NCBI GenBank assembly: GCA_009699865.1
Contig: WLNJ01000002.1
Span: 1-64,000, forward strand
Reading direction: 5' to 3'
Source of the DNA: Actinomycetota bacterium
Lineage (GTDB): Bacteria; Actinomycetota; Thermoleophilia; Solirubrobacterales; Solirubrobacteraceae
Length of the DNA stretch: 64,000 nucleotides
This document shows positions 1 to 64,000 of this stretch, in pieces (the first letter of the stretch is position 1; each line of letters begins with the position of its first letter). The translations under genes were made by a program, and so were the position numbers. Under the pieces are notes generated by a model that did no database searches, was not told where the DNA came from, and saw nothing but the letters and a program-made list of their open reading frames with translations.

Positions 1-1337
1 AGGACCGGCAGGTAGCGGTCCAACTCCCACTGGGTGACCTGCACCCGGTAGTCATCCCACTCACGGCGCTTGATGTCAATGAAGCGATCGAAGGCGTGTT
101 CACCGAGAGCTCGCAAGACAAGCTCTGACTCAGCAGTTATCTCCACCGCTTCGCCAAGAGTCTCGGGCAGCTGCTCAATCCCAAGCCTGCGCCGCTCCTC
201 CGTGCTGAGGTGGTAAAGGTTCTGGTCCATTGGCTCCGGCAGCTCATAGCCGTGCTCGATGCCGTCAAGTCCCGCGTGGAGCAGTACCGCGAAGGTCAGA
301 TACGGGTTGCAGGCTGGGTCAGGGCAGCGCAGCTCCATCCGGGTTGACTGCTCCTTGCCTGGTTGAGCCATTGGTACACGAACCAGTGCTGAGCGATTGC
401 GTCGCGACCAAGCCACGTAGACGGGTGCCTCGTAGCCTGGAACCAGTCGCTTGTAGGAATTGACCCATTGGGCGAAAACGGAGCTCATTTCGCGTGCATG
501 GCGCAGTTGGCCGGCAATGAAGGCCTTCCCCGTGTCCGAGAGGAAATACTGGTCGTCTGGGTTGAAGAAAGCGTTCTTCCCGCCGCTGAACAGCGACTGG
601 TGCGTATGCATTCCGGAGCCGTTCTGACCGAACAGCGGCTTGGGCATGAATGTCGCGTGGTGGCCGTACTTCATTGCGTACTCCTTGACCGTGATCCGGT
701 AGGTCATGCAGTCATCCGCCATCTTGAGAGCGTCTGCGTAGCGCATGTCGATCTCGTGCTGGGATGGTCCGACCTCATGGTGGGAGTACTCAACTCGAAT
801 CCCAAGCTGCTCTAGGGCCAGAACTGTCTCGCGGCGGAGGTCCGAGCCTGCGTCAAGGGTTGTGAGATCGAAGTAACCGCCCTCGTCCAGTACCTCGGTG
901 CCCTTGCTGTCCTTGAAGTAGAAGTACTCCAGCTCGGGGCCAACGAAGAAGTTCTCAAAGCCCATCGACTTTGCTCGCTCAACGGCACGCCGCAGGATGT
1001 AGCGCGGGTCACCCTCATATGGGGTTCGTTCCGGTGTCAGAACATCGCAGAACATCCGCGCAACACCATCATCCTGAGGACGCCATGGCAGCAGGGCAAA
1101 TGTGGTCGGGTCGGGCATGGCGATCATGTCCGACTCCTCAATCGCATTAAAGCCGGTGATAGAAGAGCCGTCGAAGCCAATCCCGCCCTCAAAGGCGTCA
1201 CGGAGCTCATCCCTACCAATGGAGAAGGACTTCAGGCGCCCAAGAATGTCTGTGAACCACAGGCGGATGAAGCGAACCTGCCGTTCTTCAACGAACGCAA
1301 GGATCTCCTCTGGAGTGCGGGGCATCTGCTCAGCCAT
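1..1337 (-). CDS. glnA: Type I glutamine synthetase (3' end cut by window)
   Basis: Makes glutamine from glutamate, ammonia and ATP in the cytoplasm. The translation from the ATG at 1337 starts MAEQMPRTPEEILAFVEE, carries the family blocks GPELEYFYF (about residue 130), NGSGMHTHQS (about 220) and the NPYLTFA segment, and ends at the window edge with YLPVL, so only the last residues or the stop can be missing. At about 446 residues it is close to the shorter GSI-alpha form; a NLYHL segment lies where GSI-beta enzymes carry the adenylylation tyrosine, so that control cannot be judged. A second in-frame ATG lies four codons in. A TACCCT box 8 nt before the ATG suggests a leaderless mRNA of its own, although an HxlR gene ends 22 bp upstream. 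Confidence 0.97.
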   Translation of the reverse strand, partial: MAEQMPRTPEEILAFVEERQVRFIRLWFTDILGRLKSFSIGRDELRDAFEGGIGFDGSSITGFNAIEESDMIAMPDPTTFALLPWRPQDDGVARMFCDVLTPERTPYEGDPRYILRRAVERAKSMGFENFFVGPELEYFYFKDSKGTEVLDEGGYFDLTTLDAGSDLRRETVLALEQLGIRVEYSHHEVGPSQHEIDMRYADALKMADDCMTYRITVKEYAMKYGHHATFMPKPLFGQNGSGMHTHQSLFSGGKNAFFNPDDQYFLSDTGKAFIAGQLRHAREMSSVFAQWVNSYKRLVPGYEAPVYVAWSRRNRSALVRVPMAQPGKEQSTRMELRCPDPACNPYLTFAVLLHAGLDGIEHGYELPEPMDQNLYHLSTEERRRLGIEQLPETLGEAVEITAESELVLRALGEHAFDRFIDIKRREWDDYRVQVTQWELDRYLPV

Positions 1338-1345
1338 CGAGCCTG

Positions 1346-1351
1346 AGGGTA
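1346..1351 (-). promoter_or_regulatory. Candidate leaderless -10 box of glnA
   Basis: On the minus strand TACCCT is followed by 8 nt and then the glnA ATG, which puts the expected transcription start on or next to the start codon. Confidence 0.45.
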
Positions 1352-1359
1352 TCGGGGTT

Positions 1360-1737
1360 TCAGTTAGGCGGGTGCGACAGCCAGCGACGTGCCCATGCAC
1401 CAATGGCATCAAGCGCCGGTGTTAACTCCCGTGCCATGTCTGTCAGCGAGTAGAGCTGGCTGGACTGCCTGCTTGGACATGGTGTCCTCACAATCAGGCC
1501 TCGCTCTTCAAGTTCCTTGATTCGGGCCGCCAGCAAGCGGTCGGAAAGATCAGGGACCGCAGTGGAAATCTCGCAAAACCGCATTGGCCGTTCGAGCAGA
1601 ACGCTGATGATGGCACCCGTCCAACGGCGGCCAACAAGCTCAACAGCCTCTTGGTAGACCGTGCAGCACACGACCGCCTCCGACTCAGTTGCGGTGTGAT
1701 CTAGTGGAGTTGCTGTTTGGGCTGCGGTCTGCATCAC
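1360..1737 (-). CDS. HxlR-family winged-helix regulator
   Basis: A 125-residue DNA-binding protein. After about 25 polar residues comes the HxlR core: CCTVYQEAVELVGRRWTGAI (about 24-43), an arginine-rich MRFCEI turn, the recognition segment LSDRLLAARIKELEERGLI and a C-terminal ALDAIGAWARRWL helix. HxlR proteins usually act as dimeric repressors or activators, often sensing redox-active or electrophilic compounds through an N-terminal cysteine; two cysteines are present here at the start of the domain. Translation may begin at GTG 1737 or the next codon, ATG 1734; GAGGA lies upstream. The gene precedes glnA, but a glnA promoter in between argues against strict co-regulation. The ligand is unknown. 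Confidence 0.9.
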   Translation of the reverse strand: MMQTAAQTATPLDHTATESEAVVCCTVYQEAVELVGRRWTGAIISVLLERPMRFCEISTAVPDLSDRLLAARIKELEERGLIVRTPCPSRQSSQLYSLTDMARELTPALDAIGAWARRWLSHPPN

Positions 1738-1814
1738 GGTCTCGTCCTCTGAAGGACTCTAAAGAGCATAGTCCGCAAGTCGCGAACTTCAAACAATTGA
1801 AACCCCGGTTGGCC

Positions 1815-2084
1815 TCAAGCCTGGCCGCTAGTGGCAGCCGCGATCACCATCACCGCTGCCAGAAACACAGCCCAACGGGCAAGCACTGCGGGCTCGCTGC
1901 TCCGTTTGGCCGCCGGCTGCCTGGCGCTCGGCGCCCGGCGGGCATTGAGGTAGACGACGGAATTGCGCTCCCTCTCAACATCCTCAACTGAGCGGAGCCG
2001 CCGGGCTTCAGACGGCTGCTCCTCGTCGCGAAAGCTGACCACATGGGTCGCTGCCGACACCCGAGAAGAGTTGCTTCGCGCCAT
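1815..2084 (-). CDS. Small protein with C-terminal membrane segment, unknown
   Basis: I do not recognise this 89-residue protein. The first 65 residues are polar and charged with many Arg and Ser, and the last 24 form one hydrophobic stretch (LARWAVFLAAVMVIAAATSG), as expected for a tail-anchored protein. The ATG at 2084 begins MARSNSS. It fits the space between the DksA-like gene and the HxlR gene on the same strand. An overlapping minus-strand frame (1850-2044) lacks such organisation. It could be a chance frame in GC-rich DNA; comparison with related genomes would settle it. Confidence 0.45.
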   Translation of the reverse strand: MARSNSSRVSAATHVVSFRDEEQPSEARRLRSVEDVERERNSVVYLNARRAPSARQPAAKRSSEPAVLARWAVFLAAVMVIAAATSGQA

Positions 2085-2123
2085 CGGGAAGCAATAGTTG
2101 CCTCCCGTCCGGACAGAATCAGG

Positions 2124-2435
2124 TCAGGAATCGTCCTCGTCGGACTTCCGGTCTGCCCAAGGAATCAATTCAAGGCGCCCATCAGGGATCGCATCGCCAC
2201 TGACCACTGAGATCCCATAAGTGCCCTCGCGGAGCCGAAACTCTGCGGCCTGAATGGCTGCCAGTTCGTTCCGCAGGCGTGCCACTAGCGCCGAGTCGGT
2301 CTCAAATTGTGTCTGACTCTCAGGCCGGCCCCCTACCCCGGGCTCGCCAACATCACCCGTGGCGGTGTCCTCAAGCGCAAACTCCACACGCGCCCTCTCC
2401 CTTGCGAGGAGGTCAGCAGCGTGATCGGGCTCCAT
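2124..2435 (-). CDS. DksA/TraR-like protein lacking the zinc-finger cysteines
   Basis: A 103-residue protein. Residues 48-95 follow the DksA/TraR pattern: a helix ALVARLRNELAAIQAAEFRL, then REGTYGISVVSGDAIPDGRL and ELIPWA. In zinc-bearing members the G-T-Y-G segment is followed by C-x-x-C; here both positions are Ser (YGISVVSGD), and the second cysteine pair is absent because the chain ends in an acidic tail. The N-terminal half is acidic and probably disordered. Family members bind RNA polymerase through the secondary channel; whether this one does is unknown. It starts 7 bp after the cytochrome c stop, so the two are probably co-transcribed. Confidence 0.72.
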   Translation of the reverse strand: MEPDHAADLLARERARVEFALEDTATGDVGEPGVGGRPESQTQFETDSALVARLRNELAAIQAAEFRLREGTYGISVVSGDAIPDGRLELIPWADRKSDEDDS

Positions 2436-2442
2436 CAGCGGC

Positions 2443-2982
2443 TTACGGGTTGGCGTAGCCCGCAGTAGCGGCTACGAATGCGGCAATGTCCTTGGCCTGC
2501 TGGCCCTGCGTAATAAGAGCAGGCATGTTGCCATTGCCACGCTGAAGTCCGTTGATGATCGTCGTGTAGACATAGTCCGCGCGGCCTTGGTAGTTCTTGC
2601 GAGCGGCCGCAGCATCGGCGGCAGGTTGCGGCATCAGCTGAACATCAAGGCTTGGGCCAACCCGGCCGTCTGCATTTGCGGAAGCAAGGCGGTGGCATGA
2701 GCCACAAAGCTCGGCGAACAGGGCCTGGCCCTTCTTCTCGTTGGCCGTCAGCTTGATCCCCTCAGCGCGAACGATGTCGGAGTTGTGTGAATCAGCAATC
2801 GAGAAAGCTGGCACGGCCAAGCCGATGACCACATACGCGAAGCCGAAGCCAATCAGCATGCGCTTGCGGGTAGCCGGACGCGTCGGGCCAGTTCTCGGGC
2901 TGCGGTCCTTCAGCAGCGCAACGAGGAGGATTCCAACCGCAATGGCGATCCAAAGAGCGGCGAATGAGTAAATGGCGATCAT
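2443..2982 (-). CDS. Membrane-anchored class I c-type cytochrome
   Basis: A 179-residue electron carrier with two hydrophobic helices (about 1-24 and 42-64) followed by an extracytoplasmic domain containing one heme c site, CGSCH (about residue 93), and a downstream GNMPAL segment supplying the probable axial methionine. It resembles the cytochrome c subunits or domains that feed actinobacterial terminal oxidases, but its partner is not visible here. It starts 12 bp after the dnaE2 stop; a TAGGCT box 9 nt before the ATG may give it a separate promoter. Heme attachment would need the cytochrome c maturation genes found at 11160-16632. Confidence 0.9.
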   Translation of the reverse strand: MIAIYSFAALWIAIAVGILLVALLKDRSPRTGPTRPATRKRMLIGFGFAYVVIGLAVPAFSIADSHNSDIVRAEGIKLTANEKKGQALFAELCGSCHRLASANADGRVGPSLDVQLMPQPAADAAAARKNYQGRADYVYTTIINGLQRGNGNMPALITQGQQAKDIAAFVAATAGYANP

Positions 2983-2994
2983 CGGTTGGAAAGC

Positions 2995-5900
2995 CTACCG
3001 TCCACGGCGGCCCGACGACGCCCGGGGAAGCGGCTGAAGGACGATCTCCTGATCATCGGGCGCATCAGCAGCCGCGAGCGGCTGAGACGCATCACGTTCA
3101 CGCTGATCGGCTTCGAACAGATCTCGCACTGTGGCCTTGCCCTCAAGCGAATGGCCGAGGGATGCCACAGCCTTAACAAGGATCGAGATTCCACCACCCG
3201 CAGCAGCAGGGCGTTCCAGAGTTCCGTCAATCAACAGCAGCGGCTCCGACCGGATCAGCAGCCGGTGCTTCTCGTACACCTTCGGTTTGACAACAGCGTT
3301 GATAGTCCCGGTCTCGTCCTCCAACAGCAGGAAGAGAATCCCACCCGCAGTACTTGGCCTCTGGCGGGCAACGACCAAGCCAGCAAGGGTCGTCTGGCTC
3401 CCATGGCGAATTGTTGGCAAGTCAGCGGACCTGACTGCCCTGCGGGGCAGCCGCGGTCGAATGATCCGGATTGGATTGCCCTCAATTGCGACACCCGTGG
3501 TCGCATAGTCAGCCATCGCCCTGCCCCACTCCCCGAGTTCAGGCAATACCGGTGATTCCACCGCGAGAGGCAAGGCCAATTGGGTGCCGGCGTCCCCCAT
3601 CTCCGCCATGGCCGTGACACCAAGGTCCCAAAGGGCGGCTCGGCGAGACCCGCTCAAAGAGTCACACGCCCCAGACCACGCCAGTGCTTGGAGTGATGTT
3701 CCTGCAGCACCAGACCGCGCCGCAAGGTCAGCCGTATTGGCCCAAAGCCCTTCTGTCTCTCTGGCAGACACGATCGCAGCCGCACACTCTTTCCCCACTC
3801 CCTTGACCCGCCCGAAGCCGAGCCTCACGGCCCCGCCCTCAACCGTGCACTCAACTCTGCTCATGTTGATGTCCACCGGCAGCACGGTGACGCCGCGACG
3901 CTGGGCCTCGTGAACAAGCGAATCCGGTGGGTAGAAACCCATCGGCTGCTCATCCAGCAGTGAGCAGAGGAACTCAGCCGGGTGATGGACACGGAGCCAA
4001 GTGGACTGGTAGGCAAGCAACCCAAAGGCAGCGGAGTGAGCCTTGGGAAACCCAAAGCCTGAGAAGCCCCGGATCATCTCGAACACCCTTGAGGACAGTT
4101 CTTCGTCGGCCCCGTTGAGTCGGAGAGCGCCCTCAATGAATCGCTCACGGTGCGCCTCCACCGCTGCCGATGAGCGTTTCCTGCTCATCGCGCGCCGCAA
4201 CCCCTCTGCTTCTCCAGCAGTGAATCCAGCAAATGCGGTTGCCACCTCGAGCACTTGGTCTTGAAAGATGATCGTCCCCAAGGTCTCCTTCAGGACTGGT
4301 TCCAGCGAGGGGTGCATGTACTCAATCTCAGCGTTGGGATCCGCCAGCCGGCGACGGCGCCTTTCGATGTAAGGGTTAACCGCTCCACCCTGAATCGGAC
4401 CAGGCCTGACGATCGCCACTTGGATGGTGATGTCATCAAGCGTCTGGGGTTGAGTCCTCAGTAGGGACGACATCTGAGCACGGCTTTCGATCTGGAAAAC
4501 ACCGGTTGTCTCAGCTGCCCGAATGGCCTTGAAGGTAGCCGGGTCGTCAAGCGGAATGCGGGAGAGGTCAACCCGTTCACCTCTGGTCCTTGAGATCAGC
4601 TCAACGCAGCGCTCAACCGCTGAGAGCATCCCCAGGCCGAGCAGGTCGATCTTGAGGAAGCCAGCGTCAGCACAGGAGTCCTTGTCCCACTGGACAATCC
4701 TCCTGCCAGTCATAGCGGAAGGAATGACCGGACAGCAGTCGATCAAAGGCTCTGTTGCGACGATCATGCCGCCCGGGTGCTGAGAGATGTGGCGTGGAAG
4801 ACCGTGGGCTTCACCTGCCAACCGCACAAGCCACTGCCAGCGAGGGTTTGCGGCTGCCCCAGGCCCGAGTGCAGTCTCGATGTCACGGCCCACGCTCTTG
4901 CCAGACCACCCTTCCGATGACCGGGCAACCCGTTCGATCTCCGCCGCTGGCAGGCCGAGAGCTGCCCCCAAGTTTCGGATAGCGCTCCTTGCCCGATAGG
5001 TAGGGAACATCGCCACCAAGGCTGTTCTGTCCTCGCCATAGCGCTGGTGAACGCGTGGGATCAGCTTTTCCCTGATGTCCCGGGGGAAGTCGAGGTCAAT
5101 GTCGGGCACTGAGGTGATGTCGTCGTTGAGGAACCTGCCCAAGCAGAGCTTCCCTGCCACAGGGTCAATGTGGGAGAGGCCAGTGAGGTAACAGACAATC
5201 GACGAGACCGAAGACCCACGACCACGCCCCGGTGGCAGAACAGACCGGACTGTATCGGGGCCACGCACCTCAGCGGCAACCTCCCGAGCCAGCTCAAGCA
5301 TGTCCCTGTGGAGCAGGAAGAAACCAGAAAGGCCCAAACCGTCAATCACCCCCAGTTCCTCCTCCAGCCTGGCCTTTGCCTCTTGGCGTAGCCCTGGTGT
5401 TGAATCGCCATACCGCCCGTCGAAAGCAGCACCGCACACTTCGGCAAGTTCCCGCACCGCATCGCCGTCGCCCTCACGCGGATGCCGGTAGCCAAGGTCA
5501 CAGGTCAGGTCAAACCTGAGGCGCTCTGCCAACTCACAGCTTTGGGCAACAGCCTCAGGCATTTCGGAGAACCGCTGGGCCATCCGGTCAGGAGTTGTCA
5601 GCGCATGGGATCCATTGCCACGCCGCTCGGGTTCGCAGGCATCTAGGGAGCGCCCGAGGGCAATGGCAACAAATGCGTCCTGCAAAGGCACTCTCGTGCG
5701 GTCATGGGAGTGAACGTTGCCCGTGGCAACCGTCGGCACGCCAAGTCTTGCCGCCAGCCTCGCGAGCGCGTCGTTGCGCTCGCGGTCACCTTGGTGCATT
5801 GGCCGCTGGACCTCCACCCTGAGGTGATCCGGGCCGAATCCCTCCAACAGAGTTCGGGCGGTTGCCTCGTCGTGGACGCCATGGTCGGCGCATCCCGTCA

Positions 5901-6300
5901 GGCAGACAAGGCCTTCCGCGTGACTTAGAAGGTCGTGGATCGATAGGCGAGGAGGTTTCGCCGGGGCGCCGGGGCGTCCGTTGCGGGTGTCCTTGTGGGC
6001 GATCGTGATGATCCGGCAGAGGTTTCGCCAGCCCTGTGCTGACTCAACCAACAGTGTTGTGTGGCGGCCATCGTCAAGTGTCACCTCCGCCCCGTGGATT
6101 GCCCTCAAGCCCATCCCTTTGGCAGCTTGGGCGAACTCCATGGCCCCGCTGAGATTGTCGTGGTCGGTCAATGCCAGCGCTCCGTGTCCGCTCTCAACGG
6201 CCGCCGCAACAAGCTCGTCGGGCAGCGATGTTCCGTCGTGGAACGAATACGCCGAGTGGGCGTGGAGCTCCGTGTACGGGGGGAGGGTTGGGTTCGGCAT
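2995..6300 (-). CDS. dnaE2: Error-prone DNA polymerase III alpha subunit DnaE2 (ImuC)
   Basis: The 1101-residue catalytic subunit of the SOS mutasome, which copies damaged DNA with low fidelity. It begins with a PHP domain (ELHAHSAYSFHDGTS, then LALTDHDNLSG), followed by the C-family polymerase core with the catalytic acidic motif PDIDLDFPRDIR (about residue 395), the fingers region, a helix-hairpin-helix part and an OB-fold near 960-1040. The C-terminal replicative tau-binding part of DnaE1 is absent, as is usual for DnaE2. Its ATG overlaps the stop of the DUF6504-like gene (TGATG) and that gene overlaps imuB, giving one translation-coupled operon behind the LexA box at 7767. Confidence 0.96.
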   Translation of the reverse strand: MPNPTLPPYTELHAHSAYSFHDGTSLPDELVAAAVESGHGALALTDHDNLSGAMEFAQAAKGMGLRAIHGAEVTLDDGRHTTLLVESAQGWRNLCRIITIAHKDTRNGRPGAPAKPPRLSIHDLLSHAEGLVCLTGCADHGVHDEATARTLLEGFGPDHLRVEVQRPMHQGDRERNDALARLAARLGVPTVATGNVHSHDRTRVPLQDAFVAIALGRSLDACEPERRGNGSHALTTPDRMAQRFSEMPEAVAQSCELAERLRFDLTCDLGYRHPREGDGDAVRELAEVCGAAFDGRYGDSTPGLRQEAKARLEEELGVIDGLGLSGFFLLHRDMLELAREVAAEVRGPDTVRSVLPPGRGRGSSVSSIVCYLTGLSHIDPVAGKLCLGRFLNDDITSVPDIDLDFPRDIREKLIPRVHQRYGEDRTALVAMFPTYRARSAIRNLGAALGLPAAEIERVARSSEGWSGKSVGRDIETALGPGAAANPRWQWLVRLAGEAHGLPRHISQHPGGMIVATEPLIDCCPVIPSAMTGRRIVQWDKDSCADAGFLKIDLLGLGMLSAVERCVELISRTRGERVDLSRIPLDDPATFKAIRAAETTGVFQIESRAQMSSLLRTQPQTLDDITIQVAIVRPGPIQGGAVNPYIERRRRRLADPNAEIEYMHPSLEPVLKETLGTIIFQDQVLEVATAFAGFTAGEAEGLRRAMSRKRSSAAVEAHRERFIEGALRLNGADEELSSRVFEMIRGFSGFGFPKAHSAAFGLLAYQSTWLRVHHPAEFLCSLLDEQPMGFYPPDSLVHEAQRRGVTVLPVDINMSRVECTVEGGAVRLGFGRVKGVGKECAAAIVSARETEGLWANTADLAARSGAAGTSLQALAWSGACDSLSGSRRAALWDLGVTAMAEMGDAGTQLALPLAVESPVLPELGEWGRAMADYATTGVAIEGNPIRIIRPRLPRRAVRSADLPTIRHGSQTTLAGLVVARQRPSTAGGILFLLLEDETGTINAVVKPKVYEKHRLLIRSEPLLLIDGTLERPAAAGGGISILVKAVASLGHSLEGKATVRDLFEADQRERDASQPLAAADAPDDQEIVLQPLPRASSGRRGR

Positions 6301-6572
6301 CAGCGGTGCACCAACCAGCGGTTGCCCGGCTGACGGAAGACAACACAGACCGCTCCCCGCTCGTCAACAACTTCCCAGTAGTGGCGTCGGATTGGCTCAG
6401 ATGTCCACCAGCGGTCTTCCACCAGCCATGACTCACGGATGGCAATCACCTTGCGGCCGGCGACCTGCTCAGGGGAACCAGCCCCATCAACCCCAACCTC
6501 AACCGGCGCTGGCTCTGCCAGACGGTGGAGGCCACCCCCTCCTGCACGCGGCTTCTGACCACCGGTATTCAT
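6300..6572 (-). CDS. DUF6504-like small protein of the mutasome operon
   Basis: A 90-residue protein between imuB and dnaE2. The C-terminal half has the features I associate with DUF6504: a basic strand-rich region with SWLVEDRWWTSEPIRRHYWE, then VVFRQPGNRWLVHR. The N-terminal 40 residues are glycine/proline-rich linker. In other actinobacteria a similar segment lies next to or fused with ImuB, so a structural role in the polymerase complex is plausible but inferred. The start codon overlaps the imuB stop by 4 nt (ATGA), and the stop overlaps the dnaE2 start, so the three products are probably made in step. Confidence 0.8.
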   Translation of the reverse strand: MNTGGQKPRAGGGGLHRLAEPAPVEVGVDGAGSPEQVAGRKVIAIRESWLVEDRWWTSEPIRRHYWEVVDERGAVCVVFRQPGNRWLVHR

Positions 6573-7765
6573 GCTTCGAACGGTGATAGCGCCATCCTCC
6601 GCTCTGGCAGACGCGAATCTGGTTCGACCTCAATAACCCTCAGCGCCGCATCGGCGCCGGCTGCCGCCCGGGCTTGCCTGACCGCCTCCTTTAGCCGTGC
6701 GAGACGAACGGCGTGAGGTGCCTCCAACAGGCTTGCCTGGTCAGTCGCACGTGGGCCAAAGCTCACAGCCGAGAGGGAAAGGGATGTCGGTGGGCCGGGG
6801 AGACCTCCAATGGCGGGCATCAGCGCGACTGTGATCCGCTCCCGATCATCAAGTGCCTCGCGGAAGCAGAGCTCTCGCCGCCATGTGCCACCACCTTCGA
6901 TCGACGCCGAGATCGCAACTGACCGGAACGCGCGGCCGTCTCTGTCCCCACGGGCAAGGAGCCTGCGGATCAAAAGGTCAAGCGCGTATTCAAGCTGCTG
7001 CCCCCCAGCTGCTTCCGGCAGTCGGATCCGTTCAATAACCGGCGGTACCGGCCGGCGGGGCCGCAACCGCGTGTCTTTGCCGTGGGTGAGTTCGTGGGCT
7101 TCCACCCCCGCCCTGCCAAACCGGTCAGCAACAGACGCGCGTGGCATCCGCGCATAGGCGCCCAGCGTGAGAATGCCAAACCGCTCAAGTAGCCCAGGTA
7201 GATGTGCAAGATGTTGAATCGTTGCCAGCGCATCAACCGGCTGGGGTCCAAGGAAGCTGCGGGCCCCAGCCTCTCCCTCACCGACGACAACGGGCCGCCG
7301 CGGCCTTGCCGACACAGCCGCTTGGCGAGATGCGAATGGACCAGCGGCAACCCCCACGCGAGCCGGGCCACCCGTAGCCACTCGGGCCTTGGCTATGACG
7401 CGGTTGAGGCCACCGTGAAGTCTGAGTAGGCCATCAGCCTCAAACTGGGCAAGTCCCATCGCTGGGGCAGCAACATGGGCGCCGAACCCTTCCATTGCCA
7501 CAAGCACTGACTCCCACGCTTCTGCCGACCCGACGGGGTCAGGTGGGATCAGAATCAACTGCGGGCAGCGGGAGAGTGCTTCCCCTACCTTCATGCCGGC
7601 CTCCACCCCAAAGGCTCCTGCGGCTAGGGATGCTTGGCCGATGAGCCGATCGCGGGCATCACGCGGCGCTAGGGCCACTGGCGTCCCAAGGAGCGACTCG
7701 TTGCCCCCAGCAGCAACCTTGAGTTCGAAGCGGGGTATCAGGACTGAAACAACACTTTGCGCCAT
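6569..7765 (-). CDS. imuB: ImuB-like inactive Y-family polymerase
   Basis: A 398-residue Y-family-like protein that in the known mutasome links DnaE2 to the sliding clamp. The N terminus reads VLIPRFELKVAA where active Y-family enzymes have their first catalytic acidic residue, so it should be catalytically dead, as ImuB is. The middle has a helix-hairpin-helix region (LPGLLERFGILTLGAYARMP) and the rest is a little-finger-like domain. The ATG at 7765 is chosen because the only longer frame (GTG 7822) would place the LexA box inside the coding region; no Shine-Dalgarno is visible. No imuA gene accompanies it here. Confidence 0.88.
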   Translation of the reverse strand: MAQSVVSVLIPRFELKVAAGGNESLLGTPVALAPRDARDRLIGQASLAAGAFGVEAGMKVGEALSRCPQLILIPPDPVGSAEAWESVLVAMEGFGAHVAAPAMGLAQFEADGLLRLHGGLNRVIAKARVATGGPARVGVAAGPFASRQAAVSARPRRPVVVGEGEAGARSFLGPQPVDALATIQHLAHLPGLLERFGILTLGAYARMPRASVADRFGRAGVEAHELTHGKDTRLRPRRPVPPVIERIRLPEAAGGQQLEYALDLLIRRLLARGDRDGRAFRSVAISASIEGGGTWRRELCFREALDDRERITVALMPAIGGLPGPPTSLSLSAVSFGPRATDQASLLEAPHAVRLARLKEAVRQARAAAGADAALRVIEVEPDSRLPERRMALSPFEA

Positions 7766-7766
7766 A

Positions 7767-7780
7767 CGAACGTATGTTCG
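7767..7780 (-). promoter_or_regulatory. LexA (SOS) box of the imuB operon
   Basis: The minus strand reads CGAACATACGTTCG, a perfect match to the Gram-positive/actinobacterial SOS operator CGAAC-N4-GTTCG. It ends one base before the chosen imuB ATG. The same operator form occurs upstream of lexA at 10681-10694. Confidence 0.93.
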
Positions 7781-7880
7781 CACAATCTCGCGCACAGTTC
7801 CACTAAGACTTTGCGCATGCACGGGCGACGGGATGGAGCCCGTGCGTCCAGCGGGGACCCTTCACGCCCCCCGCAAACTG

Positions 7881-7908
7881 GGAGAGGGCCCCTTGCGGGA
7901 CCCTCTCC
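7881..7908 (-). terminator. Hairpin terminator after rnpB
   Basis: A 12-bp stem with a GCAA tetraloop on the minus strand (one G-U pair), starting a few bases after the RNase P RNA 3' end. A U-run is nearly absent (CAGTTTG), so it may act as a processing barrier as well as a terminator. Confidence 0.7.
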
Positions 7909-7911
7909 TTT

Positions 7912-8234
7912 AGCGAAACGATAAGCCGGATTCTGTCTTGAACGGCCATCCATCTTTGCGGCCTACCTGGACCTGGGCGGGCAGCCTCATAACGGTCCTG
8001 CTTGGCCTTGCATCGGGTGGGGTTTGCCTGGCCGCCGTGTCACCACGACGCCGGTGCGCTCTTACCGCACCTTTTCACCCTTACCGGTGGAGCCGAGGCT
8101 CCACTTAGGCGGTTCTTTTCTGTGGCACTTTCCCGCGGGTTTCCCCGGGTCGGCGTTACCGACCACCCTGCCCTTCGATGTCCGGACTTTCCTCGACTGC
8201 CCTAAGGCAGCCGCGGCCGTCTGTCTCACTTCCC
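7912..8234 (-). ncRNA. rnpB: RNase P RNA, bacterial type A
   Basis: The catalytic RNA that trims tRNA 5' leaders. The minus strand shows the conserved GAGGAAAGTCCGGAC block near the 5' end (about 8176-8190) and ACAGAATCCGGCTTAT near the 3' end (about 7921-7936). Helix P1 can be formed by GAAGUG (8232-8227) and CGUUUC (7920-7915), which sets the approximate ends; exact ends are uncertain by several bases. It lies between a membrane-protein gene and imuB, with hairpins on both sides. Confidence 0.95.
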
Positions 8235-8254
8235 AGAAGGGTACCCAGAACGAA

Positions 8255-8279
8255 ATCACCCGGCCATTGGCCGGGTGAT
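8255..8279 (-). terminator. Hairpin between membrane-protein gene and rnpB
   Basis: ATCACCCGGCC and GGCCGGGTGAT form a perfect 11-bp stem with a 3-nt loop; read on the minus strand it is followed by TTCGTT. It lies 25 bp past the stop of the gene ending at 8304 and is likely its terminator. Confidence 0.7.
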
Positions 8280-8303
8280 CTGATGCGAATCTGTTTGTTT
8301 GGC

Positions 8304-9167
8304 CTACACCACAGGCTGCGTAGGCGGCCCTAGTGGCACAGGCGGCCCTGGTGGCACAGGTGGCACTGGTGGCGCAGGTGACTCAGGGGACTCGTGTGCC
8401 GACTTGGCAACCGAGTGACCCTCCAGCCCTACAAGCTCGAAGTAGAGGACGGAGCTGATCACGCCGCTGGCCGGAAGCCCAAGTACATAAAGGGCCACAT
8501 ACCCAACGCCCAAGATCACCCCGGCGACTCCGCCACCAGCGGAGCCTCCAATAATGGCCGCCAGCAGAGCAGCAATAAGCGCCACAGCCAAAAACAGTGC
8601 GTAGGTGATGACAAGAAGCAGCAGTATCAGCACCAGCCCAAAGCCAAACACGCCCCAGCCGTTCCCCTTCACGAGGTTACGGCTTCGAGCCAAGGCGTCG
8701 AGCGAGAGCCCTTCAACAACAATCACTGGAGTGACGACTGACCACACAACACCGAGGTAAATACCTGGGATCAGGAAGATGAAGTAACCGACAAGCGTTG
8801 CCAGCGACACAAGTAATCCAACCCAGAGCATCGGCCAGATCCGAGTCTTGACGCTCTTGAGGACATCGGGGATTCCCCCAAGGACAAGGCCTCGTTCCTC
8901 GGCCTCAACCACACGTACCACCGAGGCACTGAAGGCCACGGTCGCGGCGATTCCAGCGCCCGCGAGCAGGATCCCAATCACGATAAGTACAAAGACAACG
9001 GATTGGCTGCCACCCGAGCCGATCGCAACAAGCCCGACGATCAGGCCCCCTATCAACGCCAGTGTCCCTAGTAGAAGACCAGATAGGGCTGCCAACCGCC
9101 CAAGTCTCTTCTTGAAGACGAAGATTGCCCGGTGCAGAAGCCTGTCAATGGAAATGTAATTATTCAT
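8304..9167 (-). CDS. Multi-spanning membrane protein (GPDPase membrane-domain-like)
   Basis: A 287-residue integral membrane protein with about six hydrophobic segments between residues 25 and 240 and a cytoplasmic-looking proline-rich tail (repeats of PPVPP/PGPP type). It carries the pattern VVTPVIVVEGLSLDALARS-RNLVKGNGWGVFG found in proteins with a glycerophosphodiesterase-type membrane domain; no enzymatic residues are apparent. It is a paralog of the gene at 9250-9966: both share the KDRIWP/KTRIWPMLW segment, the PVIVVE/PAVVVE motif and the GNGW motif. TAGCCT 6 nt before the ATG suggests its own leaderless promoter. Function unknown. Confidence 0.82.
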   Translation of the reverse strand: MNNYISIDRLLHRAIFVFKKRLGRLAALSGLLLGTLALIGGLIVGLVAIGSGGSQSVVFVLIVIGILLAGAGIAATVAFSASVVRVVEAEERGLVLGGIPDVLKSVKTRIWPMLWVGLLVSLATLVGYFIFLIPGIYLGVVWSVVTPVIVVEGLSLDALARSRNLVKGNGWGVFGFGLVLILLLLVITYALFLAVALIAALLAAIIGGSAGGGVAGVILGVGYVALYVLGLPASGVISSVLYFELVGLEGHSVAKSAHESPESPAPPVPPVPPGPPVPLGPPTQPVV

Positions 9168-9173
9168 AGTGTG

Positions 9174-9179
9174 AGGCTA
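9174..9179 (-). promoter_or_regulatory. Candidate leaderless -10 box
   Basis: TAGCCT on the minus strand, 6 nt before the ATG at 9167. Confidence 0.45.
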
Positions 9180-9190
9180 GGCAGCCGTAC

Positions 9191-9246
9191 GGACAGACCG
9201 CGGTCCCGGGGCGGCACGCACTGGGCCGCCCCGGGACCGCCTGTCC
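9191..9246. terminator. Exceptionally long hairpin between the two membrane paralogs
   Basis: GCGGTCCCGGGGCGGC (9200-9215) and GCCGCCCCGGGACCGC (9225-9240) form a perfect 16-bp stem with a 9-nt loop. Beyond a 3-nt bulge the stem continues for six pairs, GGACAG (9191-9196) with CTGTCC (9241-9246). It follows the stop of the gene ending at 9250 by a few bases and probably terminates it, although no U-run follows on the minus strand. Confidence 0.75.
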
Positions 9247-9249
9247 GCG

Positions 9250-9966
9250 TCAGATACTCGCTGGCGCAGGCGGGGTAGGTCCGGCTGGCGCGCTCGGAAC
9301 AGGAGCGGCCGCCTCCACGAGAACGAAGTACAAGTGCGCGAAAATCAGCCCTGCGACGGGAAGTAGAACAATCGACAGTGCGATTGTCGAAAGGGCAATT
9401 CCAAGCACCCCGCCGATAAGTCCGCCAAAGAGCACACTTCCGAGCAGGATCAGCAGCTCAAGCACAAAGACAACGAGGATCAGGCCAAAGACATTCCAGC
9501 CGTTCCCCTTGATCAGTTCATGACTCCGACCGAGGGCATCAAAGGACCGGTGTTCCACCACTACTGCCGGCTGCCACACAGACCAGATCGTCATCAGGAT
9601 CAGCCCAGGAACCACCAGCAGAACCAGTCCCACGGCGACGGCGATCCCAACAACAACACCAATCCAGATCAGTGGCCAGATCCGATCCTTAACCGAATCG
9701 AAGATCTCCCCAACTGAGCCTGGTTCGGTCCCGCCGTCTTCCGCCTGAACCACGCGGACTACAGCGCCTGTAAAGACCGCCACCGCAACCATCTGGACAA
9801 TCGAACCCAGCATTGATCCAAAGACGCCGAGGTCCCGGGCAAGTGCCTGAATCACCCCCGCGGGAATGAACAGAACTGCTGCCATTCCAATCAGTAGACC
9901 AAAGCGTTTTCCGTAGATATCGAGGGCACGGCTAATGACCGCCCCAGCTGAGAGTTGTGTATTCAT
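9250..9966 (-). CDS. Multi-spanning membrane protein, paralog of the next gene
   Basis: A 238-residue integral membrane protein with about six hydrophobic segments and a short Pro/Ala-rich tail. It shares with the 8304-9167 product the blocks KDRIWPLIW, WQPAVVVEHRSFDALGRS and LIKGNGWNVFG, so the pair arose by duplication. The family resembles membrane domains seen in glycerophosphodiester phosphodiesterases and DUF975-type proteins; a role in envelope physiology is a guess. TACCTT stands 6 nt before its ATG, so it seems to have a promoter separate from lexA, which ends 57 bp upstream. Confidence 0.8.
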   Translation of the reverse strand: MNTQLSAGAVISRALDIYGKRFGLLIGMAAVLFIPAGVIQALARDLGVFGSMLGSIVQMVAVAVFTGAVVRVVQAEDGGTEPGSVGEIFDSVKDRIWPLIWIGVVVGIAVAVGLVLLVVPGLILMTIWSVWQPAVVVEHRSFDALGRSHELIKGNGWNVFGLILVVFVLELLILLGSVLFGGLIGGVLGIALSTIALSIVLLPVAGLIFAHLYFVLVEAAAPVPSAPAGPTPPAPASI

Positions 9967-9972
9967 GCTCTG

Positions 9973-9978
9973 AAGGTA
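9973..9978 (-). promoter_or_regulatory. Candidate leaderless -10 box
   Basis: TACCTT on the minus strand, 6 nt before the ATG at 9966. Confidence 0.45.
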
Positions 9979-10023
9979 TCCCGCCGTTGGCGGAGTGGGG
10001 ACTTGTTCTCGCGGGGACTGGTT

Positions 10024-10653
10024 CTAGCGAACGTCGCGCATCAAACCAACGACACGCCCAACCAGCTGAACCTGATCAGTGATGATCGGCTTGTAAGCCT
10101 TGTTCTCTGCTTCAAGCCTGACCTTCTTGCCCTCTTTGAAGAAGCGCTTGACCGTGGCCTCGCTGTCCTCGCCAACAAGCGCAACGACAATCTCCCCGTC
10201 GCGTGCTTCCTTGGCCTCGGCCACCACGACGAGGTCTCCGTCGAGGATGCCGGCGTCAATCATTGAATCACCGCGAACACGGAGGACAAACTGACCATCC
10301 CGACCCCCAGCCTGCTGAGGGACTTCTACATGGTCCTCAATCAACTCTTCAGCAACAGTGGGACTGCCGGCGGCTACATGGCCGACGACGGGCAGACCAG
10401 GCCCAGACACGAAGCCCTTAACCCCGCGTGTTGCGCGGTCAACCAGCTCCATCGCGCGTGGCTTTGTGGGATCGCGGCGCAGAAGCCCCAGCTTCTCGAG
10501 GTTGGCGAGGTGAGCATGCACTGTTGAGCTTGATGTCAGCCCAACTGCCTTGCCGATGTCCCTGACTGTCGGTGGGTAACCGTGCTCACCAGTGAAGCCA
10601 CGGATGGCGTCCATGATTTCCTGCTGTCGGCGAGTCAGTTCAAACGGGGTCAC
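10024..10653 (-). CDS. lexA: LexA, SOS repressor and autoprotease
   Basis: A 209-residue repressor of DNA-damage genes that cleaves itself on contact with RecA filaments. The N-terminal winged helix (LTRRQQEIMDAIRGF, then GLTSSSTVHAHLANLEKLGLLRR) is followed by the cleavage region VAAGSP (Ala-Gly bond) and the S24 protease with Ser in RGDSMIDAGILDGD and Lys in SEATVKRFF. The GTG at 10653 is preferred over a longer frame because it follows a GAGGAGG Shine-Dalgarno and starts the protein at TPFELTRRQ as in the family. The SOS box 27 bp upstream implies autoregulation; the same operator form controls imuB-dnaE2. Confidence 0.96.
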   Translation of the reverse strand: MTPFELTRRQQEIMDAIRGFTGEHGYPPTVRDIGKAVGLTSSSTVHAHLANLEKLGLLRRDPTKPRAMELVDRATRGVKGFVSGPGLPVVGHVAAGSPTVAEELIEDHVEVPQQAGGRDGQFVLRVRGDSMIDAGILDGDLVVVAEAKEARDGEIVVALVGEDSEATVKRFFKEGKKVRLEAENKAYKPIITDQVQLVGRVVGLMRDVR

Positions 10654-10680
10654 GTGGCCTCCTCGGCGCGTGATAGCTGG

Positions 10681-10694
10681 CGAACGGATGTTCG
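10681..10694 (-). promoter_or_regulatory. LexA (SOS) box of lexA
   Basis: The minus strand reads CGAACATCCGTTCG, matching CGAAC-N4-GTTCG. It differs from the imuB box at one position in the spacer and lies just upstream of a TATCAC sequence that may be the lexA -10 element. Confidence 0.92.
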
Positions 10695-10774
10695 TACAGC
10701 GTAGCCTTCGGCACGGATAGGCGCAACTCCTGCCAGCAGGACCCCGGGGCCAGTCGCGCAATTGGCCGTGGGGC

Positions 10775-10780
10775 TATAAT
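10775..10780 (+). promoter_or_regulatory. -10 box of tRNA-Leu
   Basis: A consensus TATAAT stands 10 nt before the mature tRNA 5' end. No good -35 was recognised. Confidence 0.6.
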
Positions 10781-10790
10781 CCGGCACCAC

Positions 10791-10874
10791 GCGCCTGTGG
10801 CGGAATTGGTAGACGCGCAAGGTTAAGGACCTTGTGACCGAAAGGTCGTGGAGGTTCGATTCCTCTCGGGCGCA
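10791..10874 (+). tRNA. tRNA-Leu (anticodon AAG)
   Basis: An 84-nt class II tRNA. The acceptor arm GCGCCTG pairs with CGGGCGC, the D arm is GGCGGAATTGGTAGACG, and the anticodon stem CAAGG/CCTTG encloses the loop TTAAGGA, which gives anticodon AAG. A long variable arm and the T arm GAGGTTCGATTCCTC follow. CCA is not encoded. An A at position 34 would normally be deaminated to inosine for decoding CUN codons, a less common choice in bacteria than GAG. Confidence 0.95.
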
Positions 10875-10880
10875 TGAAAC

Positions 10881-10906
10881 GGAGCCTCGCCTAACGGCGG
10901 GGCTCC
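10881..10906. terminator. Bidirectional hairpin between tRNA-Leu and secG
   Basis: GGAGCCTCGCC and GGCGGGGCTCC form an 11-bp stem (one G-T pair) with a TAAC loop, placed between two convergent transcription units. Confidence 0.75.
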
Positions 10907-10921
10907 TGCCGTTTGGGGGCG

Positions 10922-11149
10922 TCAGCCGATCTTGAGCATCAGGATCGTGTTCAGTCCGAACACGACCGCAAAGCCAACGGTCCAGCGGTTGAGATTGCGC
11001 TCAACGAGGGAACCACCACCGAAAGGCCCACCGCCACCGCTGCCGCCAAAGGCACCGGACATGCCGGCATCTTTGCCCGAGTGCATGAGGATCAGGCAGA
11101 TCAGGACGATAGAAACGATGACTTGAAGGATTCCTAGAATCAAATACAT
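10922..11149 (-). CDS. secG: Preprotein translocase subunit SecG
   Basis: The 75-residue accessory subunit of the SecYEG channel. It has the two-helix SecG plan: a first membrane segment (LILGILQVIVSIVLICLILM), the conserved cytoplasmic loop HSGKDAGMSGAFGG with a glycine-rich stretch, and a second helix (WTVGFAVVFGLNTILML). The ATG is 10 nt after the stop of the ccmI-like gene. A TAAGCT box, sharing that stop codon, lies 7 nt before the ATG. In many actinobacteria secG follows the gap-pgk-tpi cluster; here it is separate. Confidence 0.93.
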   Translation of the reverse strand: MYLILGILQVIVSIVLICLILMHSGKDAGMSGAFGGSGGGGPFGGGSLVERNLNRWTVGFAVVFGLNTILMLKIG

Positions 11150-11156
11150 TGCCGCC

Positions 11157-11162
11157 AGCTTA
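11157..11162 (-). promoter_or_regulatory. Candidate leaderless -10 box of secG
   Basis: TAAGCT on the minus strand, 7 nt before the secG ATG. It overlaps the TAA stop of the upstream gene, so it could be coincidental. Confidence 0.35.
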
Positions 11163-11468
11163 CTGCTCGGAAGGCTTCTTTACGCCCTCGGCCTCAACCC
11201 TGTGCAGAATTGCGGCAGCATCCGACCGCAGCTCAGCATCGAGCTGCTGCCAATCAGCCTCGCTCAGCTTTCCAGTCCGCCAGTCAAGTTCCGCATCCCG
11301 GATCTCACGCAGCTTGGCGTCGCGCTCAGCTTCCAGTTGGTCCAAGTCAGACGATTGGACATCAGCCTTGTCCCCGCGACGGCCATCAGCCGCATCCTGA
11401 TAGATCGGGGCGCCGATGAATGTCACCACTGCCAGCAGAACCAGCATCACGACAACAAGGCCGATCAC
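11160..11468 (-). CDS. Small membrane protein of the cytochrome c maturation locus (CcmI-like)
   Basis: A 102-residue protein with one N-terminal membrane helix (about 3-20) followed by a charged alpha-helical segment (LDQLEAERDAKLREIRDAELDWRTGKLSEADWQQLDAELR). This organisation, a single helix plus a helical arm with D-W-x-x-G-K-L-x-x-x-D-W, is that of the N-terminal part of CcmI and of small ccm-linked proteins; the TPR part of full CcmI is missing. It overlaps the ccmF stop by 4 nt, so it is translated after ccmF. A role in presenting apocytochrome to the heme lyase is inferred from context. Confidence 0.7.
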   Translation of the reverse strand: MIGLVVVMLVLLAVVTFIGAPIYQDAADGRRGDKADVQSSDLDQLEAERDAKLREIRDAELDWRTGKLSEADWQQLDAELRSDAAAILHRVEAEGVKKPSEQ

Positions 11469-13630
11469 GAGGCCACCTTCTTGCGCTTCCGGGCAACTGG
11501 CCTACGAAGTCGACGGCGAACGGCATGACGAAGTCGGCGGCGAACGGGCTCCCCAGGTGGCCAGATGGCAATCAGGGCGCCAAAGAAGACGATGATTCCG
11601 CCGGCCCAAATCCATGTGACCATTGGCGACACCACGACGCGGAAGGTCGCGGGAGGTGGGTTGCGGAGGTAGGCGCGTGCCACGGCCGCGATCCCAACTG
11701 CTCGGGCAATCGGGGTCAGGTTCCCAAACTTCTTGTCAAGCCTCTCTGCGATCGGAAGAATTGTTGAAGTGTCCGGCTCGACCGCAGCCCAAAGGTCCCG
11801 AAGTGGACCGGCTCTGAGCCCTACATCAGTCTCAGTCTCCCCGGCGAACGCATCGCCAACCGTCGGCGTTTGATTGGCCGGATACCAGCTCTTGGATGTG
11901 TCAAACGTGCCATCTGCTTTGCCGTTGTGGGTGACCACCAGCTCAGCACCAAGCGAGACCCGTTCAGCGTTGACGGCAGCCGTTGGCTGTTTGTAGGTCA
12001 CCGTGTAGCCACGCGTGTGGATGCTCTGTCCGACCTTGAGTGGCACCTCGGTCACTCGCTGGAATGAGGATGAGGCTGCGATGCCGCAGAGCAAGACAGC
12101 GAAGCCGAAGTGCACCACGTAGCCGCCGTAACGCCGACGGTTACGCCTGACTAGTTGCGCCAAGGCCTTCGCGGTCGGCTCGGCTGCCATGGCACGGCGC
12201 GCCCTTACACCCCGCGCGAACTCTTGGAGCACGGTGCAGCCGACCATCGCTGCCAAGACGAATAGGACCAGCGCGGAAACATCGCCGCGAACATCGCCAT
12301 TGAACGCGTACAGCAACACTCCAAAGGCGATCGCAATGCCGGCAGGTCGGGCGATTGACCGCCCCAACTCAGCCAGCCCAGAGCGCCTCCAGGCAACCAG
12401 TGGACCAATGCCCATCAGAGCGACCAAAACCAGCGCGAGCGGGCCAACATACTGGTCAAACCAGGGTGGCCCCACGCTCGACTTAGTGCCTGTGATCGCC
12501 TCGCTGATCAGTGGGAAGAAGGTGCCCCACATCACAACAAACGCGAGACCTACAAGGACTAGGTTCTGCGCGAGGAAGAAACTCTCGCGCGAGATAATCG
12601 CGTCGAGGTGATGCTCGGTCTTGAGCTGCCCCCGGCGCGAGATGACAAGCCAAACCGAAGCCACAAGCTCAATCACGATCAGCGCGACAAAGGTCCAACG
12701 CAGTGTCGCCCCTGGCTCAACGAAGGCGTGGATCGAGCTCAAGATGCCTGACCGGACCAGGAAGGTCCCAAGAATTGAAAGGACCCCGGCGCCAAGCACA
12801 AGGGAGACGTTCCAGAGCTTAAGCATCCCGCGCTTCTCCTGAATTGTCGCTGAGTGGAGGTAAGCGGTTCCCAATAGCCACGGCAGCAGCGCAGCGTTCT
12901 CAACCGCATCCCATGCCCAATATCCACCCCAACCGAGCTCCGTGTACGACCAGCGCGCACCCAAGAGGATGCCGATCCCGAGCGCAAGCCAAGCTGCCAG
13001 AGCAAACCGCCGCGTGGCGAGGAGCCAATCAGCGCCAAGCCTGCGAGTGACAAGGGCGCCGATCGCAAAGGCGAATGGAATCGAGAAGAGGGTGTAACCC
13101 GAGTACAGGGCTGGTGGGTGGATCATCATGCTGGCATGGCGCAGCAGTGGGTTCAGACCAGTCCCCTCGACCGGTACTTGAGCGAGCGTGACAAACGGGT
13201 TGGCCAGAAACACAGTCATGCCAACAAACACGGCGGCAAGAGCAAATAGGACTGCCGTAGCCACGGGAACAACCTCTGCAAGGCGCCCTCTGACAACCCT
13301 CAACGCCAAAGTGGACCAGACGCTCAGAAGCATTGCCCAAAGGAGCAGTGACCCTTCCTGCGATGACCATGCCGCAGCGGCCTTGTAAAGGACAGGCGTG
13401 GTCGTTGAGGAGTGGGTGGCGACCACTTGGAACGAGAAGTCGTCGCCGAGGAACGCGATCTCGAGGACCACAAACGAACCGACAAGCAGCGCCATAAGAA
13501 CTGGCATTGAGCGGCGACCTGAGGCGGCGAGATCACCCCTCCCTGTAACCGAACCGGCGACTGTTGTGATCAGGCCCCAGACCGAAACGCTGAACGCAAT
13601 GAACAGCAGGGAGCGGCCAACGGTTGCCAT
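11465..13630 (-). CDS. ccmF: Cytochrome c heme lyase subunit CcmF
   Basis: A 721-residue polytopic membrane protein that joins heme to apocytochrome c. About a dozen or more membrane segments are visible. The tryptophan-rich heme-handling motif WGGYWAWDAVENAALLPWL lies near residue 235, and a large extracytoplasmic domain occurs near 515-635 before the last helix and a very basic tail. It starts 6 bp after the ccmE stop and overlaps the ccmI-like gene, so ccmE-ccmF-ccmI form one operon. ccmA, ccmB, ccmC and ccmD are not in the window. Confidence 0.94.
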   Translation of the reverse strand: MATVGRSLLFIAFSVSVWGLITTVAGSVTGRGDLAASGRRSMPVLMALLVGSFVVLEIAFLGDDFSFQVVATHSSTTTPVLYKAAAAWSSQEGSLLLWAMLLSVWSTLALRVVRGRLAEVVPVATAVLFALAAVFVGMTVFLANPFVTLAQVPVEGTGLNPLLRHASMMIHPPALYSGYTLFSIPFAFAIGALVTRRLGADWLLATRRFALAAWLALGIGILLGARWSYTELGWGGYWAWDAVENAALLPWLLGTAYLHSATIQEKRGMLKLWNVSLVLGAGVLSILGTFLVRSGILSSIHAFVEPGATLRWTFVALIVIELVASVWLVISRRGQLKTEHHLDAIISRESFFLAQNLVLVGLAFVVMWGTFFPLISEAITGTKSSVGPPWFDQYVGPLALVLVALMGIGPLVAWRRSGLAELGRSIARPAGIAIAFGVLLYAFNGDVRGDVSALVLFVLAAMVGCTVLQEFARGVRARRAMAAEPTAKALAQLVRRNRRRYGGYVVHFGFAVLLCGIAASSSFQRVTEVPLKVGQSIHTRGYTVTYKQPTAAVNAERVSLGAELVVTHNGKADGTFDTSKSWYPANQTPTVGDAFAGETETDVGLRAGPLRDLWAAVEPDTSTILPIAERLDKKFGNLTPIARAVGIAAVARAYLRNPPPATFRVVVSPMVTWIWAGGIIVFFGALIAIWPPGEPVRRRLRHAVRRRLRRPVARKRKKVAS

Positions 13631-13636
13631 GTCAGA

Positions 13637-14047
13637 TCAGGATCCGGCCTTGGCGGCACGGAACTTCGACGGGCACTTGGTCTGAAGCGAATCCTTCTCG
13701 CCAATGTAGGTGCCACCCTTGGGCGCCTTCCTGACAGTGACGATCACTTCCCGGCCAACCCGGAAGGGGTCAGGAACCTGCCCGGTGTAGATGATTGGAA
13801 CGCTGGCAGTGCCAACGCGGTCACGGACCTTGAACCGCAGCTGTCCACCCCCACGCACGACTGACCCTTCAACCACCTTGCCGGTGAGCTGATACGAGCG
13901 GCCAAGCTTGGCCCCGGCGATCAACTGACTCGGTGTCTTTGCCTCGCTGCCAGCACTGAAGCTGGTGTAAATGAGCACAGTGGCGAGACCCAGCGCACAG
14001 ACGAGGGCAACAACAAGGCGGATTGTTCGCTTCCGGGACGGATCCAT
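13637..14047 (-). CDS. ccmE: Heme chaperone CcmE
   Basis: A 136-residue periplasm-facing heme carrier: one N-terminal helix (about 9-28), then an OB-fold (residues 45-125) containing GRSYQLTGKVVEGSV, VPIIYTGQVPDPFRVGREVIV and GTYIGEKDSLQTKCPSKF. The heme-attachment region reads C-P-S-K-F. Known CcmE proteins use either H-x-x-x-Y or, in many actinobacteria and archaea, C-x-x-x-Y; here the Cys form is present but the tyrosine is replaced by Phe. First gene of the ccmE-F-I operon. Confidence 0.92.
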   Translation of the reverse strand: MDPSRKRTIRLVVALVCALGLATVLIYTSFSAGSEAKTPSQLIAGAKLGRSYQLTGKVVEGSVVRGGGQLRFKVRDRVGTASVPIIYTGQVPDPFRVGREVIVTVRKAPKGGTYIGEKDSLQTKCPSKFRAAKAGS

Positions 14048-14288
14048 CTGCAGGGACGGAGCGTACCCGACTCGCGACCCTGTTCAGCCGCCACCCTCAA
14101 GCCGGGCGCGAGCAACCCACAGCAGGAGTCCTTAGATCTTTGCCGAAACTTTGTTGATCGTGATGCGTTTCGAAGGTATGGCCAACCGCAATGGATTCAG
14201 AATGGCAGCCACCCGGCTGATGGATTCAGCGACCGCCAGTCGCGCTTTCCCGGTTGCGACCTCAGCCCCTCCGGGCAATGTCGCAGCG

Positions 14289-14417
14289 ATGCGGGCTCGT
14301 GACCACGACCACCCCAACGACAACGCGCTCTACAGCTGCGTCTGTGGCAGCAGCTTCACCGCCCCAGTCGCAGCAGCTACCCCTTGCCCTCATTGCGGCA
14401 ACGGGCAGCCCTGGTAG
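14289..14417 (+). CDS. Tiny zinc-ribbon protein
   Basis: A 42-residue frame MRARDHDHP...CPHCGNGQPW. It contains two cysteine pairs, C-V-C-G near residue 18 and C-P-H-C-G near 34, spaced as in a minimal zinc ribbon. Upstream in-frame ATGs (from 14151) add a low-complexity stretch with no recognisable organisation, so the later ATG is preferred. It lies just ahead of the winged-helix gene on the same strand. Function unknown. The region 14048-14288 before it shows no other convincing gene. Confidence 0.5.
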   Translation: MRARDHDHPNDNALYSCVCGSSFTAPVAAATPCPHCGNGQPW

Positions 14418-14424
14418 AAGCCTT

Positions 14425-14430
14425 TACTCT
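14425..14430 (+). promoter_or_regulatory. Candidate leaderless -10 box
   Basis: TACTCT, 8 nt before the ATG at 14439. Confidence 0.5.
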
Positions 14431-14438
14431 TCAGGCCC

Positions 14439-14720
14439 ATGGCCTCTTGGACGTTCCTCACAAACCACGCTCACGTGCTGGTCTGCATCGCTAAGGACCC
14501 GGGCGTGCGGGTCCGCGAAATTGCGATCCGAGTCGGGATCACAGAACGAGCCAGCCAACGGATCGTCGGGGAACTTGTGTCCGAGGGTTACGTGGAACGT
14601 CGCCGCGAAGGCCGTCGCAACAGCTACTCAGTCAAGGGTCGGTTGCCCTTGAGGCACCCAATGGACAGCAACCACGCCGTTGGCGAGATCCTCACCGTCC
14701 TCGCGGAGACAGACCAATGA
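14439..14720 (+). CDS. Small winged-helix (MarR-like) regulator
   Basis: A 93-residue protein almost entirely made of one winged-helix domain: WTFLTNHAHVLVCIAKDPGVRVREIAIRVG, recognition helix ITERASQRIVGELVSEGYVERR and wing GRRNSYSVKG, followed by LPLRHPM and a short C-terminal helix. Such minimal HTH proteins are known in actinobacteria, but their targets are not. Its stop overlaps the start of the next gene by 4 nt (ATGA), so the coiled-coil exported protein downstream is in the same operon. Confidence 0.85.
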   Translation: MASWTFLTNHAHVLVCIAKDPGVRVREIAIRVGITERASQRIVGELVSEGYVERRREGRRNSYSVKGRLPLRHPMDSNHAVGEILTVLAETDQ

Positions 14721-15355
14721 CCAAGAGCAAACACACAGTCGGGCTCGTCGCGCTGGCCGTGGTAGCCGCGGTGGCGCTGGGAGTACTCCTCTTCGCCCCG
14801 GGCATCGGCTGTCAAGGCGCCGAAATGTCCAATGCGGCCAAGCACTCACGCAACGCTGCGGCAGCAAGGCACCGCTACGAGTCCCTGACCCAGTACATGG
14901 ACGCCAAGAAGAAGATCCTCCGTAAGCAGCGCTACGCCGCGCAGAAGAAGGCGGCCGCGGACAGCGCCAAAGCCTCCAACCCAACATCGCGATCTGCCTT
15001 CCGCGTTGGCGTCGTGGTTGGAATCTGGAACAGGTTTATCTGGAGCCCTTCCAAGTCTGGAACTGCCGGCAAACTCTCCTCCAGCCAGCTTAGAAACGCC
15101 CGCGTAGCCAACCAAGCTCTTGCTCGCCGCCTTGATCTGCTCCGGGTCAGCGCACTAGACGCCAAGCTCCCTGACTTGGCCTCCGCAGCCAGCCGCGCCC
15201 GAGCGGCACTCGGACAGGTCTCAGTTGACCTTGCCGGCTCAACCTTTACCCCGAAGGCAATCACTTCCGAGAATGACCTGATCAACGAGATCAGACGCAT
15301 TGCCAAGGCACACGGGCTGAAGGTAATGCCCCGCGTACCCACCGGCACGCTCTAA
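14717..15355 (+). CDS. Exported or membrane-anchored helical protein, unknown
   Basis: I do not recognise this 212-residue protein. It has a short basic N terminus, one hydrophobic helix (about 8-30) with a Cys at about 32, a Lys/Ala-rich helical stretch (about 45-85) rich in KKK and QKK, then a mixed region and two further amphipathic helices ending in a basic tail. The hydrophobic segment could be a signal anchor. It overlaps the winged-helix gene by 4 nt, so its expression is tied to that regulator. It converges on tRNA-Gly. Confidence 0.7.
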   Translation: MTKSKHTVGLVALAVVAAVALGVLLFAPGIGCQGAEMSNAAKHSRNAAAARHRYESLTQYMDAKKKILRKQRYAAQKKAAADSAKASNPTSRSAFRVGVVVGIWNRFIWSPSKSGTAGKLSSSQLRNARVANQALARRLDLLRVSALDAKLPDLASAASRARAALGQVSVDLAGSTFTPKAITSENDLINEIRRIAKAHGLKVMPRVPTGTL

Positions 15356-15362
15356 CCCAAGA

Positions 15363-15433
15363 AGCGGGATACGGGAATCGAACCCGTCTCTCCAGATTGG
15401 GAACCTGGCGTTCTACCAATGAACTAATCCCGC
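15363..15433 (-). tRNA. tRNA-Gly (anticodon CCC)
   Basis: A 71-nt tRNA on the minus strand. The acceptor arm GCGGGAT pairs with ATCCCGC, the discriminator is U, and the anticodon stem CCAGG/TCTGG encloses the loop TTCCCAA (anticodon CCC). The T arm is ACGGGTTCGATTCCCGT. CCA is not encoded. Confidence 0.96.
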
Positions 15434-15469
15434 GTACGGGCCTAAGCCTAACGCCCAGCGGCCAACGGG

Positions 15470-15475
15470 TACTCT
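15470..15475 (+). promoter_or_regulatory. Candidate leaderless -10 box
   Basis: TACTCT, 6 nt before the GTG at 15482. Confidence 0.5.
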
Positions 15476-15481
15476 CACAAC

Positions 15482-16135
15482 GTGCGCCACATCGCCCTGC
15501 CCCTCATCGCGATCCTCGCAGCCAGCGCTCTAGTTTGGGTGACTGTCGTCGTCGTCTGGGGCTTTCAGACGTATCTCGCCATATTGCGCCGCCTGATCGG
15601 CATCCTCGCCATCATCGCTGCCACAGGCTTTGTAGCGCTGATCATCTTCGGTGTGTCGCAGACCGGCGATGACCGAACGCTGGACCAAGCAGTAGCCAAT
15701 GCCAGCAAACCAATCGCCCCGGGCTGGACGGACAAACTGCCATCCCTTTCCGGGCCCTCACAGTCTCTCTCTGATTACAAGGGGAAGGTCATTGTTCTCA
15801 ACCTTTGGGCTTCCTGGTGCCCGCCCTGCCGCGATGAGGCTCCACTGCTTCAGCGGACCCAGCTCAAGATCGCAAAACTGGGGGCAACCGTAATTGGGGT
15901 CACATGGAATGACTCTGTCCCTGACGCCAAGGAGTTCGCTCGCAAGACGGGGATGACATACCCCCAACTACGTGATGTGACCGGAAGCTTTGCCAAGGCC
16001 TACGGCACCAAAGGCCTACCTGAGACTTTCATCATCAACCGCCAAGGGCGTGTTGTAGCGCTCAACCGGGGAGAGATCACCGCTGAGTTCCTTGCCAAGA
16101 ACTTGGATCCACTCCTAACGCAGGTGAAGAAGTGA
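15482..16135 (+). CDS. Membrane-anchored thioredoxin-like protein (CcmG/ResA type)
   Basis: A 217-residue thiol-disulfide protein. Two hydrophobic segments (about 1-22 and 39-60) precede a TlpA/ResA-type thioredoxin fold with VIVLNLWASWCPPCRDEAPLL (active site C-P-P-C), the GVTWND segment and the cis-proline turn LPETFIINRQG. Its likely job is to keep apocytochrome cysteines, or the CcmH disulfide, reduced for heme attachment. The GTG at 15482 follows a TACTCT box by 6 nt; a later TTG would give a single-helix form. ccmH follows with a 4-nt overlap, and this pair is separated from ccmE-F-I by about 1.4 kb. Confidence 0.9.
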   Translation: MRHIALPLIAILAASALVWVTVVVVWGFQTYLAILRRLIGILAIIAATGFVALIIFGVSQTGDDRTLDQAVANASKPIAPGWTDKLPSLSGPSQSLSDYKGKVIVLNLWASWCPPCRDEAPLLQRTQLKIAKLGATVIGVTWNDSVPDAKEFARKTGMTYPQLRDVTGSFAKAYGTKGLPETFIINRQGRVVALNRGEITAEFLAKNLDPLLTQVKK

Positions 16136-16632
16136 CCAGCCACCTCCGCTTCCGGCAGCCCGTCGCCGCACTCCTACTTGCGCTCCTGATGCTCGCGGGT
16201 CCTACTCAAGCCATAGCCAACAATGCCCACCCCACCCTGGCCGAGGTGGAGGACGAAGTGATGTGCACCGTCTGCGGAGTTCCTTTGTCCCTCGCTCGTG
16301 AGGCCCCAGCAGCCAAACGAGAACGGGTGCTGATCCTGTCGCTGATTAAGCAGGGGCAGACCAAGCAGCAGATAGAGGACAGCCTGGTGGCCTCCTATGG
16401 CCCCCAAGTCCTTGCCACCCCGAAAGCCGAAGGCTTCGACCTCTGGGCCTGGCTAGTTCCCGTCTTGCTGATCGCATCAGCCTTCGCAGGGCTAGTGCTG
16501 ATTCTGCTTCGTTGGGTTAGGTCCCGGGGCAAGGTGGCTCAAAGCGGCGAGAGTGATCCACCTGTCGCGCCTATCAGCGGCCCCGATGCCGCAATGGTCG
16601 ACGAAGCTCTGCGCTCAGACAGCAACTCCTAA
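16132..16632 (+). CDS. ccmH: Cytochrome c maturation protein CcmH
   Basis: A 166-residue thiol-reductase/chaperone of the heme lyase. It has a signal peptide (cleavage probably after residues 25-28, around AIANNA), the CcmH motif DEVMCTVCGVPLSLA with C-x-x-C near residue 44, the helical segment KQQIEDSLVASYGPQVLATP, then a second membrane helix (about 103-123) and an acidic tail. The start is the GTG overlapping the thioredoxin-like gene's stop (GTGA). It converges with argS, whose stop lies 8 bp away. Confidence 0.93.
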   Translation: MTSHLRFRQPVAALLLALLMLAGPTQAIANNAHPTLAEVEDEVMCTVCGVPLSLAREAPAAKRERVLILSLIKQGQTKQQIEDSLVASYGPQVLATPKAEGFDLWAWLVPVLLIASAFAGLVLILLRWVRSRGKVAQSGESDPPVAPISGPDAAMVDEALRSDSNS

Positions 16633-16640
16633 GACTTAGG

Positions 16641-18254
16641 TCAGAGTTCGTCCGGCGCCGAGACGCCGAGCAGCGCGAGCGCCGCAGCAATCTGAGTCTG
16701 AGCTGCTGCCGCCAGAACCAGTCTGAAGTCACGCTCTGCATCCGGTGCACCAATGATGCGGCAATCCCGGTAGAAGGCTGTGAACTCCTGCGCTAGAACC
16801 AGCGCGTAGGCGCAAATCCGGTGGGGAGCCCTACGCGCTGCAGCCTCCGCCACCTCGGCCGGCCAGGAGACCAGTCGGCGGATCAGCTGCTTCTCAGACT
16901 CGTGCAGTTCAGCTGCGGGGCTGGGAATCGCGGGCACGCCAACCCCAGCCTTGGCGATCACCGAGAACGCCCTCGCATGGGCATATTGGACGTAGTACAC
17001 GGGGTTCTCAGCACTGCTGTCACGAGCGAGGTCGAGGTCAAGATCCACTGTTGTGTCGTGGGAGCGCTGGAGCATGAACCAACGAGCCGCGTCAACGCCA
17101 ATCTCGTCGAGCAGGTCATCGAGAGTCACGAAGTCACCTCTGCGCTTGCTCATCTGGGACCTAGTGCCACCTTCAACGAGGTTCACGAACTGCATGATCA
17201 CCATCTCAAGTCGGTCCGGGTCCTCCCCCAGTGCGGCGATCGCAGCGCTCATCCGTGCGACATAGCCGTGGTGGTCAGCGCCCCACACATCGATCAGCCG
17301 TTCGCCGCGGGACAGTTTGTCCGCGTGATAGGCAATGTCAGCTGCGAAGTAAGTCGGCTCTCCATCAGATCGCACTAGAACGCGGTCCTTGTCATCCCCG
17401 AAAGCGGTCGTTCGGAGCCAAAGAGCACCGTCTTCACTGAAGGCGTGCCCACCGCGCTGCAGGGCATCGCAGGTCTTGGTGACTTGGGACGAGCCGTCTG
17501 GCCCATGCAGGGTTGCCTCAGAGAACCAATGATCAAACGCCACGCCGTAGCGCTCGAGCGTGGAAGCAATCCCAGCCACAAGGATCTTGATACCCGCTTG
17601 AGCTACCTCAGCTGGGTCACCGTCCCCGGCTCCAGGGATTTGAGATGCCAGCTCAATGACGTAGTCCCCTGAATAGCCGTCCTCGGGAACCTCAGTCCCG
17701 TTGGCCCTAGCGATGATCGAAAGTCCGAGACGTTGGATCTGCGCCCCAGCATCGTTGATGTAGTACTCCCGGGCGACACTGTTGCCGTGGAATTCAAGAA
17801 TGCGGGCGAGTGAGTCACCGTAGGCCGCATGACGCCCACCAGCCGCAGTGAGTGGCCCAGTCGGGTTGGCGGAGACGAACTCCACAATTATCTTCTCTAC
17901 CTCACGGCTACCACGTGAGCCAAACTGGCCGCCGGTCTGGACAACAGCCTCTGCTGCCTTCAGGTACCAGGCATCGCCGAGGGTCAGGTTCAGGAACCCC
18001 GGCCCAGCTACATCCCAGCTGGTGAGGGAATCCCCAAGCTTGACCTCAAGTTCCTTGCCCAAAGCCGCCGCGAAATCGCGTGGGGGAAGGCCGGAGCTGC
18101 CAGCGCTGACAAGCGCCGCGTTGGTTGCCAAGTCCCCGAACTTAAGATCCTTCGGGGGATCGAGCGCAACGCGGTCAATCGCGGACGCGTCACCGCCTGC
18201 GGCGTTGATTGCCTCGGCGAGCGTTGCTCTCAGTTGGGCGATTGGATCACTCAT
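16641..18254 (-). CDS. argS: Arginyl-tRNA synthetase
   Basis: Charges tRNA-Arg. The 537-residue class I enzyme has the N-terminal Arg-RS-specific domain (about 1-95), the Rossmann catalytic core with EFVSANPTGPL near residue 130, the KMSKS equivalent QMSKRRG (about 345) followed by DFVTLDDLLDEIG, and the C-terminal DALR-type anticodon-binding helical domain. In most ArgRS the segment after ANPTGP is H-V-G-H or H-I-G-G; here it reads L-T-A-A-G-G, so the histidines of the HIGH motif are absent. The rest is well conserved, so I still expect an active enzyme. The ATG at 18254 follows a short leader with TAGCCT 10 nt upstream. Confidence 0.95.
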   Translation of the reverse strand: MSDPIAQLRATLAEAINAAGGDASAIDRVALDPPKDLKFGDLATNAALVSAGSSGLPPRDFAAALGKELEVKLGDSLTSWDVAGPGFLNLTLGDAWYLKAAEAVVQTGGQFGSRGSREVEKIIVEFVSANPTGPLTAAGGRHAAYGDSLARILEFHGNSVAREYYINDAGAQIQRLGLSIIARANGTEVPEDGYSGDYVIELASQIPGAGDGDPAEVAQAGIKILVAGIASTLERYGVAFDHWFSEATLHGPDGSSQVTKTCDALQRGGHAFSEDGALWLRTTAFGDDKDRVLVRSDGEPTYFAADIAYHADKLSRGERLIDVWGADHHGYVARMSAAIAALGEDPDRLEMVIMQFVNLVEGGTRSQMSKRRGDFVTLDDLLDEIGVDAARWFMLQRSHDTTVDLDLDLARDSSAENPVYYVQYAHARAFSVIAKAGVGVPAIPSPAAELHESEKQLIRRLVSWPAEVAEAAARRAPHRICAYALVLAQEFTAFYRDCRIIGAPDAERDFRLVLAAAAQTQIAAALALLGVSAPDEL

Positions 18255-18299
18255 GCAAGACGGGAGGCTACCCGTGCCACCCGAAAGGGGGACGCTGTG

Positions 18300-18707
18300 T
18301 CACCGGTGGTATGGCTCGCCGGCGAGAATCGCATGGGCTCGCAGCAGCTGCTCAAGGAGCACGACGCGCGCTAGTTGGTGAGGAAGGGTCATCACTCCGA
18401 ACGAGATCTTGTGCTGCGCAGCCGGGTAGTCAATCCCGTTAGGCCCCCCGATCAGAAAGCAGACCGTCTTGCCCTCCATCTGCCGGTCCGAAATGAACTT
18501 GGCGAACGTGGGTGAATCCATCTGAACCCCAGTGGGGTCCATCTGAACCACTGTCGCCCCACTAGGAATACGTGCGATTGCGGCAGCCGCGTCCTTTACC
18601 TCAACCTGTTCAACGGTCGCTCGGGGGCGCAGGTGCTTTGCGTAGTGGTCAACGTCGTCCGCATATGGCGGCCGCACTTTTCCAACCGCTACAAGGAGAA
18701 TCCGCAC
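18300..18707 (-). CDS. rlmH: RlmH, 23S rRNA pseudouridine-1915 N3-methyltransferase
   Basis: A 135-residue SPOUT methyltransferase that modifies helix 69 of the 50S subunit. It starts RILLVAVGKVRPPYADDVDHY and ends with the family's trefoil-knot signature: FLIGGPNGIDYPAA, then FGVMTLPHQLARVVLLEQLLRAHAILAGEPYHR. At 135 residues it is somewhat shorter than the usual 155, losing part of the central loop. Translation starts at a GTG placed 7 nt after TACTAT, which looks like a leaderless promoter. argS follows 45 bp downstream. Confidence 0.95.
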   Translation of the reverse strand: MRILLVAVGKVRPPYADDVDHYAKHLRPRATVEQVEVKDAAAAIARIPSGATVVQMDPTGVQMDSPTFAKFISDRQMEGKTVCFLIGGPNGIDYPAAQHKISFGVMTLPHQLARVVLLEQLLRAHAILAGEPYHR

Positions 18708-18714
18708 CCTTGCG

Positions 18715-18720
18715 ATAGTA
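18715..18720 (-). promoter_or_regulatory. Candidate leaderless -10 box of rlmH
   Basis: TACTAT on the minus strand, 7 nt before the rlmH GTG; a strong -10 match. Confidence 0.55.
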
Positions 18721-18746
18721 GGCCAGTGAGGAATTAACCGTAATCC

Positions 18747-19478
18747 ATGCTCGCCGCCGTTCTTTCAGACATCCACGCAAACGTGCAGGCGCTCGAGGCC
18801 GTGCTTGAAGCTGCCGATCGCGAAGGCGTCGACGAGATCTGGTGCCTGGGTGATGTTGTCGGCTACGGAGCTGACCCTGGAGCCTGCGTTGACCTGATGC
18901 GGGAGAGGTCAGCCGTTTGCCTCGCCGGCAACCACGACCTCGCAGCTATCGGCGCAATCTCAACTGATGTCTTCACTCAGGGCGCTGCGGTGGCGGCGCG
19001 CTGGACAAACACTGCTCTCAACGACGAACAGCGCGCCTGGCTTTCAGGTCTCGCCCCATCTGGCAGTCACGCGGGCGCGGCTCTCTACCACGGCAGCCCT
19101 CGCGACCCAGTTTGGGAATACGTCCTCTCGGCACTTGCAGCCGAAATGTGTTTTGACGAAGCAGGCCGCCCCCTTATTCTCGTCGGTCACTCCCATGTTG
19201 CTCTCGCCTTCTCGCGCCTCCCCGGAGAGCCCGCCACCGGGGAAACTCGTCGCGACGGCGCCGTCCTTGACCTCAAGGGCGCTGAGTGGATACTCAACCC
19301 AGGATCAGTGGGGCAACCCCGCGATAACGACCCAAGGGCCGCATGGATGCTCTTGGACATGAGCGCGGGAAGATGCGAATACCGCCGCGCGGAATATGAC
19401 ATCCCAGCCGCGCAGAGCGCAATCCGAGCCGCCGGCCTTCCCGAGTCACTTGCGGACCGGCTCCGGCTGGGCGTCTAG
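18747..19478 (+). CDS. Calcineurin-like metallophosphoesterase
   Basis: A 243-residue cytoplasmic phosphoesterase of the YfcE/ApaH-like group. All metal-binding blocks are present: SDIHANVQALEAVL (D-x-H), CLGDVVGYGADP (G-D), LAGNHDLAA (G-N-H-D), and near the C terminus VGHSHVALAF (G-H-x-H) and NPGSVGQPRDNDP. The substrate cannot be deduced; relatives act on phosphodiesters or dinucleoside polyphosphates. It is divergent from rlmH (39 bp apart) and its stop codon forms part of the next gene's candidate -10 box. Confidence 0.9.
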   Translation: MLAAVLSDIHANVQALEAVLEAADREGVDEIWCLGDVVGYGADPGACVDLMRERSAVCLAGNHDLAAIGAISTDVFTQGAAVAARWTNTALNDEQRAWLSGLAPSGSHAGAALYHGSPRDPVWEYVLSALAAEMCFDEAGRPLILVGHSHVALAFSRLPGEPATGETRRDGAVLDLKGAEWILNPGSVGQPRDNDPRAAWMLLDMSAGRCEYRRAEYDIPAAQSAIRAAGLPESLADRLRLGV

Positions 19479-19481
19479 CAT
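19476..19481 (+). promoter_or_regulatory. Candidate leaderless -10 box
   Basis: TAGCAT, 7 nt before the ATG at 19489. Its first three bases are the stop codon of the phosphoesterase gene. Confidence 0.45.
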
Positions 19482-19488
19482 CCCCCCT

Positions 19489-19944
19489 ATGCGCAGACTT
19501 CGGACACCACTGATCCTGATCGCAGTCACCGTGGTGGCTGCGATAGCCACGGGCTGCGGGTCAACCACCACGGGAATGCTCACGCAGGCACAGTCCGACG
19601 CACTTAACGCAGCACTTGACCGCGTCGACATCGCAACTTCCAACGGGGACTGCACTGAGACCGCAGTCCAGGCAACAGCGCTGCGGGGCGTGGTCGGCGA
19701 ACTTCCCCCTAGCGTCAATAGCGCCCTGAGGGCGAATCTCCGTGCGGGAGCCATGACAGTCGAAAGCACCTCACTCGTGGATTGCGCAAAGGCAAGCACC
19801 ACCACCTCTACAACGAGCTCATCGACCTCAACATCGTCGAGCTCAACGACAACAACCTCAACGACAACCCCCACCACCACAACGACCGAGCCGACTACGA
19901 CTACCACGACCGACACAGGCGGCGGAACTCCGCCTATTCCCTGA
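19489..19944 (+). CDS. Lipoprotein with Thr/Ser-rich tail
   Basis: A 151-residue predicted lipoprotein: basic start MRRLRTP, a hydrophobic stretch and the lipobox ATGCGS (Cys about 20). A small helical domain of about 80 residues with two further cysteines follows, then about 45 residues made almost only of Thr and Ser and ending GGGTPPIP, a typical wall-spanning or glycosylated linker. The fold is not recognised. The stop overlaps the kinase start by 1 nt (TGATG), so the two are translation-coupled; the lipoprotein may be a sensor or partner for the kinase, which itself has only a short outer part. Confidence 0.85.
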   Translation: MRRLRTPLILIAVTVVAAIATGCGSTTTGMLTQAQSDALNAALDRVDIATSNGDCTETAVQATALRGVVGELPPSVNSALRANLRAGAMTVESTSLVDCAKASTTTSTTSSSTSTSSSSTTTTSTTTPTTTTTEPTTTTTTDTGGGTPPIP

Positions 19945-21104
19945 TGGCTGAGGGCGAAGTGATTGCAGGCAGGTATCGACTCGAGGGGCGCCTTGGGTCC
20001 GGCGGCATGTCAACCGTTCACCTTGCCTTTGACGAGCGGCTCCAGCGGAAGGTTGCTGTCAAGCTCCTGGCCGAGCATCTGGCTGATGACCCAGCCTTCA
20101 TCTCACGCTTTAGGCATGAGGCACTGGCAGCAGCACGCCTCGTCCACCCGAATGTGGTTCAGGTCTTCGACTTTGGGCTTGATGAGTCGTCGCATCGGCA
20201 CTTCATCGTGATGGAGTTCGTTTCCGGCAGCTCCTGCGCCGAACTGCTCCGCGACCGCGGTTCCCTCCCTGCGTCTGAGGTGGCCGGATTCACTGCTGAC
20301 TGCGCCGAAGGGCTTGCCTATGCCCACCGTCACGGCGTAGTGCACCGTGATGTCAAGCCCGGCAACCTTCTTGTAACTGAGGGTGGCCGAGTGAAGCTGG
20401 CCGACTTTGGGATTGCCAAGGCGACAGAGCAAGCAAGCGTGACTCAGGTGGGATCGGTGCTTGGAACGGCCGCATACCTTGCCCCAGAGCAAGCCAGCGG
20501 CGAGGACGCAACCCCCCTCTGTGACATTTACGCCCTTGGTGTTGTTGCTTACCAGCTGACCACGGGTCGGCTCCCATACGACGCCTCATCACTCTCTGAG
20601 CTGGTACTCCGTCAACAGCAGGAGGCACCACCGAGGCTTGATGTTGTCGACCCATCAGTTCCGGTTGACTTCGCCAACGCCGTTGAGCAGGCCCTCTCAC
20701 TCGAGCCAAGCCACCGCCCACAAGACGCGGCCGTGTTCGCGAATATGCTGCGCGGTCACTCTGGAGAGCAGGCGACTTCAGCTACTCGCATTCTCGCCGG
20801 CGCCGACACACCGCAAACTGCAATGGACTCACCGCCTACCACCGCACAGCGCCAGGCCCGGCCACCCCGTAACCCTCAGCGTGACCACCAGCCAGCCGCT
20901 CCGGCCCCGCAACGTAAGAACGTTGCGATGAGGCGTCTTGTTGCCTTCCTAACCGTTCTAGCACTGCTCGCAGCAGGCGCTGGTGCCGCTATCTATGCGA
21001 CCAGTGGAACCAAGAGTGGCGTCAGACTCCAGCCAGTCTCAGGCAGCAACGCTCAGCAGGCAGCGCAATCAATGCGCGACCTGATCGACGCTAATACGCC
21101 CTAG
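19944..21104 (+). CDS. Membrane Ser/Thr protein kinase (Hanks type)
   Basis: A 386-residue kinase. Residues 10-270 form the kinase domain: glycine loop LGSGGMSTV, Lys in RKVAVKLL, catalytic loop HRDVKPGNLL, DFG in LADFGIAKA and APE in YLAPEQASG. A Pro/Arg/Gln-rich linker (about 275-325) leads to one membrane helix (VAFLTVLALLAAGAGAAIYA) and about 35 outer residues, too short for the PASTA repeats of many bacterial homologs. The ATG at 19944 is chosen because it overlaps the lipoprotein stop and starts just before GRYRLEGRLG; the longer in-frame extension only reads the Thr-rich coding DNA in another frame. Confidence 0.94.
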   Translation: MAEGEVIAGRYRLEGRLGSGGMSTVHLAFDERLQRKVAVKLLAEHLADDPAFISRFRHEALAAARLVHPNVVQVFDFGLDESSHRHFIVMEFVSGSSCAELLRDRGSLPASEVAGFTADCAEGLAYAHRHGVVHRDVKPGNLLVTEGGRVKLADFGIAKATEQASVTQVGSVLGTAAYLAPEQASGEDATPLCDIYALGVVAYQLTTGRLPYDASSLSELVLRQQQEAPPRLDVVDPSVPVDFANAVEQALSLEPSHRPQDAAVFANMLRGHSGEQATSATRILAGADTPQTAMDSPPTTAQRQARPPRNPQRDHQPAAPAPQRKNVAMRRLVAFLTVLALLAAGAGAAIYATSGTKSGVRLQPVSGSNAQQAAQSMRDLIDANTP

Positions 21105-21108
21105 TTCC

Positions 21109-22338
21109 TCAGGCGTCCCAAGGGTTTGCGCCGGATCGCAGGGCAGCGGCGACAGCAGGCAGGGTGTTGTCGGCAACGGCATCCCGAAGCCGGTCCATCA
21201 GCCTCGCAATGAAGTAGAGGTTGTGCAAAGTGATCAGCCGCATAACCGTGTGTTCCTTCGCCCGGATCAGGTGGTGCATGTATGCCCGCGTGAACCCTTC
21301 AGAACAGGCCGGGCAACCGCATCCCTCGGCCAGCAGGCGGCTGTCGTCCCTTGCCGTCGCTCGGGTTAGGTCTAAACGCCAACGATTGCCTGGGTCGGCA
21401 ACGACGGCTGTGCCGTGGCGACCGATCCGGGTTGGCATCGCGCAGTCAAACGTGTCAATACCGAGCTCGACTCCGCGAATCAGGTCGTCCACGTCGCCAA
21501 TGCCGAGAAGGTGCCTAGGGCTGTCCGGCGCGACGCGATCAAGTTCATCTGTCGCCCAGCTGACCACTTCGTACATCTGCTCCTTGTTCTCCCCGAGTGA
21601 TCCGCCAATAGCGATGCCATCAGGGTTACGGGCAGCAACGGCAGCAGTGGACTCACGCCGCATGTCCTCATAAACCCCGCCCTGGACGATCCCGTAGACC
21701 ATCTGCCACTCCGGACCATTGGCCTTATGCCACGACAGGCAGCGGTCCAGCCAACGGTGTGTTCTCTCCGTTGACTTGGCCGTGTACTCGCGCGTCACAT
21801 GGAACGGAGTGCACTCGTCAAAGACCAGCGCAATGTCAGATCCAAGCTTGGCCTGAACCTCCATCGAGGTCTCCGGCCCCATGAACATCTCAGCCCCATC
21901 CACATAGGAGCGGAATCGGACGCCCTCCTCGTCGATCCCGAGAATGCGGCCCTGCCGCCCTGGCCCGTTGGCGCTGCGCCCCTTAACTTCATCGGCGACA
22001 GTCCCGTGGCCCATCGAAAATACTTGGAAGCCGCCTGAGTCAGTGATGATCGGCCCGGGCCAGCGCATGAACTCCCCCAATCCTCCGAAGTCGGCGACTA
22101 GATCGGCCCCGGGTTGGATCATCAGGTGGAAGGTGTTGCCAAGAATCATCTCGAAGCCGAGCTGGTCGACCTCGCGGGGAGTCAGGGACTTGACGGTCCC
22201 CTTCGTACCTAGCGGCACAAACGCCGGCGTCCGCACATCACCCCGGTGGAGGTGAAGAACCCCTGAACGGGCCTGTGAATCACTCGCCCGAGCTTGGATC
22301 TCAAATCTGTTGCTGCCTGCTGGGCTCGGTTGTGTCAT
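21109..22338 (-). CDS. tgt: tRNA-guanine transglycosylase
   Basis: Exchanges guanine-34 of tRNA-Asp, -Asn, -His and -Tyr for the queuosine precursor. The 409-residue TIM-barrel enzyme shows TITDSGGFQVFSMG (substrate-binding Asp, about 100), VFDECTPF, the active-site region GIAIGGSLGENKEQM, GIDTFDCAMPTRIGRHG and the zinc site CGCPACSEGFTRAYMHHLIRAKE (Cys x3 plus His). It is divergent from nothing nearby: gpmI lies 47 bp upstream on the same strand, but TAGTCT 8 nt before the ATG suggests an independent leaderless promoter. queA is not in the window. Confidence 0.95.
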   Translation of the reverse strand: MTQPSPAGSNRFEIQARASDSQARSGVLHLHRGDVRTPAFVPLGTKGTVKSLTPREVDQLGFEMILGNTFHLMIQPGADLVADFGGLGEFMRWPGPIITDSGGFQVFSMGHGTVADEVKGRSANGPGRQGRILGIDEEGVRFRSYVDGAEMFMGPETSMEVQAKLGSDIALVFDECTPFHVTREYTAKSTERTHRWLDRCLSWHKANGPEWQMVYGIVQGGVYEDMRRESTAAVAARNPDGIAIGGSLGENKEQMYEVVSWATDELDRVAPDSPRHLLGIGDVDDLIRGVELGIDTFDCAMPTRIGRHGTAVVADPGNRWRLDLTRATARDDSRLLAEGCGCPACSEGFTRAYMHHLIRAKEHTVMRLITLHNLYFIARLMDRLRDAVADNTLPAVAAALRSGANPWDA

Positions 22339-22346
22339 GGCGCCAG

Positions 22347-22352
22347 AGACTA
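22347..22352 (-). promoter_or_regulatory. Candidate leaderless -10 box of tgt
   Basis: TAGTCT on the minus strand, 8 nt before the tgt ATG. Confidence 0.5.
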
Positions 22353-22385
22353 ACGGTGTCCGACCAACGCGGCCGATGGGACCAA

Positions 22386-23924
22386 TCAGCCGTTGATCAG
22401 CGAGACGCCGGTCATACCGGCCGGCTGCGCGATGCCGAGGATGCCGAGCAGCGTTGGTGCCACGTCGGCGAGCACGCCGCCCTCGCGGAGCGTTGGCCCG
22501 TGTGTGGTGACGATCAGTGGGACGGGATTGAGCGAGTGAGCTGTGTTGGGACTTCCATCAGGCTCGAGCATGTTGTCCGCATTGCCATGGTCAGCGGTGA
22601 CGACACACACGCCACCCGACGCGTGAACTGCCTCAAGAACAGTGCCGAGACAGCGATCAACGGTCTCAACTGCCTCAACAGCAGCGGGAATTGAGCCCGT
22701 GTGGCCGACCATGTCAGCGTTGGCAAAATTGATGATTCCGAAACCAGGTTCGTCCTGTTGCCAGGCGGACACAAAGGCGGCTGCTGCTTCAGGACCACTC
22801 ATCGCGGGCTTCATGTCGTAGGTCGCAACATCGCGGGGTGACTGGACCATCTCGCGTCGCTCGCCCTCGTATGGAGCCTCCTCTCCACCGTTGAAGAAGT
22901 AGGTGACATGTGGGTACTTCTCGGTCTCAGCAACATGGAGTTGGCGAAGGCCCGCTCCAGCGATGACGGACGAGATGGTTACATCCGGACGGTGAGGTGG
23001 AAATGCGACCGGGTAGGGCCAGCCCTCCACATACTCAGTCATCGACGCCAACCGCCCGACTGGTTCAACCCCACGCCGATCAACATCTGTGAATGAGGGG
23101 TCCGCCAAGGCGCGGACGATCTCCCTCATTCTGTCCGGTCGGAAGTTGAAGCAAATGACAGAATCCCCGGCCCTGATTGCCGTGTCGTCTCCAACGGTTG
23201 TGGGCAGGATGAACTCGTCGGTCTCATCCCGCGCGTAAGCAGCCTCTACGGCCTCAGATCCAGTTGTTGCAGCAAACTCCCCTTGGCCGCCCAACATCAG
23301 GTCAGCGGCCTTCTGAACACGGTCCCAGCGGGAATCCCTGTCCATCGCGAAGTAGCGCCCGATAACGCTTCCTACCCGGGCGTTGCCGGCTTTTGCGCAC
23401 CAGGCGTCAACCTTGGTTAGATATCCGGCGCCAGCAGTGGGCAATGTGTCCCTCCCGTCGGTGAACGCGTGGACAATCACCTCGCCGGTGGAGGCACTGG
23501 AAACTTGGGCTATCAGGGCCTGCAGGTGCTCAAGGCTTGAGTGAACCCCCCCATCTGACACAAGCCCAATCAGGTGTGTGCGCGTCGCACCCTTGACAGC
23601 ATTGAGGAGAACTTCATTCTCATCAAACTGCCCATCCGCAACGGCTTCGTCAATCCGCATCAAGTCCTGCCTGATCACGCTCCCGGCGCCAAGGTTGAGG
23701 TGTCCAACCTCGCTGTTGCCCATCTGCCCCTCAGGGAGCCCCACGGCGGGCCCACAGGCCGTCAGCGTCGTGTGCGGGTAGGAACTCCAGATCTCGTCAA
23801 AGACCGGCGTGTTGGCCATCTCAACGGCGTTGCCCGGGCCAGCCGGAGCCAGACCCCAACCATCAAGAACGATCAGCACCGCGCGAGGCGCTGGCAGAGC
23901 TTCCGCTCCGGGCCGGATTGTCAT
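22386..23924 (-). CDS. gpmI: Cofactor-independent phosphoglycerate mutase
   Basis: Interconverts 3- and 2-phosphoglycerate using two manganese ions. The 512-residue protein shows the alkaline-phosphatase-fold metal site LIVLDGWGLAP, the phosphoserine motif GQMGNSEVGHLNLGAG (Ser about 70), HAFTDGRDTLP, NFRPDRMREI, INFANADMVGHTG and TADHGNADNM. The start overlaps the tpiA stop by one base, placing it last in the gap-pgk-tpiA-gpmI glycolytic operon. Confidence 0.97.
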   Translation of the reverse strand: MTIRPGAEALPAPRAVLIVLDGWGLAPAGPGNAVEMANTPVFDEIWSSYPHTTLTACGPAVGLPEGQMGNSEVGHLNLGAGSVIRQDLMRIDEAVADGQFDENEVLLNAVKGATRTHLIGLVSDGGVHSSLEHLQALIAQVSSASTGEVIVHAFTDGRDTLPTAGAGYLTKVDAWCAKAGNARVGSVIGRYFAMDRDSRWDRVQKAADLMLGGQGEFAATTGSEAVEAAYARDETDEFILPTTVGDDTAIRAGDSVICFNFRPDRMREIVRALADPSFTDVDRRGVEPVGRLASMTEYVEGWPYPVAFPPHRPDVTISSVIAGAGLRQLHVAETEKYPHVTYFFNGGEEAPYEGERREMVQSPRDVATYDMKPAMSGPEAAAAFVSAWQQDEPGFGIINFANADMVGHTGSIPAAVEAVETVDRCLGTVLEAVHASGGVCVVTADHGNADNMLEPDGSPNTAHSLNPVPLIVTTHGPTLREGGVLADVAPTLLGILGIAQPAGMTGVSLING

Positions 23925-24676
23925 CAGCCGGCAGCAACCATGTCGCCGAATGACTCCGGATCAAGCGAGGCCCCACCAATCAGGAGCCCGTCACAGTCCG
24001 CAAGGGCAAGCAGCTCAGCCGCATTGTCAGGCTTGGCTGACCCGCCGTAGAGAATCCTTACCGCCGCAGCAGCCTCTTCGCTGCGCTCGGCGATCAATGA
24101 GCGGATGAACGCGCAAGCCTCCTGAGCCTGTTCTGATGTCGCAACCTTGCCCGTGCCGATCGCCCAGACAGGCTCGTAGGCAATGGCCACTGACGCAAGC
24201 TGCGCGTCGTCAATTCTTGACAATCCCTCAGTGATCTGAATTCGAAGACGGTCCTCAGTTGTTCCAGCCTCGCGCTCCTCATCGGTCTCGCCAACACAGA
24301 GCATCGGAGCGAGTCCGGCTTCAAGGGCGGCTACGACCTTGTTTGAAAGCGCCTCATCCGTCTCACCGAAGTAAGCACGCCGCTCCGAGTGACCGAGGAT
24401 CACTCCGTGGACATCAAGCTCACTCAGCATTGCCGCGGAGATCTCACCCGTGAATGCTCCTGAGCCTTCCTCGTGCATATTTTGAGCGTAGACCTCAACA
24501 CGAGACCCGCGGGTTGAATCGACCATCGCCTCAAGCGATGTAAACGGAGGGCAGATGACTACATCCACATTGTCAGCCGTCGTGAGTCGCGGAAGCAGGC
24601 CTTGGATGAAGGCCTCCGACTCCGCAACCGTCTTGTGCATCTTCCAGTTACCTGCCACCAGCGGTTGTCTGCTCAT
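23924..24676 (-). CDS. tpiA: Triosephosphate isomerase
   Basis: A 250-residue TIM barrel that interconverts dihydroxyacetone phosphate and glyceraldehyde 3-phosphate. Catalytic residues are visible: N-x-K in VAGNWKMHK, His in GVILGHSERR (about 97), Glu in AIAYEPVWAIGTG (about 167) and the phosphate loop ILYGGSAKPDNA. The start overlaps the pgk stop by 4 nt (ATGA). Confidence 0.97.
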   Translation of the reverse strand: MSRQPLVAGNWKMHKTVAESEAFIQGLLPRLTTADNVDVVICPPFTSLEAMVDSTRGSRVEVYAQNMHEEGSGAFTGEISAAMLSELDVHGVILGHSERRAYFGETDEALSNKVVAALEAGLAPMLCVGETDEEREAGTTEDRLRIQITEGLSRIDDAQLASVAIAYEPVWAIGTGKVATSEQAQEACAFIRSLIAERSEEAAAAVRILYGGSAKPDNAAELLALADCDGLLIGGASLDPESFGDMVAAG

Positions 24677-25851
24677 CTGAGTGCCTCCACTCCTGGCAAT
24701 TTCTTGCCTTCGATCAATTCAAGTGCTGCTCCGCCCCCGGTTGAGATCCAGTCAACCTTGTCGGCAAGTCCAAACTGTGCGATAGCCGCAGCAGAGTCAC
24801 CTCCGCCAATCACGGTCTGCCCATCGCTCTGCGCTACCCCGTCAGCAACAGTGCGCGTTCCAGCAGCGAAGGGGTCCAGTTCGAAAGCGCCCATTGGGCC
24901 ATTCCAGAAGACAGTTCCAGCCTCGCGGGCGGCCTCCGCATAGGTGGCAGCACTCTTGGGGCCAATGTCCAGGCCCATCCAACCGTCAGGAACATCCACA
25001 CCCTCGAGCAGCTGGACCTCGGTGTCGGCTGAGAACTCACGTCCCAACACGAGGTCTACTGGGAGTTCGAGCGTCGCGTTACAGCCAGCGGCGACCTTTG
25101 CGAGCGCGGCCTGGGCATGCTCAGCATCGTTGTCAGAGCAGAGTGAATCGCCCACACTGTGACCTTGGGCCTTAAGCAGTGGGAACACCATTGCGCCGCC
25201 GACCAGAACCCTGTCCGCAACATCGAGGAACCGCTCCAAGACGGCGATCTTGTCACTGACCTTGGAGCCGCCGACAATCGCAACCAGTGGTCGCTTGGGG
25301 TCGGCAAGCATTCCCTCGATCGTCTGGACCTCTTTCTCAAGTAGCAAGCCAGCAGCCGACGGGAGTAGCGCCGCAACCCCGCATGTGGACGCGTGTGCCC
25401 GATGTGCGGCACCAAATGCGTCGTTCACATAGACATCAGCGAGTGAGGCGAGGTAGGCGCACAGCTCAGGGTCATTCTTAGTCTCCCCCTCCTCATAACG
25501 GATGTTCTCGAGGATCAAGACCTGCCCAGGAAGAAGGCTCTCCGCCTGCTCCTTGACCACTGGGCCGCTCGTGCCGGACGCAACGATCACTGTCGAACCG
25601 AGCAACTTGGCAAGCCGCTGGGCAATAGGCCAGACAGACAGCTCTGGCTCCACCCCGTGCGGCCGACCGATATGGGTAACTAGAACAACAGACGCACCCG
25701 CTTCCAGCAGCCGACGCAGCGTCGGGAGTGCCTCGCGGATCCGAGTGTCATCAGTAATGCCACCATGGTTGAGCGGGGCGTTGAGGTCCGAGCGCAGCAG
25801 CACTCGCTTTCCGCTTACATCGAGACCATCAAGGCCCTTGACGCCATCCAT
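24673..25851 (-). CDS. pgk: Phosphoglycerate kinase
   Basis: A 392-residue two-domain kinase that makes ATP from 1,3-bisphosphoglycerate. N-domain substrate motifs are VLLRSDLNAPL, HIGRPHG, NIRYEEGETKND and VNDAFGAAHRAHAS; the C-domain nucleotide site has VGGAMVFPLL, FWNGPMGAFE and the glycine-rich IGGGDSAAAIAQFG, TGGGAALELI. It begins 40 bp after the gap stop and overlaps tpiA. Confidence 0.97.
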   Translation of the reverse strand: MDGVKGLDGLDVSGKRVLLRSDLNAPLNHGGITDDTRIREALPTLRRLLEAGASVVLVTHIGRPHGVEPELSVWPIAQRLAKLLGSTVIVASGTSGPVVKEQAESLLPGQVLILENIRYEEGETKNDPELCAYLASLADVYVNDAFGAAHRAHASTCGVAALLPSAAGLLLEKEVQTIEGMLADPKRPLVAIVGGSKVSDKIAVLERFLDVADRVLVGGAMVFPLLKAQGHSVGDSLCSDNDAEHAQAALAKVAAGCNATLELPVDLVLGREFSADTEVQLLEGVDVPDGWMGLDIGPKSAATYAEAAREAGTVFWNGPMGAFELDPFAAGTRTVADGVAQSDGQTVIGGGDSAAAIAQFGLADKVDWISTGGGAALELIEGKKLPGVEALR

Positions 25852-25891
25852 GTTCTTCTACACCGACCCGTCTGGGACCGCCCTGCAGGTC

Positions 25892-27921
<2,030 letters not shown>

Positions 27922-27974
27922 CAGTCAAGTGTGACGCAGGCGCGCCCTAAGCCCGGCAGCTTGCAGCGTGCTGT

Positions 27975-29861
27975 TCAGCCGTAGGTCTTATTGATGTGCG
28001 AGTGGAGGTCCCTCGCAACCTTCCCCGGAAGTCCCGGGACTGACTCAAGTTCGTCGCGACTGGCAGCAAAGACTGCCTCCGCTGTGCCGAAATGAGCCAA
28101 AAGCTGGCGCCGGCGGGTCGGCCCAACGCCAGGCAGACCGTCAAGCGCAGAGTCAGTCATAGCCTTACTCCTGCGCCTGCGGTGGTGCGTAATGGCAAAC
28201 CGGTGCGCTTCGTCCCGCACTCGCTGCAGGATCTGAAGCTCGGGGGTGTCGTGGTCGAGCATGATCGGTGCGCTGCTTCCCGGTACGAAGATCTCCTCGA
28301 TGCGCTTGGCGAGCGAAATCACAGCCACACCTTGCTCCGTGAAGCGTTTCAGGGACTTCAGCCCAGCTGAAAGTTGCCCAGGACCACCATCAATCACGAT
28401 CAGATTCGGCAGGCTGGCAAAGCTCGAGTCCCGCTCGGTGTCATGAGGGGAGAGATCACTCTCTGCCTCCCAGCGTTTGAGCCTTCTGGCAAGAACCTGC
28501 TCCATCGACGCGTAGTCGTCCGGCGCGCCCGCGACCGCATCCCTAATTCGGAATGACCGGTACTGGGCTTTGGCCGGCACTCCAGCCTCAAACACGACCA
28601 TCGACGCGACCGTCTCAGTCCCCATCAGATGGGAGATGTCGAAGCACTCGATCCTCAGCGGCGGCGCGTCAAGGCCTAGAACCTCAGCCAAGCCATCCAA
28701 TGATGCTGTCCTCTGCTGCCGACTTCGCTCCTCCCGCAGCCGCTCCTGCCCGAGCGCAAGCGTCGCGTTTCGCTCGGCCATCTCGATCAGCTGCCTGCGG
28801 TCGCCGCGTTCTCCACCGCCAACCTCGACTTTGGAGCCTCTGCGTTCACTGAGAGCATCTGCGATGGCGATCACCTGAGGTGAGTCGGCCAGATCTGATT
28901 GGACAATGACCAGCGGAGGAACAGCCGCAACATCCCCGTAGTGCTGCATCAGAAATGCCTCAGCAACCTCAGCCACAGTGCCTCCGGCGCTATCGAGGTA
29001 GAAGGAGAGTCTGTCGGTCAGGAACCCATCCCGGATCTGGAGCACTTGGGCATTAGCGTCGTTCTCGCCGACAGAGACGGCAACCGCGTCAAGTGTACCC
29101 GCGGCAATCCCGGCCACCCGCTGGCGCTCTAGGACTGCTTTTGCTGCCCGAAGACCATTGCGGGCTCTCGTGGCATCCTCATAGCGCTGCTCGCTTGATG
29201 CCAGGTCCATCTCGGCTTGGAGCTTCTGTTGTAACTCGTTGTGGCGGCCGGATAGGAAACCGATTGCGTCCTCAATCCCCAAGCGATAGCTCGCTGAGTC
29301 GATCTCTCCAATACACGGCCCAGCACAGCGCTCGATGTGGAAGTCAAGGCATGGTGACCCGCTTCGCCGACCGGGCTCGCTGCCTTCGCAGGACCTGAAC
29401 ATGAAGACACGGTTGAGCATCTCTACCGTCTTGCGTGCTGCCCGCGAGCTTGCGTATGGGCCGAAGTACAGGCGGTTCCTCCGACGCTTCTCCCGTGTCA
29501 GGTAAACCCGCGGGAACTCCTCGTCCATCGAAATGCCGATGAACGGATAGGACTTGTCGTCTCGCAGGAGGATGTTGTAGCGCGGCTTGTATCTGCGGAT
29601 GAAAGCCTGCTCCGTGAGGAGGGCTTCCGCCTCCGTCTTGACAACTACACACTCGATCTGGTCAACCGCAGCGATCATCTCCATCTGACGCCTCCCTGCA
29701 GGCGCGTTGAAATGCGACGCCACCCGTGAACGGATCGAATTTGCCTTGCCGACATAGATGACCTGATTCGCGCTGTTTCGGAATAGGTAAACGCCAGTCT
29801 CATCGGGCAGGGCGAGGCGCTGCTCGCGAATCCGCTCGTCGTTGGTCTGCAGATCACTCAT
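27975..29861 (-). CDS. uvrC: UvrABC excinuclease subunit C
   Basis: Makes both incisions in nucleotide excision repair. The 628-residue protein has the GIY-YIG nuclease domain (ETGVYLFRNSANQVIYVGKAN), a UVR motif near residue 200-235, the RNase H-like UvrC domain with RIECFDISHLMGTETVASMVVF and NLIVIDGGPGQL, and a C-terminal double helix-hairpin-helix (DGLPGVGPTRRRQLLAHFG). The ATG at 29861 is chosen over an upstream in-frame ATG at 29930, which would run into the divergent oxidoreductase gene. No LexA-box match was seen upstream, so SOS control is not evident. Confidence 0.96.
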   Translation of the reverse strand: MSDLQTNDERIREQRLALPDETGVYLFRNSANQVIYVGKANSIRSRVASHFNAPAGRRQMEMIAAVDQIECVVVKTEAEALLTEQAFIRRYKPRYNILLRDDKSYPFIGISMDEEFPRVYLTREKRRRNRLYFGPYASSRAARKTVEMLNRVFMFRSCEGSEPGRRSGSPCLDFHIERCAGPCIGEIDSASYRLGIEDAIGFLSGRHNELQQKLQAEMDLASSEQRYEDATRARNGLRAAKAVLERQRVAGIAAGTLDAVAVSVGENDANAQVLQIRDGFLTDRLSFYLDSAGGTVAEVAEAFLMQHYGDVAAVPPLVIVQSDLADSPQVIAIADALSERRGSKVEVGGGERGDRRQLIEMAERNATLALGQERLREERSRQQRTASLDGLAEVLGLDAPPLRIECFDISHLMGTETVASMVVFEAGVPAKAQYRSFRIRDAVAGAPDDYASMEQVLARRLKRWEAESDLSPHDTERDSSFASLPNLIVIDGGPGQLSAGLKSLKRFTEQGVAVISLAKRIEEIFVPGSSAPIMLDHDTPELQILQRVRDEAHRFAITHHRRRRSKAMTDSALDGLPGVGPTRRRQLLAHFGTAEAVFAASRDELESVPGLPGKVARDLHSHINKTYG

Positions 29862-29888
29862 CTCCACCACGACAATACGAGCAGGCAG

Positions 29889-29894
29889 TAGTCT
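29889..29894 (+). promoter_or_regulatory. Candidate leaderless -10 box
   Basis: TAGTCT, 7 nt before the ATG at 29902, in the 40-bp divergent spacer with uvrC. Confidence 0.5.
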
Positions 29895-29901
29895 GCCGTG
29901 C

Positions 29902-32154
29902 ATGTCAGCGACAGAGCAGGAGCGAGTCACTTACCGCACATGCCCTCTCTGCGAGGCAACATGCGGGCTTGAGATAACCCTCCGCGGCGACGAAGTAGTG
30001 AAGGTACGTGGGGATGAAGCCGACGTATTCTCCAAGGGGTTCATCTGCCCCAAGGGAGCCTCATTGGGTGCGCTACACGCAGACCCTGACCGCCTCAAGA
30101 CGCCGATGGTCAAGGAAGGCAACAGCCATCGGCCTGCAACTTGGGATGAAGCCTTTGAGCTGATCGCCGAGAAGCTGCAGCCAATCCTCGCTGCTGACCG
30201 GAACGCAGTAGGCATGTACTTCGGGAACCCCAACGCGCACAACCTCTCAAATCTTCTCTACAACAGGGTCTTCATCAAATCCGTTGGCTCACGCAACCAA
30301 TTCTCCGCCAGCAGCCTTGATCAGCTCCCCAAGCAGATCGCCAGCGGGCACATGTTCGGTTCCTCGCTCGGAGTGGCAATACCCGACATCGACCGCACCG
30401 ACTTCCTCCTGATTATGGGCGCCAACCCGCTTGCTTCCAATGGCAGCATGATGACCGCGCCTGACTTCCGGGGCCGTATTCGGGCAGTCCGTGAGCGCGG
30501 TGGGCGGGTCGTCGTTATTGACCCAGCGCGGACCCGCACTGCCAAAGAGGCCGACCTCCATCTAGCAATCACACCTGGCGCTGACGCCTTCCTCCTCTTC
30601 TCGATCATCAACACCCTCGTCGCTGAGGGCTATGTGGAGAAGGGCTTGGCCAAGCTCGGCAAGACAGCCGAGTTCCTTGCCGGCGTTGACGAGGTCTGTC
30701 AGCTGGCTGACCACTTTGCCCCTGAAACAGTCGCCCCGAAGTGTGGGATTACTGCCGACGAGATCCGCACCCTCGCCCGTGACCTCGCAAACGCAGACCG
30801 GGCAGCAATCTACGCGCGAATGGGCACCTGCACGCAGGAGTTCGGCACCGTGTCCTCTTGGCTTGTTGATGTCATCAACACACTGACTGGCAACCTCGAC
30901 CGGGAGGGCGGAGTCATGTTCCCCGACCCTGTCGCTGGGGGAATCTCCGGTGACCCGGGCAAGGGCCGCGGCATTGCCACTGGACGATGGGCCACCCGCG
31001 TCCGCGGACTCTCAGAGTCACTGGGAGAACTCCCAACTTCTGCTCTTGCAGAGGAAATCGACACGCCCGGAGAAGGGCAGATTCGCGCAATGTTCACGGT
31101 TGCTGGAAACCCGGTCCTGAGCTCACCCAATGTTGAAAGGCTTGAGAAGGCACTCGCCGGGCTTGACTTCATGGTCAGCATTGACCCTTACCTGAACGAG
31201 ACATCGCGCCATGCCGATGTGATCCTCCCCGCCCCATCCCCCCTGACCCGCTCGCACTACGACCTCGCCTTCTACCAGCTGTCAATCCGCAACATCAGCC
31301 GTTACTCACCCGCGCTCGTTGAGGCCGATCCTGAGTTCCCTGATGAGTGGGAGACACTGCTGCGGCTCTCAATGATCTGCGCAGGCCAGCCAGCTGATTC
31401 TGACATCAGCGGCCTTGATGACTTTGTCGCGCTCGAAGTTGCCAAGCGGGAGGTTGCTCGCCACAACTCACCGGCCTCCGGCATGTCCGCTGAGGAAGCC
31501 GTCGCCGCGACCTCACCCCGAGTTGGACCAGAGCGCCTCCTTGACCTCCTCCTGCGCTGCGGACCTGCCGGTGACGGGTTTGGCACCAACCCTGACGGTC
31601 TCAGCCTTGACCGGCTGATCGTGGAGGAGCACGGAGTGGACCTTGGGGCCCTCAAGCCACGGATGCCCGAGATGCTCCGCACGCCGAGCGGGATGATTGA
31701 GCTCGCGCCCGAGCCACTGACTGCCGATGTGCCGCGCCTGATCGCTGCACTCAACCGGCATGACGAAGGATTCGTCCTGATCGGCCGCCGCCACCTCCGC
31801 TCCAACAACTCATGGATGCACAACCTCGAGGGCCTGGTCAAGGGCCCCAAGCGCTGCACCCTTCAGATCAGCCCCGTTGACGCCGGGACGATTGGCGTCG
31901 ACGATGGCGGCAAGATCCTGATCCGGTCCAAGGTTGGCGAGTTGACCGCTGACGTGGAGATAACCGAGGACATCCTCCCTGGTGTCGTCAGCCTGCCTCA
32001 CGGGTGGGGTCACGGGCTCGACGGAACAACAACCAAGGTTGCCAATGCGTATGCGGGCGTGAACAGCAACGTTCTTACGGATGAGTCAGCGGTTGATGCC
32101 ATCTGTGGCAATGCAGTTCTCAACGGAATCCCCGTTGAGCTTGCTGTCGCCTAA
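29902..32154 (+). CDS. Molybdopterin-dependent oxidoreductase with one Fe-S cluster
   Basis: A 750-residue enzyme of the DMSO-reductase superfamily. The N-terminal [4Fe-4S] domain has CPLCEATCGLEI and, 30 residues on, GFICPKG. The molybdopterin domain follows with SASSLDQLPKQIASGHMFG, the LLIMGANPLASNGSMM cofactor segment, GRVVVIDPARTRTA and YARMGTCTQEFG. The C-terminal dinucleotide-binding domain starts near 640 (LIGRRHLRSNNSWMHNL) and includes LPHGWGHG. Substrate is unknown; related proteins are annotated as formate-dehydrogenase-like or assimilatory. No electron-transfer subunits, Mo-cofactor or twin-arginine genes are adjacent, so it is probably a soluble cytoplasmic enzyme. Confidence 0.9.
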   Translation: MSATEQERVTYRTCPLCEATCGLEITLRGDEVVKVRGDEADVFSKGFICPKGASLGALHADPDRLKTPMVKEGNSHRPATWDEAFELIAEKLQPILAADRNAVGMYFGNPNAHNLSNLLYNRVFIKSVGSRNQFSASSLDQLPKQIASGHMFGSSLGVAIPDIDRTDFLLIMGANPLASNGSMMTAPDFRGRIRAVRERGGRVVVIDPARTRTAKEADLHLAITPGADAFLLFSIINTLVAEGYVEKGLAKLGKTAEFLAGVDEVCQLADHFAPETVAPKCGITADEIRTLARDLANADRAAIYARMGTCTQEFGTVSSWLVDVINTLTGNLDREGGVMFPDPVAGGISGDPGKGRGIATGRWATRVRGLSESLGELPTSALAEEIDTPGEGQIRAMFTVAGNPVLSSPNVERLEKALAGLDFMVSIDPYLNETSRHADVILPAPSPLTRSHYDLAFYQLSIRNISRYSPALVEADPEFPDEWETLLRLSMICAGQPADSDISGLDDFVALEVAKREVARHNSPASGMSAEEAVAATSPRVGPERLLDLLLRCGPAGDGFGTNPDGLSLDRLIVEEHGVDLGALKPRMPEMLRTPSGMIELAPEPLTADVPRLIAALNRHDEGFVLIGRRHLRSNNSWMHNLEGLVKGPKRCTLQISPVDAGTIGVDDGGKILIRSKVGELTADVEITEDILPGVVSLPHGWGHGLDGTTTKVANAYAGVNSNVLTDESAVDAICGNAVLNGIPVELAVA

Positions 32155-32177
32155 CCGAGACCTAGCGGGCAGCGGCT

Positions 32178-33458
32178 TCAACCGACGAGTCTGACAATCA
32201 GACCTGTCTGGCTGTCTCTCAGCCAACCCAGGATTCTGCGCACGTAGGCACGTGTCTCGGGATAGGCCGGGACACAACCGCAACGCGTAACTGCTGTGGG
32301 GCCAGCGTTGTAGCCGGCGAGCGCTAGCGGAACCGACCCGAACCGCGCCAGCAGCTCGCGCATCAGACGGGCCTGCACCTGAATCGCCTCAGCTGGCTTG
32401 AAGGGGTCAATGTGGAACCGCAGGGCTTCGTCGGGCATCAACTGGCTTATCCCGCGCGCGCCTGCCGACGAGACGGATCTAGGCTGGAAGTCACTCTCAG
32501 CCCGGATCTGAGCTGCTAACAGGGCAGCCGACACACCCCAGCGCTTCGAGGCCGCAAGGATCATCATCCGATACTTGGCAGGAACCCATGGTTGAAGAGC
32601 ACCAGTGGAGCTCAATCTCCCCGCAGGGCGCGGGGCAAGCGCGCGTCCGAAGCCCACTGAGGTACTCCCCGGACTGCGTGTGTATCCGTAGTGCCAGGGC
32701 TCCCACGGGTAGCGCTGAATGAACCCAAACCGCCCAGCGTTGATCGAGAGCCAGCCGTATGTAGCGTCGGGTCCCAAGTCGAGTTCCGTTCCCAAGCGGT
32801 GCAGTGACTGACCCGGCCGAGCCACCCACTTTGGGTCTGGGTGGGCGGCAAAGAGCGCGGCCTGCTCCGCTGATGACCGCCACGCGCTGTTGACGGTGAG
32901 TCTGAGCCCGGCGGCCACGGCTGCGGTCGCCATGTGATCAAAGGCCGTCGCCACATCGGGTCGCATCGGCTTTCCCTGCCTCCATGTGAAGGGCCCGCTG
33001 TAATCACCCGGCCCCGGAGTCAAACCGCCGCCGAGCCAATCCACAACCTCCGCAGTGCTGGTTTCCCCGTCAGGGATTGCCACCGCAAGCGCTCCAAAGC
33101 CAACTCTGATCGGTTCTGTGACCTCCACCTCAACGCGGCCCGTAGGAGGGCTGGTGCCTGACTCGAGGAGCGCGATTCGGCGAATTCCATTGACAGCCCC
33201 CGTGACCTTGGCCGCGTGTGCCACCTGCCTCCTGTCGCCTCCTTCCCACATTGCCCGGGCGCCGCTGAGGGCGGCGAGGTCAGCAATAGCCTGATGCTGC
33301 TGGCGCAGCTCGAGTGCGCGCACCGTGCTCAGGGCAAGCATTGAACAGGCCGCAGCCCCAACGACGACCGCCAGCAGGAGCGGCAGGGCCTGGCCTGAGT
33401 CAGAACTAAGACCCAACGGCCGCTGGCGAATCAAGGGCCGAGCAACCCGGGCAGACAT
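32178..33458 (-). CDS. Fusion: pseudopilin-like anchor + VanY-type peptidase + lytic transglycosylase
   Basis: A 426-residue cell-wall protein with three parts. The N terminus (about 20-55) is a Tad-type pseudopilin/TadG-like helix: SGQALPLLLAVVVGAAACS, then AIADLAALSGARAM. Residues about 170-270 form an M15B D-alanyl-D-alanine carboxypeptidase with SAWRSS, SLHRLGTELDLG (H-x6-D) and WEPWHYGY. Residues about 295-425 form a soluble lytic transglycosylase with catalytic Glu in IRAESDFQPRSVSSAGARGISQLMP and ALAGYNAGPTAV. It should cut both the peptide and glycan parts of peptidoglycan outside the membrane. The ATG at 33458 overlaps the upstream gene by 28 nt. Last gene of the pseudopilin operon, hinting at local wall opening for an assembled structure. 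Confidence 0.88.
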   Translation of the reverse strand: MSARVARPLIRQRPLGLSSDSGQALPLLLAVVVGAAACSMLALSTVRALELRQQHQAIADLAALSGARAMWEGGDRRQVAHAAKVTGAVNGIRRIALLESGTSPPTGRVEVEVTEPIRVGFGALAVAIPDGETSTAEVVDWLGGGLTPGPGDYSGPFTWRQGKPMRPDVATAFDHMATAAVAAGLRLTVNSAWRSSAEQAALFAAHPDPKWVARPGQSLHRLGTELDLGPDATYGWLSINAGRFGFIQRYPWEPWHYGYTRSPGSTSVGFGRALAPRPAGRLSSTGALQPWVPAKYRMMILAASKRWGVSAALLAAQIRAESDFQPRSVSSAGARGISQLMPDEALRFHIDPFKPAEAIQVQARLMRELLARFGSVPLALAGYNAGPTAVTRCGCVPAYPETRAYVRRILGWLRDSQTGLIVRLVG

Positions 33459-34030
33459 GCCTCGATGGGGCTCACCCAGGCTCCCGGCGCCGCGATACCT
33501 GCGGCCACCAGTGCAGTCCCAAGCCCGACCTCGGGCAAGGACATCACGCCCATACGGACCCCTTCGGTTATGAGGAGTCGGCCCGCAGACACCCCGAAGC
33601 TCTCCGGAGTCCCCTCCCGAACAGCGATCAAACACGCATCAACCTCAGCGAGTAAGTCCTTCACTCGTATGTCCGATGGCCCCTCAACACCGAAGACAGG
33701 ACGGACACCTTGACTCGCGAGGAAGCCCCCGACTGACACTGCCTCATCGACCGTGTCCACTCTGCTCGTAACAAGCCGCCAGCTTGCCCGGGCGGGATGG
33801 CCTTGCTGACGGATCGCACCCCCCAGCCGTGCGGCCCCCAGGGTGGGCGGAAGCGAAACCCGCTGCGCAGACTCCCTCGGACCCGGCAGATCACAGCCTG
33901 AGGGGCCGTCGCTCGAGGCTGCCGAGAGAAGTACCACCGCCACAGGCCCAGTACGACGGGCGGTCAGGCTCACAGCCCCAGCCGCATCAGGCCCCAAGCC
34001 AGCGTTCCCTAGGACGCAGATTGAGTTCAT
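33431..34030 (-). CDS. Unrecognised protein of the pseudopilin operon
   Basis: I do not recognise this 199-residue protein. It begins MNSICVLGNAGLGPDAAGAVSLTARRTGPVAVV, alternating strand-like and helix-like segments, and continues with WRLVTSRVDTVDEAVSVGGFLASQG, VDACLIAVREGTP and GVMSLPEVGLGTALVAAG. The beginning vaguely resembles a P-loop ATPase of the CpaE/TadZ type with the Lys/Ser of the loop missing, but this is only an impression. No signal peptide or membrane helix is evident. Its ATG overlaps the stop of the TadE-like gene by 1 nt, and it overlaps the wall-hydrolase gene by 28 nt, so it is firmly part of the operon. Confidence 0.78.
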   Translation of the reverse strand: MNSICVLGNAGLGPDAAGAVSLTARRTGPVAVVLLSAASSDGPSGCDLPGPRESAQRVSLPPTLGAARLGGAIRQQGHPARASWRLVTSRVDTVDEAVSVGGFLASQGVRPVFGVEGPSDIRVKDLLAEVDACLIAVREGTPESFGVSAGRLLITEGVRMGVMSLPEVGLGTALVAAGIAAPGAWVSPIEACLPGLLGP

Positions 34031-34377
34031 CAGTTCGCCGCCCACCTGACAGTCGCCACCATTCCCGGGAGCTCGATGTCCCCCATCAGTGGGAGCCCAT
34101 GCATCGCAACCCGCGTCTGGGTTGCTCCGACCGTGATTACAGCCCGGGTCCTCGCCCATCCCGGAAGGGCATCCGCAGCAGCAGCCCGTCCGTCCCCACC
34201 CTCCAGCACCGCTATTGACCCCGCCGAGGCGGCCTCTTCAGCTACTCGCCGGCCAACGACCCAAAGGCCTAGAGAGGCGATCGCGAGTGAGAACGCGACA
34301 ACAAGTGGAGCAAGGGCGATCACCTCGCTGAAGGCCTGCCCGGCGTCCTCCCGGATTCCACCAATAGCCCGCCTCAT
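34030..34377 (-). CDS. TadE-like pseudopilin 2
   Basis: A 115-residue protein with a class III-type signal: a short charged leader (MRRAIGGIREDAGQ), then AFSEVIALAPLVVAFSLAIASLGLWVVG with Glu five residues after the G-Q, as in Tad minor pilins. The remaining 70 residues are small, strand-rich and end TVRWAAN. The start overlaps the previous gene by 4 nt (ATGA). Probably exported and inserted as a minor subunit of a Flp/Tad-like fibre; the ATPase, platform and prepilin peptidase genes are not in the window. Confidence 0.8.
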   Translation of the reverse strand: MRRAIGGIREDAGQAFSEVIALAPLVVAFSLAIASLGLWVVGRRVAEEAASAGSIAVLEGGDGRAAAADALPGWARTRAVITVGATQTRVAMHGLPLMGDIELPGMVATVRWAAN

Positions 34378-34712
34378 CGCTGGGCCGGAAAGCCGGCCGA
34401 TGCCTCAACCGTCCCAAGAATTGACCTGAGCCCTCCGGCTGAGATGGGAATGCTGACGGTCACTCGGCCATCACGCGCGACCACCGAAGCCGACTTGGCG
34501 ACACTCGTGGGTAGCGCCCCGGCGATTCCCTCCCGGGGGCTCTTCCCAAGCGCGGCCGCCCGGGCCCCGGCCCGCGCCGCGACCCCGGCGAGCTCTGCCG
34601 TCCTTCCCGCGAGTGAGACCTCCCAAACGCCCCAACCCAGGACAACTATCAGGGGGACAGCGAGCAGGAACTCAACCGTGGCCTGCCCGCTGTCCGTTTT
34701 ACCCCATTCCAC
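34374..34712 (-). CDS. TadE-like pseudopilin 1
   Basis: A 112-residue protein: charged leader EWGKTDSGQ, then the hydrophobic ATVEFLLAVPLIVVLGWGVWEVSLAG with the conserved Glu five residues after the G-Q, typical of TadE. A helix rich in Ala (AELAGVAARAGARAAALG) and a strand-rich C-terminal domain with SARDGRVTVSIPI-like pattern follow. It starts at a GTG (34712) and is the first gene of the four-gene run that ends with the wall-hydrolase fusion. About 100 bp separate it from the membrane-protein gene upstream; no promoter was recognised there. Confidence 0.82.
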   Translation of the reverse strand: MEWGKTDSGQATVEFLLAVPLIVVLGWGVWEVSLAGRTAELAGVAARAGARAAALGKSPREGIAGALPTSVAKSASVVARDGRVTVSIPISAGGLRSILGTVEASAGFPAQR

Positions 34713-34815
34713 ATGGACAAGAATGGCGGCAGTCGCGCTACATGTCTGCCTCTAAATGACACAACTCAAACGCACCTCTGAAGCGCGTCACCGCGCCGAC
34801 CGACTAATCAGCTGG

Positions 34816-35172
34816 CTAGAGCTCGCGCCAGAGCTGCCACGAGCGATAAGCGCCCGCTACAACACCACCAACCATCAGCAGCCACAGAACCGAGCCCAGC
34901 GATGTCTGCCACAGCAGCGACTTCCCCGCGAGAGCAACAAGGAGGAGTGCAACCGACCCGTAGAGAACCAGCCGCCCCTGTTCTCCGAGACGGTCGAGTT
35001 CAAGCCAGTGCTCTTTTCCAAAGCGCCAAGCCGTCCATGCGATCAGAGCGAGCATGCCGGCCCCAAGGGCCTCCCACACGACCGACGCTGCGGTGCCGCC
35101 ACCAGGAAGCTTCCAGACGGCTGCTGCAATCAGGAGAACTGCGGCGACCCGGGCAAAAACCGAGTCAAACAA
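34816..35172 (-). CDS. Small polytopic membrane protein, unknown
   Basis: A 118-residue protein with about four hydrophobic segments (roughly 5-20, 30-48, 66-86 and 90-110) and few charged loops. No family recognised. It starts at a TTG 5 bp after the response-regulator stop, so it is probably co-transcribed with that gene. It could be a membrane partner of the phosphate response, but nothing beyond proximity supports this. Confidence 0.65.
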   Translation of the reverse strand: MFDSVFARVAAVLLIAAAVWKLPGGGTAASVVWEALGAGMLALIAWTAWRFGKEHWLELDRLGEQGRLVLYGSVALLLVALAGKSLLWQTSLGSVLWLLMVGGVVAGAYRSWQLWREL

Positions 35173-35177
35173 CTGGT

Positions 35178-36008
35178 TCAGGCCGCAGCCTTGCCGGCTT
35201 TAGCTGTCTTGCGCTTCGCCGGGGCAGTCTTGATCGAAGCTGGCTTCTCGGCAACGGGAAGCTCCGGAGAGAAGCGGTAGCCAACACCAAAGTGGGTGTG
35301 AATGTAATCCCAGTCCGGTGAGAACAGGGCGATCTTCTGGCGCAGTTTCCTGATGAACACATCAACGGAACGATCCCCGTGAGCCATCTGGAAGCCCCAG
35401 ACACGCTGGTAGATCTCTTCGCGCTCAAGAACGTTGCCCGGATTGTCAGCTAGAAGGTGAAGCAGCTCAAACTCTCGGCGGGTGAGGTCGAGGCTGCGCC
35501 CTTCGCAGAATGCCTGGAACTGGTCCGCACGAATAGAAAGGTCCCCGGCCAAGATCGGCTCACGGGTAAGGCCCTGTGCTGGCTTACGCCGACGCATGAT
35601 CGATTCGATGCGAGCGATCAGCTCTTCCGGATGGCAAGGCTTTGTAATCCAATCGTCTGCACCGGCCCTAATGCCGCGAACCCTTTGGCCTACGGAGCTG
35701 GGAGCCGTGGTGACAACGATTGCCATCTCAGGCAGATTGCCGCGCAGATACTCGATCGTCTCAGCCCACTGTGGCCCCAACAGAGTCGGGTCGATCACAA
35801 GAGCGTGGAGACGCATCGACACGAGCGCGTCAATCGCTGGAACCTGAGTCAGGTCTCGCTGTTGCCAGCCGAGTGACTCAGCGCGCCGACGGAGCACCGT
35901 TCCGAATCCGGTATCGCGGTCAACGACAGCGATCCGAAGTGCGGGGGTGGAGGCGAATGAAGGTCCTGCGTCCAGATGCTCGACGCGGTGAGTTTCAGTA
36001 ATCGACAT
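35178..36008 (-). CDS. OmpR/PhoB-type response regulator (probable phosphate regulator)
   Basis: A 276-residue two-domain regulator. The receiver (about 25-140) keeps the acidic pair in IAVVDRDTG, the phospho-acceptor Asp in LVIDPTLLG, Thr in VVTTAP and Lys in WITKPCHPEEL. A linker RRRKPAQG leads to the winged helix (about 160-260) with LDLTRREFELLHLLADNPGNVLERE, RSVDVFIRKLRQKI and HFGVGYRFSPE. A basic Lys/Ala tail follows. It lies 3' of the DUF47-phoU-pst cluster, and PHO-box-like direct repeats precede pstS, so it is the natural candidate for the PhoP/RegX3-like activator. No sensor kinase is adjacent. Confidence 0.92.
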   Translation of the reverse strand: MSITETHRVEHLDAGPSFASTPALRIAVVDRDTGFGTVLRRRAESLGWQQRDLTQVPAIDALVSMRLHALVIDPTLLGPQWAETIEYLRGNLPEMAIVVTTAPSSVGQRVRGIRAGADDWITKPCHPEELIARIESIMRRRKPAQGLTREPILAGDLSIRADQFQAFCEGRSLDLTRREFELLHLLADNPGNVLEREEIYQRVWGFQMAHGDRSVDVFIRKLRQKIALFSPDWDYIHTHFGVGYRFSPELPVAEKPASIKTAPAKRKTAKAGKAAA

Positions 36009-36063
36009 TGCCGGGCGAATGCTAACGGTATGAGGGGCGTCTTGTCACGTCTGAAGTGGTGTT

Positions 36064-36107
36064 GTTAACAAGTCGTTCACACCTACTATCTCGGTGATTC
36101 ACGGATT
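36064..36107 (+). promoter_or_regulatory. Weak PHO-box-like repeats upstream of the response regulator
   Basis: Reading + strand in 11-bp steps gives GTTAACAAGTC, GTTCACACCTA, CTATCTCGGTG and ATTCACGGATT. Three of the four units resemble the KTTCAC repeats upstream of pstS, but they are on the strand opposite to the regulator gene. Confidence 0.25.
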
Positions 36108-36727
36108 TAGGCTGAGCCACGGCGGAGGGTGAGTGTCTCGAGCGCGTGAGCCACACCCTCGCAGGCGTCAACAGCCTTCTCCAGCGACTCGTAGACATCC
36201 TTCCAGCGGATGACGACCATTGGGTCGATCCCTCCAGCGAAGAGTGCGCCAAGGCCCTCACGGCTAACCCTGTCGCCCTCATTTTCAAGCCGGTGAAGTT
36301 CAACAATCCGTGAGGTGAGGTCATTCCCCTTGCGCAGATCCTTCAATGCCCCCGCGACCTCAGCAGCTGCCTCAGCGAGGATCCCGCCCAACTCTGAGGC
36401 TTGGACCATCGGCGCCTCTATTCCATAGCGGCCGATCATGTCCGCAGCCTCCTCCGAGTGATCGACAATGTCGTCCACCGCCGAGGCGAGCGTGTGTAGG
36501 TCGCCCACGTCTTGGTAGGGCTTTGAAGCAGTGTCCAACTTGCGCAGGATCGCGTGAGTGATGCGATCACCCTCCTGCTCCGCTTCTAGAACCCGCTCCG
36601 AGAGTTTCGCCACATCAGGGATCGAGCCCAACAGAGTGTCAAGCACCACTGCTGCTGCAGCAGCATTCTTGCCTGCACGCTCGAACAGGTCGAGCAGTTC
36701 CTTATCTCTTGATCCACGCTTGGCCAT
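36107..36727 (-). CDS. DUF47 (PhoU-like) protein
   Basis: A 206-residue all-helical protein of the DUF47/YkaA family, PhoU-like proteins often linked with Pit phosphate transporters. Features include LFERAGKNAAAAAVVLDTLL, the acidic metal-binding ELEAEQEGDRITHAIL-type segment (VLEAEQEGDRITH), ASAVDDIVDHSEEAADMI and LHRLENEGDRVSREGL, each with the E-x-x-x-D pattern. The ATG at 36727 (MAKRGSRDK) is preferred over the longer frame, which overlaps phoU. No pit gene is nearby; its position next to phoU suggests a second brake on phosphate uptake or signalling. Confidence 0.88.
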   Translation of the reverse strand: MAKRGSRDKELLDLFERAGKNAAAAAVVLDTLLGSIPDVAKLSERVLEAEQEGDRITHAILRKLDTASKPYQDVGDLHTLASAVDDIVDHSEEAADMIGRYGIEAPMVQASELGGILAEAAAEVAGALKDLRKGNDLTSRIVELHRLENEGDRVSREGLGALFAGGIDPMVVIRWKDVYESLEKAVDACEGVAHALETLTLRRGSA

Positions 36728-36740
36728 AGTGAAGTCTGTT

Positions 36741-37460
36741 CTAGCGGTCGCGGCTGTCGCCGGCCTGCGATGCATCCGCAAATTCGCGGAACACGCCGGT
36801 CACCACGAAGGCGATCTGCTCGCCGATGTCAACGGCGTTGTCGCCGATTCGCTCCAGGCATCTGGCCGCAAGCGTCATAGTCATTGCCCACTCACGCAAG
36901 TCAAGGTCATTTCCAACTTCAAGCGCCCGTCGGAAGATTGCCTTGTTGAGCTCGTTGACCTTCTGGTCTCGCTCGGCGAGGTCAACAGCCATCTCAGGGT
37001 CACGACCTTCGAACGCCTTCATCGACTGGCGGACGATCTGGCGGACGGCCATCCCCATCTCCTCCATCATGCTGAGGATCTGAGGGTCAGTTGGTGGTGC
37101 GGTACCCGAGACTGGAATCAGCTTCGAGATGTTCACGCACTGGTCGCCCATCCGCTCCATGTTGCGGATCACATGCAGGAGCGCGGCTAGTAGTCGGAGG
37201 TCACCTGCCACCGGGGCCTGGCGGGCGAAGAGAGAGAGGACGCCTTGGTGGATCTGGAGGTAACGGCCATCGATCCGGTCGTCATCTGCCACAACCAGCT
37301 GAGCGAGCTCGATGTCCTGGTGGGCTAGCGCTTCCAAGGAACGATCTAGTGCGCCGACTACAAGTTCGATGCCCTCAAGTGTGTCGCGCTCAAGGCGGGC
37401 GATCTCATCCCGATATTGAATCCGGTGAGGAACTTGGAGGTCTGGGTCCGGTGTTTCCAT
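36741..37460 (-). CDS. phoU: Phosphate signalling protein PhoU
   Basis: A 239-residue protein made of two three-helix PhoU repeats: RDEIARLERDTLEGIELVVGALDRSLEAL, LRLLAALLHVIRNMERMGDQCVNISKL in the first, and DLREWAMTMTLAARCLERIGDNAVDIGEQIAFVVTG in the second. The E-R-x-G-D-x-x-x-x-I metal-binding motif is present in both. PhoU normally restrains PstSCAB and the Pho sensor kinase when phosphate is plentiful. It is coupled to pstB (1-nt overlap of stop and start) and precedes the DUF47 gene by 13 bp. Confidence 0.96.
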   Translation of the reverse strand: METPDPDLQVPHRIQYRDEIARLERDTLEGIELVVGALDRSLEALAHQDIELAQLVVADDDRIDGRYLQIHQGVLSLFARQAPVAGDLRLLAALLHVIRNMERMGDQCVNISKLIPVSGTAPPTDPQILSMMEEMGMAVRQIVRQSMKAFEGRDPEMAVDLAERDQKVNELNKAIFRRALEVGNDLDLREWAMTMTLAARCLERIGDNAVDIGEQIAFVVTGVFREFADASQAGDSRDR

Positions 37461-38410
37461 CAGCCGAACTTACCTGTCACGTAGTCCTCAGTCCGCTTGT
37501 CGGATGGATTTGTGAAGATCGTGTCGGTTGCGTCGTACTCGACGACAACGCCTGTACGCCGCTTCTCGTCCTCAGCCATCTCGACTGTGAAGAAGGCTGT
37601 CTTGTCAGAGACACGCGCGGCCTGCTGCATGTTGTGAGTCACGATGACGATGGAGATCCGCTCCTTCAGCTCGGCCATCAGGTCCTCGATGCGCCCTGTG
37701 CTGATGGGGTCAAGAGCAGAACACGGCTCGTCCATCAACAGAACGTCAGGGTCTGTGGCAAGCGCCCGGGCAATACAGAGGCGCTGCTGCTGCCCACCCG
37801 ACATGCCAAAGGCGTTCTCGGTCAGGCGGTCCTTGACCTCATCCCAAAGCGCACCGCGAACTAGGGCTCGCTCAACGATCTCGTCCATGTCCCCTTCCAT
37901 GCCGACAACACGTGGGCCGAAGGCAACGTTGTCGTAGATCGACTTAGGAAATGGGTTTGGCTTCTGGAAGACCATCCCAATCCGCTTGCGCACTTGGACA
38001 GGGTCGATCTCATCTGCGTAAAGGTCCTGCCCGTGATAGATGACATGGCCGCCTACCTTGGCGCCGGGAATCAGGTCGTTCATGCGGTTCAAGCAGCGCA
38101 GGAAAGTGCTCTTGCCACAGCCCGATGGACCGATCAAGGCAGTTACCTCGCGCAGGCCGAAGCTAAGTGAGACATCGCGAATCGCACGGTGCTCGCCGTA
38201 GTGAACCTCCACGTCGGAGCAGTCGAAAATGACCTCCACTGGGGCAGGGGCTTCTTCAGGTCCCTTGAGGTCAGTCATTTCCAAATCGTATTCACTATCC
38301 ACGGGTGGCAGGTATGGGGTCAGGTCGGTCACGCTCCCAGATACTCCCACCTCAGCTGGCGCTTTGGGAATCTGATTATCTGGATTGGGTCCGGCAGTGC
38401 TTGCTGACAC
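37460..38410 (-). CDS. pstB: Phosphate ABC transporter ATPase PstB
   Basis: Energises high-affinity phosphate import. The ABC domain has Walker [11 protein letters not shown]-loop [12 protein letters not shown], signature [16 protein letters not shown], Walker [14 protein letters not shown] and the switch His in [10 protein letters not shown]. At 316 residues it is about 55 longer than usual because of an acidic/proline-rich N terminus; an internal ATG at 38278 ([10 protein letters not shown]) would give a more typical length, so the start is uncertain. It directly follows pstA. Confidence 0.95.
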
Positions 38411-38411
38411 G

Positions 38412-39311
38412 TCACCACCTCTGTTCGTAGCGGTTGCGCATCACGATCGCGACACCGTTCATCGCAAGCAAGATTCCGAGCAAGACAATGCTGGCTGTTG
38501 CGGCTTGGTTAACGAAGACGGGGTTGGGGTCCTGGGTCCAGCTGAAGATCTGGATCGGCAGGGCAGTGAACGCATCCCCTAGCCCCGAGGGGTTGAAGCG
38601 GGGCGACGATGCTGCTCCGATTACCAGCAGGGGTGCGGTCTCGCCAATGGCGCGCGAGAGGCTCAGGATGATGCCGGTGACCATTCCCGCCCGGGCGCCT
38701 GGAAGCACCTGGCGAGAGACCATCTGCCACTTGGTGGCCCCGAGGGCTAAGGCCCCTTCTCTGATCGAAGGCGGGACCGCCCTGATTGACTCGCGGGCCA
38801 CGATGATCACGACCGGCAGGACGAGCAGCCCAAGCGTCAATCCTCCGGCGAGCAGCACAGGACCGAGCCCGAGCGGACCGCGGACGATGAACGCGAGACC
38901 GAGAATTCCGTAGACGACCGACGGCACCGCTGCCAAGTTCTGGATGTTCACTTCAATCATGCGGTTCCACCAGCGTGTCTTATCGGCGTACTCCTCGAGG
39001 TAGAGCGCCGTGGCGATCCCAACTGGGATCACAAACACCGCGGTCAGAAGCATCAGGTAGAGAGTCCCGACAATGGCTGACTGTGCACCTGAGTTGGCTG
39101 GGTTGATGCGCGATGGAAAATTGAGGAAGAACTGAAGGCTCAGGTCCGGGGCACCCTTGACCACGGTCTGGATGATGAGTGCCAAGAGTGAGACAAGCGC
39201 TAAGGCGATCGCGCCATACATGAGGATGTCGAAGATAAGGGCGCGCCTGTTCGTCCTCTCCCCCCTGCGCATCCCCCTGAGGGCACTATCGGCTATCCGC
39301 TGACCGGTCAT
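38412..39311 (-). CDS. pstA: Phosphate ABC transporter permease PstA
   Basis: A 299-residue membrane subunit with about six helices. It carries the permease EAA-type loop, [27 protein letters not shown], that contacts PstB, and the [19 protein letters not shown] segment of PstA proteins. Start overlaps pstC by 4 nt. Confidence 0.95.
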
Positions 39312-40261
39312 TCGTAGACCTGCCTATACCGACTAACAACCCGGGTTGAAACCGCATTGAGGAGAAGGGTCACACAGAAGAGCGTGAAGCCAACGACGAA
39401 GATTGTCTCGTACTTGAGAGTGCCTTGAGGGATATCACCGCGTGCAGTGGCTGCAATGAACGACGCCATCGACTGGAACGAACCGGTGGGGTTCAGGCTC
39501 ATGGACGGTGACTGACCACCCGCGATGAGAATGATCACCGTCTCGCCGATTGCCCTCGATGCACCAAGAATGAGCGCGGCGACAATCCCCGACAGGGCAG
39601 CCGGGAAGACGACCCGGAGGGCAACCTGAAGTCGACCGGCCCCGAGTCCATAGGCCCCCTCGCGCAGAGACTGCGGAACTGAACGCATGGCGTCCTCGGC
39701 CACCGACGCGATTGTTGGGGTGACTAGGAGTCCGAGGACAAGGCCGGCCGCCAGACCATTGAACTCTGAGACGGGAATGCCGAAGACATCGCGGAGGATC
39801 ACCGGTGTCACAAAGGTCAGTGCGAAATAGCCGAAGATGATGGTCGGCATCCCTGCCAATAGCTCAAGGATCGGCTTGACGGTCTTGCGGACCTTGGGCT
39901 TTGCAAACTCAGCCAGATAAATAGCGGCCAGGAGCCCACACGGTACGGCGACCAAGAGCCCGATGCCGGTCAGATAGAACGTACCCCAGAGCAGTGGCAA
40001 CACCCCAAAGGACTGCTGATCACCAGAAAGCAGCGGGGTCCACTTGGTACCGGCGAAGTAGGCCAGCGGCGATACCTCACCGAAGAAAGAGATGGTCTGC
40101 TGAAGCAGCGTCACAACAATCGCTGTTGTCGTAGCGACGGACAGCAGCGCAGCAAGAAACAGGAGTCCCTTAATCAGGGACTCCCGCGCGGAACGCGCTG
40201 AGCGGGCCCGGACCAGATCGGCCCGAACCCGCTCGGCAGAGGTCGTTGAGACCGCGTTCAC
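39308..40261 (-). CDS. pstC: Phosphate ABC transporter permease PstC
   Basis: A 317-residue membrane subunit with about six helices. PstC features are FGVLPLLWGTFYLTGIGLLVAVPCGLLAAIYLAEFA, LLAGMPTIIFGYFAL, the coupling loop LREGAYGLGAGRLQVALRVVFPAALSG and LGASRAIGETVIILIAGG. The GTG start shares one base with the pstS stop. It pairs with PstA to form the channel. Confidence 0.95.
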   Translation of the reverse strand: MNAVSTTSAERVRADLVRARSARSARESLIKGLLFLAALLSVATTTAIVVTLLQQTISFFGEVSPLAYFAGTKWTPLLSGDQQSFGVLPLLWGTFYLTGIGLLVAVPCGLLAAIYLAEFAKPKVRKTVKPILELLAGMPTIIFGYFALTFVTPVILRDVFGIPVSEFNGLAAGLVLGLLVTPTIASVAEDAMRSVPQSLREGAYGLGAGRLQVALRVVFPAALSGIVAALILGASRAIGETVIILIAGGQSPSMSLNPTGSFQSMASFIAATARGDIPQGTLKYETIFVVGFTLFCVTLLLNAVSTRVVSRYRQVYE

Positions 40262-41208
40262 TACTTCGCGTTCTTCTCCGCGGTGGCGAGCTGCGTCTTG
40301 GCCGTCGCGAGCTGCGCGTCGGTCATTGGGACGAGCTTGGCCGTGCCGGCGATTGAGATCGCGTTGTCAACGGCACTGGTGAGGAAAGCCGCCACTTGGG
40401 GCTTTGCCATTGACTTTTCGTTGACGTACATGAACAGGGGCCTCGCCAACGGAGCGTATGTGCCGTCCTGGACGGTGGCGACCGTGGGCTTGATGCAACC
40501 CTTGCCTGAGTCAACGCCGACGATGGTCAGCTTGCTGCCAGCGGCTTCCGCATAGCTGTAGCCGAAGTAGCCAAAGCCACCCTTGTCGCCCTCGACACCG
40601 GTTACGAGCTGGTTGTCATCCTCAGATGCCTGGTAGCTCTCGCGTGTAACACCCTTCTCTCCGTTGATCTTCTCGGTGAAGAAGTCAAAGGTTCCGGAAT
40701 CAGTACCCGGACCAAAGAGCGACAGCTTCGTGGTTGAGAATTTAGGGTCAAGCTGGGAGAGGGAGTTGATCTGCGATCCCTTATTCCAGATCTGCTTGAG
40801 CTGGTCTGTCGTAAGACAATCCACGCCGAGAGCAGGGTTGGCAACAACTGCGATCCCGTCATTGGCGACCTGAACCTGCTGATAGGTGATGCCGGCCTTC
40901 TTGCAAGCTGCCACCTCTTCAGGTGAGATCTCGCGGGAGGCGTCTGAGATGTCGGTCTCTCCAGCGCAGAACTTCTGGAAGCCGCCACCCGTACCGGACT
41001 CACCTACGGCGATCTTGACTCCACCTTGGTCCTGGTTGAAGGATTCAGCAGCAGCCTGAGCAAGCGGGAACACCGTGCTTGAACCGTCTACTCGGATTGA
41101 GCCACTGAGGTTGCCCCCACCGGACGATGAGGAACCGCCACATGCGGTCAGGCTGACGCCCAACACCATTACTGCTCCTGCTGTGATGAAGCCCTTCTTG
41201 CTGATCAA
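40261..41208 (-). CDS. pstS: Phosphate-binding lipoprotein PstS
   Basis: The extracellular phosphate receptor of the Pst system, 315 residues. It has a signal peptide and lipobox SLTACGGSS (Cys about 23), a Ser/Gly linker, then the PstS fold with IRVDGSSTVFPLAQAAAESF, VGESGTGGGFQKFCAGETDISDASREI (phosphate loop), LGVDCLTTDQLKQIWNKGS and GPGTDSGTFDFFTEKI. It starts at a TTG, 7 nt after a clear AAGGAG Shine-Dalgarno. It is the first gene of pstSCAB-phoU-DUF47 and lies 66 bp after the PHO-box repeats. Confidence 0.96.
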   Translation of the reverse strand: MISKKGFITAGAVMVLGVSLTACGGSSSSGGGNLSGSIRVDGSSTVFPLAQAAAESFNQDQGGVKIAVGESGTGGGFQKFCAGETDISDASREISPEEVAACKKAGITYQQVQVANDGIAVVANPALGVDCLTTDQLKQIWNKGSQINSLSQLDPKFSTTKLSLFGPGTDSGTFDFFTEKINGEKGVTRESYQASEDDNQLVTGVEGDKGGFGYFGYSYAEAAGSKLTIVGVDSGKGCIKPTVATVQDGTYAPLARPLFMYVNEKSMAKPQVAAFLTSAVDNAISIAGTAKLVPMTDAQLATAKTQLATAEKNAK

Positions 41209-41273
41209 GTGAAACTCCTTGTAATTGTTCTTGGTGCTTGCGGGTTGAGTGCCAACCCCGGATACCGGAGAAA

Positions 41274-41317
41274 GAATGGTGAAGAAGGGGTGCCTCAGGT
41301 GTGAAAGATCTGTGAAC
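41274..41317 (-). promoter_or_regulatory. PHO box: four tandem 11-bp repeats before pstS
   Basis: On the minus strand 41317-41274 divides exactly into GTTCACAGATC, TTTCACACCTG, AGGCACCCCTT and CTTCACCATTC. The shared TTCAC core with 11-bp periodicity is the form of actinobacterial PhoP operators. The site lies 66-109 bp before the pstS start codon. Confidence 0.75.
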
Positions 41318-41439
41318 AGCTCAGAATCCCTGCAAACACCGGAGATTTGAGCCTAGATTTCCTTCGCCCCAGCGTCCATCTGACGAGCCGCGACAGCCGC
41401 TTGACTAAGGCGGTACATTTATTGGGGAGGAGAAGTACT

Positions 41440-41457
41440 GGATGCCAAAAGGCATCC
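41440..41457 (+). other. Small perfect hairpin in the hydrolase leader
   Basis: GGATGCC-AAAA-GGCATCC lies 28 bp before the GTG of the secreted hydrolase gene. It could stabilise the 5' end of its mRNA or bind a dimeric regulator; nothing here decides. Confidence 0.45.
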
Positions 41458-41485
41458 CGACCCAACACGAGTTAATGGAGAGACC

Positions 41486-42952
41486 GTGAAGATCACCGCC
41501 CGTCGCGCAGCCATCGCTGCCATCGCAGCATTTGCCCTTGTCCCCGCCAGCGCTTCCGGCGCGGTCAAAGAGACCTACACAACCGTCACAAGCTCAGTCA
41601 GCTCAGGTCCGACTGACTGCAACAAGATGCGCGTGCTCAAGATGGGTCCTACCACGGCAAAGAGCGTTTTGGTTCTCGTCCCGGGCTTCCTTGGTGGCTC
41701 AGGCGACTTCCGTGTAATCGGCCGCAGGCTTGCGACCAAGTTCAAGAGCCTGCAGATCTGGGGCATTGATCGCCGCAGCCAGTGCCTTGAAGATGTCTAC
41801 GGATTCAGCACCGGCATCCCCAAGGATGCGCTTGGCTACTACTACTTCAACGAAGCTCTTAACGGCAGGCACTTCACTCCGCCCGCAGAGGGCAGCGCTG
41901 GCGTTGAAGCGGCCCGCACATGGGGACTCAAGACCACGCTCGAGGACATCCGTTCGGTTGTCCTTGCCGCCAAGGTCGGTGGCCGCAAGGTCATCCTCGG
42001 CGGTCATTCACTTGGCGCTTCGCTCACAACCCAGTACGCCACTTGGGACTTCAACGGCAAGCCCGGCTACCGCGATGTTGCCGGACTCGTTCTAGTTGAC
42101 GGTGGATCACGCGGAACATTTGGCGCTGCGCCAGATCAAGCCAAGATCAATGAGGACATCAGTGCCCTCTCAACCGGGCTTCCGTTCTCGCAGATCCTGC
42201 CCGGCGCGCCCACCTATCTGACAGGCATCCTGCCTGAGATGGCTGCGGTATACGCAACTAAGGAGCCCAAGGCAAACGGCGCCCTCCAGGGTCTGCTCAA
42301 CGCTGTTGGCTTCGGGGCATTCACACGCCCGGTCATCGCAGGGGTGGGCAAGCTCACCAACGAAGGTGGTCTCGGCTACGGATTCGACCGTGACACCTCA
42401 CCAGCATCGTTTGCCCTATTCCACATGAACATGGGCAGCATCAAGGAGCCGACCGTCAGCACCGCTGCCGGTGGTTGGACGGACGGTGGAATCACCGACC
42501 TCGCCGACCTCAAGGTGCTCTTTGGAGTCGAGCCCGGCAACTTTGTTGAGTGGTACTTCCCTAAGCGTCTGGGCATCGAAGTTGGAGCGGCGACCAACCT
42601 CTCACGCAACTCGATCACCGACAATCTCGGGCTTCGACCATGGCATTGGGCTGACGTCACCACCCCGCTGTACGCATTCGAGACAGGCCTGACCTGTGCT
42701 GACCGTCCAGCGATCACCCCGGGCGACGCGGCAACGGTCACAGCGATGACGGCTTGGATCAACACCCACAAGACAACTGACTGCGGTGTCTTGACGGGAG
42801 CAAGGTCATTCAAGACTGGCTCCAAGATCACGAAGGCGACATTCGTGTCAGACCACAATCAGGAGCACCTTGACCCACTGGTCGCAAGGGCGACAAGCAA
42901 CAAGTTCCAGACCACACTGGTCACCTACCTGAGGTCTCTGAAGGTCAGCTAG
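41486..42952 (+). CDS. Secreted alpha/beta hydrolase
   Basis: A 488-residue exported hydrolase. A cleavable signal peptide (about 1-25, ending ASASGA) precedes an alpha/beta fold with the oxyanion strand VLVLVPGFLGGSGDFRVIG, the nucleophile elbow VILGGHSLGASLTTQYA (Ser about 175) and a late DHNQEHLDPLV segment that may supply the catalytic His. A large region of about 200 residues between nucleophile and C terminus probably forms a lid. Substrate unknown: an esterase or lipase is likeliest. The GTG start follows GGAGAG by 3 nt. Divergent from pstS across a 277-bp spacer holding the PHO box, so phosphate-linked expression is possible. Confidence 0.86.
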   Translation: MKITARRAAIAAIAAFALVPASASGAVKETYTTVTSSVSSGPTDCNKMRVLKMGPTTAKSVLVLVPGFLGGSGDFRVIGRRLATKFKSLQIWGIDRRSQCLEDVYGFSTGIPKDALGYYYFNEALNGRHFTPPAEGSAGVEAARTWGLKTTLEDIRSVVLAAKVGGRKVILGGHSLGASLTTQYATWDFNGKPGYRDVAGLVLVDGGSRGTFGAAPDQAKINEDISALSTGLPFSQILPGAPTYLTGILPEMAAVYATKEPKANGALQGLLNAVGFGAFTRPVIAGVGKLTNEGGLGYGFDRDTSPASFALFHMNMGSIKEPTVSTAAGGWTDGGITDLADLKVLFGVEPGNFVEWYFPKRLGIEVGAATNLSRNSITDNLGLRPWHWADVTTPLYAFETGLTCADRPAITPGDAATVTAMTAWINTHKTTDCGVLTGARSFKTGSKITKATFVSDHNQEHLDPLVARATSNKFQTTLVTYLRSLKVS

Positions 42953-42969
42953 TCCCAAGATCGCTTTCC

Positions 42970-43005
42970 GGAGAGGCCGACGGCATACCCGCCGTCGGCC
43001 TCTCC
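42970..43005 (+). terminator. Strong hairpin terminator after the hydrolase
   Basis: GGAGAGGCCGACGGC and GCCGTCGGCCTCTCC form a perfect 15-bp stem around ATACCC, 17 bp after the hydrolase stop; no U-run. Confidence 0.75.
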
Positions 43006-43022
43006 GCTAGCATCAGCGCCCA

Positions 43023-43307
43023 ATGAGAAGCCTCGTAGCCAAGTTCACCGCAGCAACAACATGGGCCTTCGTTTCCGGAGCCCTAATAGCCCCAACCGCG
43101 TTCGCTCGGATTTCCGGCGGCGAGGGAACCTACGGGGCGACCAACGACAAGGTCGTCACGAACTTCGGATTCGCGATCATCCTTCTCCTTCCCCTTCTGC
43201 TCGCAGTACTGAGCGTCCTCCAGCGCCGCTCTGAGGACCGCGAACACGAGCACCTTGAAGCACAGAGCCACCGGGCAGATCTTGCCGAGTGGCAAGGCGG
43301 CTGGTAG
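43023..43307 (+). CDS. Small membrane protein, unknown
   Basis: A 94-residue protein with two hydrophobic segments (about 9-28 and 47-66) separated by a Gly-rich loop (RISGGEGTYGATNDKVV), and a charged Glu/His/Arg-rich tail. The first segment could be a signal peptide ending at AFA. No family recognised. The last 19 bp overlap the crotonase gene. TAGCAT stands 9 nt before the ATG. Confidence 0.7.
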   Translation: MRSLVAKFTAATTWAFVSGALIAPTAFARISGGEGTYGATNDKVVTNFGFAIILLLPLLLAVLSVLQRRSEDREHEHLEAQSHRADLAEWQGGW

Positions 43308-44080
43308 TTACCCCCATCACCTATGAGCGCCGCGGCTCCTGTGCCGTGGTGACCATTTGCAGACCCGAGCGTCGCAACGCAGTTGACGGGCCAACAGCCG
43401 ACGCACTGGAGAACGCCTACGCCACATGGCTGGCCGACGACCTAGCGAAGGTAATGATCCTGACCGGGGAAGGTCCTGACGCCTTCTGCGCCGGCGCAGA
43501 CCTGAAGGCGCTTGACACTCTCGCCCCACGGATTCAAGCCGAGGGGGGTCCACTCGGCTTCACACGCCGCATCGCCCCCAAGCCAACCATTGCCGCAATC
43601 GAAGGCTGGTGTCTGGCAGGCGGCTTTGAACTGGCGCTGTGGTGTGACCTGCGCATCTCGACCGAGACTTCAAAGTTTGGATTCACTGAACGCCGCTTTG
43701 GGGTCCCATTGATCGATGGCGGAACCCAGCGGCTACCGCGAGTAGTTGGGCTGGGGCGAGCACTCGACCTGATCCTCACTGGCAGGATCATTGACGCCGA
43801 TGAGGCCGGCTCAATTGGTCTCACCACTGAGACCGTTGCGCCAGGGCAAGCCCTCACTCGTGCACTTGAACTGGGTGAGGCGATCGCCGCCTTCCCATGG
43901 GACACGCTGGTCGCTGACCGCGAGTCCACGCTGGAAGCGCAAGGCGTCGCTCTGGCCGACGGTCTCATCAGCGAAGCACTCCGCGGAGCACCCACTGTGG
44001 TCACAGGGCTAGAGGGCGCACAGCGCTTTTCCTCCGGCGAAGGCCGCCACGGGAGTAGCATCCCTCCAAGCGCCGGCTGA
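43289..44080 (+). CDS. Enoyl-CoA hydratase/isomerase (crotonase) family protein
   Basis: A 263-residue CoA-thioester enzyme. Crotonase blocks are clear: VTICRPERRNAVDG, the oxyanion segment PDAFCAGADLKAL, GWCLAGGFELALWCDLRIS and the Glu-bearing GFTERRFGVPLIDGGTQRLPR, followed by LGRALDLILTGRIIDADEAGSIGL. The first catalytic Glu position of true hydratases (near GGG/GGFE) reads G-G-F-E-L-A, so hydratase activity is possible but not assured. Start GTG 43289 lies inside the preceding gene. It precedes the AcrA1-like reductase and thioesterase genes, consistent with fatty-acyl metabolism. Confidence 0.9.
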   Translation: MARRLVVTPITYERRGSCAVVTICRPERRNAVDGPTADALENAYATWLADDLAKVMILTGEGPDAFCAGADLKALDTLAPRIQAEGGPLGFTRRIAPKPTIAAIEGWCLAGGFELALWCDLRISTETSKFGFTERRFGVPLIDGGTQRLPRVVGLGRALDLILTGRIIDADEAGSIGLTTETVAPGQALTRALELGEAIAAFPWDTLVADRESTLEAQGVALADGLISEALRGAPTVVTGLEGAQRFSSGEGRHGSSIPPSAG

Positions 44081-44123
44081 CCGTCGGCCCACATAAGGAA
44101 TTCTTTGGCGGGGAGGCTGAGGC

Positions 44124-46103
44124 ATGTCCAACTATTTCGTTACCGGGGCAACCGGGTTTATCGGGCGCAGACTTGTAGAGAAGCTGTTGGAACGCGAGGG
44201 CACCGTCTACGCGCTAGTGCGGCCTGAGTCAGTCGGAAAGATCGACGCGCTCCGCGAATCGCTCGCCGAAGGAGACCGACTGATCCCAATTGAGGGCGAC
44301 CTAGGACAGCCGCTGCTTGGCGTCTCAGATGCTGAGATCAAAAGGCTCTCTTCAGAGGTCACCGAGTTCTTCCACCTGGCGGCCGTTTATGACATGACTG
44401 CTGATGAGGAAAGAAACCGGATGGCCAATGTTGAAGGCACCCGTCACGCCGTTGAACTGGCTAATGCGCTCGGGGCGCGGATGCACCACATCTCGTCCAT
44501 CGCAGTTGCGGGAGACCACAAGGGCAACTTCCGTGAGGACATGTTTGACGAAGGTCAACCCCTCACCCACCCCTACCACCGAACAAAGTTCGAGGCGGAG
44601 AAGATCGTCCGGACTGACTCAACGACCCCCTGGCGCGTCTACCGGCCGGCAATTGTGGTCGGCGATTCACGGACTGGGGAGATGGACAAGATTGACGGCC
44701 CGTACTACTTCTTCAAAGCGATCCAGAAAGCTCGCGGTGCGCTTCCAGCGTGGGTTCCTCTGATCGGACCTGAGCTGGGCGACACAAATGTGGTCCCGGT
44801 GGACTGGGTCGCAGCGAGCATTGACCACATTGCCCACCTCGACGGGATGGATGGTCGTGCCTTCCATCTCGCCAATCCAAAGCCGCAGGCTTCTGGAGAT
44901 GTCCTCAACACCATTGCCCGCGCCGCCCACGCGCCACAGATGGCAATGCGTGTCGACGCCGGCCTGCTGGACGCCCTCCCCAAGGGCACCTTCTCACTCG
45001 CCATGCAGCTCCCCGCTCTCAAGGGTGTGCGCAAAGCAATCTTGGCGGACATTGGAATTCCTGATCAAGTCCTGAGCTATGTCGGTCTCACCGCACAGTT
45101 CGACACGCGCGACTCAGAGCTGGCACTTGCTGACACTGGGATCGAGCTTCCAGCCTTGGATGATTACGCGTGGAAGCTCTGGGATTACTGGGAGCGCCAC
45201 CTTGACCCCGATCTCTTCAGAGACCGTTCGTTCGAGGGAGCCGTCGCCGGTCGGACAGTTCTGATCACCGGCGCCTCAAGCGGCATCGGGCGCGCAGCAG
45301 CAATCAAGATCGCAGCGGCAGGGGGTGTTCCGCTCCTGGTAGCCCGCTCACTCGACAAGCTCGAGGAGCTGAAGGCTGAGATCGAAGCATCCGGTGGCAG
45401 TGCGTGGGCCTACAGCGCTGATCTAGCGGAGATTGATTCAGTAGACGACCTCGTCTCGCGCGTGCTTGCCGACCACGCGAGCGTGGACTTCCTGATCAAT
45501 AACGCTGGCCGTTCGATCCGCCGTTCGGTAGCACTCTCCTACGACCGCTTCCACGACTTTGAGCGGACAATCCAACTCAACTACCTCGGGACGATCAAGC
45601 TGATCATGGGTCTGCTCCCAGGGATGCGGGAGCGCCGAAGTGGCCACATCGTGAATGTTAGTTCGATTGGCGTTCAGACCGGTCCACCAAGGTTCAGCGC
45701 ATATGTGGCGTCGAAGGCAGCCCTCGACGCCTTCACACGGGTGGTTGCCTCTGAGACCATCAGCGAGGAGGTCACGTTCACGACGATCCACATGCCACTT
45801 GTGCGGACGCCAATGATCGCGCCCACAAAGATCTACGACTCTTTCCCCACCATCTCTCCAGATGAGGCTGCTGATCTGATCTGCGAGGCGATCCGCAGCA
45901 AGCCGAAGAACATCAACACGCGGCTGGGCACATTTGGTGAGATCGCATATGCCTTGGCACCCAAGGCAGTTGACCAGGTCATGAGTGCGGCTTACAAGGT
46001 CTTTCCCGACTCGGCAGCATCCAAGGGCGAGAGCGATCCCTCTGAGAAGGCCTCAACGGAGCAGATCGCGCTGGCCCATCTGATGCGCGGCATCCACTGG
46101 TAG
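44124..46103 (+). CDS. Two-domain SDR fusion, AcrA1-like fatty acyl reductase
   Basis: A 659-residue fusion of two Rossmann enzymes. Residues 1-360 form an extended SDR of the thioester-reductase/NAD_binding_4 type: YFVTGATGFIGRRLVEKLL, EFFHLAAVYDM and the Y-x-x-x-K motif PYHRTKFEAEK. Residues 375-620 form a classical SDR: VLITGASSGIGRAAAI, NNAGRSIRR, Ser in VNVSSIG and FSAYVASKAALDAF (Y-x-x-x-K). The arrangement matches Mycobacterium Rv3391 (AcrA1), which reduces fatty acyl-CoA to aldehyde and alcohol; wax-ester formation is therefore plausible. The ATG at 44124 has GGGGAGG 8 nt upstream. A crotonase gene precedes it and a thioesterase gene follows. Confidence 0.92.
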   Translation: MSNYFVTGATGFIGRRLVEKLLEREGTVYALVRPESVGKIDALRESLAEGDRLIPIEGDLGQPLLGVSDAEIKRLSSEVTEFFHLAAVYDMTADEERNRMANVEGTRHAVELANALGARMHHISSIAVAGDHKGNFREDMFDEGQPLTHPYHRTKFEAEKIVRTDSTTPWRVYRPAIVVGDSRTGEMDKIDGPYYFFKAIQKARGALPAWVPLIGPELGDTNVVPVDWVAASIDHIAHLDGMDGRAFHLANPKPQASGDVLNTIARAAHAPQMAMRVDAGLLDALPKGTFSLAMQLPALKGVRKAILADIGIPDQVLSYVGLTAQFDTRDSELALADTGIELPALDDYAWKLWDYWERHLDPDLFRDRSFEGAVAGRTVLITGASSGIGRAAAIKIAAAGGVPLLVARSLDKLEELKAEIEASGGSAWAYSADLAEIDSVDDLVSRVLADHASVDFLINNAGRSIRRSVALSYDRFHDFERTIQLNYLGTIKLIMGLLPGMRERRSGHIVNVSSIGVQTGPPRFSAYVASKAALDAFTRVVASETISEEVTFTTIHMPLVRTPMIAPTKIYDSFPTISPDEAADLICEAIRSKPKNINTRLGTFGEIAYALAPKAVDQVMSAAYKVFPDSAASKGESDPSEKASTEQIALAHLMRGIHW

Positions 46104-46107
46104 GCGA

Positions 46108-46113
46108 TACGGT
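46108..46113 (+). promoter_or_regulatory. Candidate leaderless -10 box
   Basis: TACGGT, 6 nt before the GTG at 46120; only 16 bp separate this gene from the preceding stop. Confidence 0.4.
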
Positions 46114-46119
46114 CGGGGC

Positions 46120-46962
46120 GTGAGCCCAACCCCATTCAGTATTGCCAGCAGCCTTGAGCCCAAGGGTCAGGACTGTTTCGTAGGAACAATCCCAACGGGA
46201 TGGAGTGTCGTCGTCGGAACCCATGGGGGCCTGATCGCCGCACTGATGACACGGGCGGCAGGGCTTGTCACTGGACCCGAGCGACCGATCCGCTCGATCA
46301 CAATCCATTTCGCCCGACCGGCCAAACCAGGCGAGATCACTATCGAGGCGACACGCGAGCGCGAAGGCAGTCGCATCAGTGCCTTGTCACTGCGGATGAA
46401 GCAGGGCGGTGAGACGGTCGCGCTGGCCCTTGCTGCTGGCGGCGCCCTACGGGAGTCCATGTCCTTCACAGATCTTCCGATGCCCGATGTGCCTGCTCCC
46501 GAGGCGATCCCTCAGCTTGAGTATCTCCCGGGCGTAATGCCGCAGTTCATGGCCCACGCGGACTTCAGGCCCGTCTGGTCTGGCAGTCCAGGCTCCCCCA
46601 GCTCAACCCCAGATGCGATCGTCGGCGGTTGGATGCGGGCGCTCGAGGGAGCTCCCCTAGATGCGCCGGGCTGCGCCTTCCTAGCGGATATGTGGTGGCC
46701 CGCCGTGTTTGCTGTCAGTGATGGCCCAGTTGGCGCTCCGACAATCGACCTGACCATCCACTTCAGGTCTGAGCTTCCACCCGCAGATTCCCAACCGGAT
46801 CAGTTCACACTGGGGCGATTCCGTTCACGCCTGATTGACAGCGGTCATTTTGAGGAGGACGGTGTCCTCTGGTCTAGCTCCGGGAAGGTCCTTGCGCAGA
46901 GCCGTCAGCTCGCTCTAGTGCTCCCACTCCCACCCGGGGGAATTGCTGGCGCCAAGATCTAA
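46120..46962 (+). CDS. TesB-like double-hotdog acyl-CoA thioesterase
   Basis: A 280-residue protein with the double hotdog plan. The first half has GTHGGLIAALMTRAAGL and IRSITIHFARPAKPGEITIEATREREG; the second has PDAIVGGWMRAL, AFLADMWWPAVF and IDLTIHFRSELP, each hotdog carrying the helix and long strands of the fold. It should hydrolyse medium/long acyl-CoA, complementing the neighbouring acyl reductase. Start GTG 46120. It converges on the pseudopilin-like gene with 30 bp between stops. Confidence 0.88.
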   Translation: MSPTPFSIASSLEPKGQDCFVGTIPTGWSVVVGTHGGLIAALMTRAAGLVTGPERPIRSITIHFARPAKPGEITIEATREREGSRISALSLRMKQGGETVALALAAGGALRESMSFTDLPMPDVPAPEAIPQLEYLPGVMPQFMAHADFRPVWSGSPGSPSSTPDAIVGGWMRALEGAPLDAPGCAFLADMWWPAVFAVSDGPVGAPTIDLTIHFRSELPPADSQPDQFTLGRFRSRLIDSGHFEEDGVLWSSSGKVLAQSRQLALVLPLPPGGIAGAKI

Positions 46963-46992
46963 AGTGGGTTGAGTAGGGACTTCCCGCGCAAC

Positions 46993-48279
46993 TCACACCG
47001 CGAGACAGTCGGCCCTTGGTAGCCAGCCAAGGCCAGGGAGCTGTGTAGCGACCGAGGTAAGCCGTTGATCATCCGTAGAGCTGCTTGCGTCTGCCCCGAG
47101 CCGGAGGCCTAACGCTCCTCCAGCTCCCACTCCGGCCACCCTCCGGCTAAGGCTCCATCTCCGGACCGTCCTCACGCCGCGCTGAGCCAGTCCCACGGAC
47201 AGCCTTCCCTTGGCTTCCAGCAGGCCAGCAGGGTCCAGATTCCGCCCGGCAGCAAGGAGGTCTACCGCGGCCTCCCGGTCGGCTTCTGAAGCTAGTTCCA
47301 GCGTGACCTCGTTGTCGATCACTTCGCCATCACCGGTTCGGCTGTCTCCTATCACCTGCCTCAGCTTCGTTGGAAGACGAAAGCCCCGCCTAGTCGAGAG
47401 CTTGCTCTCCTTGAAGATCTTCAGCCGCGTGGGGGCCCCATTTAGGTCGGTCTCCAATGACGCCACAGCGTTGGCATCCAGCTGCGCGTCGAGTCCACCA
47501 CCGAACAGATCGAGAATCCCCGTGACCCGATCATCTAGGCGCATGAACCAGGTTGTGCCCGTCTTGGTTGTACGGCGGCCCAAGGCACCGCGAAGTGTCG
47601 CCTCGAGCTTGCCGCCGATCGGCCCAGTTCCAAAACCGAGCGACCCACCGGCGGTGAAACCGCCCGATATCCAGCGTTCATCCGGCTCAGGTGGAGGTTT
47701 GGGCGCTCCCGCTAGGACGCCACAGAGAGGACAGACCTTCCCTAGGGCGCTTCTAAGGCGTCCATCGAGCCTCTGGGAGCCTCCGAACGCACTAAGGAAG
47801 CTCTGGGCCGCCTTTGCGCTTGGGAGCACCCAGACGCGCCCAGAGGTCACAGCAGCGCCCCCGTCGATAGCTGCCTCCCCTCTGGCTCCCCACGGTCCGA
47901 GCCGCATGTGCGCGCCGACTGCGGCTCCGAGCCCCGCGCGTGCCCCATCCGAGAAGGACACCCTCACCTTCCCGTTCGACATTGACTCGACCACCAGACC
48001 GAGTTGAGCAGCGAGCCGCACTATTCCCACATCAACTGAGAACTGCTGGTTTCCAGTCTTCCGGGCAAGCGGGCAGACCTCAAGATCAGCTGGCAACGAC
48101 GCGGCGTGGATAGGTGGGCATCGCTGCTCTGACACCTCGCAGATGCCCCGTCTGATTGATGCCTCCACGGCGGCCCCTAGGCCACCGCTCGTCAGAGCCG
48201 TAGCTGCCCCGAGAACGATCATCACCAGCAAGGACAAGGCTAGGTATTCCGTGGTGCCTTGCCCGGAGTCATCGCGCAT
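46993..48279 (-). CDS. Large protein with pseudopilin-type N terminus
   Basis: A 428-residue protein. The first 33 residues follow the Flp/TadE pattern: charged MRDDSGQG, Glu five residues after the G-Q, then TTEYLALSLLVMIVLGAATAL. The rest is unusual for a pilin: about 100 residues with cysteines (GICEVSEQRC, EVCPL), a glycine-rich region with short motifs such as SLGFGTGPIGGKLEATLRGALG and LFGGGLDAQLDANAV that look like extended beta hairpins, a C-P-L-C-G motif, and a basic C-terminal part. No enzyme family is recognised. The ATG at 48279 is preferred; a longer frame would run into the ABC operon promoter. It could be a large tip or anchor subunit. Confidence 0.8.
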   Translation of the reverse strand: MRDDSGQGTTEYLALSLLVMIVLGAATALTSGGLGAAVEASIRRGICEVSEQRCPPIHAASLPADLEVCPLARKTGNQQFSVDVGIVRLAAQLGLVVESMSNGKVRVSFSDGARAGLGAAVGAHMRLGPWGARGEAAIDGGAAVTSGRVWVLPSAKAAQSFLSAFGGSQRLDGRLRSALGKVCPLCGVLAGAPKPPPEPDERWISGGFTAGGSLGFGTGPIGGKLEATLRGALGRRTTKTGTTWFMRLDDRVTGILDLFGGGLDAQLDANAVASLETDLNGAPTRLKIFKESKLSTRRGFRLPTKLRQVIGDSRTGDGEVIDNEVTLELASEADREAAVDLLAAGRNLDPAGLLEAKGRLSVGLAQRGVRTVRRWSLSRRVAGVGAGGALGLRLGADASSSTDDQRLTSVATQLPGLGWLPRADCLAV

Positions 48280-48382
48280 ACGCCGAGCATCGCTCAGCGA
48301 TCGTCCGTTTCGCTCCGATTTGCTGAACTTGGAACTGTCCCGTGAGGCAACCGCGCGTCTTTGCCGCTGGCGCAATGGGAAG

Positions 48383-49264
48383 ATGCCAACTGTGAGCAGC
48401 AGCGACACAGCGATCGAGGTCATTGACCTCCACAAGTCCTATGGGGAGACAGAGGCTGTAGCCGGCCTCTCATTCGAGGTGCGCCGGGGTGAGGTGTTCG
48501 GACTGCTTGGACCAAACGGCGCCGGGAAAACTACGACGGTGGAGATCCTCGAGGGCTACCGGGCCCGCACCAGTGGCAGAGTGACCGTCCTCGGACTTGA
48601 CCCTGAAGGTCGCCCGCGCGACCTGCGTGAGCGTGTTGGGATTGTCCTCCAGAACAGCGCTCTTTATGCCAACCTCACAGTGCACGAGGCTCTTTCGCAC
48701 TTCGCCAGCCTCTACCCAGCGCCACGCAACGTTGATGAGACGATCGCTCTGGTGGGCCTGCAGGGCAAGGAGGACGGTCGTAGCCGCACCCTCTCGGGTG
48801 GCCAGAGGCGCCGCCTAGACCTAGCCTTGGCTCTGATCGGTGATCCGGACCTTGTCTTCCTTGACGAACCCACCACGGGGTTTGACCCTCAAGCTCGCCG
48901 TGCCGCCTGGGAGACCATCCGCTCGCTCCGTTCGCTCGGCACGACGATTGTCCTCACGACCCACTATCTCGACGAGGCCCAAGAGCTGGCAGACCGAGTT
49001 GCCATCATCAAGGACGGCCGCGTCGTGGCCGAGGGAACCCCGCAGGACATCGGCGGGGCGACAGCCCACCAGGCCCGTGTGAGCTGGACTGACGAATACG
49101 GGGCTAAGCAGGAGATCGAAACGGACATGCCGACAAAGCTCCTGCACGAGATCACCGGGACAGCCTTAGCTGCCGGTCGGGAACTTACTGGCCTCAAGGT
49201 CAGCCGCCCAAGCCTTGAAGACATCTACTTGGACCTCACAATGGAGGAGCCGGGAGATGAGTAA
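48383..49264 (+). CDS. ABC exporter ATPase (DrrA-type)
   Basis: A 293-residue ATPase: Walker A GLLGPNGAGKTTTVEIL, Q-loop GIVLQNSALYANL, signature LSGGQRRRLDLALALIG, Walker B LVFLDEPTTGFDP, and switch His in LTTHYLDEAQ. A C-terminal 70-residue extension with beta strands follows, as in DrrA/CcmA-type export ATPases. The ATG at 48383 is chosen because it begins the family-like IEVIDLHKSYG; the long upstream frame runs antisense through the neighbouring gene. It overlaps the permease gene by 8 nt; substrate unknown. Confidence 0.93.
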   Translation: MPTVSSSDTAIEVIDLHKSYGETEAVAGLSFEVRRGEVFGLLGPNGAGKTTTVEILEGYRARTSGRVTVLGLDPEGRPRDLRERVGIVLQNSALYANLTVHEALSHFASLYPAPRNVDETIALVGLQGKEDGRSRTLSGGQRRRLDLALALIGDPDLVFLDEPTTGFDPQARRAAWETIRSLRSLGTTIVLTTHYLDEAQELADRVAIIKDGRVVAEGTPQDIGGATAHQARVSWTDEYGAKQEIETDMPTKLLHEITGTALAAGRELTGLKVSRPSLEDIYLDLTMEEPGDE

Positions 49265-50039
49265 CTTCGCCCAGCAACAAGCACCTCATCGCCGCTCGGC
49301 GGTCACCCTCGCTTGGAGGCAGTACCGGTTAGAGCGCAAGCTGTTTTGGCGCAATCCCTCGGCAGCATTTTTCAATCTGATGCTCCCGCTACTTCTCCTC
49401 CTCCTCTTCGGTGCCGTCTTCGCCGGGAACAAGAAGTACGTGGATGTAATCGTTCCGGGCATCGCCGGGATGGGAGTAATGGCATCAACATTCTCAGCCC
49501 TTGCCTTCAACCTCACCTTCCTGCGCGAGCAAGGTGTCCTCAAGCGCGTCCGCGGAACGCCAATGCCACCGGCGTCCTACCTCTCTGGTCTGTTGGCCAA
49601 CGCGGTTACCAACGCAGTCATCCAGATAACTGTGGTCATCCTCGTGGCCAGGTTTGGCTTCGGCGTGGGCTGGCCAAAGAACTGGATTGAGCTCGGGATC
49701 TTCCTTGCTGTCGGTGTCGCCACCTTCGGCGCCCTCGGCGTCGCTTTTTCCCACGCGATACCCAACTTCGATGCGGCCCCCGCATATGTCAATGCGATCT
49801 TCCTGCCAGTGATTTTCATCAGCGGGGTCTTCTATGACACTCAGACAGCTCCCGCCTTCCTCAAAGAGATCGCACAAATCCTCCCCCTCACGCACCTGAT
49901 CGACGGCCTCTCAGCAGCAATGGTGAGTGGCAAGGCGATTAGTACCCAGTTGGGCTCACTTGCGGTCCTGCTCGCCTGGGGCGCAGTCGGCGGAGTACTA
50001 GCCGTCCGTGGCTTCTCCTGGGACGAACGCGGAAACTAG
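49257..50039 (+). CDS. ABC-2 type exporter permease
   Basis: A 260-residue membrane protein of the ABC-2 family: a basic N terminus (HRRSAVTLAWRQYRLERKLFWRNPSAAFF), then about six hydrophobic helices with the ABC-2 signatures FLREQGVLKRVRGTPMPPASYL and FLPVIFISGVFYDTQTAPAFLKEIAQILPLTHLIDGL. It forms the channel for the preceding ATPase. The ATG at 49257 overlaps the ATPase stop. An exported drug or lipid is likely, but nothing nearby identifies it. Confidence 0.93.
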   Translation: MSNFAQQQAPHRRSAVTLAWRQYRLERKLFWRNPSAAFFNLMLPLLLLLLFGAVFAGNKKYVDVIVPGIAGMGVMASTFSALAFNLTFLREQGVLKRVRGTPMPPASYLSGLLANAVTNAVIQITVVILVARFGFGVGWPKNWIELGIFLAVGVATFGALGVAFSHAIPNFDAAPAYVNAIFLPVIFISGVFYDTQTAPAFLKEIAQILPLTHLIDGLSAAMVSGKAISTQLGSLAVLLAWGAVGGVLAVRGFSWDERGN

Positions 50040-50043
50040 AAGT

Positions 50044-50643
50044 TCAGAAAATCCAGTTCGCGGGCACATCGCCCGTGATCTGAACCGGTACCGCTGCAAG
50101 CGGCCCAACCTCGTACTCATCTCGCAAGACTGAACCAACGACACAGTCGTACCAATCGTCTCCATGGCGATGGAATCTCCGCAGTGTGCCCTCCTCGGTG
50201 AATCCGACCTTCCCTAGGGCGCCACGGGATCTCTCATTAGTCACGGCGGCATAGACGCTGAGGCGATCAATCCCCATTGCTCTGAACGCCAACGCGGCCA
50301 TCATCGCCTTCAGCTCAGTGTTCACCCCAGTTCCCCACTCTGGCTTAGTTAGCCAAGTGCCAATCACCACACTCCGATCACGCGGACGGGGTTCAGTAAA
50401 GGCGGTCACACCAAGTACCTCGTCGCCCCGAGTAACAAGGAAGCCAAGTTCCTCTCCAGCCTCTACCTGTCTGGGCATGCCGCCAATGAAGCTTTCTGCC
50501 TGGCTTAACTCGGTGTATGGACCCCAAGAGAGATAGCGCGTTGTCTCCACATCACTCCCGATCTCAAACAGCTGGGGTGCGTCGCTCAGCTGCGCGAAAC
50601 GGAGAACCAAGTTTGGGCCTTGGATCTTGAGGGACTCAGACAT
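50044..50643 (-). CDS. GNAT-family N-acetyltransferase (RimJ/RimL type)
   Basis: A 199-residue acetyltransferase. Family blocks: LVLRFAQLSDAPQLFEIGSDVETTRYLSWGPYT, then VIGTWLTKPEWGTGVNTELKAMM (acetyl-CoA loop; the usual Q/R-x-x-G-x-G reads P-E-W-G-T-G) and RLSVYAAVTNERSRGALGKVGFTEEGTLRRF. Substrate unknown; relatives modify ribosomal protein N termini or small amines. TAGGAT 6 nt before the ATG suggests a leaderless mRNA. Converges on the ABC permease gene with a 4-bp spacer. Confidence 0.9.
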   Translation of the reverse strand: MSESLKIQGPNLVLRFAQLSDAPQLFEIGSDVETTRYLSWGPYTELSQAESFIGGMPRQVEAGEELGFLVTRGDEVLGVTAFTEPRPRDRSVVIGTWLTKPEWGTGVNTELKAMMAALAFRAMGIDRLSVYAAVTNERSRGALGKVGFTEEGTLRRFHRHGDDWYDCVVGSVLRDEYEVGPLAAVPVQITGDVPANWIF

Positions 50644-50649
50644 ACGGTG

Positions 50650-50655
50650 ATCCTA
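50650..50655 (-). promoter_or_regulatory. Candidate leaderless -10 box
   Basis: TAGGAT on the minus strand, 6 nt before the ATG at 50643. Confidence 0.5.
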
Positions 50656-50755
50656 AGGCCGCAGCCTGATCTCGCGAGAGCTTGGGCGCAAACACCAAGA
50701 CGGGCTGCGTGCCAAGTTCCTCACCCTAACCCCAAATCTGCGCAATGCTTACGCG

Positions 50756-51673
50756 ATGACCACTGCACGGGACTGGCTACGTCACAACAGTTTTCATCAC
50801 GCAGAGTTCCCTGCACAGCGGATCGCCTTGCGTAGGGAGAGCTCTATCAGCGTTTGCTTGCCAGCACGGAATGAGGAGCGGACGATCGGCCCCATCGTCG
50901 CCGCCCTAATGCCACTGGTTGAACGCGGGACAATTGATCAGGTTGTAGTCGTTGACCAATCAACGGATGGAACGGCTGAGATCGCCGAGCGCCTTGGCGC
51001 TGAGGTGCACACTCAGTCAAGCCTGATGCCTGAATACGGTCCAGTCCTCGGCAAGGGTGATGCGATGTGGCGGGCCTTGAGCGTTATCAGTGGCGACATC
51101 ATCTGCTTCCTTGACGCCGACTCGGAGAACTTCACAGAACACTTCGCCTGTGGACTAATCGGCCCACTCGTAGAGCACGACCACATCTCCTTCGTGAAGG
51201 GCTTCTACCGCCGCCCATTCCGCCAAGCCGGAGTGACTCTCCCCGAGGGAGGCGGCCGCGTGACAGAACTAATGGCTCGACCACTCCTGAACCTCTTCTA
51301 TCCAGACTTGGCTGGTGTACGCCAACCCCTCGCGGGCGAGATAGCCGTTCGCCGCGAAGTCATCGAACAGATGCCCATGCTGACCGGTTACGGGGTTGAC
51401 ATCTCACTGCTAATTGACGCCTACCGCTACGGAGGCCTTGAGTCCATCGCTCAGGTTGACCTTGACACCCGTCAGAACGATCACCAACAGCTGGGCGACC
51501 TTGGACCAATGTCATTCGCTGTACTCAGGGCCGTGGCCAGCCGCCTCCAGATGGACGGTCGCCTCGACGAAGTGGGACCCACCACCTTCCTTGCTGCCCA
51601 AGGCACCGCAATGAGCGAGCTCGAGATCAGCCACGCCGAACGCCCAGCGTTCGCGTCAGTTACTGCCGGCTAG
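50756..51673 (+). CDS. gpgS: Glucosyl-3-phosphoglycerate synthase
   Basis: A 305-residue GT-A-fold glycosyltransferase that moves glucose to 3-phosphoglycerate, the first step to glucosylglycerate and, in mycobacteria, methylglucose lipopolysaccharide. Features: SISVCLPARNEERTIGPIV, VDQSTDGTAEIAERLGAEV, the metal-binding D-x-D in CFLDADSENF, and the GpgS-like FYPDLAGVRQPLAGEIAVRREVIEQMPMLTGYGVDISLLIDAY. It ends directly against the opposite-strand glutamate-synthase-like gene. The matching phosphatase GpgP is not in the window. Confidence 0.92.
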   Translation: MTTARDWLRHNSFHHAEFPAQRIALRRESSISVCLPARNEERTIGPIVAALMPLVERGTIDQVVVVDQSTDGTAEIAERLGAEVHTQSSLMPEYGPVLGKGDAMWRALSVISGDIICFLDADSENFTEHFACGLIGPLVEHDHISFVKGFYRRPFRQAGVTLPEGGGRVTELMARPLLNLFYPDLAGVRQPLAGEIAVRREVIEQMPMLTGYGVDISLLIDAYRYGGLESIAQVDLDTRQNDHQQLGDLGPMSFAVLRAVASRLQMDGRLDEVGPTTFLAAQGTAMSELEISHAERPAFASVTAG

Positions 51674-53230
51674 TCAGGCCGGAACTGCCGCGGCCCGCCA
51701 GTCGCGCATGAGCAGCGCCAGGTCGGACTCTGAGGGAGACGCCCAGCCCGGTGCGATCCCAAACTCAGCCGCCACCGATCGAGACCCCTCACGCCCGTTG
51801 AGCACATCCACATCATCTGGACGCAGCGCCGCGGGGTGAACCGCCCCAGCTGTGCGAGCAAGCGCCAAGATCTCCTCGCGGATACCGAATAGGTAGCGAC
51901 CGACACGCTCGGATTTGCTCGCTGGATCAATCCCCCGAGCAAGCCATTTGTTCTGAGTGGCAACCCCCGTTGGGCAGCGGTCGGTATGGCAGCGCTGCGA
52001 TTGAATGCAGCCCGCCGACAGCATCACTTCCCTGCCGACGTTGATCCAGTCGCAGCCAATCGCAAACGCCTGAATGCCCCTCTCAGGAAGGCCGAGCCGG
52101 CCAGAGGCAGCGATCACTACCTGTTGGTTGATCCCGTGCTCTCCAAAGATCCGGACAACGGTCGCGAGCGCAAGGGTAAGCGGGAGTCCGACATTGTCAG
52201 TGAAAGCGAGCGGTGCCGCGCCCGTGCCGCCTTCACCGCCATCGATCACGACGAAGTCCACCCCCCGATCTTCCGACGCCATCAGCTTGGCGAGGCGGGC
52301 CCAGAAGCCTTCGTCCCCGACCGCAGATTTGATGCCTACTGGCAAGCCAGTCGCGTCAGCAATCCGCTCGACGAAATCGAGCAGACTGTCCTCATCGCTG
52401 AAAGCCCGGTGGTATGGCGGGCTGACACAGTCAACCCCCGCTGGAACTCCCCTGATTGCCGCTATCTCGCTTGAGACCTTGACCGCAGGGAGCATTCCAC
52501 CCAACCCTGCCTTGGCACCTTGACTGAGCTTGACCTCAATGGCCCTGACCGGATTCTGCTGGCAAATTGCCACTAGCCGCGCGAGGTCAAAGTTTCCCTT
52601 CTCGTCTCTACATCCGAAGTATCCGGTGCCGACCTGGAAGATCAGGTCGCCTCCGCACTGGTGATAGGGACTCAGTCCCCCCTCTCCCGTGCTCTGGAAG
52701 GCACCTCCAATAGTCGCCCCGCGGTTGAGGGACTCGACTGCCGGTCCACTTAGAGCCCCAAAGCTCATTCCGCTGATATTGACAATTGAGGCAGGCCGGA
52801 AAGCGTGGGTTCTCCCCCGATGAGCGCCGAGAATCTTCGCCACTGGCACTGGTGAGCCGGGGATCGGAACCGGGCCTTGTGGTGGGAACGCTGCCGGTCT
52901 CACAATCACATGGTTGGGAGTCAGCTCAAGATCCATGTCCGTCCCGAATCCGAATCGATTGTCCTGCCCCTTCGATGTGGAGTAGATCCAGCGCCGCTGG
53001 TCCCTGCTGAACGGCCGCTCACTGTCGTTGCTCGTGACGATGTACTGCCGCAACTCGGGGCCCACTAGCTCAAGGATGAAACGGAAGTGACCCAAGATCG
53101 GCCATGTCCGCAGGATCGAGTGCTTCTTCTGCGTGATGTCCCAGATAACTAGGACCAGAAGGAGCGCTGCAATACCAAGTAGGACCAGCCAACCGTTACT
53201 CACATCAACCACGCTACCAGCGGGTCCCAT
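51674..53230 (-). CDS. Stand-alone glutamate-synthase FMN/Fe-S domain protein
   Basis: A 518-residue protein. One N-terminal membrane helix (about 12-32) precedes the FMN-binding TIM-barrel domain of glutamate synthase: MSFGALSGPAVESLNRGA, STGEGGLSPYH, IEVKLSQGAKAGLGGMLP, PPYHRAFSDEDSL, VIDGGEGGTGAAPLAF and the cysteine motif GCIQSQRCHTDRCPTGVATQ, whose spacing matches the 3Fe-4S cluster of GltB. The N-terminal amidotransferase domain of GltB is absent. The gene begins 8 bp after a class-I glutamine amidotransferase gene, which could supply ammonia. The ATG at 53230 is chosen; a TTG 12 bp upstream is also in frame. Reaction not known for this subfamily. Confidence 0.9.
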   Translation of the reverse strand: MGPAGSVVDVSNGWLVLLGIAALLLVLVIWDITQKKHSILRTWPILGHFRFILELVGPELRQYIVTSNDSERPFSRDQRRWIYSTSKGQDNRFGFGTDMDLELTPNHVIVRPAAFPPQGPVPIPGSPVPVAKILGAHRGRTHAFRPASIVNISGMSFGALSGPAVESLNRGATIGGAFQSTGEGGLSPYHQCGGDLIFQVGTGYFGCRDEKGNFDLARLVAICQQNPVRAIEVKLSQGAKAGLGGMLPAVKVSSEIAAIRGVPAGVDCVSPPYHRAFSDEDSLLDFVERIADATGLPVGIKSAVGDEGFWARLAKLMASEDRGVDFVVIDGGEGGTGAAPLAFTDNVGLPLTLALATVVRIFGEHGINQQVVIAASGRLGLPERGIQAFAIGCDWINVGREVMLSAGCIQSQRCHTDRCPTGVATQNKWLARGIDPASKSERVGRYLFGIREEILALARTAGAVHPAALRPDDVDVLNGREGSRSVAAEFGIAPGWASPSESDLALLMRDWRAAAVPA

Positions 53231-53238
53231 CCCTGAGG

Positions 53239-53946
53239 TCAAGCAGCGGAGTTGGCCTCAACGACAGCAAGGAATCTGTCGGCGATCTCAGCACCGATCA
53301 GCTCAGCCTCAGCGCCGTACCGTTCTAGCCCAGCTCGTATTCCAGCGACATCGACTCGCTCAGCGGTGAGCCGCTCGATGGCACTCGCAATCCACTCCTC
53401 GACTATCTGACCGGTGGCCTCCAGATGGAACTGGACGCCCCATGCGTTGGCGTCCAGAACCTTGAACGCCTGCTCACACACGGTTACTGCCGCAGTCCTT
53501 GCCACCGCATCAGAGAGCTTGATCTTGTAGCGGTGCCAGGCCAGAAGGTGGGTGCCTCCATCTGGAATGACACTCAGCAGTGGATCGTCGCTTGATGCGA
53601 TCACAGGGTGGATCTCGACCCAGCCAATCTCTGGCTGGTCCATCCGGATTGCCGTTCCGCCAACCTCTTCAGCAAGGAGTTGCGCGCCAAAGCAAACTGC
53701 CAAGAGCGGAATGCCTAATTCCAGCGCGAGTGACACCTCGGCCCGCACCGCCCCTACCCACGGCTCGAAGCGGTCGTCGTCCGGGTTGGCTTCAGATCCG
53801 AGGATGATGATCCCGTCAAACGGACCCGCTGGTGGTGAGTCAAAGCGGGGCTCCCACCAAGTGACATCTGCTCCCGCATGCGCAATGGGGGCCTCAAGCG
53901 CGCCCAGCGGAGTGTCGGCATCAGGCTGGACAACAAGCAGTTTCAT
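53239..53946 (-). CDS. Class I glutamine amidotransferase
   Basis: A 235-residue GATase. The catalytic triad is visible: Cys in LLAVCFGAQLLAEEVGG (about 90), His in GVQFHLEAT (about 175) and Glu two residues later. N-terminal IILGSEANPDDD is the oxyanion strand turn. It releases ammonia from glutamine or hydrolyses gamma-glutamyl compounds; the acceptor is not encoded in the protein. The start overlaps the LOG gene by 4 nt, and the FMN/Fe-S protein follows 8 bp later, suggesting a two-protein enzyme. Confidence 0.92.
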   Translation of the reverse strand: MKLLVVQPDADTPLGALEAPIAHAGADVTWWEPRFDSPPAGPFDGIIILGSEANPDDDRFEPWVGAVRAEVSLALELGIPLLAVCFGAQLLAEEVGGTAIRMDQPEIGWVEIHPVIASSDDPLLSVIPDGGTHLLAWHRYKIKLSDAVARTAAVTVCEQAFKVLDANAWGVQFHLEATGQIVEEWIASAIERLTAERVDVAGIRAGLERYGAEAELIGAEIADRFLAVVEANSAA

Positions 53947-54701
53947 CCCGTACTCCTGACTGCAGCTAGGTCAATCTCGGCTTGCACGGCGGCAAGGGCC
54001 TCCTGCGGCGTGTCGGCGATGTGGACCAGCTGTCGGTCGTCAGCATCCACCAGACCTAGTCCCATCAATTTGTCCTCAATCCACTCAAGCATTCCGCCCC
54101 AGAATGTCGAGTCGAGCAGAACCAAGGGGAAATGCTCAATCTTTCCGGTCTGCATCAGCACGAGAGCTTCGAACATCTCGTCCAAGGTGCCAAAGCCACC
54201 GGGTGCAATCAGGAACCCACTTGAGTAGCGGACGAACATCAGACGCCTCACAAAGAAGTGCTCAAATGTGATTGAGAGATCCAAATATGGGTTGGGCTCC
54301 TGCTCATGAGGGAGAGAGATATTGCATCCGACGGAGAGGGCGCCCGCATCCTTAGCCCCTCGGTTGGCTGCCTCCATCACGCCGGGGCCGCCTCCGGTGA
54401 TGATGGAAAATCCGCTCTCCCCGAGGAGCTTTGCCGTGTCTCGGGCGAGTGCGTAGTGCTGGTGTGTCCGCTCTGTTCGGGAGGAGCCGAAGACTGAGAC
54501 GGCAAGCTCAATCTGAGCCATCGTCGCGAAGCCAGTTTCAATCTCGTCGCGAATGCGATCAACCCGGGCAGGGTCCCCTATCGCAAGATGCGAACCGGCC
54601 CAAGCAAGGAGCTCACGGTCAATAGCTCCCTTTCCACCTAGATTCACCTCTACATGGTCGCCGTCTATGGATTCAGACACGACCTCAGTCAAGCAGAGCA
54701 A
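53943..54701 (-). CDS. LOG-family (TIGR00730) nucleotide phosphoribohydrolase-like protein
   Basis: A protein of up to 252 residues. It has the lysine-decarboxylase-like/LOG fold: VSVFGSSRTERTHQHY, SIITGGGPGVMEAANRGAKDAGA, FFVRRLMFVRYSSGFLIAPGGFGTLDEMFEALVLMQTGKI (P-G-G-x-G-T-x-x-E). Such enzymes cleave nucleoside monophosphates to base plus ribose 5-phosphate. Translation may start at TTG 54701 or GTG 54680; neither has a good Shine-Dalgarno. It begins about 13 bp after the 3D-domain gene stop and overlaps the amidotransferase gene. Confidence 0.9.
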   Translation of the reverse strand: MLCLTEVVSESIDGDHVEVNLGGKGAIDRELLAWAGSHLAIGDPARVDRIRDEIETGFATMAQIELAVSVFGSSRTERTHQHYALARDTAKLLGESGFSIITGGGPGVMEAANRGAKDAGALSVGCNISLPHEQEPNPYLDLSITFEHFFVRRLMFVRYSSGFLIAPGGFGTLDEMFEALVLMQTGKIEHFPLVLLDSTFWGGMLEWIEDKLMGLGLVDADDRQLVHIADTPQEALAAVQAEIDLAAVRSTG

Positions 54702-54713
54702 CCAGCGAGCTGA

Positions 54714-55559
54714 TTAGTGAGTGCATCTCCAGCCATGGATCTTCCGCCTTGCTACCGCCGGTGGAAGAACATGAAGCTTCGCGTGACTCAGTGAGCTACC
54801 TCCACCCCGCGTGGCTGGTGCTGGGCGGTAGACATCAATGTGGCGCCCCTTGATCGCCCCACCGGTGTCTTGGGCACAGAGCCAGTTTCGGCGATACGGA
54901 ATCTTGACTGCGCTTCCAAAGCTGATGACCTTCGGGTCAACGGCGATCGACCCCCAATCCTTCAGAGGGCGTGATGCGCCATTACCGAAACGGACGTACT
55001 TGGGCGGCACCCAGATAACACCCTTTCCTCTGGACCAGCCTCCCGCCGAAAGCCTAAACGTGACCTTTCTGTGACCGGCAGGAGCCTTCGTCCACCAAAA
55101 GCCTTCGTTGAGCCAGAAGGGTGGCCATACTGCCAGCCCTTGACTGCCGCCCATCCAGTGGCCTCCGCTTACCCAGTGAACGTGCGCTCCGCTCTCTGCG
55201 GTTCCGTCACCCTCCATGGCAACGCCGCTGGACGAGTAGAGCCAGTCAACGCGATGAAGCCCCTTCAAGCCCGGTGCCTTGATCTTGACCCCCTTGAACC
55301 AGCGCTCTGGGACCGACCAGTACTGGGTGATCAGAACCCCGGTCAGGTCCTGCTCTGTCTTGATGGGAAAGCGCGGGACTGGCTTCTTGGGCTTCGGCTT
55401 CGGCTTCGGCTTTGGCTTCGGCTTGACCGTTGTGGTCGTGGTTCCGGGCTCCGCGCCTCCTGACGTGTCAGCCAAGGCAACCGTGTTGCTCGCAGCAAAC
55501 GCACAACCCGCAAGGGCCGTAACCACTGCAGCAGTTGTGCGTTTGTTAGTCATCGTCAT
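54714..55559 (-). CDS. Secreted 3D-domain protein
   Basis: A 281-residue exported protein. A signal peptide (about 1-30, ending LADT) is followed by a threonine run and the basic linker VKPKPKPKPKPKPKKP, then a 3D (three-Asp) domain: GSIAVDPKVISFGSAVKIPYRRNWLCAQDTGGAIKGRHIDVYRPA near 205-255, with all three Asp. 3D domains occur in wall-lytic enzymes such as MltA and RpfB-related proteins, so binding or cleavage of peptidoglycan is likely. Codons for the first Met overlap the deacetylase stop by 4 nt. Confidence 0.88.
   Translation of the reverse strand: MTMTNKRTTAAVVTALAGCAFAASNTVALADTSGGAEPGTTTTTVKPKPKPKPKPKPKKPVPRFPIKTEQDLTGVLITQYWSVPERWFKGVKIKAPGLKGLHRVDWLYSSSGVAMEGDGTAESGAHVHWVSGGHWMGGSQGLAVWPPFWLNEGFWWTKAPAGHRKVTFRLSAGGWSRGKGVIWVPPKYVRFGNGASRPLKDWGSIAVDPKVISFGSAVKIPYRRNWLCAQDTGGAIKGRHIDVYRPAPATRGGGSSLSHAKLHVLPPAVARRKIHGWRCTH
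55390..55425 (-). repeat. Tandem 6-bp repeats encoding the Lys-Pro linker
   Basis: The plus strand shows six GGCTTC/GGCTTT units in tandem, encoding K-P pairs on the minus strand. The number may vary between strains. Confidence 0.8.
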
Positions 55560-56794
55560 CCGTAAGTTATTTTGAGTCCCAGTAGCGTTTCGACACTGAC
55601 AACGCGATACCCCCTGCGCGAGAGGGTGGAAAGGATCGTGTCGGCGGCTGCGACGCTCTGTGACCGGTCGCCACCACCATCATGCATCAGAATGATCGAC
55701 CCGGGGCGAACTTGCGCCAGTACTCGGCTCGCAATCGCACCCGATCCCGGTCGTGCCCAGTCCGTTGGGTCTACATCCCACTGGATCGTGAGCATCGACT
55801 GGGCTCTCGCAATCCCCACTAGAGAACTGGAAATTGCCCCATACGGAGCGCGGAACAGACACGGAGTAAAGCCGACCTGCGAGGTAATCCGGGCCTTAGT
55901 CCGCCTCAGCTCAGATGATGCAAATGTACCCCCACCCGACAACACTGGATGGGACCAGGAGTGGTCGCCGATCATGTGGCCCTGGGCAAGGATCTGCTTC
56001 TGAACTGCCGAGCGCCCCGACATTTGGTTCCCGACCTCAAAGAAGGTTGCATGGGCGCCGTGGCGCTTCAGGGTCGCGAGCATCCCCGCCGTGTAGGGCG
56101 ATGGCCCATCGTCAAAAGAGATTGCTACGACTCGGTGGGCGCGGCTTGAGTTCGACCTGACCGACGCACCTTTCGCAACGCACCCTGATGGGACCGCTTT
56201 GACATAACGGGCAGACGCAGGGCTCGCGGGAAGACGGTCTGAACACCCCGGCACCGTGCAACCGGCGGAGTCAACCCACGCACTGGACGCCTGCCAGCGG
56301 AACTTGCCGATCCCGAGCCCGGCCCCGGTCGCCGGGACTGTGGCAACAAGCCTGTTCGAAGCGGGCCTGCTGATCGAAACACCTGGAAGCACCTTCGGTC
56401 CTGAGGGATCTCCGGCCCCGTTGAGGTCCTCCTTCACGATCCTCGGCTTTCCGTCAACGGCCTTGACGCAAAGCCTGCGCACCGCGACCCCAGTTCCAGG
56501 CCTAAACAGCTCCACACAGAGTGACCGACCATCCAAAGCGGAGATACTCGCTGCAGAGATCGTGCCTGAGGTCCGCAGTGACAGAACGACATTGAGCCCC
56601 TTCTGAGTCAGCGTCGCAGCCCGGAGATCAAGCGGCCACTGGGGCCCTGTCGGAGCATTCGCGGCACTACCGTCGCGAGTGCGATCGGTTGAAGCAGCGG
56701 CTGGGGCAGCCAGCGAAACCCCGCACGCCAACAGCAGAGCGGCCGAGCCTAAGCCTCTGGCGGTGAGTTGCTTGCGGTTGAAAGTGTTGCTCAT
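55556..56794 (-). CDS. Secreted polysaccharide deacetylase
   Basis: A 412-residue exported enzyme. A signal peptide (about 1-33, ending PAAAS) precedes a strand-rich region of about 150 residues with paired cysteines, then a NodB deacetylase domain: VVAISFDDGPSPYTAGML (Asp-Asp), HGAHATFFEVGNQM, MIGDHSWSHPVLSGG (His-x3-His), CLFRAPYGA and the C-terminal PGSIILMHDGGGDRS. It should remove acetyl groups from wall or capsule glycans. The ATG at 56794 follows GGAGGG. It is the first gene of the five-gene run with 3D, LOG, GATase and GltB-like genes; a TACGCT box stands 18 nt upstream. Confidence 0.92.
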   Translation of the reverse strand: MSNTFNRKQLTARGLGSAALLLACGVSLAAPAAASTDRTRDGSAANAPTGPQWPLDLRAATLTQKGLNVVLSLRTSGTISAASISALDGRSLCVELFRPGTGVAVRRLCVKAVDGKPRIVKEDLNGAGDPSGPKVLPGVSISRPASNRLVATVPATGAGLGIGKFRWQASSAWVDSAGCTVPGCSDRLPASPASARYVKAVPSGCVAKGASVRSNSSRAHRVVAISFDDGPSPYTAGMLATLKRHGAHATFFEVGNQMSGRSAVQKQILAQGHMIGDHSWSHPVLSGGGTFASSELRRTKARITSQVGFTPCLFRAPYGAISSSLVGIARAQSMLTIQWDVDPTDWARPGSGAIASRVLAQVRPGSIILMHDGGGDRSQSVAAADTILSTLSRRGYRVVSVETLLGLKITYG

Positions 56795-56842
56795 CGGAAG
56801 TTCCCTCCAAGCGTAGTGCGGGGCCACCCCGGAAACGGAACT

Positions 56843-56867
56843 GGGACGGGGCAACGCGCCCCGTCCC
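56843..56867 (-). terminator. Hairpin after the acyl-CoA dehydrogenase gene
   Basis: GGGACGGGGC and GCCCCGTCCC form a perfect 10-bp stem, 15 bp after the dehydrogenase stop. Confidence 0.7.
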
Positions 56868-56881
56868 TTCAATCCGTCTGC

Positions 56882-58147
56882 CTAGCGGAGGCGCATGCCA
56901 CTGATGGCACGCGAGATAACAACCCGCTGAATCTCTGAGGTTCCCTCGAAGATCATGTAGATCTTGGCATCGCGATGCCAACGCTCGACTGGGTACTCGC
57001 GGGTGTAACCGTTGCCACCGAGAATCTGGATGGCACGCTCAGTTGCCTTGACGGCCACCTCTCCAGCCTTTGCCTTGCTCATTGAGCCCTCGGCGCGCTT
57101 GAACTCAACACCGGTGCGACCCATCCAAGCTGCACGCCAAACCAGGAGGCGTGCGGCGTCAATCTCCATCGCCATGTCGGCGAGGTCGAATGCGATGGAC
57201 TGGTTGTCGATGATTGGGCGACCGAACTGCTCGCGTGTCTTGGCGTACTCAAGGGAGTACTCGTAGGCTGCGCGGGCGATACCGAGGGCCTGAGCACCAA
57301 CGGTCGGACGGGTTGCCTCGAAGGTCTGCATCGAGGCCTGCCCCTTGCTCTTCTTGCCCTCGCGAACTCGGGCAAGTCGCTCATCGAGCTTCTCCTTGCC
57401 ACCAAGGAGGCAGTCACCTGGGATCCGGCAGTCGTCAAGGTGAACATCCGCCGTGTGTGAAGCGCGAATGCCGTGCTTCTTGACCTTGGCACCCTGCTCG
57501 CAGCCCTTGGTTCCCGGAGGAATGATGAACGCTGCGTGGCCACGTGAGCCGAGCTCCTTGTCAACCGTCGCGGTCACGACGTGAACATTGGCGATACCAC
57601 CGTTTGTGGCCCATGACTTCTGCCCGTTGAGGATCCACTCGTTCGTGGCCTCGTCGTACTTGGCAGTCGTGCGCTGAGCTGACACGTCTGAACCTGCCTC
57701 TGGCTCGGAAGCACAGAAGGCCGCGATCTTGACGTCGTCTGCCGTGCCGTAGCACTGCGGGATCCATTCGCCGATCTGCTCGCCGGTGCCCTGCCCGACA
57801 ATCGCGGCAACGGCAAGGCCGGTGCCCATGATTGACATCCCGATGCCAGCGTCGCCCCAGAAGAGCTCCTCGTTGACAATCGGAAGGGAGAGGCCTGTCT
57901 CGTCACCGAAGAACTGTGCCATGGCGTCAAAGCCGTACAGGCCGATCTTGGCTGCTTCCTGGACGATTTCCCATGGGAACTCTTCGCGCTCATCCCATTC
58001 GTGGGCTGCGGGGCGCATTACGCCCTCGGCAAAGCCGTGGACCCAATCCTTGACTTCCTTCTGCTCGTCGCTGAGTTCGAGCGAAAACTTGACTGGAGCC
58101 GGTGCTGGAGTCTCGTCGGCTGTTGGTTCAGGTGCTGTCGTTGCCAT
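56882..58147 (-). CDS. Acyl-CoA dehydrogenase
   Basis: A 421-residue FAD enzyme that introduces the alpha-beta double bond of acyl-CoA in beta-oxidation. An acidic/proline-rich N-terminal extension of about 20 residues precedes the helical domain LELSDEQKEVKDWVHGFAEGVMRPAAHEWD, the beta domain with CASEPEAGSDVSAQRTTA and NGQKSWATNGG, and the C-terminal domain with KTREQFGRPIIDNQSIAFDLADM, ILGGNGYTREYPVERWHRDAKIY and catalytic Glu in IFEGTSEIQR. Chain-length preference unknown. A palindrome-rich promoter (58162-58208) indicates specific transcriptional control. Confidence 0.95.
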   Translation of the reverse strand: MATTAPEPTADETPAPAPVKFSLELSDEQKEVKDWVHGFAEGVMRPAAHEWDEREEFPWEIVQEAAKIGLYGFDAMAQFFGDETGLSLPIVNEELFWGDAGIGMSIMGTGLAVAAIVGQGTGEQIGEWIPQCYGTADDVKIAAFCASEPEAGSDVSAQRTTAKYDEATNEWILNGQKSWATNGGIANVHVVTATVDKELGSRGHAAFIIPPGTKGCEQGAKVKKHGIRASHTADVHLDDCRIPGDCLLGGKEKLDERLARVREGKKSKGQASMQTFEATRPTVGAQALGIARAAYEYSLEYAKTREQFGRPIIDNQSIAFDLADMAMEIDAARLLVWRAAWMGRTGVEFKRAEGSMSKAKAGEVAVKATERAIQILGGNGYTREYPVERWHRDAKIYMIFEGTSEIQRVVISRAISGMRLR

Positions 58148-58161
58148 GGTGCGGTGATCCC

Positions 58162-58208
58162 TTTCAGTCTGAAAACTGGTCGTTCGCGAACATTGACTCG
58201 CGAGTCAA
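58162..58208. promoter_or_regulatory. Three palindromes upstream of acyl-CoA dehydrogenase
   Basis: TTTCAG-T-CTGAAA (58162-58174), GTTCGCGAAC (58182-58191) and TTGACTCGCGAGTCAA (58193-58208, perfect 16 bp) lie 15-61 bp before the ATG. The last has the size and symmetry of a TetR-family operator. No regulator gene is adjacent. Confidence 0.65.
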
Positions 58209-58284
58209 CGGAATGCTACACCGCGTCACGACGGGATGACGCAGTGGCACAACCGACCACCACTACGCCATCAGGAGAGCCTCG

Positions 58285-59145
58285 CTATACAGCCGGACCG
58301 TCAGGCCCGAAATCGCCCCATCCGTCAACGAATACATCGAGGATCAACTCGCCACCTGGAGCCGCGCGGTAGCCGGAGAGGTCGGTAATCCCTGCCTCTG
58401 CGAGAACCTCGTCGTCAATGAATGTGTTGCCGGTACAGGAGGCAGGATCGCGGGCAAGGATCACAGCAGCGGAGTCCGCGATGATCCCCGGCGTCCGAGT
58501 GCGACTCATCGCTTCATCCCCACCGAGGAGATTCTGGACTGCTGCGGTCGCGATGATCGTGCGAGGCCAGAGGCAGTTGGCTGCCACGCCGTTGACTGCC
58601 TCTGTTGCGCCGAACCCCAGAGTCAGCATCGACATGCCGAACTTCGAGAGCGTGTACGGGGCATGGGTGGCCAGCCATTTCGGGTCTGAGTCCAGTGGCG
58701 GGCTCAAGGAAAGGATGTGCGCGCGATCTGAGTTGCGCAGGTGGGGAAGACACGCCTGAGTGACGGCAAATGCGCCCCGGGCGTTGATGTTGAGCATCAG
58801 GTCAAAGCGCTTGATTGGAAGGTCCCCCGGCGCTGAGAGGTTGATTGCCGAGGCATTGTTGATGCAGATGTCAATCCCGCCGAACTGGGCGACCGTCTTC
58901 TCTACCGCTGAGGTAACTGAGTCCTCGTCGCGGATGTCCCCAAGGATGGGAAGAGCGTTGCCACCAGCAGCTTCGATTGCGGCTGCTGCAGTGTGGATCG
59001 TGCCTGGGAGTCGGGGATCAGGAGTATCTGTCTTGGCTACGAAGGCAACATTGGCCCCCTCGGATGCAAGCTTCTCAGCGATCGCAAGGCCGATCCCTCT
59101 GCTGCCGCCCGACATAAAGACTGTTCTGCCCTCAAATTCGCCCAC
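58285..59145 (-). CDS. Short-chain dehydrogenase (HSDL2-like)
   Basis: A 286-residue NAD(P)-dependent SDR: TVFMSGGSRGIGLAIAEKLASEGANVAFVAK, then NNASAINLSAP, SLSPPLD with the active-site region, and the Y-x-x-x-K motif HAPYTLSKFGMSML, followed by NCLWPRTIIATAA. The SGGSRGIG and LSPPL segments are those of hydroxysteroid-dehydrogenase-like protein 2 relatives, which act on fatty or steroid substrates. GTG start with GGAGGA 8 nt upstream. It precedes the acyl-CoA dehydrogenase by about 140 bp on the same strand. Confidence 0.9.
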   Translation of the reverse strand: MGEFEGRTVFMSGGSRGIGLAIAEKLASEGANVAFVAKTDTPDPRLPGTIHTAAAAIEAAGGNALPILGDIRDEDSVTSAVEKTVAQFGGIDICINNASAINLSAPGDLPIKRFDLMLNINARGAFAVTQACLPHLRNSDRAHILSLSPPLDSDPKWLATHAPYTLSKFGMSMLTLGFGATEAVNGVAANCLWPRTIIATAAVQNLLGGDEAMSRTRTPGIIADSAAVILARDPASCTGNTFIDDEVLAEAGITDLSGYRAAPGGELILDVFVDGWGDFGPDGPAV

Positions 59146-59252
59146 GATTCCATCCTCCGGTCTCTGTATTCAACGCGGCATTCCGCGACTCGCCGAGCAT
59201 ACGCTGGCCGCCACTCCCCCCGCCTCCAGCCTTTGCTAACCTTGCGTAAGCA

Positions 59253-59747
59253 ATGCCCCCTCTCGACCCGAGAACAACCATCGGACACCTCCACCTCAAG
59301 GTGTCCGACCTCGACAGGGCTATTGCCTTCTACGGGGGCGTACTCGGATTTGAGCTCACACAACGACACGGAGATGAGGCCGCGTTCCTCTCCGCAGGCG
59401 GCTACCACCACCACATCGGTCTCAACACATGGGCGAGCCGCGGTGGCAACCCACCGCCCCCAGGAACCACTGGCCTCTTCCACGCCGCAATCCTCTACCC
59501 CGACCGCCCCGCGCTGGCCGACGCTCTGCGTCGACTGTTGAATGCAGGACACCCACTTGAGGGGGCCGCGGACCACGGGGTCAGCGAAGCGATCTACCTC
59601 AGCGACCCAGACGGGAACGGCCTGGAGCTCTACCGAGACCGAGCCGAGTCCCAATGGCCACGCAACACTGACGGCACGCTCGAGATGGGAACCCTGCCCC
59701 TCGACCTGAACGCCCTGCTCGCCGAAGTACCCAACCAGCCCGCCTGA
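59253..59747 (+). CDS. Glyoxalase/bleomycin-resistance (VOC) fold protein
   Basis: A 164-residue VOC protein, probably a metal-dependent dioxygenase or related enzyme (CatE-like). Metal ligands are visible at the usual places: His in TIGHLHLKVSDLDRAIAFYGGVLGFEL, His in GGYHHHIGLNTW and Glu in LELYRD after ISDPDGNGLE-like LSDPDGNGLELY. Only one VOC module is obvious. TAACCT lies 10 nt before the ATG. Divergent from the SDR gene. Confidence 0.9.
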   Translation: MPPLDPRTTIGHLHLKVSDLDRAIAFYGGVLGFELTQRHGDEAAFLSAGGYHHHIGLNTWASRGGNPPPPGTTGLFHAAILYPDRPALADALRRLLNAGHPLEGAADHGVSEAIYLSDPDGNGLELYRDRAESQWPRNTDGTLEMGTLPLDLNALLAEVPNQPA

Positions 59748-59869
59748 CCTCCGCAGAAAGGCCATGGCTCATTCCTTGACGCCGCGTCAAGTCGCGGCGC
59801 GCGGCGAGTGTCTATGTGCCAGACTCATCGCCAGATAGGAGTTCCACGCGACTTGGGGGAGGCAGCGTC

Positions 59870-62266
59870 ATGGGATCACGAGGTAGAGCAGCAGGAGTTG
59901 CTGGTTTAGTAGCAGCCGGACTTCTGATGGCAGCGCCCGTCCAGGCATCCACCCCGACGCTCCTCAGCGGAGGTCTCAACACCGCGACCTCATCCCTCGG
60001 GCTCTGGCTCAAGGTTGGAACCAAGACTTACAAGGCCGGTTCGATGGTCAGCTCAACCACCGCCGGCAACGGGACCAAGACGATCATCTTCTCTACCTCA
60101 GACCCTGCCAAGAGGAAGATCAGCGTCACACTCGGCGCAGCATCCGGTGGGATCCGCGCCCTGTCAGCCGTGTCCACAGGAGGCCCCGGGGCACCGGACT
60201 CCATCGGAATTGACTTCAAGGCCGTCAAGAACGAACGCTGGTTTGGGTTTGGCGAGCGAGCAGACATGGTCTCCCGCGGGGGCACGGCCGGTGCCTCAAC
60301 GGTCGAAAACTACGTGTCCGACGGTCCATGGCAGCCAAATGAGTGGCGTGGAGTCGGTGCGACCCTTCCGCCGGGTGGCTCGCGCGGCCGAATGGACTCC
60401 ACCTACTTCCCAGTCCCATGGACGCTCTCCACGAGGGGCTACGGCGTCCTAATCGACCGGAATGACACAAGCCACTTCACGTTCGGTGGCAAGACGGCCA
60501 AGACCTGGTCTGTCGACGTTGCCGGTGGCACACTCGCTCTCCGTGTCTTCGCGGGTGGCACGCCAGCCCAGACCCTTGCGCTCTACACCCAGACAACCGG
60601 ACGACAGCCTGCCGCTGCGGCCCCATGGTATTTCGGGCCCTGGTTCCAAGCCCCCGGCGACCCCGCAACACAGATCGCAACCCTCAAGTCTGCTGGCTCA
60701 CCCACATCAGTCTCAATGACGTACAGCCACTACCTGCCCTGCGGGTCGGATCGCGGCAATGAGCAGTCCATGATTAACCGGGCCAACCTCTGGCACGGCG
60801 CGGGGATGGCTGTGACGACCTACTTCAACCCAATGGTCTGCGACACGTACAGCGAAGCCTTCGACCCGGCATCAGCAGCCGGCGCACTCACAAAGACCAG
60901 CTCGGGGACCCCGTATGTCTATCGCTACGTCGCGTCGCAGACTTTCCATGTCGGGCAGTACGACTTCAGCAATCCGCTCGGTGTCAGCCAGTTCCAAGGC
61001 CTCCTGCAGCGCGCGGTAGATCACGGCTACGACGGGTGGATGGAGGACTTCGGCGAGTACACACCGCTCGATTCAGTCGCCTCCGACGGAACGCCAGCGG
61101 GCCAAATGCACAATGTCTACCCACGCCTCTACCACAAGGCTGCCTCCGACTTCGCAGCAACGGTTGAACGTCCACTTGCCCGCTTCCAGCGGTCCGGCTG
61201 GTCCGGGACAGCCCAGTACGCCCAAGTTGTCTGGGGCGGCGACCCAAGCACTGACTGGGGCTTTGACGGCCTCTCCTCAGTAGTCAAGAACGGCATCGGC
61301 ATGGGCCTCTCGGGAGTGAGCCTCTGGGGCTCAGACATTGGCGGATACTTCTCGCTCTCAAGCTCGGTTGCACTCCTCTCAGAGGAACTACTGAAGCGCT
61401 GGGTGGAGGTTGGATTCGCCTCCGGAGTGATGCGCAACGAAACCGATGGAGTAACTGCCAGCTACGTTCCACGACCTCAGGTGACCGGCACGGCGGTGCT
61501 TCCAATCTGGACCAAGTACTCCAAGCTGCGCACGCAGATGTATCCGTACCTTGCCGCGGCGCAGAAGCAGTACGACGCGACCGGCATGCCGATGATGCGC
61601 GCCCTGATGCTCAACTGGCCTAAGGACGCAAAGGCAATCGCCGCCGACGATGAATACCAGTTCGGCCCAGACCTTCTGGTCGCCCCCGTGCTGGCAGCGG
61701 GCGCAACCACCCGTAAGGCCTACCTGCCATCAGGCTCATGGGTTGACCTCTGGCGCTCGGCTCGGATGAACCCATCAACCGGAGCCTTGGAGCCAACCGG
61801 GTCAACTGTCCTCGCGGGCGGCGCCGACCGCACCGTGGCCGCTCCAATCGACCAGATTCCACTGTTTGTCAAGGCCGGGGCTGCGATCCCACTGATCAGC
61901 CCCGACGTGTGGACTCTGAGCAACTACGGCACGGGCGTGGTTCATCTTTCAGACCGCCAAGACCAGCGCCGCATCGTGGCATTCCCTCGGGGCGCCTGGA
62001 CCGGCGCACTCGGGCCAGGCGAGACCCTCAGCTCCACTGAGGGAACGAACACATGGGCACTTGCGATTGGTGGCTCAGCCACGCGCACCTACTCAATCGA
62101 AGCAGCCCTGGGGACGCTGAACAAGCCGTTCGTCCCGTGTGTCGTGAAGCTCGGGACTGCCACGCTTCCGACTAGCGCCTGGAGCTACAACGCCACATCC
62201 AAGGTGCTGAAGGTATCCGCGACGACTAGGACCGGAACCGTCACAGCCAAGAGCAGCTGCACCTAG
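59870..62266 (+). CDS. Secreted glycoside hydrolase family 31 enzyme
   Basis: A 798-residue exported alpha-glycosidase. A signal peptide (about 1-27, ending APVQAS) is followed by a beta-sandwich, then the GH31 barrel with the nucleophile Asp in YDGWMEDFGEYTP (about 395), the acid/base Asp in SLWGSDIGGYF (about 480), and a C-terminal beta region with PDLLVAPVLA. The nucleophile motif W-M-E-D-F-G-E-Y resembles sulfoquinovosidase and alpha-glucosidase subgroups, but the QQRxW-type sulfonate pocket is not obvious, so the substrate is open. ATG 59870 follows GGGGGAGG by 7 nt; an upstream in-frame GTG (59816) is less likely. Confidence 0.93.
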   Translation: MGSRGRAAGVAGLVAAGLLMAAPVQASTPTLLSGGLNTATSSLGLWLKVGTKTYKAGSMVSSTTAGNGTKTIIFSTSDPAKRKISVTLGAASGGIRALSAVSTGGPGAPDSIGIDFKAVKNERWFGFGERADMVSRGGTAGASTVENYVSDGPWQPNEWRGVGATLPPGGSRGRMDSTYFPVPWTLSTRGYGVLIDRNDTSHFTFGGKTAKTWSVDVAGGTLALRVFAGGTPAQTLALYTQTTGRQPAAAAPWYFGPWFQAPGDPATQIATLKSAGSPTSVSMTYSHYLPCGSDRGNEQSMINRANLWHGAGMAVTTYFNPMVCDTYSEAFDPASAAGALTKTSSGTPYVYRYVASQTFHVGQYDFSNPLGVSQFQGLLQRAVDHGYDGWMEDFGEYTPLDSVASDGTPAGQMHNVYPRLYHKAASDFAATVERPLARFQRSGWSGTAQYAQVVWGGDPSTDWGFDGLSSVVKNGIGMGLSGVSLWGSDIGGYFSLSSSVALLSEELLKRWVEVGFASGVMRNETDGVTASYVPRPQVTGTAVLPIWTKYSKLRTQMYPYLAAAQKQYDATGMPMMRALMLNWPKDAKAIAADDEYQFGPDLLVAPVLAAGATTRKAYLPSGSWVDLWRSARMNPSTGALEPTGSTVLAGGADRTVAAPIDQIPLFVKAGAAIPLISPDVWTLSNYGTGVVHLSDRQDQRRIVAFPRGAWTGALGPGETLSSTEGTNTWALAIGGSATRTYSIEAALGTLNKPFVPCVVKLGTATLPTSAWSYNATSKVLKVSATTRTGTVTAKSSCT

Positions 62267-62303
62267 CCAATAGCCCAACCTGACCTACCACCCTGGCCGT
62301 GGG

Positions 62304-63389
62304 TCAGGCTGGTGCGGTGAGGGTGGGGTAGTCGGTGTACCCCTCTGCTCCACCGCCGTAAAACGTCTTGGCGTCGGACTCGGTCAACTCAGCACCGAGC
62401 CGAATGCGTTCGACAAGATCAGGGTTGGAGATAAAACGGCGTCCGTAGCAGTAGAGATCGGCGCGGCCGTCAGCAAGGAGCTTGTCGGCCTCCCCCGGAT
62501 CCCAGTCCGTGAAGAAATTCGAGTTTGCGATCAATGTCCCAGTCCAATGCTCCCGGACAAGGTCCAACCCCGACCACCCTGTGTCTGGTGGTGATTCCAT
62601 CGCGTGGACGTATGCAAGGCCCAATTCATTCAGCTGCTCCAGCAGGACGGGGTAAGTATTGAGCGCGTCGGTCTCCGAAATGTCATTGACATTTTGACCT
62701 GGGCTGATCCGGATTCCAACCCGCTCAGCACCGATCCGCTCGGCCACAAGCTTTGCGGTCTCCACGACAAACCGAACGCGTCCATTGACGTCAGTGCCAT
62801 AGCCGTCGTCCCTGAGGTTTGTCACATCCGAAAGGAACTCGTGGAGCAGATACCCGTTTGCCGAGTGGAGCTCAATGCCGTCAAAGCCGGCCTCTATCGC
62901 GTTGGCCGAAGCAGTCGCGTAATGCTCCTGTACCTCTACAAGCTCGTCGGTCTCCAATGCTCTTGGCATGGGGAGTGGAAGCTTCTCGCCCTCGATACGC
63001 GCGAGGCCTTCTGGCTGAACCGCACTCGGAGCGACAGGAGTCAGGCCCCCGGGAATGATGCGGGGGTGGCTGATTCTGCCCCCGTGCATGACTTGTACGA
63101 AGATCAGCCCTCCGGCCTCATGCACTGCATCGGTAACCAGTCGCCAGCCCTCAATCTGTTCAGGAGTCTCAAGGCCCGGCTGACCGGGGTATGACTTTCC
63201 CGAGTGATGGGGGAATGCTCCCTCCGCGACGATCAGGCCGGCCGAGGCTCGCTGGGCGTAGTAGTCGGCATTCAGAGGTCCCATTACTCCGTCGGCTGAA
63301 GCCCGCATGCGAGTCAAGGGAGCCATCACAACGCTGTTTGGCAGCTCCAACTGGCCTACGCGGTTCGGTGCGAGAAGATGATCAAACAT
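62304..63389 (-). CDS. Old Yellow Enzyme-family flavin oxidoreductase
   Basis: A 361-residue FMN TIM-barrel ene-reductase: VVMAPLTRMRAS, GLIVAEGAFPHHSG, VQVMHGGRISHP, FDGIELHSANGYLLHEFLSDVTNLRDDGYG, VGIRISPG and LANSNFF-like segment IANSNFFTDWDPGEADKLL. The H-S-A-N and R-D-D-x-Y-G motifs are those of the N-ethylmaleimide reductase group. It reduces activated alkenes or nitrate esters with NAD(P)H. TAGGTT 8 nt before the ATG suggests a leaderless mRNA. Confidence 0.94.
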   Translation of the reverse strand: MFDHLLAPNRVGQLELPNSVVMAPLTRMRASADGVMGPLNADYYAQRASAGLIVAEGAFPHHSGKSYPGQPGLETPEQIEGWRLVTDAVHEAGGLIFVQVMHGGRISHPRIIPGGLTPVAPSAVQPEGLARIEGEKLPLPMPRALETDELVEVQEHYATASANAIEAGFDGIELHSANGYLLHEFLSDVTNLRDDGYGTDVNGRVRFVVETAKLVAERIGAERVGIRISPGQNVNDISETDALNTYPVLLEQLNELGLAYVHAMESPPDTGWSGLDLVREHWTGTLIANSNFFTDWDPGEADKLLADGRADLYCYGRRFISNPDLVERIRLGAELTESDAKTFYGGGAEGYTDYPTLTAPA

Positions 63390-63397
63390 TGAGGGGG

Positions 63398-63403
63398 AAC
63401 CTA
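63398..63403 (-). promoter_or_regulatory. Candidate leaderless -10 box
   Basis: TAGGTT on the minus strand, 8 nt before the ATG at 63389. Confidence 0.5.
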
Positions 63404-63431
63404 GCGCCCCTGCCCGCTGTGCGCGCGACCC

Positions 63432-63881
63432 TCAGCTGTCGCTGCAGGCCAGGCCGTAGATCTTGCGCGGAACCGGCGATGGCTGAACGCATACCTTCTC
63501 TCGCTGCTGAGGCACCCAGAAGGGACCCTCAGCCTGAAAAACAAAGGTAGTCAGGTAACCGGCTTCCCCACCCGTGCCAGCGAGGACAACCATCCACCCA
63601 TCAGCGCAAACGTTCTGACTCATGGCGACCTCCTTGGCGTGAAGCGCGGCCTGCGCGGCCTTAAGCGCCGCGGCGGCCGTGCACTTGGCACTGCCGCCTC
63701 CGATCAGCTTGGGAGCAGTTGTCGTAGGGACAGTGGTCGTCGCTCCAGAAGCTGAAGCCGATCCGTGGGCTGTCGTCTTGGCCTCGGGTTGAAGCGATCC
63801 AGAAGCCCCCGCCCCAGTTCCGCACGCCGAAAGGAGAACCGCGGCCGCGAGCATGAAGCCAATTGGGTAGCGCTTGAGCAT
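63432..63881 (-). CDS. Small lipoprotein, unknown
   Basis: A 149-residue predicted lipoprotein: basic start MLKRYPIG, hydrophobic stretch and lipobox LLSACGTG (Cys about 20), a Ser/Thr/Ala-rich linker (about 25-60), then a domain of about 90 residues with four cysteines (KCTAAAALKAAQAALH, QNVCADGWMVVLAGTG, VCVQPSPVP, LACSDS) that may form two disulfides. Fold not recognised. The ATG at 63881 is preferred to a longer frame because it starts the signal peptide and follows TACCCT by 8 nt. Confidence 0.8.
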   Translation of the reverse strand: MLKRYPIGFMLAAAVLLSACGTGAGASGSLQPEAKTTAHGSASASGATTTVPTTTAPKLIGGGSAKCTAAAALKAAQAALHAKEVAMSQNVCADGWMVVLAGTGGEAGYLTTFVFQAEGPFWVPQQREKVCVQPSPVPRKIYGLACSDS

Positions 63882-63889
63882 TGATCGGC

Positions 63890-63895
63890 AGGGTA
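63890..63895 (-). promoter_or_regulatory. Candidate leaderless -10 box
   Basis: TACCCT on the minus strand, 8 nt before the ATG at 63881. Confidence 0.5.
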
Positions 63896-63913
63896 CAGGC
63901 CCAAACACGGCCC

Positions 63914-63919
63914 TACAAT
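63914..63919 (+). promoter_or_regulatory. Candidate leaderless -10 box
   Basis: TACAAT, 6 nt before the ATG at 63926, divergent from the lipoprotein promoter. Confidence 0.5.
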
Positions 63920-63925
63920 CCAAGA

Positions 63926-64000
63926 ATGACCAGCGATTCACAGCGGGAGCTCCGTCAGGCACTACTCACCCTGCACGGGCTGTTGCTAGCAGCGCAGGTT
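63926..64000 (+). CDS. Start of a gene cut by the window end
   Basis: An open frame MTSDSQRELRQALLTLHG continues to the last base. The TACAAT box 6 nt upstream and the absence of any other gene here support a real start. Twenty-five residues, helical and amphipathic, are too few to identify it. Confidence 0.5.
   Translation, partial: MTSDSQRELRQALLTLHGLLLAAQV

What the first reader, a model, noticed from the sequence alone, without database searches (positions are those of the whole stretch)
32178..34712. Pseudopilin operon that ends in a peptidoglycan-cutting fusion protein
Four overlapping minus-strand genes encode two TadE-like pseudopilins, an unrecognised 199-residue protein, and a protein joining a pseudopilin-type helix to a VanY-like D,D-carboxypeptidase and a lytic transglycosylase. 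Seen: the G-Q leaders, the H-x6-D and WHY motifs, and the catalytic Glu motif. Known: Tad systems normally come with TadA/B/C and rarely carry a two-headed wall hydrolase whose own N terminus is pilin-like. Inference: the hydrolase may be assembled with the fibre to open the wall locally. No ATPase or platform gene is present in the window.
Basis: partly seen in the sequence, partly recalled or inferred. Interest (0 to 1): 0.75.

Follow-up and report, generated by a model that had tools for sequence, protein, structure and literature searches.

The report
Wall-cutting pilus tip protein cassette
In a group of soil and water actinobacteria, a protein built like the tip subunit of a hair-like cell fibre (a Tad pilus) carries two cell-wall-cutting enzymes at its end, which suggests that the fibre brings its own drill through the thick wall; no wall-cutting enzyme had been linked to this kind of pilus before.

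Summary
In detail: four overlapping minus-strand genes (34712-32178) encode two TadE-type minor prepilins, a 199-aa protein, and a Tad(pilin)-VanY-SLT fusion. The architecture is not a one-off: 63 of 81 genomes of the same order (Solirubrobacterales) and many of one further Thermoleophilia family carry it; no genome outside the class did in a phylum sample of 296. Active-site residues are invariant in 93 of 93 full-length homologues, and two TadE genes lie upstream at 65 of 70 readable loci. The fusion's N terminus is a pilin module, not a plain anchor, and lacks the Glu5 that its TadE partners mostly keep: the signature of a tip-capping pilin. The 199-aa protein has a ParA/MinD fold with a decayed P-loop, probably a TadZ relic. 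The machine absent from the window (TadA, TadB, TadC, CpaB-like) lies on another contig beside mraW and co-occurs with the fusion (31 both, 0, 0, 3 neither in genomes at least 95% complete). Best reading: a Tad tip whose capping pilin carries a two-headed murein cutter that opens the cell's own wall. A 2025 paper states that no peptidoglycan hydrolase is known for Tad pili. Function is untested, and no Flp major pilin was found.

The parts
34374..34712 (-). TadE1: minor prepilin, 112 aa, leader MEWGKTDSG|QATVEF with Glu at +5
   Evidence: Pfam TadE 27.8 bits; TadE_Rv3655c 20.7 bits, below its cut-off; conserved upstream of the fusion
34030..34377 (-). TadE2: second minor prepilin, 115 aa, leader MRRAIGGIREDAG|QAFSEV with Glu at +5
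   Evidence: Pfam TadE 18.1 bits, below cut-off; conserved second TadE in 65 of 70 readable loci
33431..34030 (-). P199: ParA/MinD-fold protein with decayed P-loop, probable TadZ/CpaE relic
   Evidence: AlphaFold2 model pLDDT 89; Foldseek FlhG, ParA, MinD prob 1.00; VIA Z 13.5 to ParF; family found in 85 loci of the order, redundant copies included
32178..33458 (-). Tad(pilin)-VanY-SLT fusion: TadG-like capping minor pilin with D,D-carboxypeptidase and lytic transglycosylase domains; start ATG 33458 or TTG 33434
   Evidence: Pfam VanY 54.4, SLT 61.3, Tad 18.0 bits; TIGR03816; alignment A1; model with alpha1 helix 13-63 and beta-strands 87-132; SLT fold Z 16.9
34816..35172 (-). P118: small hydrophobic (probably four-helix) membrane protein of unknown function, conserved upstream of the TadE pair in the order and in the second family
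   Evidence: no Pfam or NCBIfam match
35178..36008 (-). OmpR/PhoB-type response regulator, 5 bp upstream of P118; often next to the cassette in the order; membership in the cassette uncertain because it also continues a pst-phoU locus

Best explanation
This is the minor-pilin (tip) cassette of a Tad-family type IV filament machine in which the TadG-like capping pilin has gained two murein-cutting domains. TadE1, TadE2 and the fusion are inserted in the membrane as prepilins and cleaved at G|Q by the A24 prepilin peptidase. The Glu5-lacking fusion sits on top and the two Glu5-bearing TadE proteins below it, priming the filament. TadA/B/C, encoded elsewhere, push the complex outward, so the SLT domain (glycan strands) and the VanY domain (peptide stems) meet the cell's own thick peptidoglycan first and open a local passage. 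Shown here: sequence anatomy, conserved active sites, conserved operon, co-occurrence with the machine. Inferred: cleavage, tip position, enzyme activity, and that the target is the cell's own wall. I put the tip-pilin identity at about 0.8 and the own-wall role at about 0.65-0.7 given that identity.
For: Pilin module: -1 Gly in 90/93, +1 Gln in 92/93; model helix 13-63 starts at the cleavage site and is followed by beta-strands at 87-132, then linker, VanY, SLT; Tad or TIGR03816 profile matches in 13 and 20 of 21 members. Tip signature: at +5 the fusion has no Glu in 84 sequences while TadE proteins have Glu in 91 of 123; PMC10191384 states that tip complexes of minor pilins are capped by a subunit lacking Glu5; PMC12075869 argues genetically and from models that TadE/F/G-like pilins form Tad pilus tips with variable C-terminal domains. 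Active sites: His212, Asp219, Glu245, His248 (VanY) and Glu313 (SLT) invariant in 93/93. Neighbours: two TadE genes upstream in 65 of 70 readable loci, also in a second family. Machine: TadA of the TIGR03819 type, two T2SSF platform proteins, CpaB-like SAF protein, one A24 peptidase over the cut-off; co-occurrence with the fusion 46/2/2/11 (both, fusion only, TadA only, neither) in genomes at least 90% complete, Fisher 1e-8, and 31/0/0/3 at 95%. Precedent: LytF promotes pilus extrusion through the wall of a monoderm (PMC13192262).
Against: No Flp-type major pilin was recognised in the genome or in most relatives, so what filament the tip would cap is unknown. PF13400 and TIGR03816 scores are below curated cut-offs for the window protein. 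The cassette and the TadABC locus are unlinked. Co-occurrence counts are not corrected for phylogeny, although joint absence is spread over eight genera. Other families of the class have TadA without this fusion, so the hydrolase is not a general Tad requirement.
Confidence: 0.55

Rival explanations
1. The same tip complex is a weapon or tool aimed at other cells: the pilus tip carries murein hydrolases to neighbours, as in contact-dependent killing, or to harvest wall material or DNA.
For: Kil Tad pili of Myxococcus kill through variable tip domains (PMC12075869); a tip-exposed enzyme would reach other cells if the fibre is long.
Against: No immunity or partner gene is seen in the cassette; the fusion occurs in genomes of 1.7 Mb as well as of 7 Mb and travels with a machine that lies beside the cell's own division and wall cluster; a monoderm has to breach its own wall first.
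Confidence: 0.15
2. There is no long pilus. The machine assembles only a short pseudopilus of TadE1, TadE2 and the fusion, a membrane-anchored piston that positions and pushes a murein hydrolase for wall remodelling or for secretion.
For: No Flp pilin found in the own genome; where Flp genes are found in relatives several lie near a second TadA paralogue; the TadABC locus adjoins mraW in all nine relatives read.
Against: Flp pilins are short and divergent and are easily missed; a 428-aa protein with a class III leader (window 46996-48279) occurs only in genomes with the fusion or a fragment of it and could supply another subunit.
Confidence: 0.2
3. The N-terminal helix merely anchors a housekeeping wall hydrolase in the membrane, and the operon is a chance association.
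For: Profile scores of the helix are weak in the window protein itself.
Against: G|Q conservation, pilin-type helix and sheet, TIGR03816 in 20 of 21, TadE pairs upstream in 65 of 70 loci and in a second family, co-occurrence with TadA.
Confidence: 0.07

Closest known systems
TadE/TadF/TadG minor-pilin tip complexes of Tad (T4cP) pili, incl. Myxococcus KilL/M/N Tips (PMC12075869)
   Same: two small pilins plus one larger pilin with an added C-terminal domain, served by a TadA/TadB/TadC machine
   Different: the added part is VanY plus SLT rather than binding or unknown domains; cassette unlinked from the machine; monoderm actinobacteria
Rv3655c-Rv3654c TadE-like pair of actinobacterial flp loci (NF041390, TIGR03816)
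   Same: profile matches of gene 1 and of the fusion N terminus
   Different: the Rv3654c family model ends after the pilin module (length 109); here about 290 residues of hydrolase follow
CpaL of Caulobacter (PMC12607857) and PilB/PilC of Streptococcus sanguinis (PMC8179133)
   Same: modular minor pilins thought to present a grafted domain at the filament tip
   Different: vWA or lectin modules for sensing and adhesion, not murein hydrolases; PilB keeps Glu5
Dedicated wall cutters of trans-envelope machines, e.g. LytF with the Com pilus of S. sanguinis (PMC13192262)
   Same: a murein hydrolase that helps a filament leave the cell
   Different: LytF is a separate secreted CHAP enzyme; here the cutter is part of a pilin
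BB0259-type flagellar assembly lytic transglycosylase (NF047373)
   Same: best NCBIfam match for the SLT domain, 67 bits
   Different: far below that family's cut-off (234); different partner domains and organelle
TadZ/CpaE and FlhG/MinD-type positioning ATPases
   Same: fold of P199
   Different: no Walker-type Lys motif found in the 49 aligned members, P-loop gone in the window copy; sits in the tip cassette

Membership tests
Type IV (class III leader) prepilin | short hydrophilic leader ending in Gly, then a hydrophobic stretch forming the start of alpha1 | tested here: met
   -1 Gly 90/93, +1 Gln 92/93; hydrophobic stretch in the aligned set; helix 13-63 in model
Type IV (class III leader) prepilin | cleavage by a prepilin peptidase | not testable with these tools
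   a single A24 peptidase gene over the cut-off exists in the genome; cleavage itself not observed
Tad/TadG-like minor pilin (PF13400, TIGR03816) | profile match above the curated cut-off | tested here: inconclusive
   18.0 vs 22.3 bits (PF13400) and 22.5 vs 50.95 (TIGR03816) for the window protein; E<=0.01 in 13 and 20 of 21 homologues
Tad pilus tip (TadEFG) complex | encoded with two TadE/TadF-type pilins | tested here: met
   65 of 70 readable loci with two TadE genes, also in a second family
Tad pilus tip (TadEFG) complex | capping subunit lacks Glu5 while partners carry it | tested here: met
   0 of 84 versus 91 of 123
Tad (T4cP) system | TadA ATPase, TadB/TadC platform, prepilin peptidase in the genome | tested here: met
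   (TadA 326 bits against TIGR03819, cut-off 373; Pfam T2SSE and T2SSF above cut-off); co-occurrence
Tad (T4cP) system | Flp major pilin | tested here: inconclusive
   no PF04964 match in the own genome, 7 of 61 genomes of the relatives set; genome 92% complete and Flp easily missed
VanY-type D,D-carboxypeptidase (M15B) | H-x6-D and E-x2-H zinc and catalytic residues | tested here: met
   invariant 93/93; Pfam VanY 54.4 bits; VanY resistance-family models far below cut-off
SLT lytic transglycosylase (family 1) | catalytic Glu-Ser, G..Q and AYNAG motifs and SLT fold | tested here: met
   tested residues of these motifs invariant 93/93; Z 16.9, rmsd 1.6 over 124 residues to 5ohu
ParA/MinD superfamily (P199) | fold | tested here: met
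   Foldseek prob 1.00 to 4rz3, 5u1g, 1hyq; Z 13.5, rmsd 3.2 over 159 residues to 4e03
ParA/MinD superfamily (P199) | deviant Walker A with Lys | tested here: not met
   no Lys form matched in 49 members; CG(A/S/T)-type remnant in 9, none in the window copy
TadZ/CpaE family | sequence-profile match to CpaE_hom_Actino | tested here: inconclusive
   pairwise profile comparison in register at the P-loop, E 7e-4, probability 26% local and 53% global

The most novel reading that the evidence does not exclude
A Tad-type machine has been turned into a self-drilling envelope device: its only clearly recognisable substrates are three minor pilins, one of them a two-headed murein hydrolase, forming a pilus or short pseudopilus whose main purpose is to cut or remodel the cell's own wall, tied to the division and wall gene cluster.
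Probability: 0.2. Interest if true: 0.9.

Novelty: new variant of a known kind. Interest (0 to 1): 0.76.

Why it matters
How a Tad pilus crosses peptidoglycan is open: PMC12307814 (2025) notes that no peptidoglycan hydrolase or lytic transglycosylase has been reported with it, and that TadG is uncharacterised. Here the TadG-position protein itself carries two murein-cutting domains with intact active sites, in a lineage with cultured members. That makes wall passage by a monoderm pilus directly testable, and adds enzymatic wall cutting to the known repertoire of modular pilin tips.

Tried and rejected
1) P199 against Pfam, and its P-loop-bearing relatives against Pfam: no usable match; placed only by structure prediction. 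2) Structural search of the whole fusion model returned only chains matching its SLT part, so the pilin module itself has no fold-search result; its assignment rests on profiles, secondary structure in the model and motif conservation. The VanY part of the model is of lower confidence. 3) Search for a Flp major pilin: PF04964 in the own genome gave only a chance-level hit; a motif scan of the window, the Tad locus and the peptidase locus found no convincing Flp-sized pilin, only the two TadE proteins and a 428-aa protein. 4) Idea that TadZ sits between the CpaB-like and TadA genes in larger relatives: not found in the loci read. 5) Linkage to the oxidoreductase gene downstream (29842-32154, +): same neighbour in some genomes, absent in others, convergent, so not part of the cassette. 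6) Seven loci first counted without TadE: in four of them two TadE-type genes lie 2.5-3.7 kb upstream; the other three gave none within the DNA scanned.

Full report
OBSERVATION. The four minus-strand genes exist and overlap tightly: TadE1 (34712-34374), TadE2 (34377-34030), a 199-aa protein P199 (34030-33431) and a fusion ending at 32178, whose start is ATG 33458 or TTG 33434. TadE1 passes Pfam TadE; TadE2 matches it weakly. The fusion passes Pfam VanY and SLT and has a weak Pfam Tad match exactly at its N terminus. NCBIfam adds TadE_Rv3655c on TadE1 and the Rv3654c family model on the fusion N terminus, both below cut-off. Those two families are minor pilins of actinobacterial flp loci (own knowledge; the M. 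tuberculosis flp operon is the subject of PMC9531140, listed).

WHERE IT OCCURS. The fusion was searched in 81 genomes, the window's own and its relatives: 63 have a long match and most of the rest none or only an SLT match. Record titles place the clade in Solirubrobacterales, Thermoleophilia: Conexibacter, Patulibacter, Solirubrobacter, Paraconexibacter and many MAGs. In a class sample, full three-domain matches occur in the order and in one further family (f5); in a phylum sample of 296 genomes none of the genomes outside the class has more than the SLT part. So the architecture is a lineage-wide trait of part of Thermoleophilia and was not found elsewhere in the phylum sample.

CONSERVATION. 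In 93 full-length sequences, including 7 from f5, the VanY residues His212, Asp219, Glu245, His248 and the SLT Glu313 are invariant. The Gly at -1 is kept in 90 and the Gln at +1 in 92. The SLT part matches solved lytic transglycosylases (Z 16.9).

NEIGHBOURS. In the order the arrangement response regulator, P118, TadE, TadE, P199, fusion recurs. Of 70 non-redundant loci with at least 1.9 kb upstream, 61 have two TadE genes within 2 kb, 2 have one, and 4 of the remaining 7 have two TadE-type genes 2.5-3.7 kb upstream. In f5, P118, TadE, TadE and the fusion are together without a detected P199. The second refutation test, the domain order without pseudopilin neighbours, therefore fails too.

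THE TIP SIGNATURE. Position +5 after cleavage is Glu in 91 of 123 TadE proteins but never in 84 fusions, where it is mostly Leu. A review states that minor pilins form a tip complex capped by a subunit lacking Glu5, and that modular minor pilins carry domains grafted by short linkers (PMC10191384). In Myxococcus, TadE/F/G-like pilins form interchangeable tips whose large member presents the variable domain (PMC12075869). Two Glu5 pilins and one Glu5-less modular pilin fit this plan.

THE MACHINE. The own genome (1.70 Mb, 69 contigs, 92% complete) has one T2SSE-family ATPase, closest to the actinobacterial TadA model TIGR03819 (326 bits, cut-off 373), preceded by a CpaB-like SAF protein and followed by two T2SSF platform proteins, next to mraW, and one A24 prepilin peptidase over the cut-off. 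In the nine relatives read, the same locus lies beside mraW. TadA and the fusion lie on different contigs or far apart but co-occur: 58 both, 5 fusion only, 5 TadA only, 13 neither; in genomes at least 95% complete 31, 0, 0, 3. Joint absence is spread over eight genera. One exception, G027, has a TadA that lies 6 kb from a Flp gene and looks like a second, conventional paralogue. Relatedness was not corrected for. Outside these clades, other families of the class have TadA without the fusion.

P199. A profile family built from P199 is found at 85 loci, redundant copies included. Its model (pLDDT 89) has the ParA/MinD fold: Foldseek FlhG, ParA and MinD at probability 1.00, ParF Z 13.5. Some members keep a P-loop remnant without the Lys, the window copy does not. 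Direct profile comparison with actinobacterial CpaE homologues is in register but weak. Other class families have a CpaE-type gene directly beside TadA (G157, G168, G123, G189: compare positions), while none was found there in the loci of the order that were read, which have P199 in the cassette instead. I infer that P199 is a degenerate TadZ substitute; this is not proven.

MECHANISM. Best reading: TadE1, TadE2 and the fusion are prepilins processed by the A24 peptidase; they prime a Tad filament with the fusion on top; TadA/B/C push it out; SLT and VanY open the cell's own peptidoglycan where the filament passes. The literature leaves the gap open: PMC12307814 notes that no peptidoglycan hydrolase or lytic transglycosylase has been reported with the Tad pilus and that TadG is uncharacterised. 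A monoderm competence pilus is helped out of the wall by a separate hydrolase, LytF (PMC13192262), a functional precedent. The rival that the device is a short pseudopilus is kept alive by the absence of a recognised Flp pilin; the rival that it attacks neighbours by the Kil precedent.

NOVELTY. Modular tip pilins are known (PMC8179133; PMC12607857; PMC12075869). A tip pilin with murein hydrolases, in a Tad system, was not found in the papers searched; most subscription papers were not searchable. I rate it a new variant of a known kind, with high testability because cultured relatives carry it.

Noticed in passing
window 46996-48279 (-): A 428-aa protein with a class III leader (MRDDSG|QGTTEYLALSLLVMIVLG) and no Pfam match. 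Homologues in 24 of 81 genomes of the relatives set, all of which also have the fusion (one only as a fragment), and 15-80 kb from it in several. Candidate further pilin subunit of the same machine.
   Followed up: partly
window 36107-41208 (-): The cassette follows a pst phosphate-uptake operon, phoU, a DUF47 (PhoU-like) gene and an OmpR/PhoB-type regulator on the same strand, so phosphate control of the cassette is possible.
   Followed up: partly
L002 7366-13579 and L148-L157: The TadABC locus of this order lies directly beside mraW of the division and cell wall cluster, in the window's genome with its own response regulator and histidine kinase.
   Followed up: partly
L206-L215: A few genomes of the order hold a second TadA paralogue with Flp-type pilin genes nearby on the same contig (G006, G010, G027, G062, G055).
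   Followed up: partly
L072, L098, L112, L137: Public MAG records titled Bifidobacterium breve carry this fusion and look like Solirubrobacterales (L072 matches the contig length and place of G013, a genome of the window's family); the titles appear to be wrong.
   Followed up: no
window 34816-35172 (-): P118, a small hydrophobic membrane protein without any family match, is tied to the cassette in the order and in the second family; its role is unknown.
   Followed up: partly
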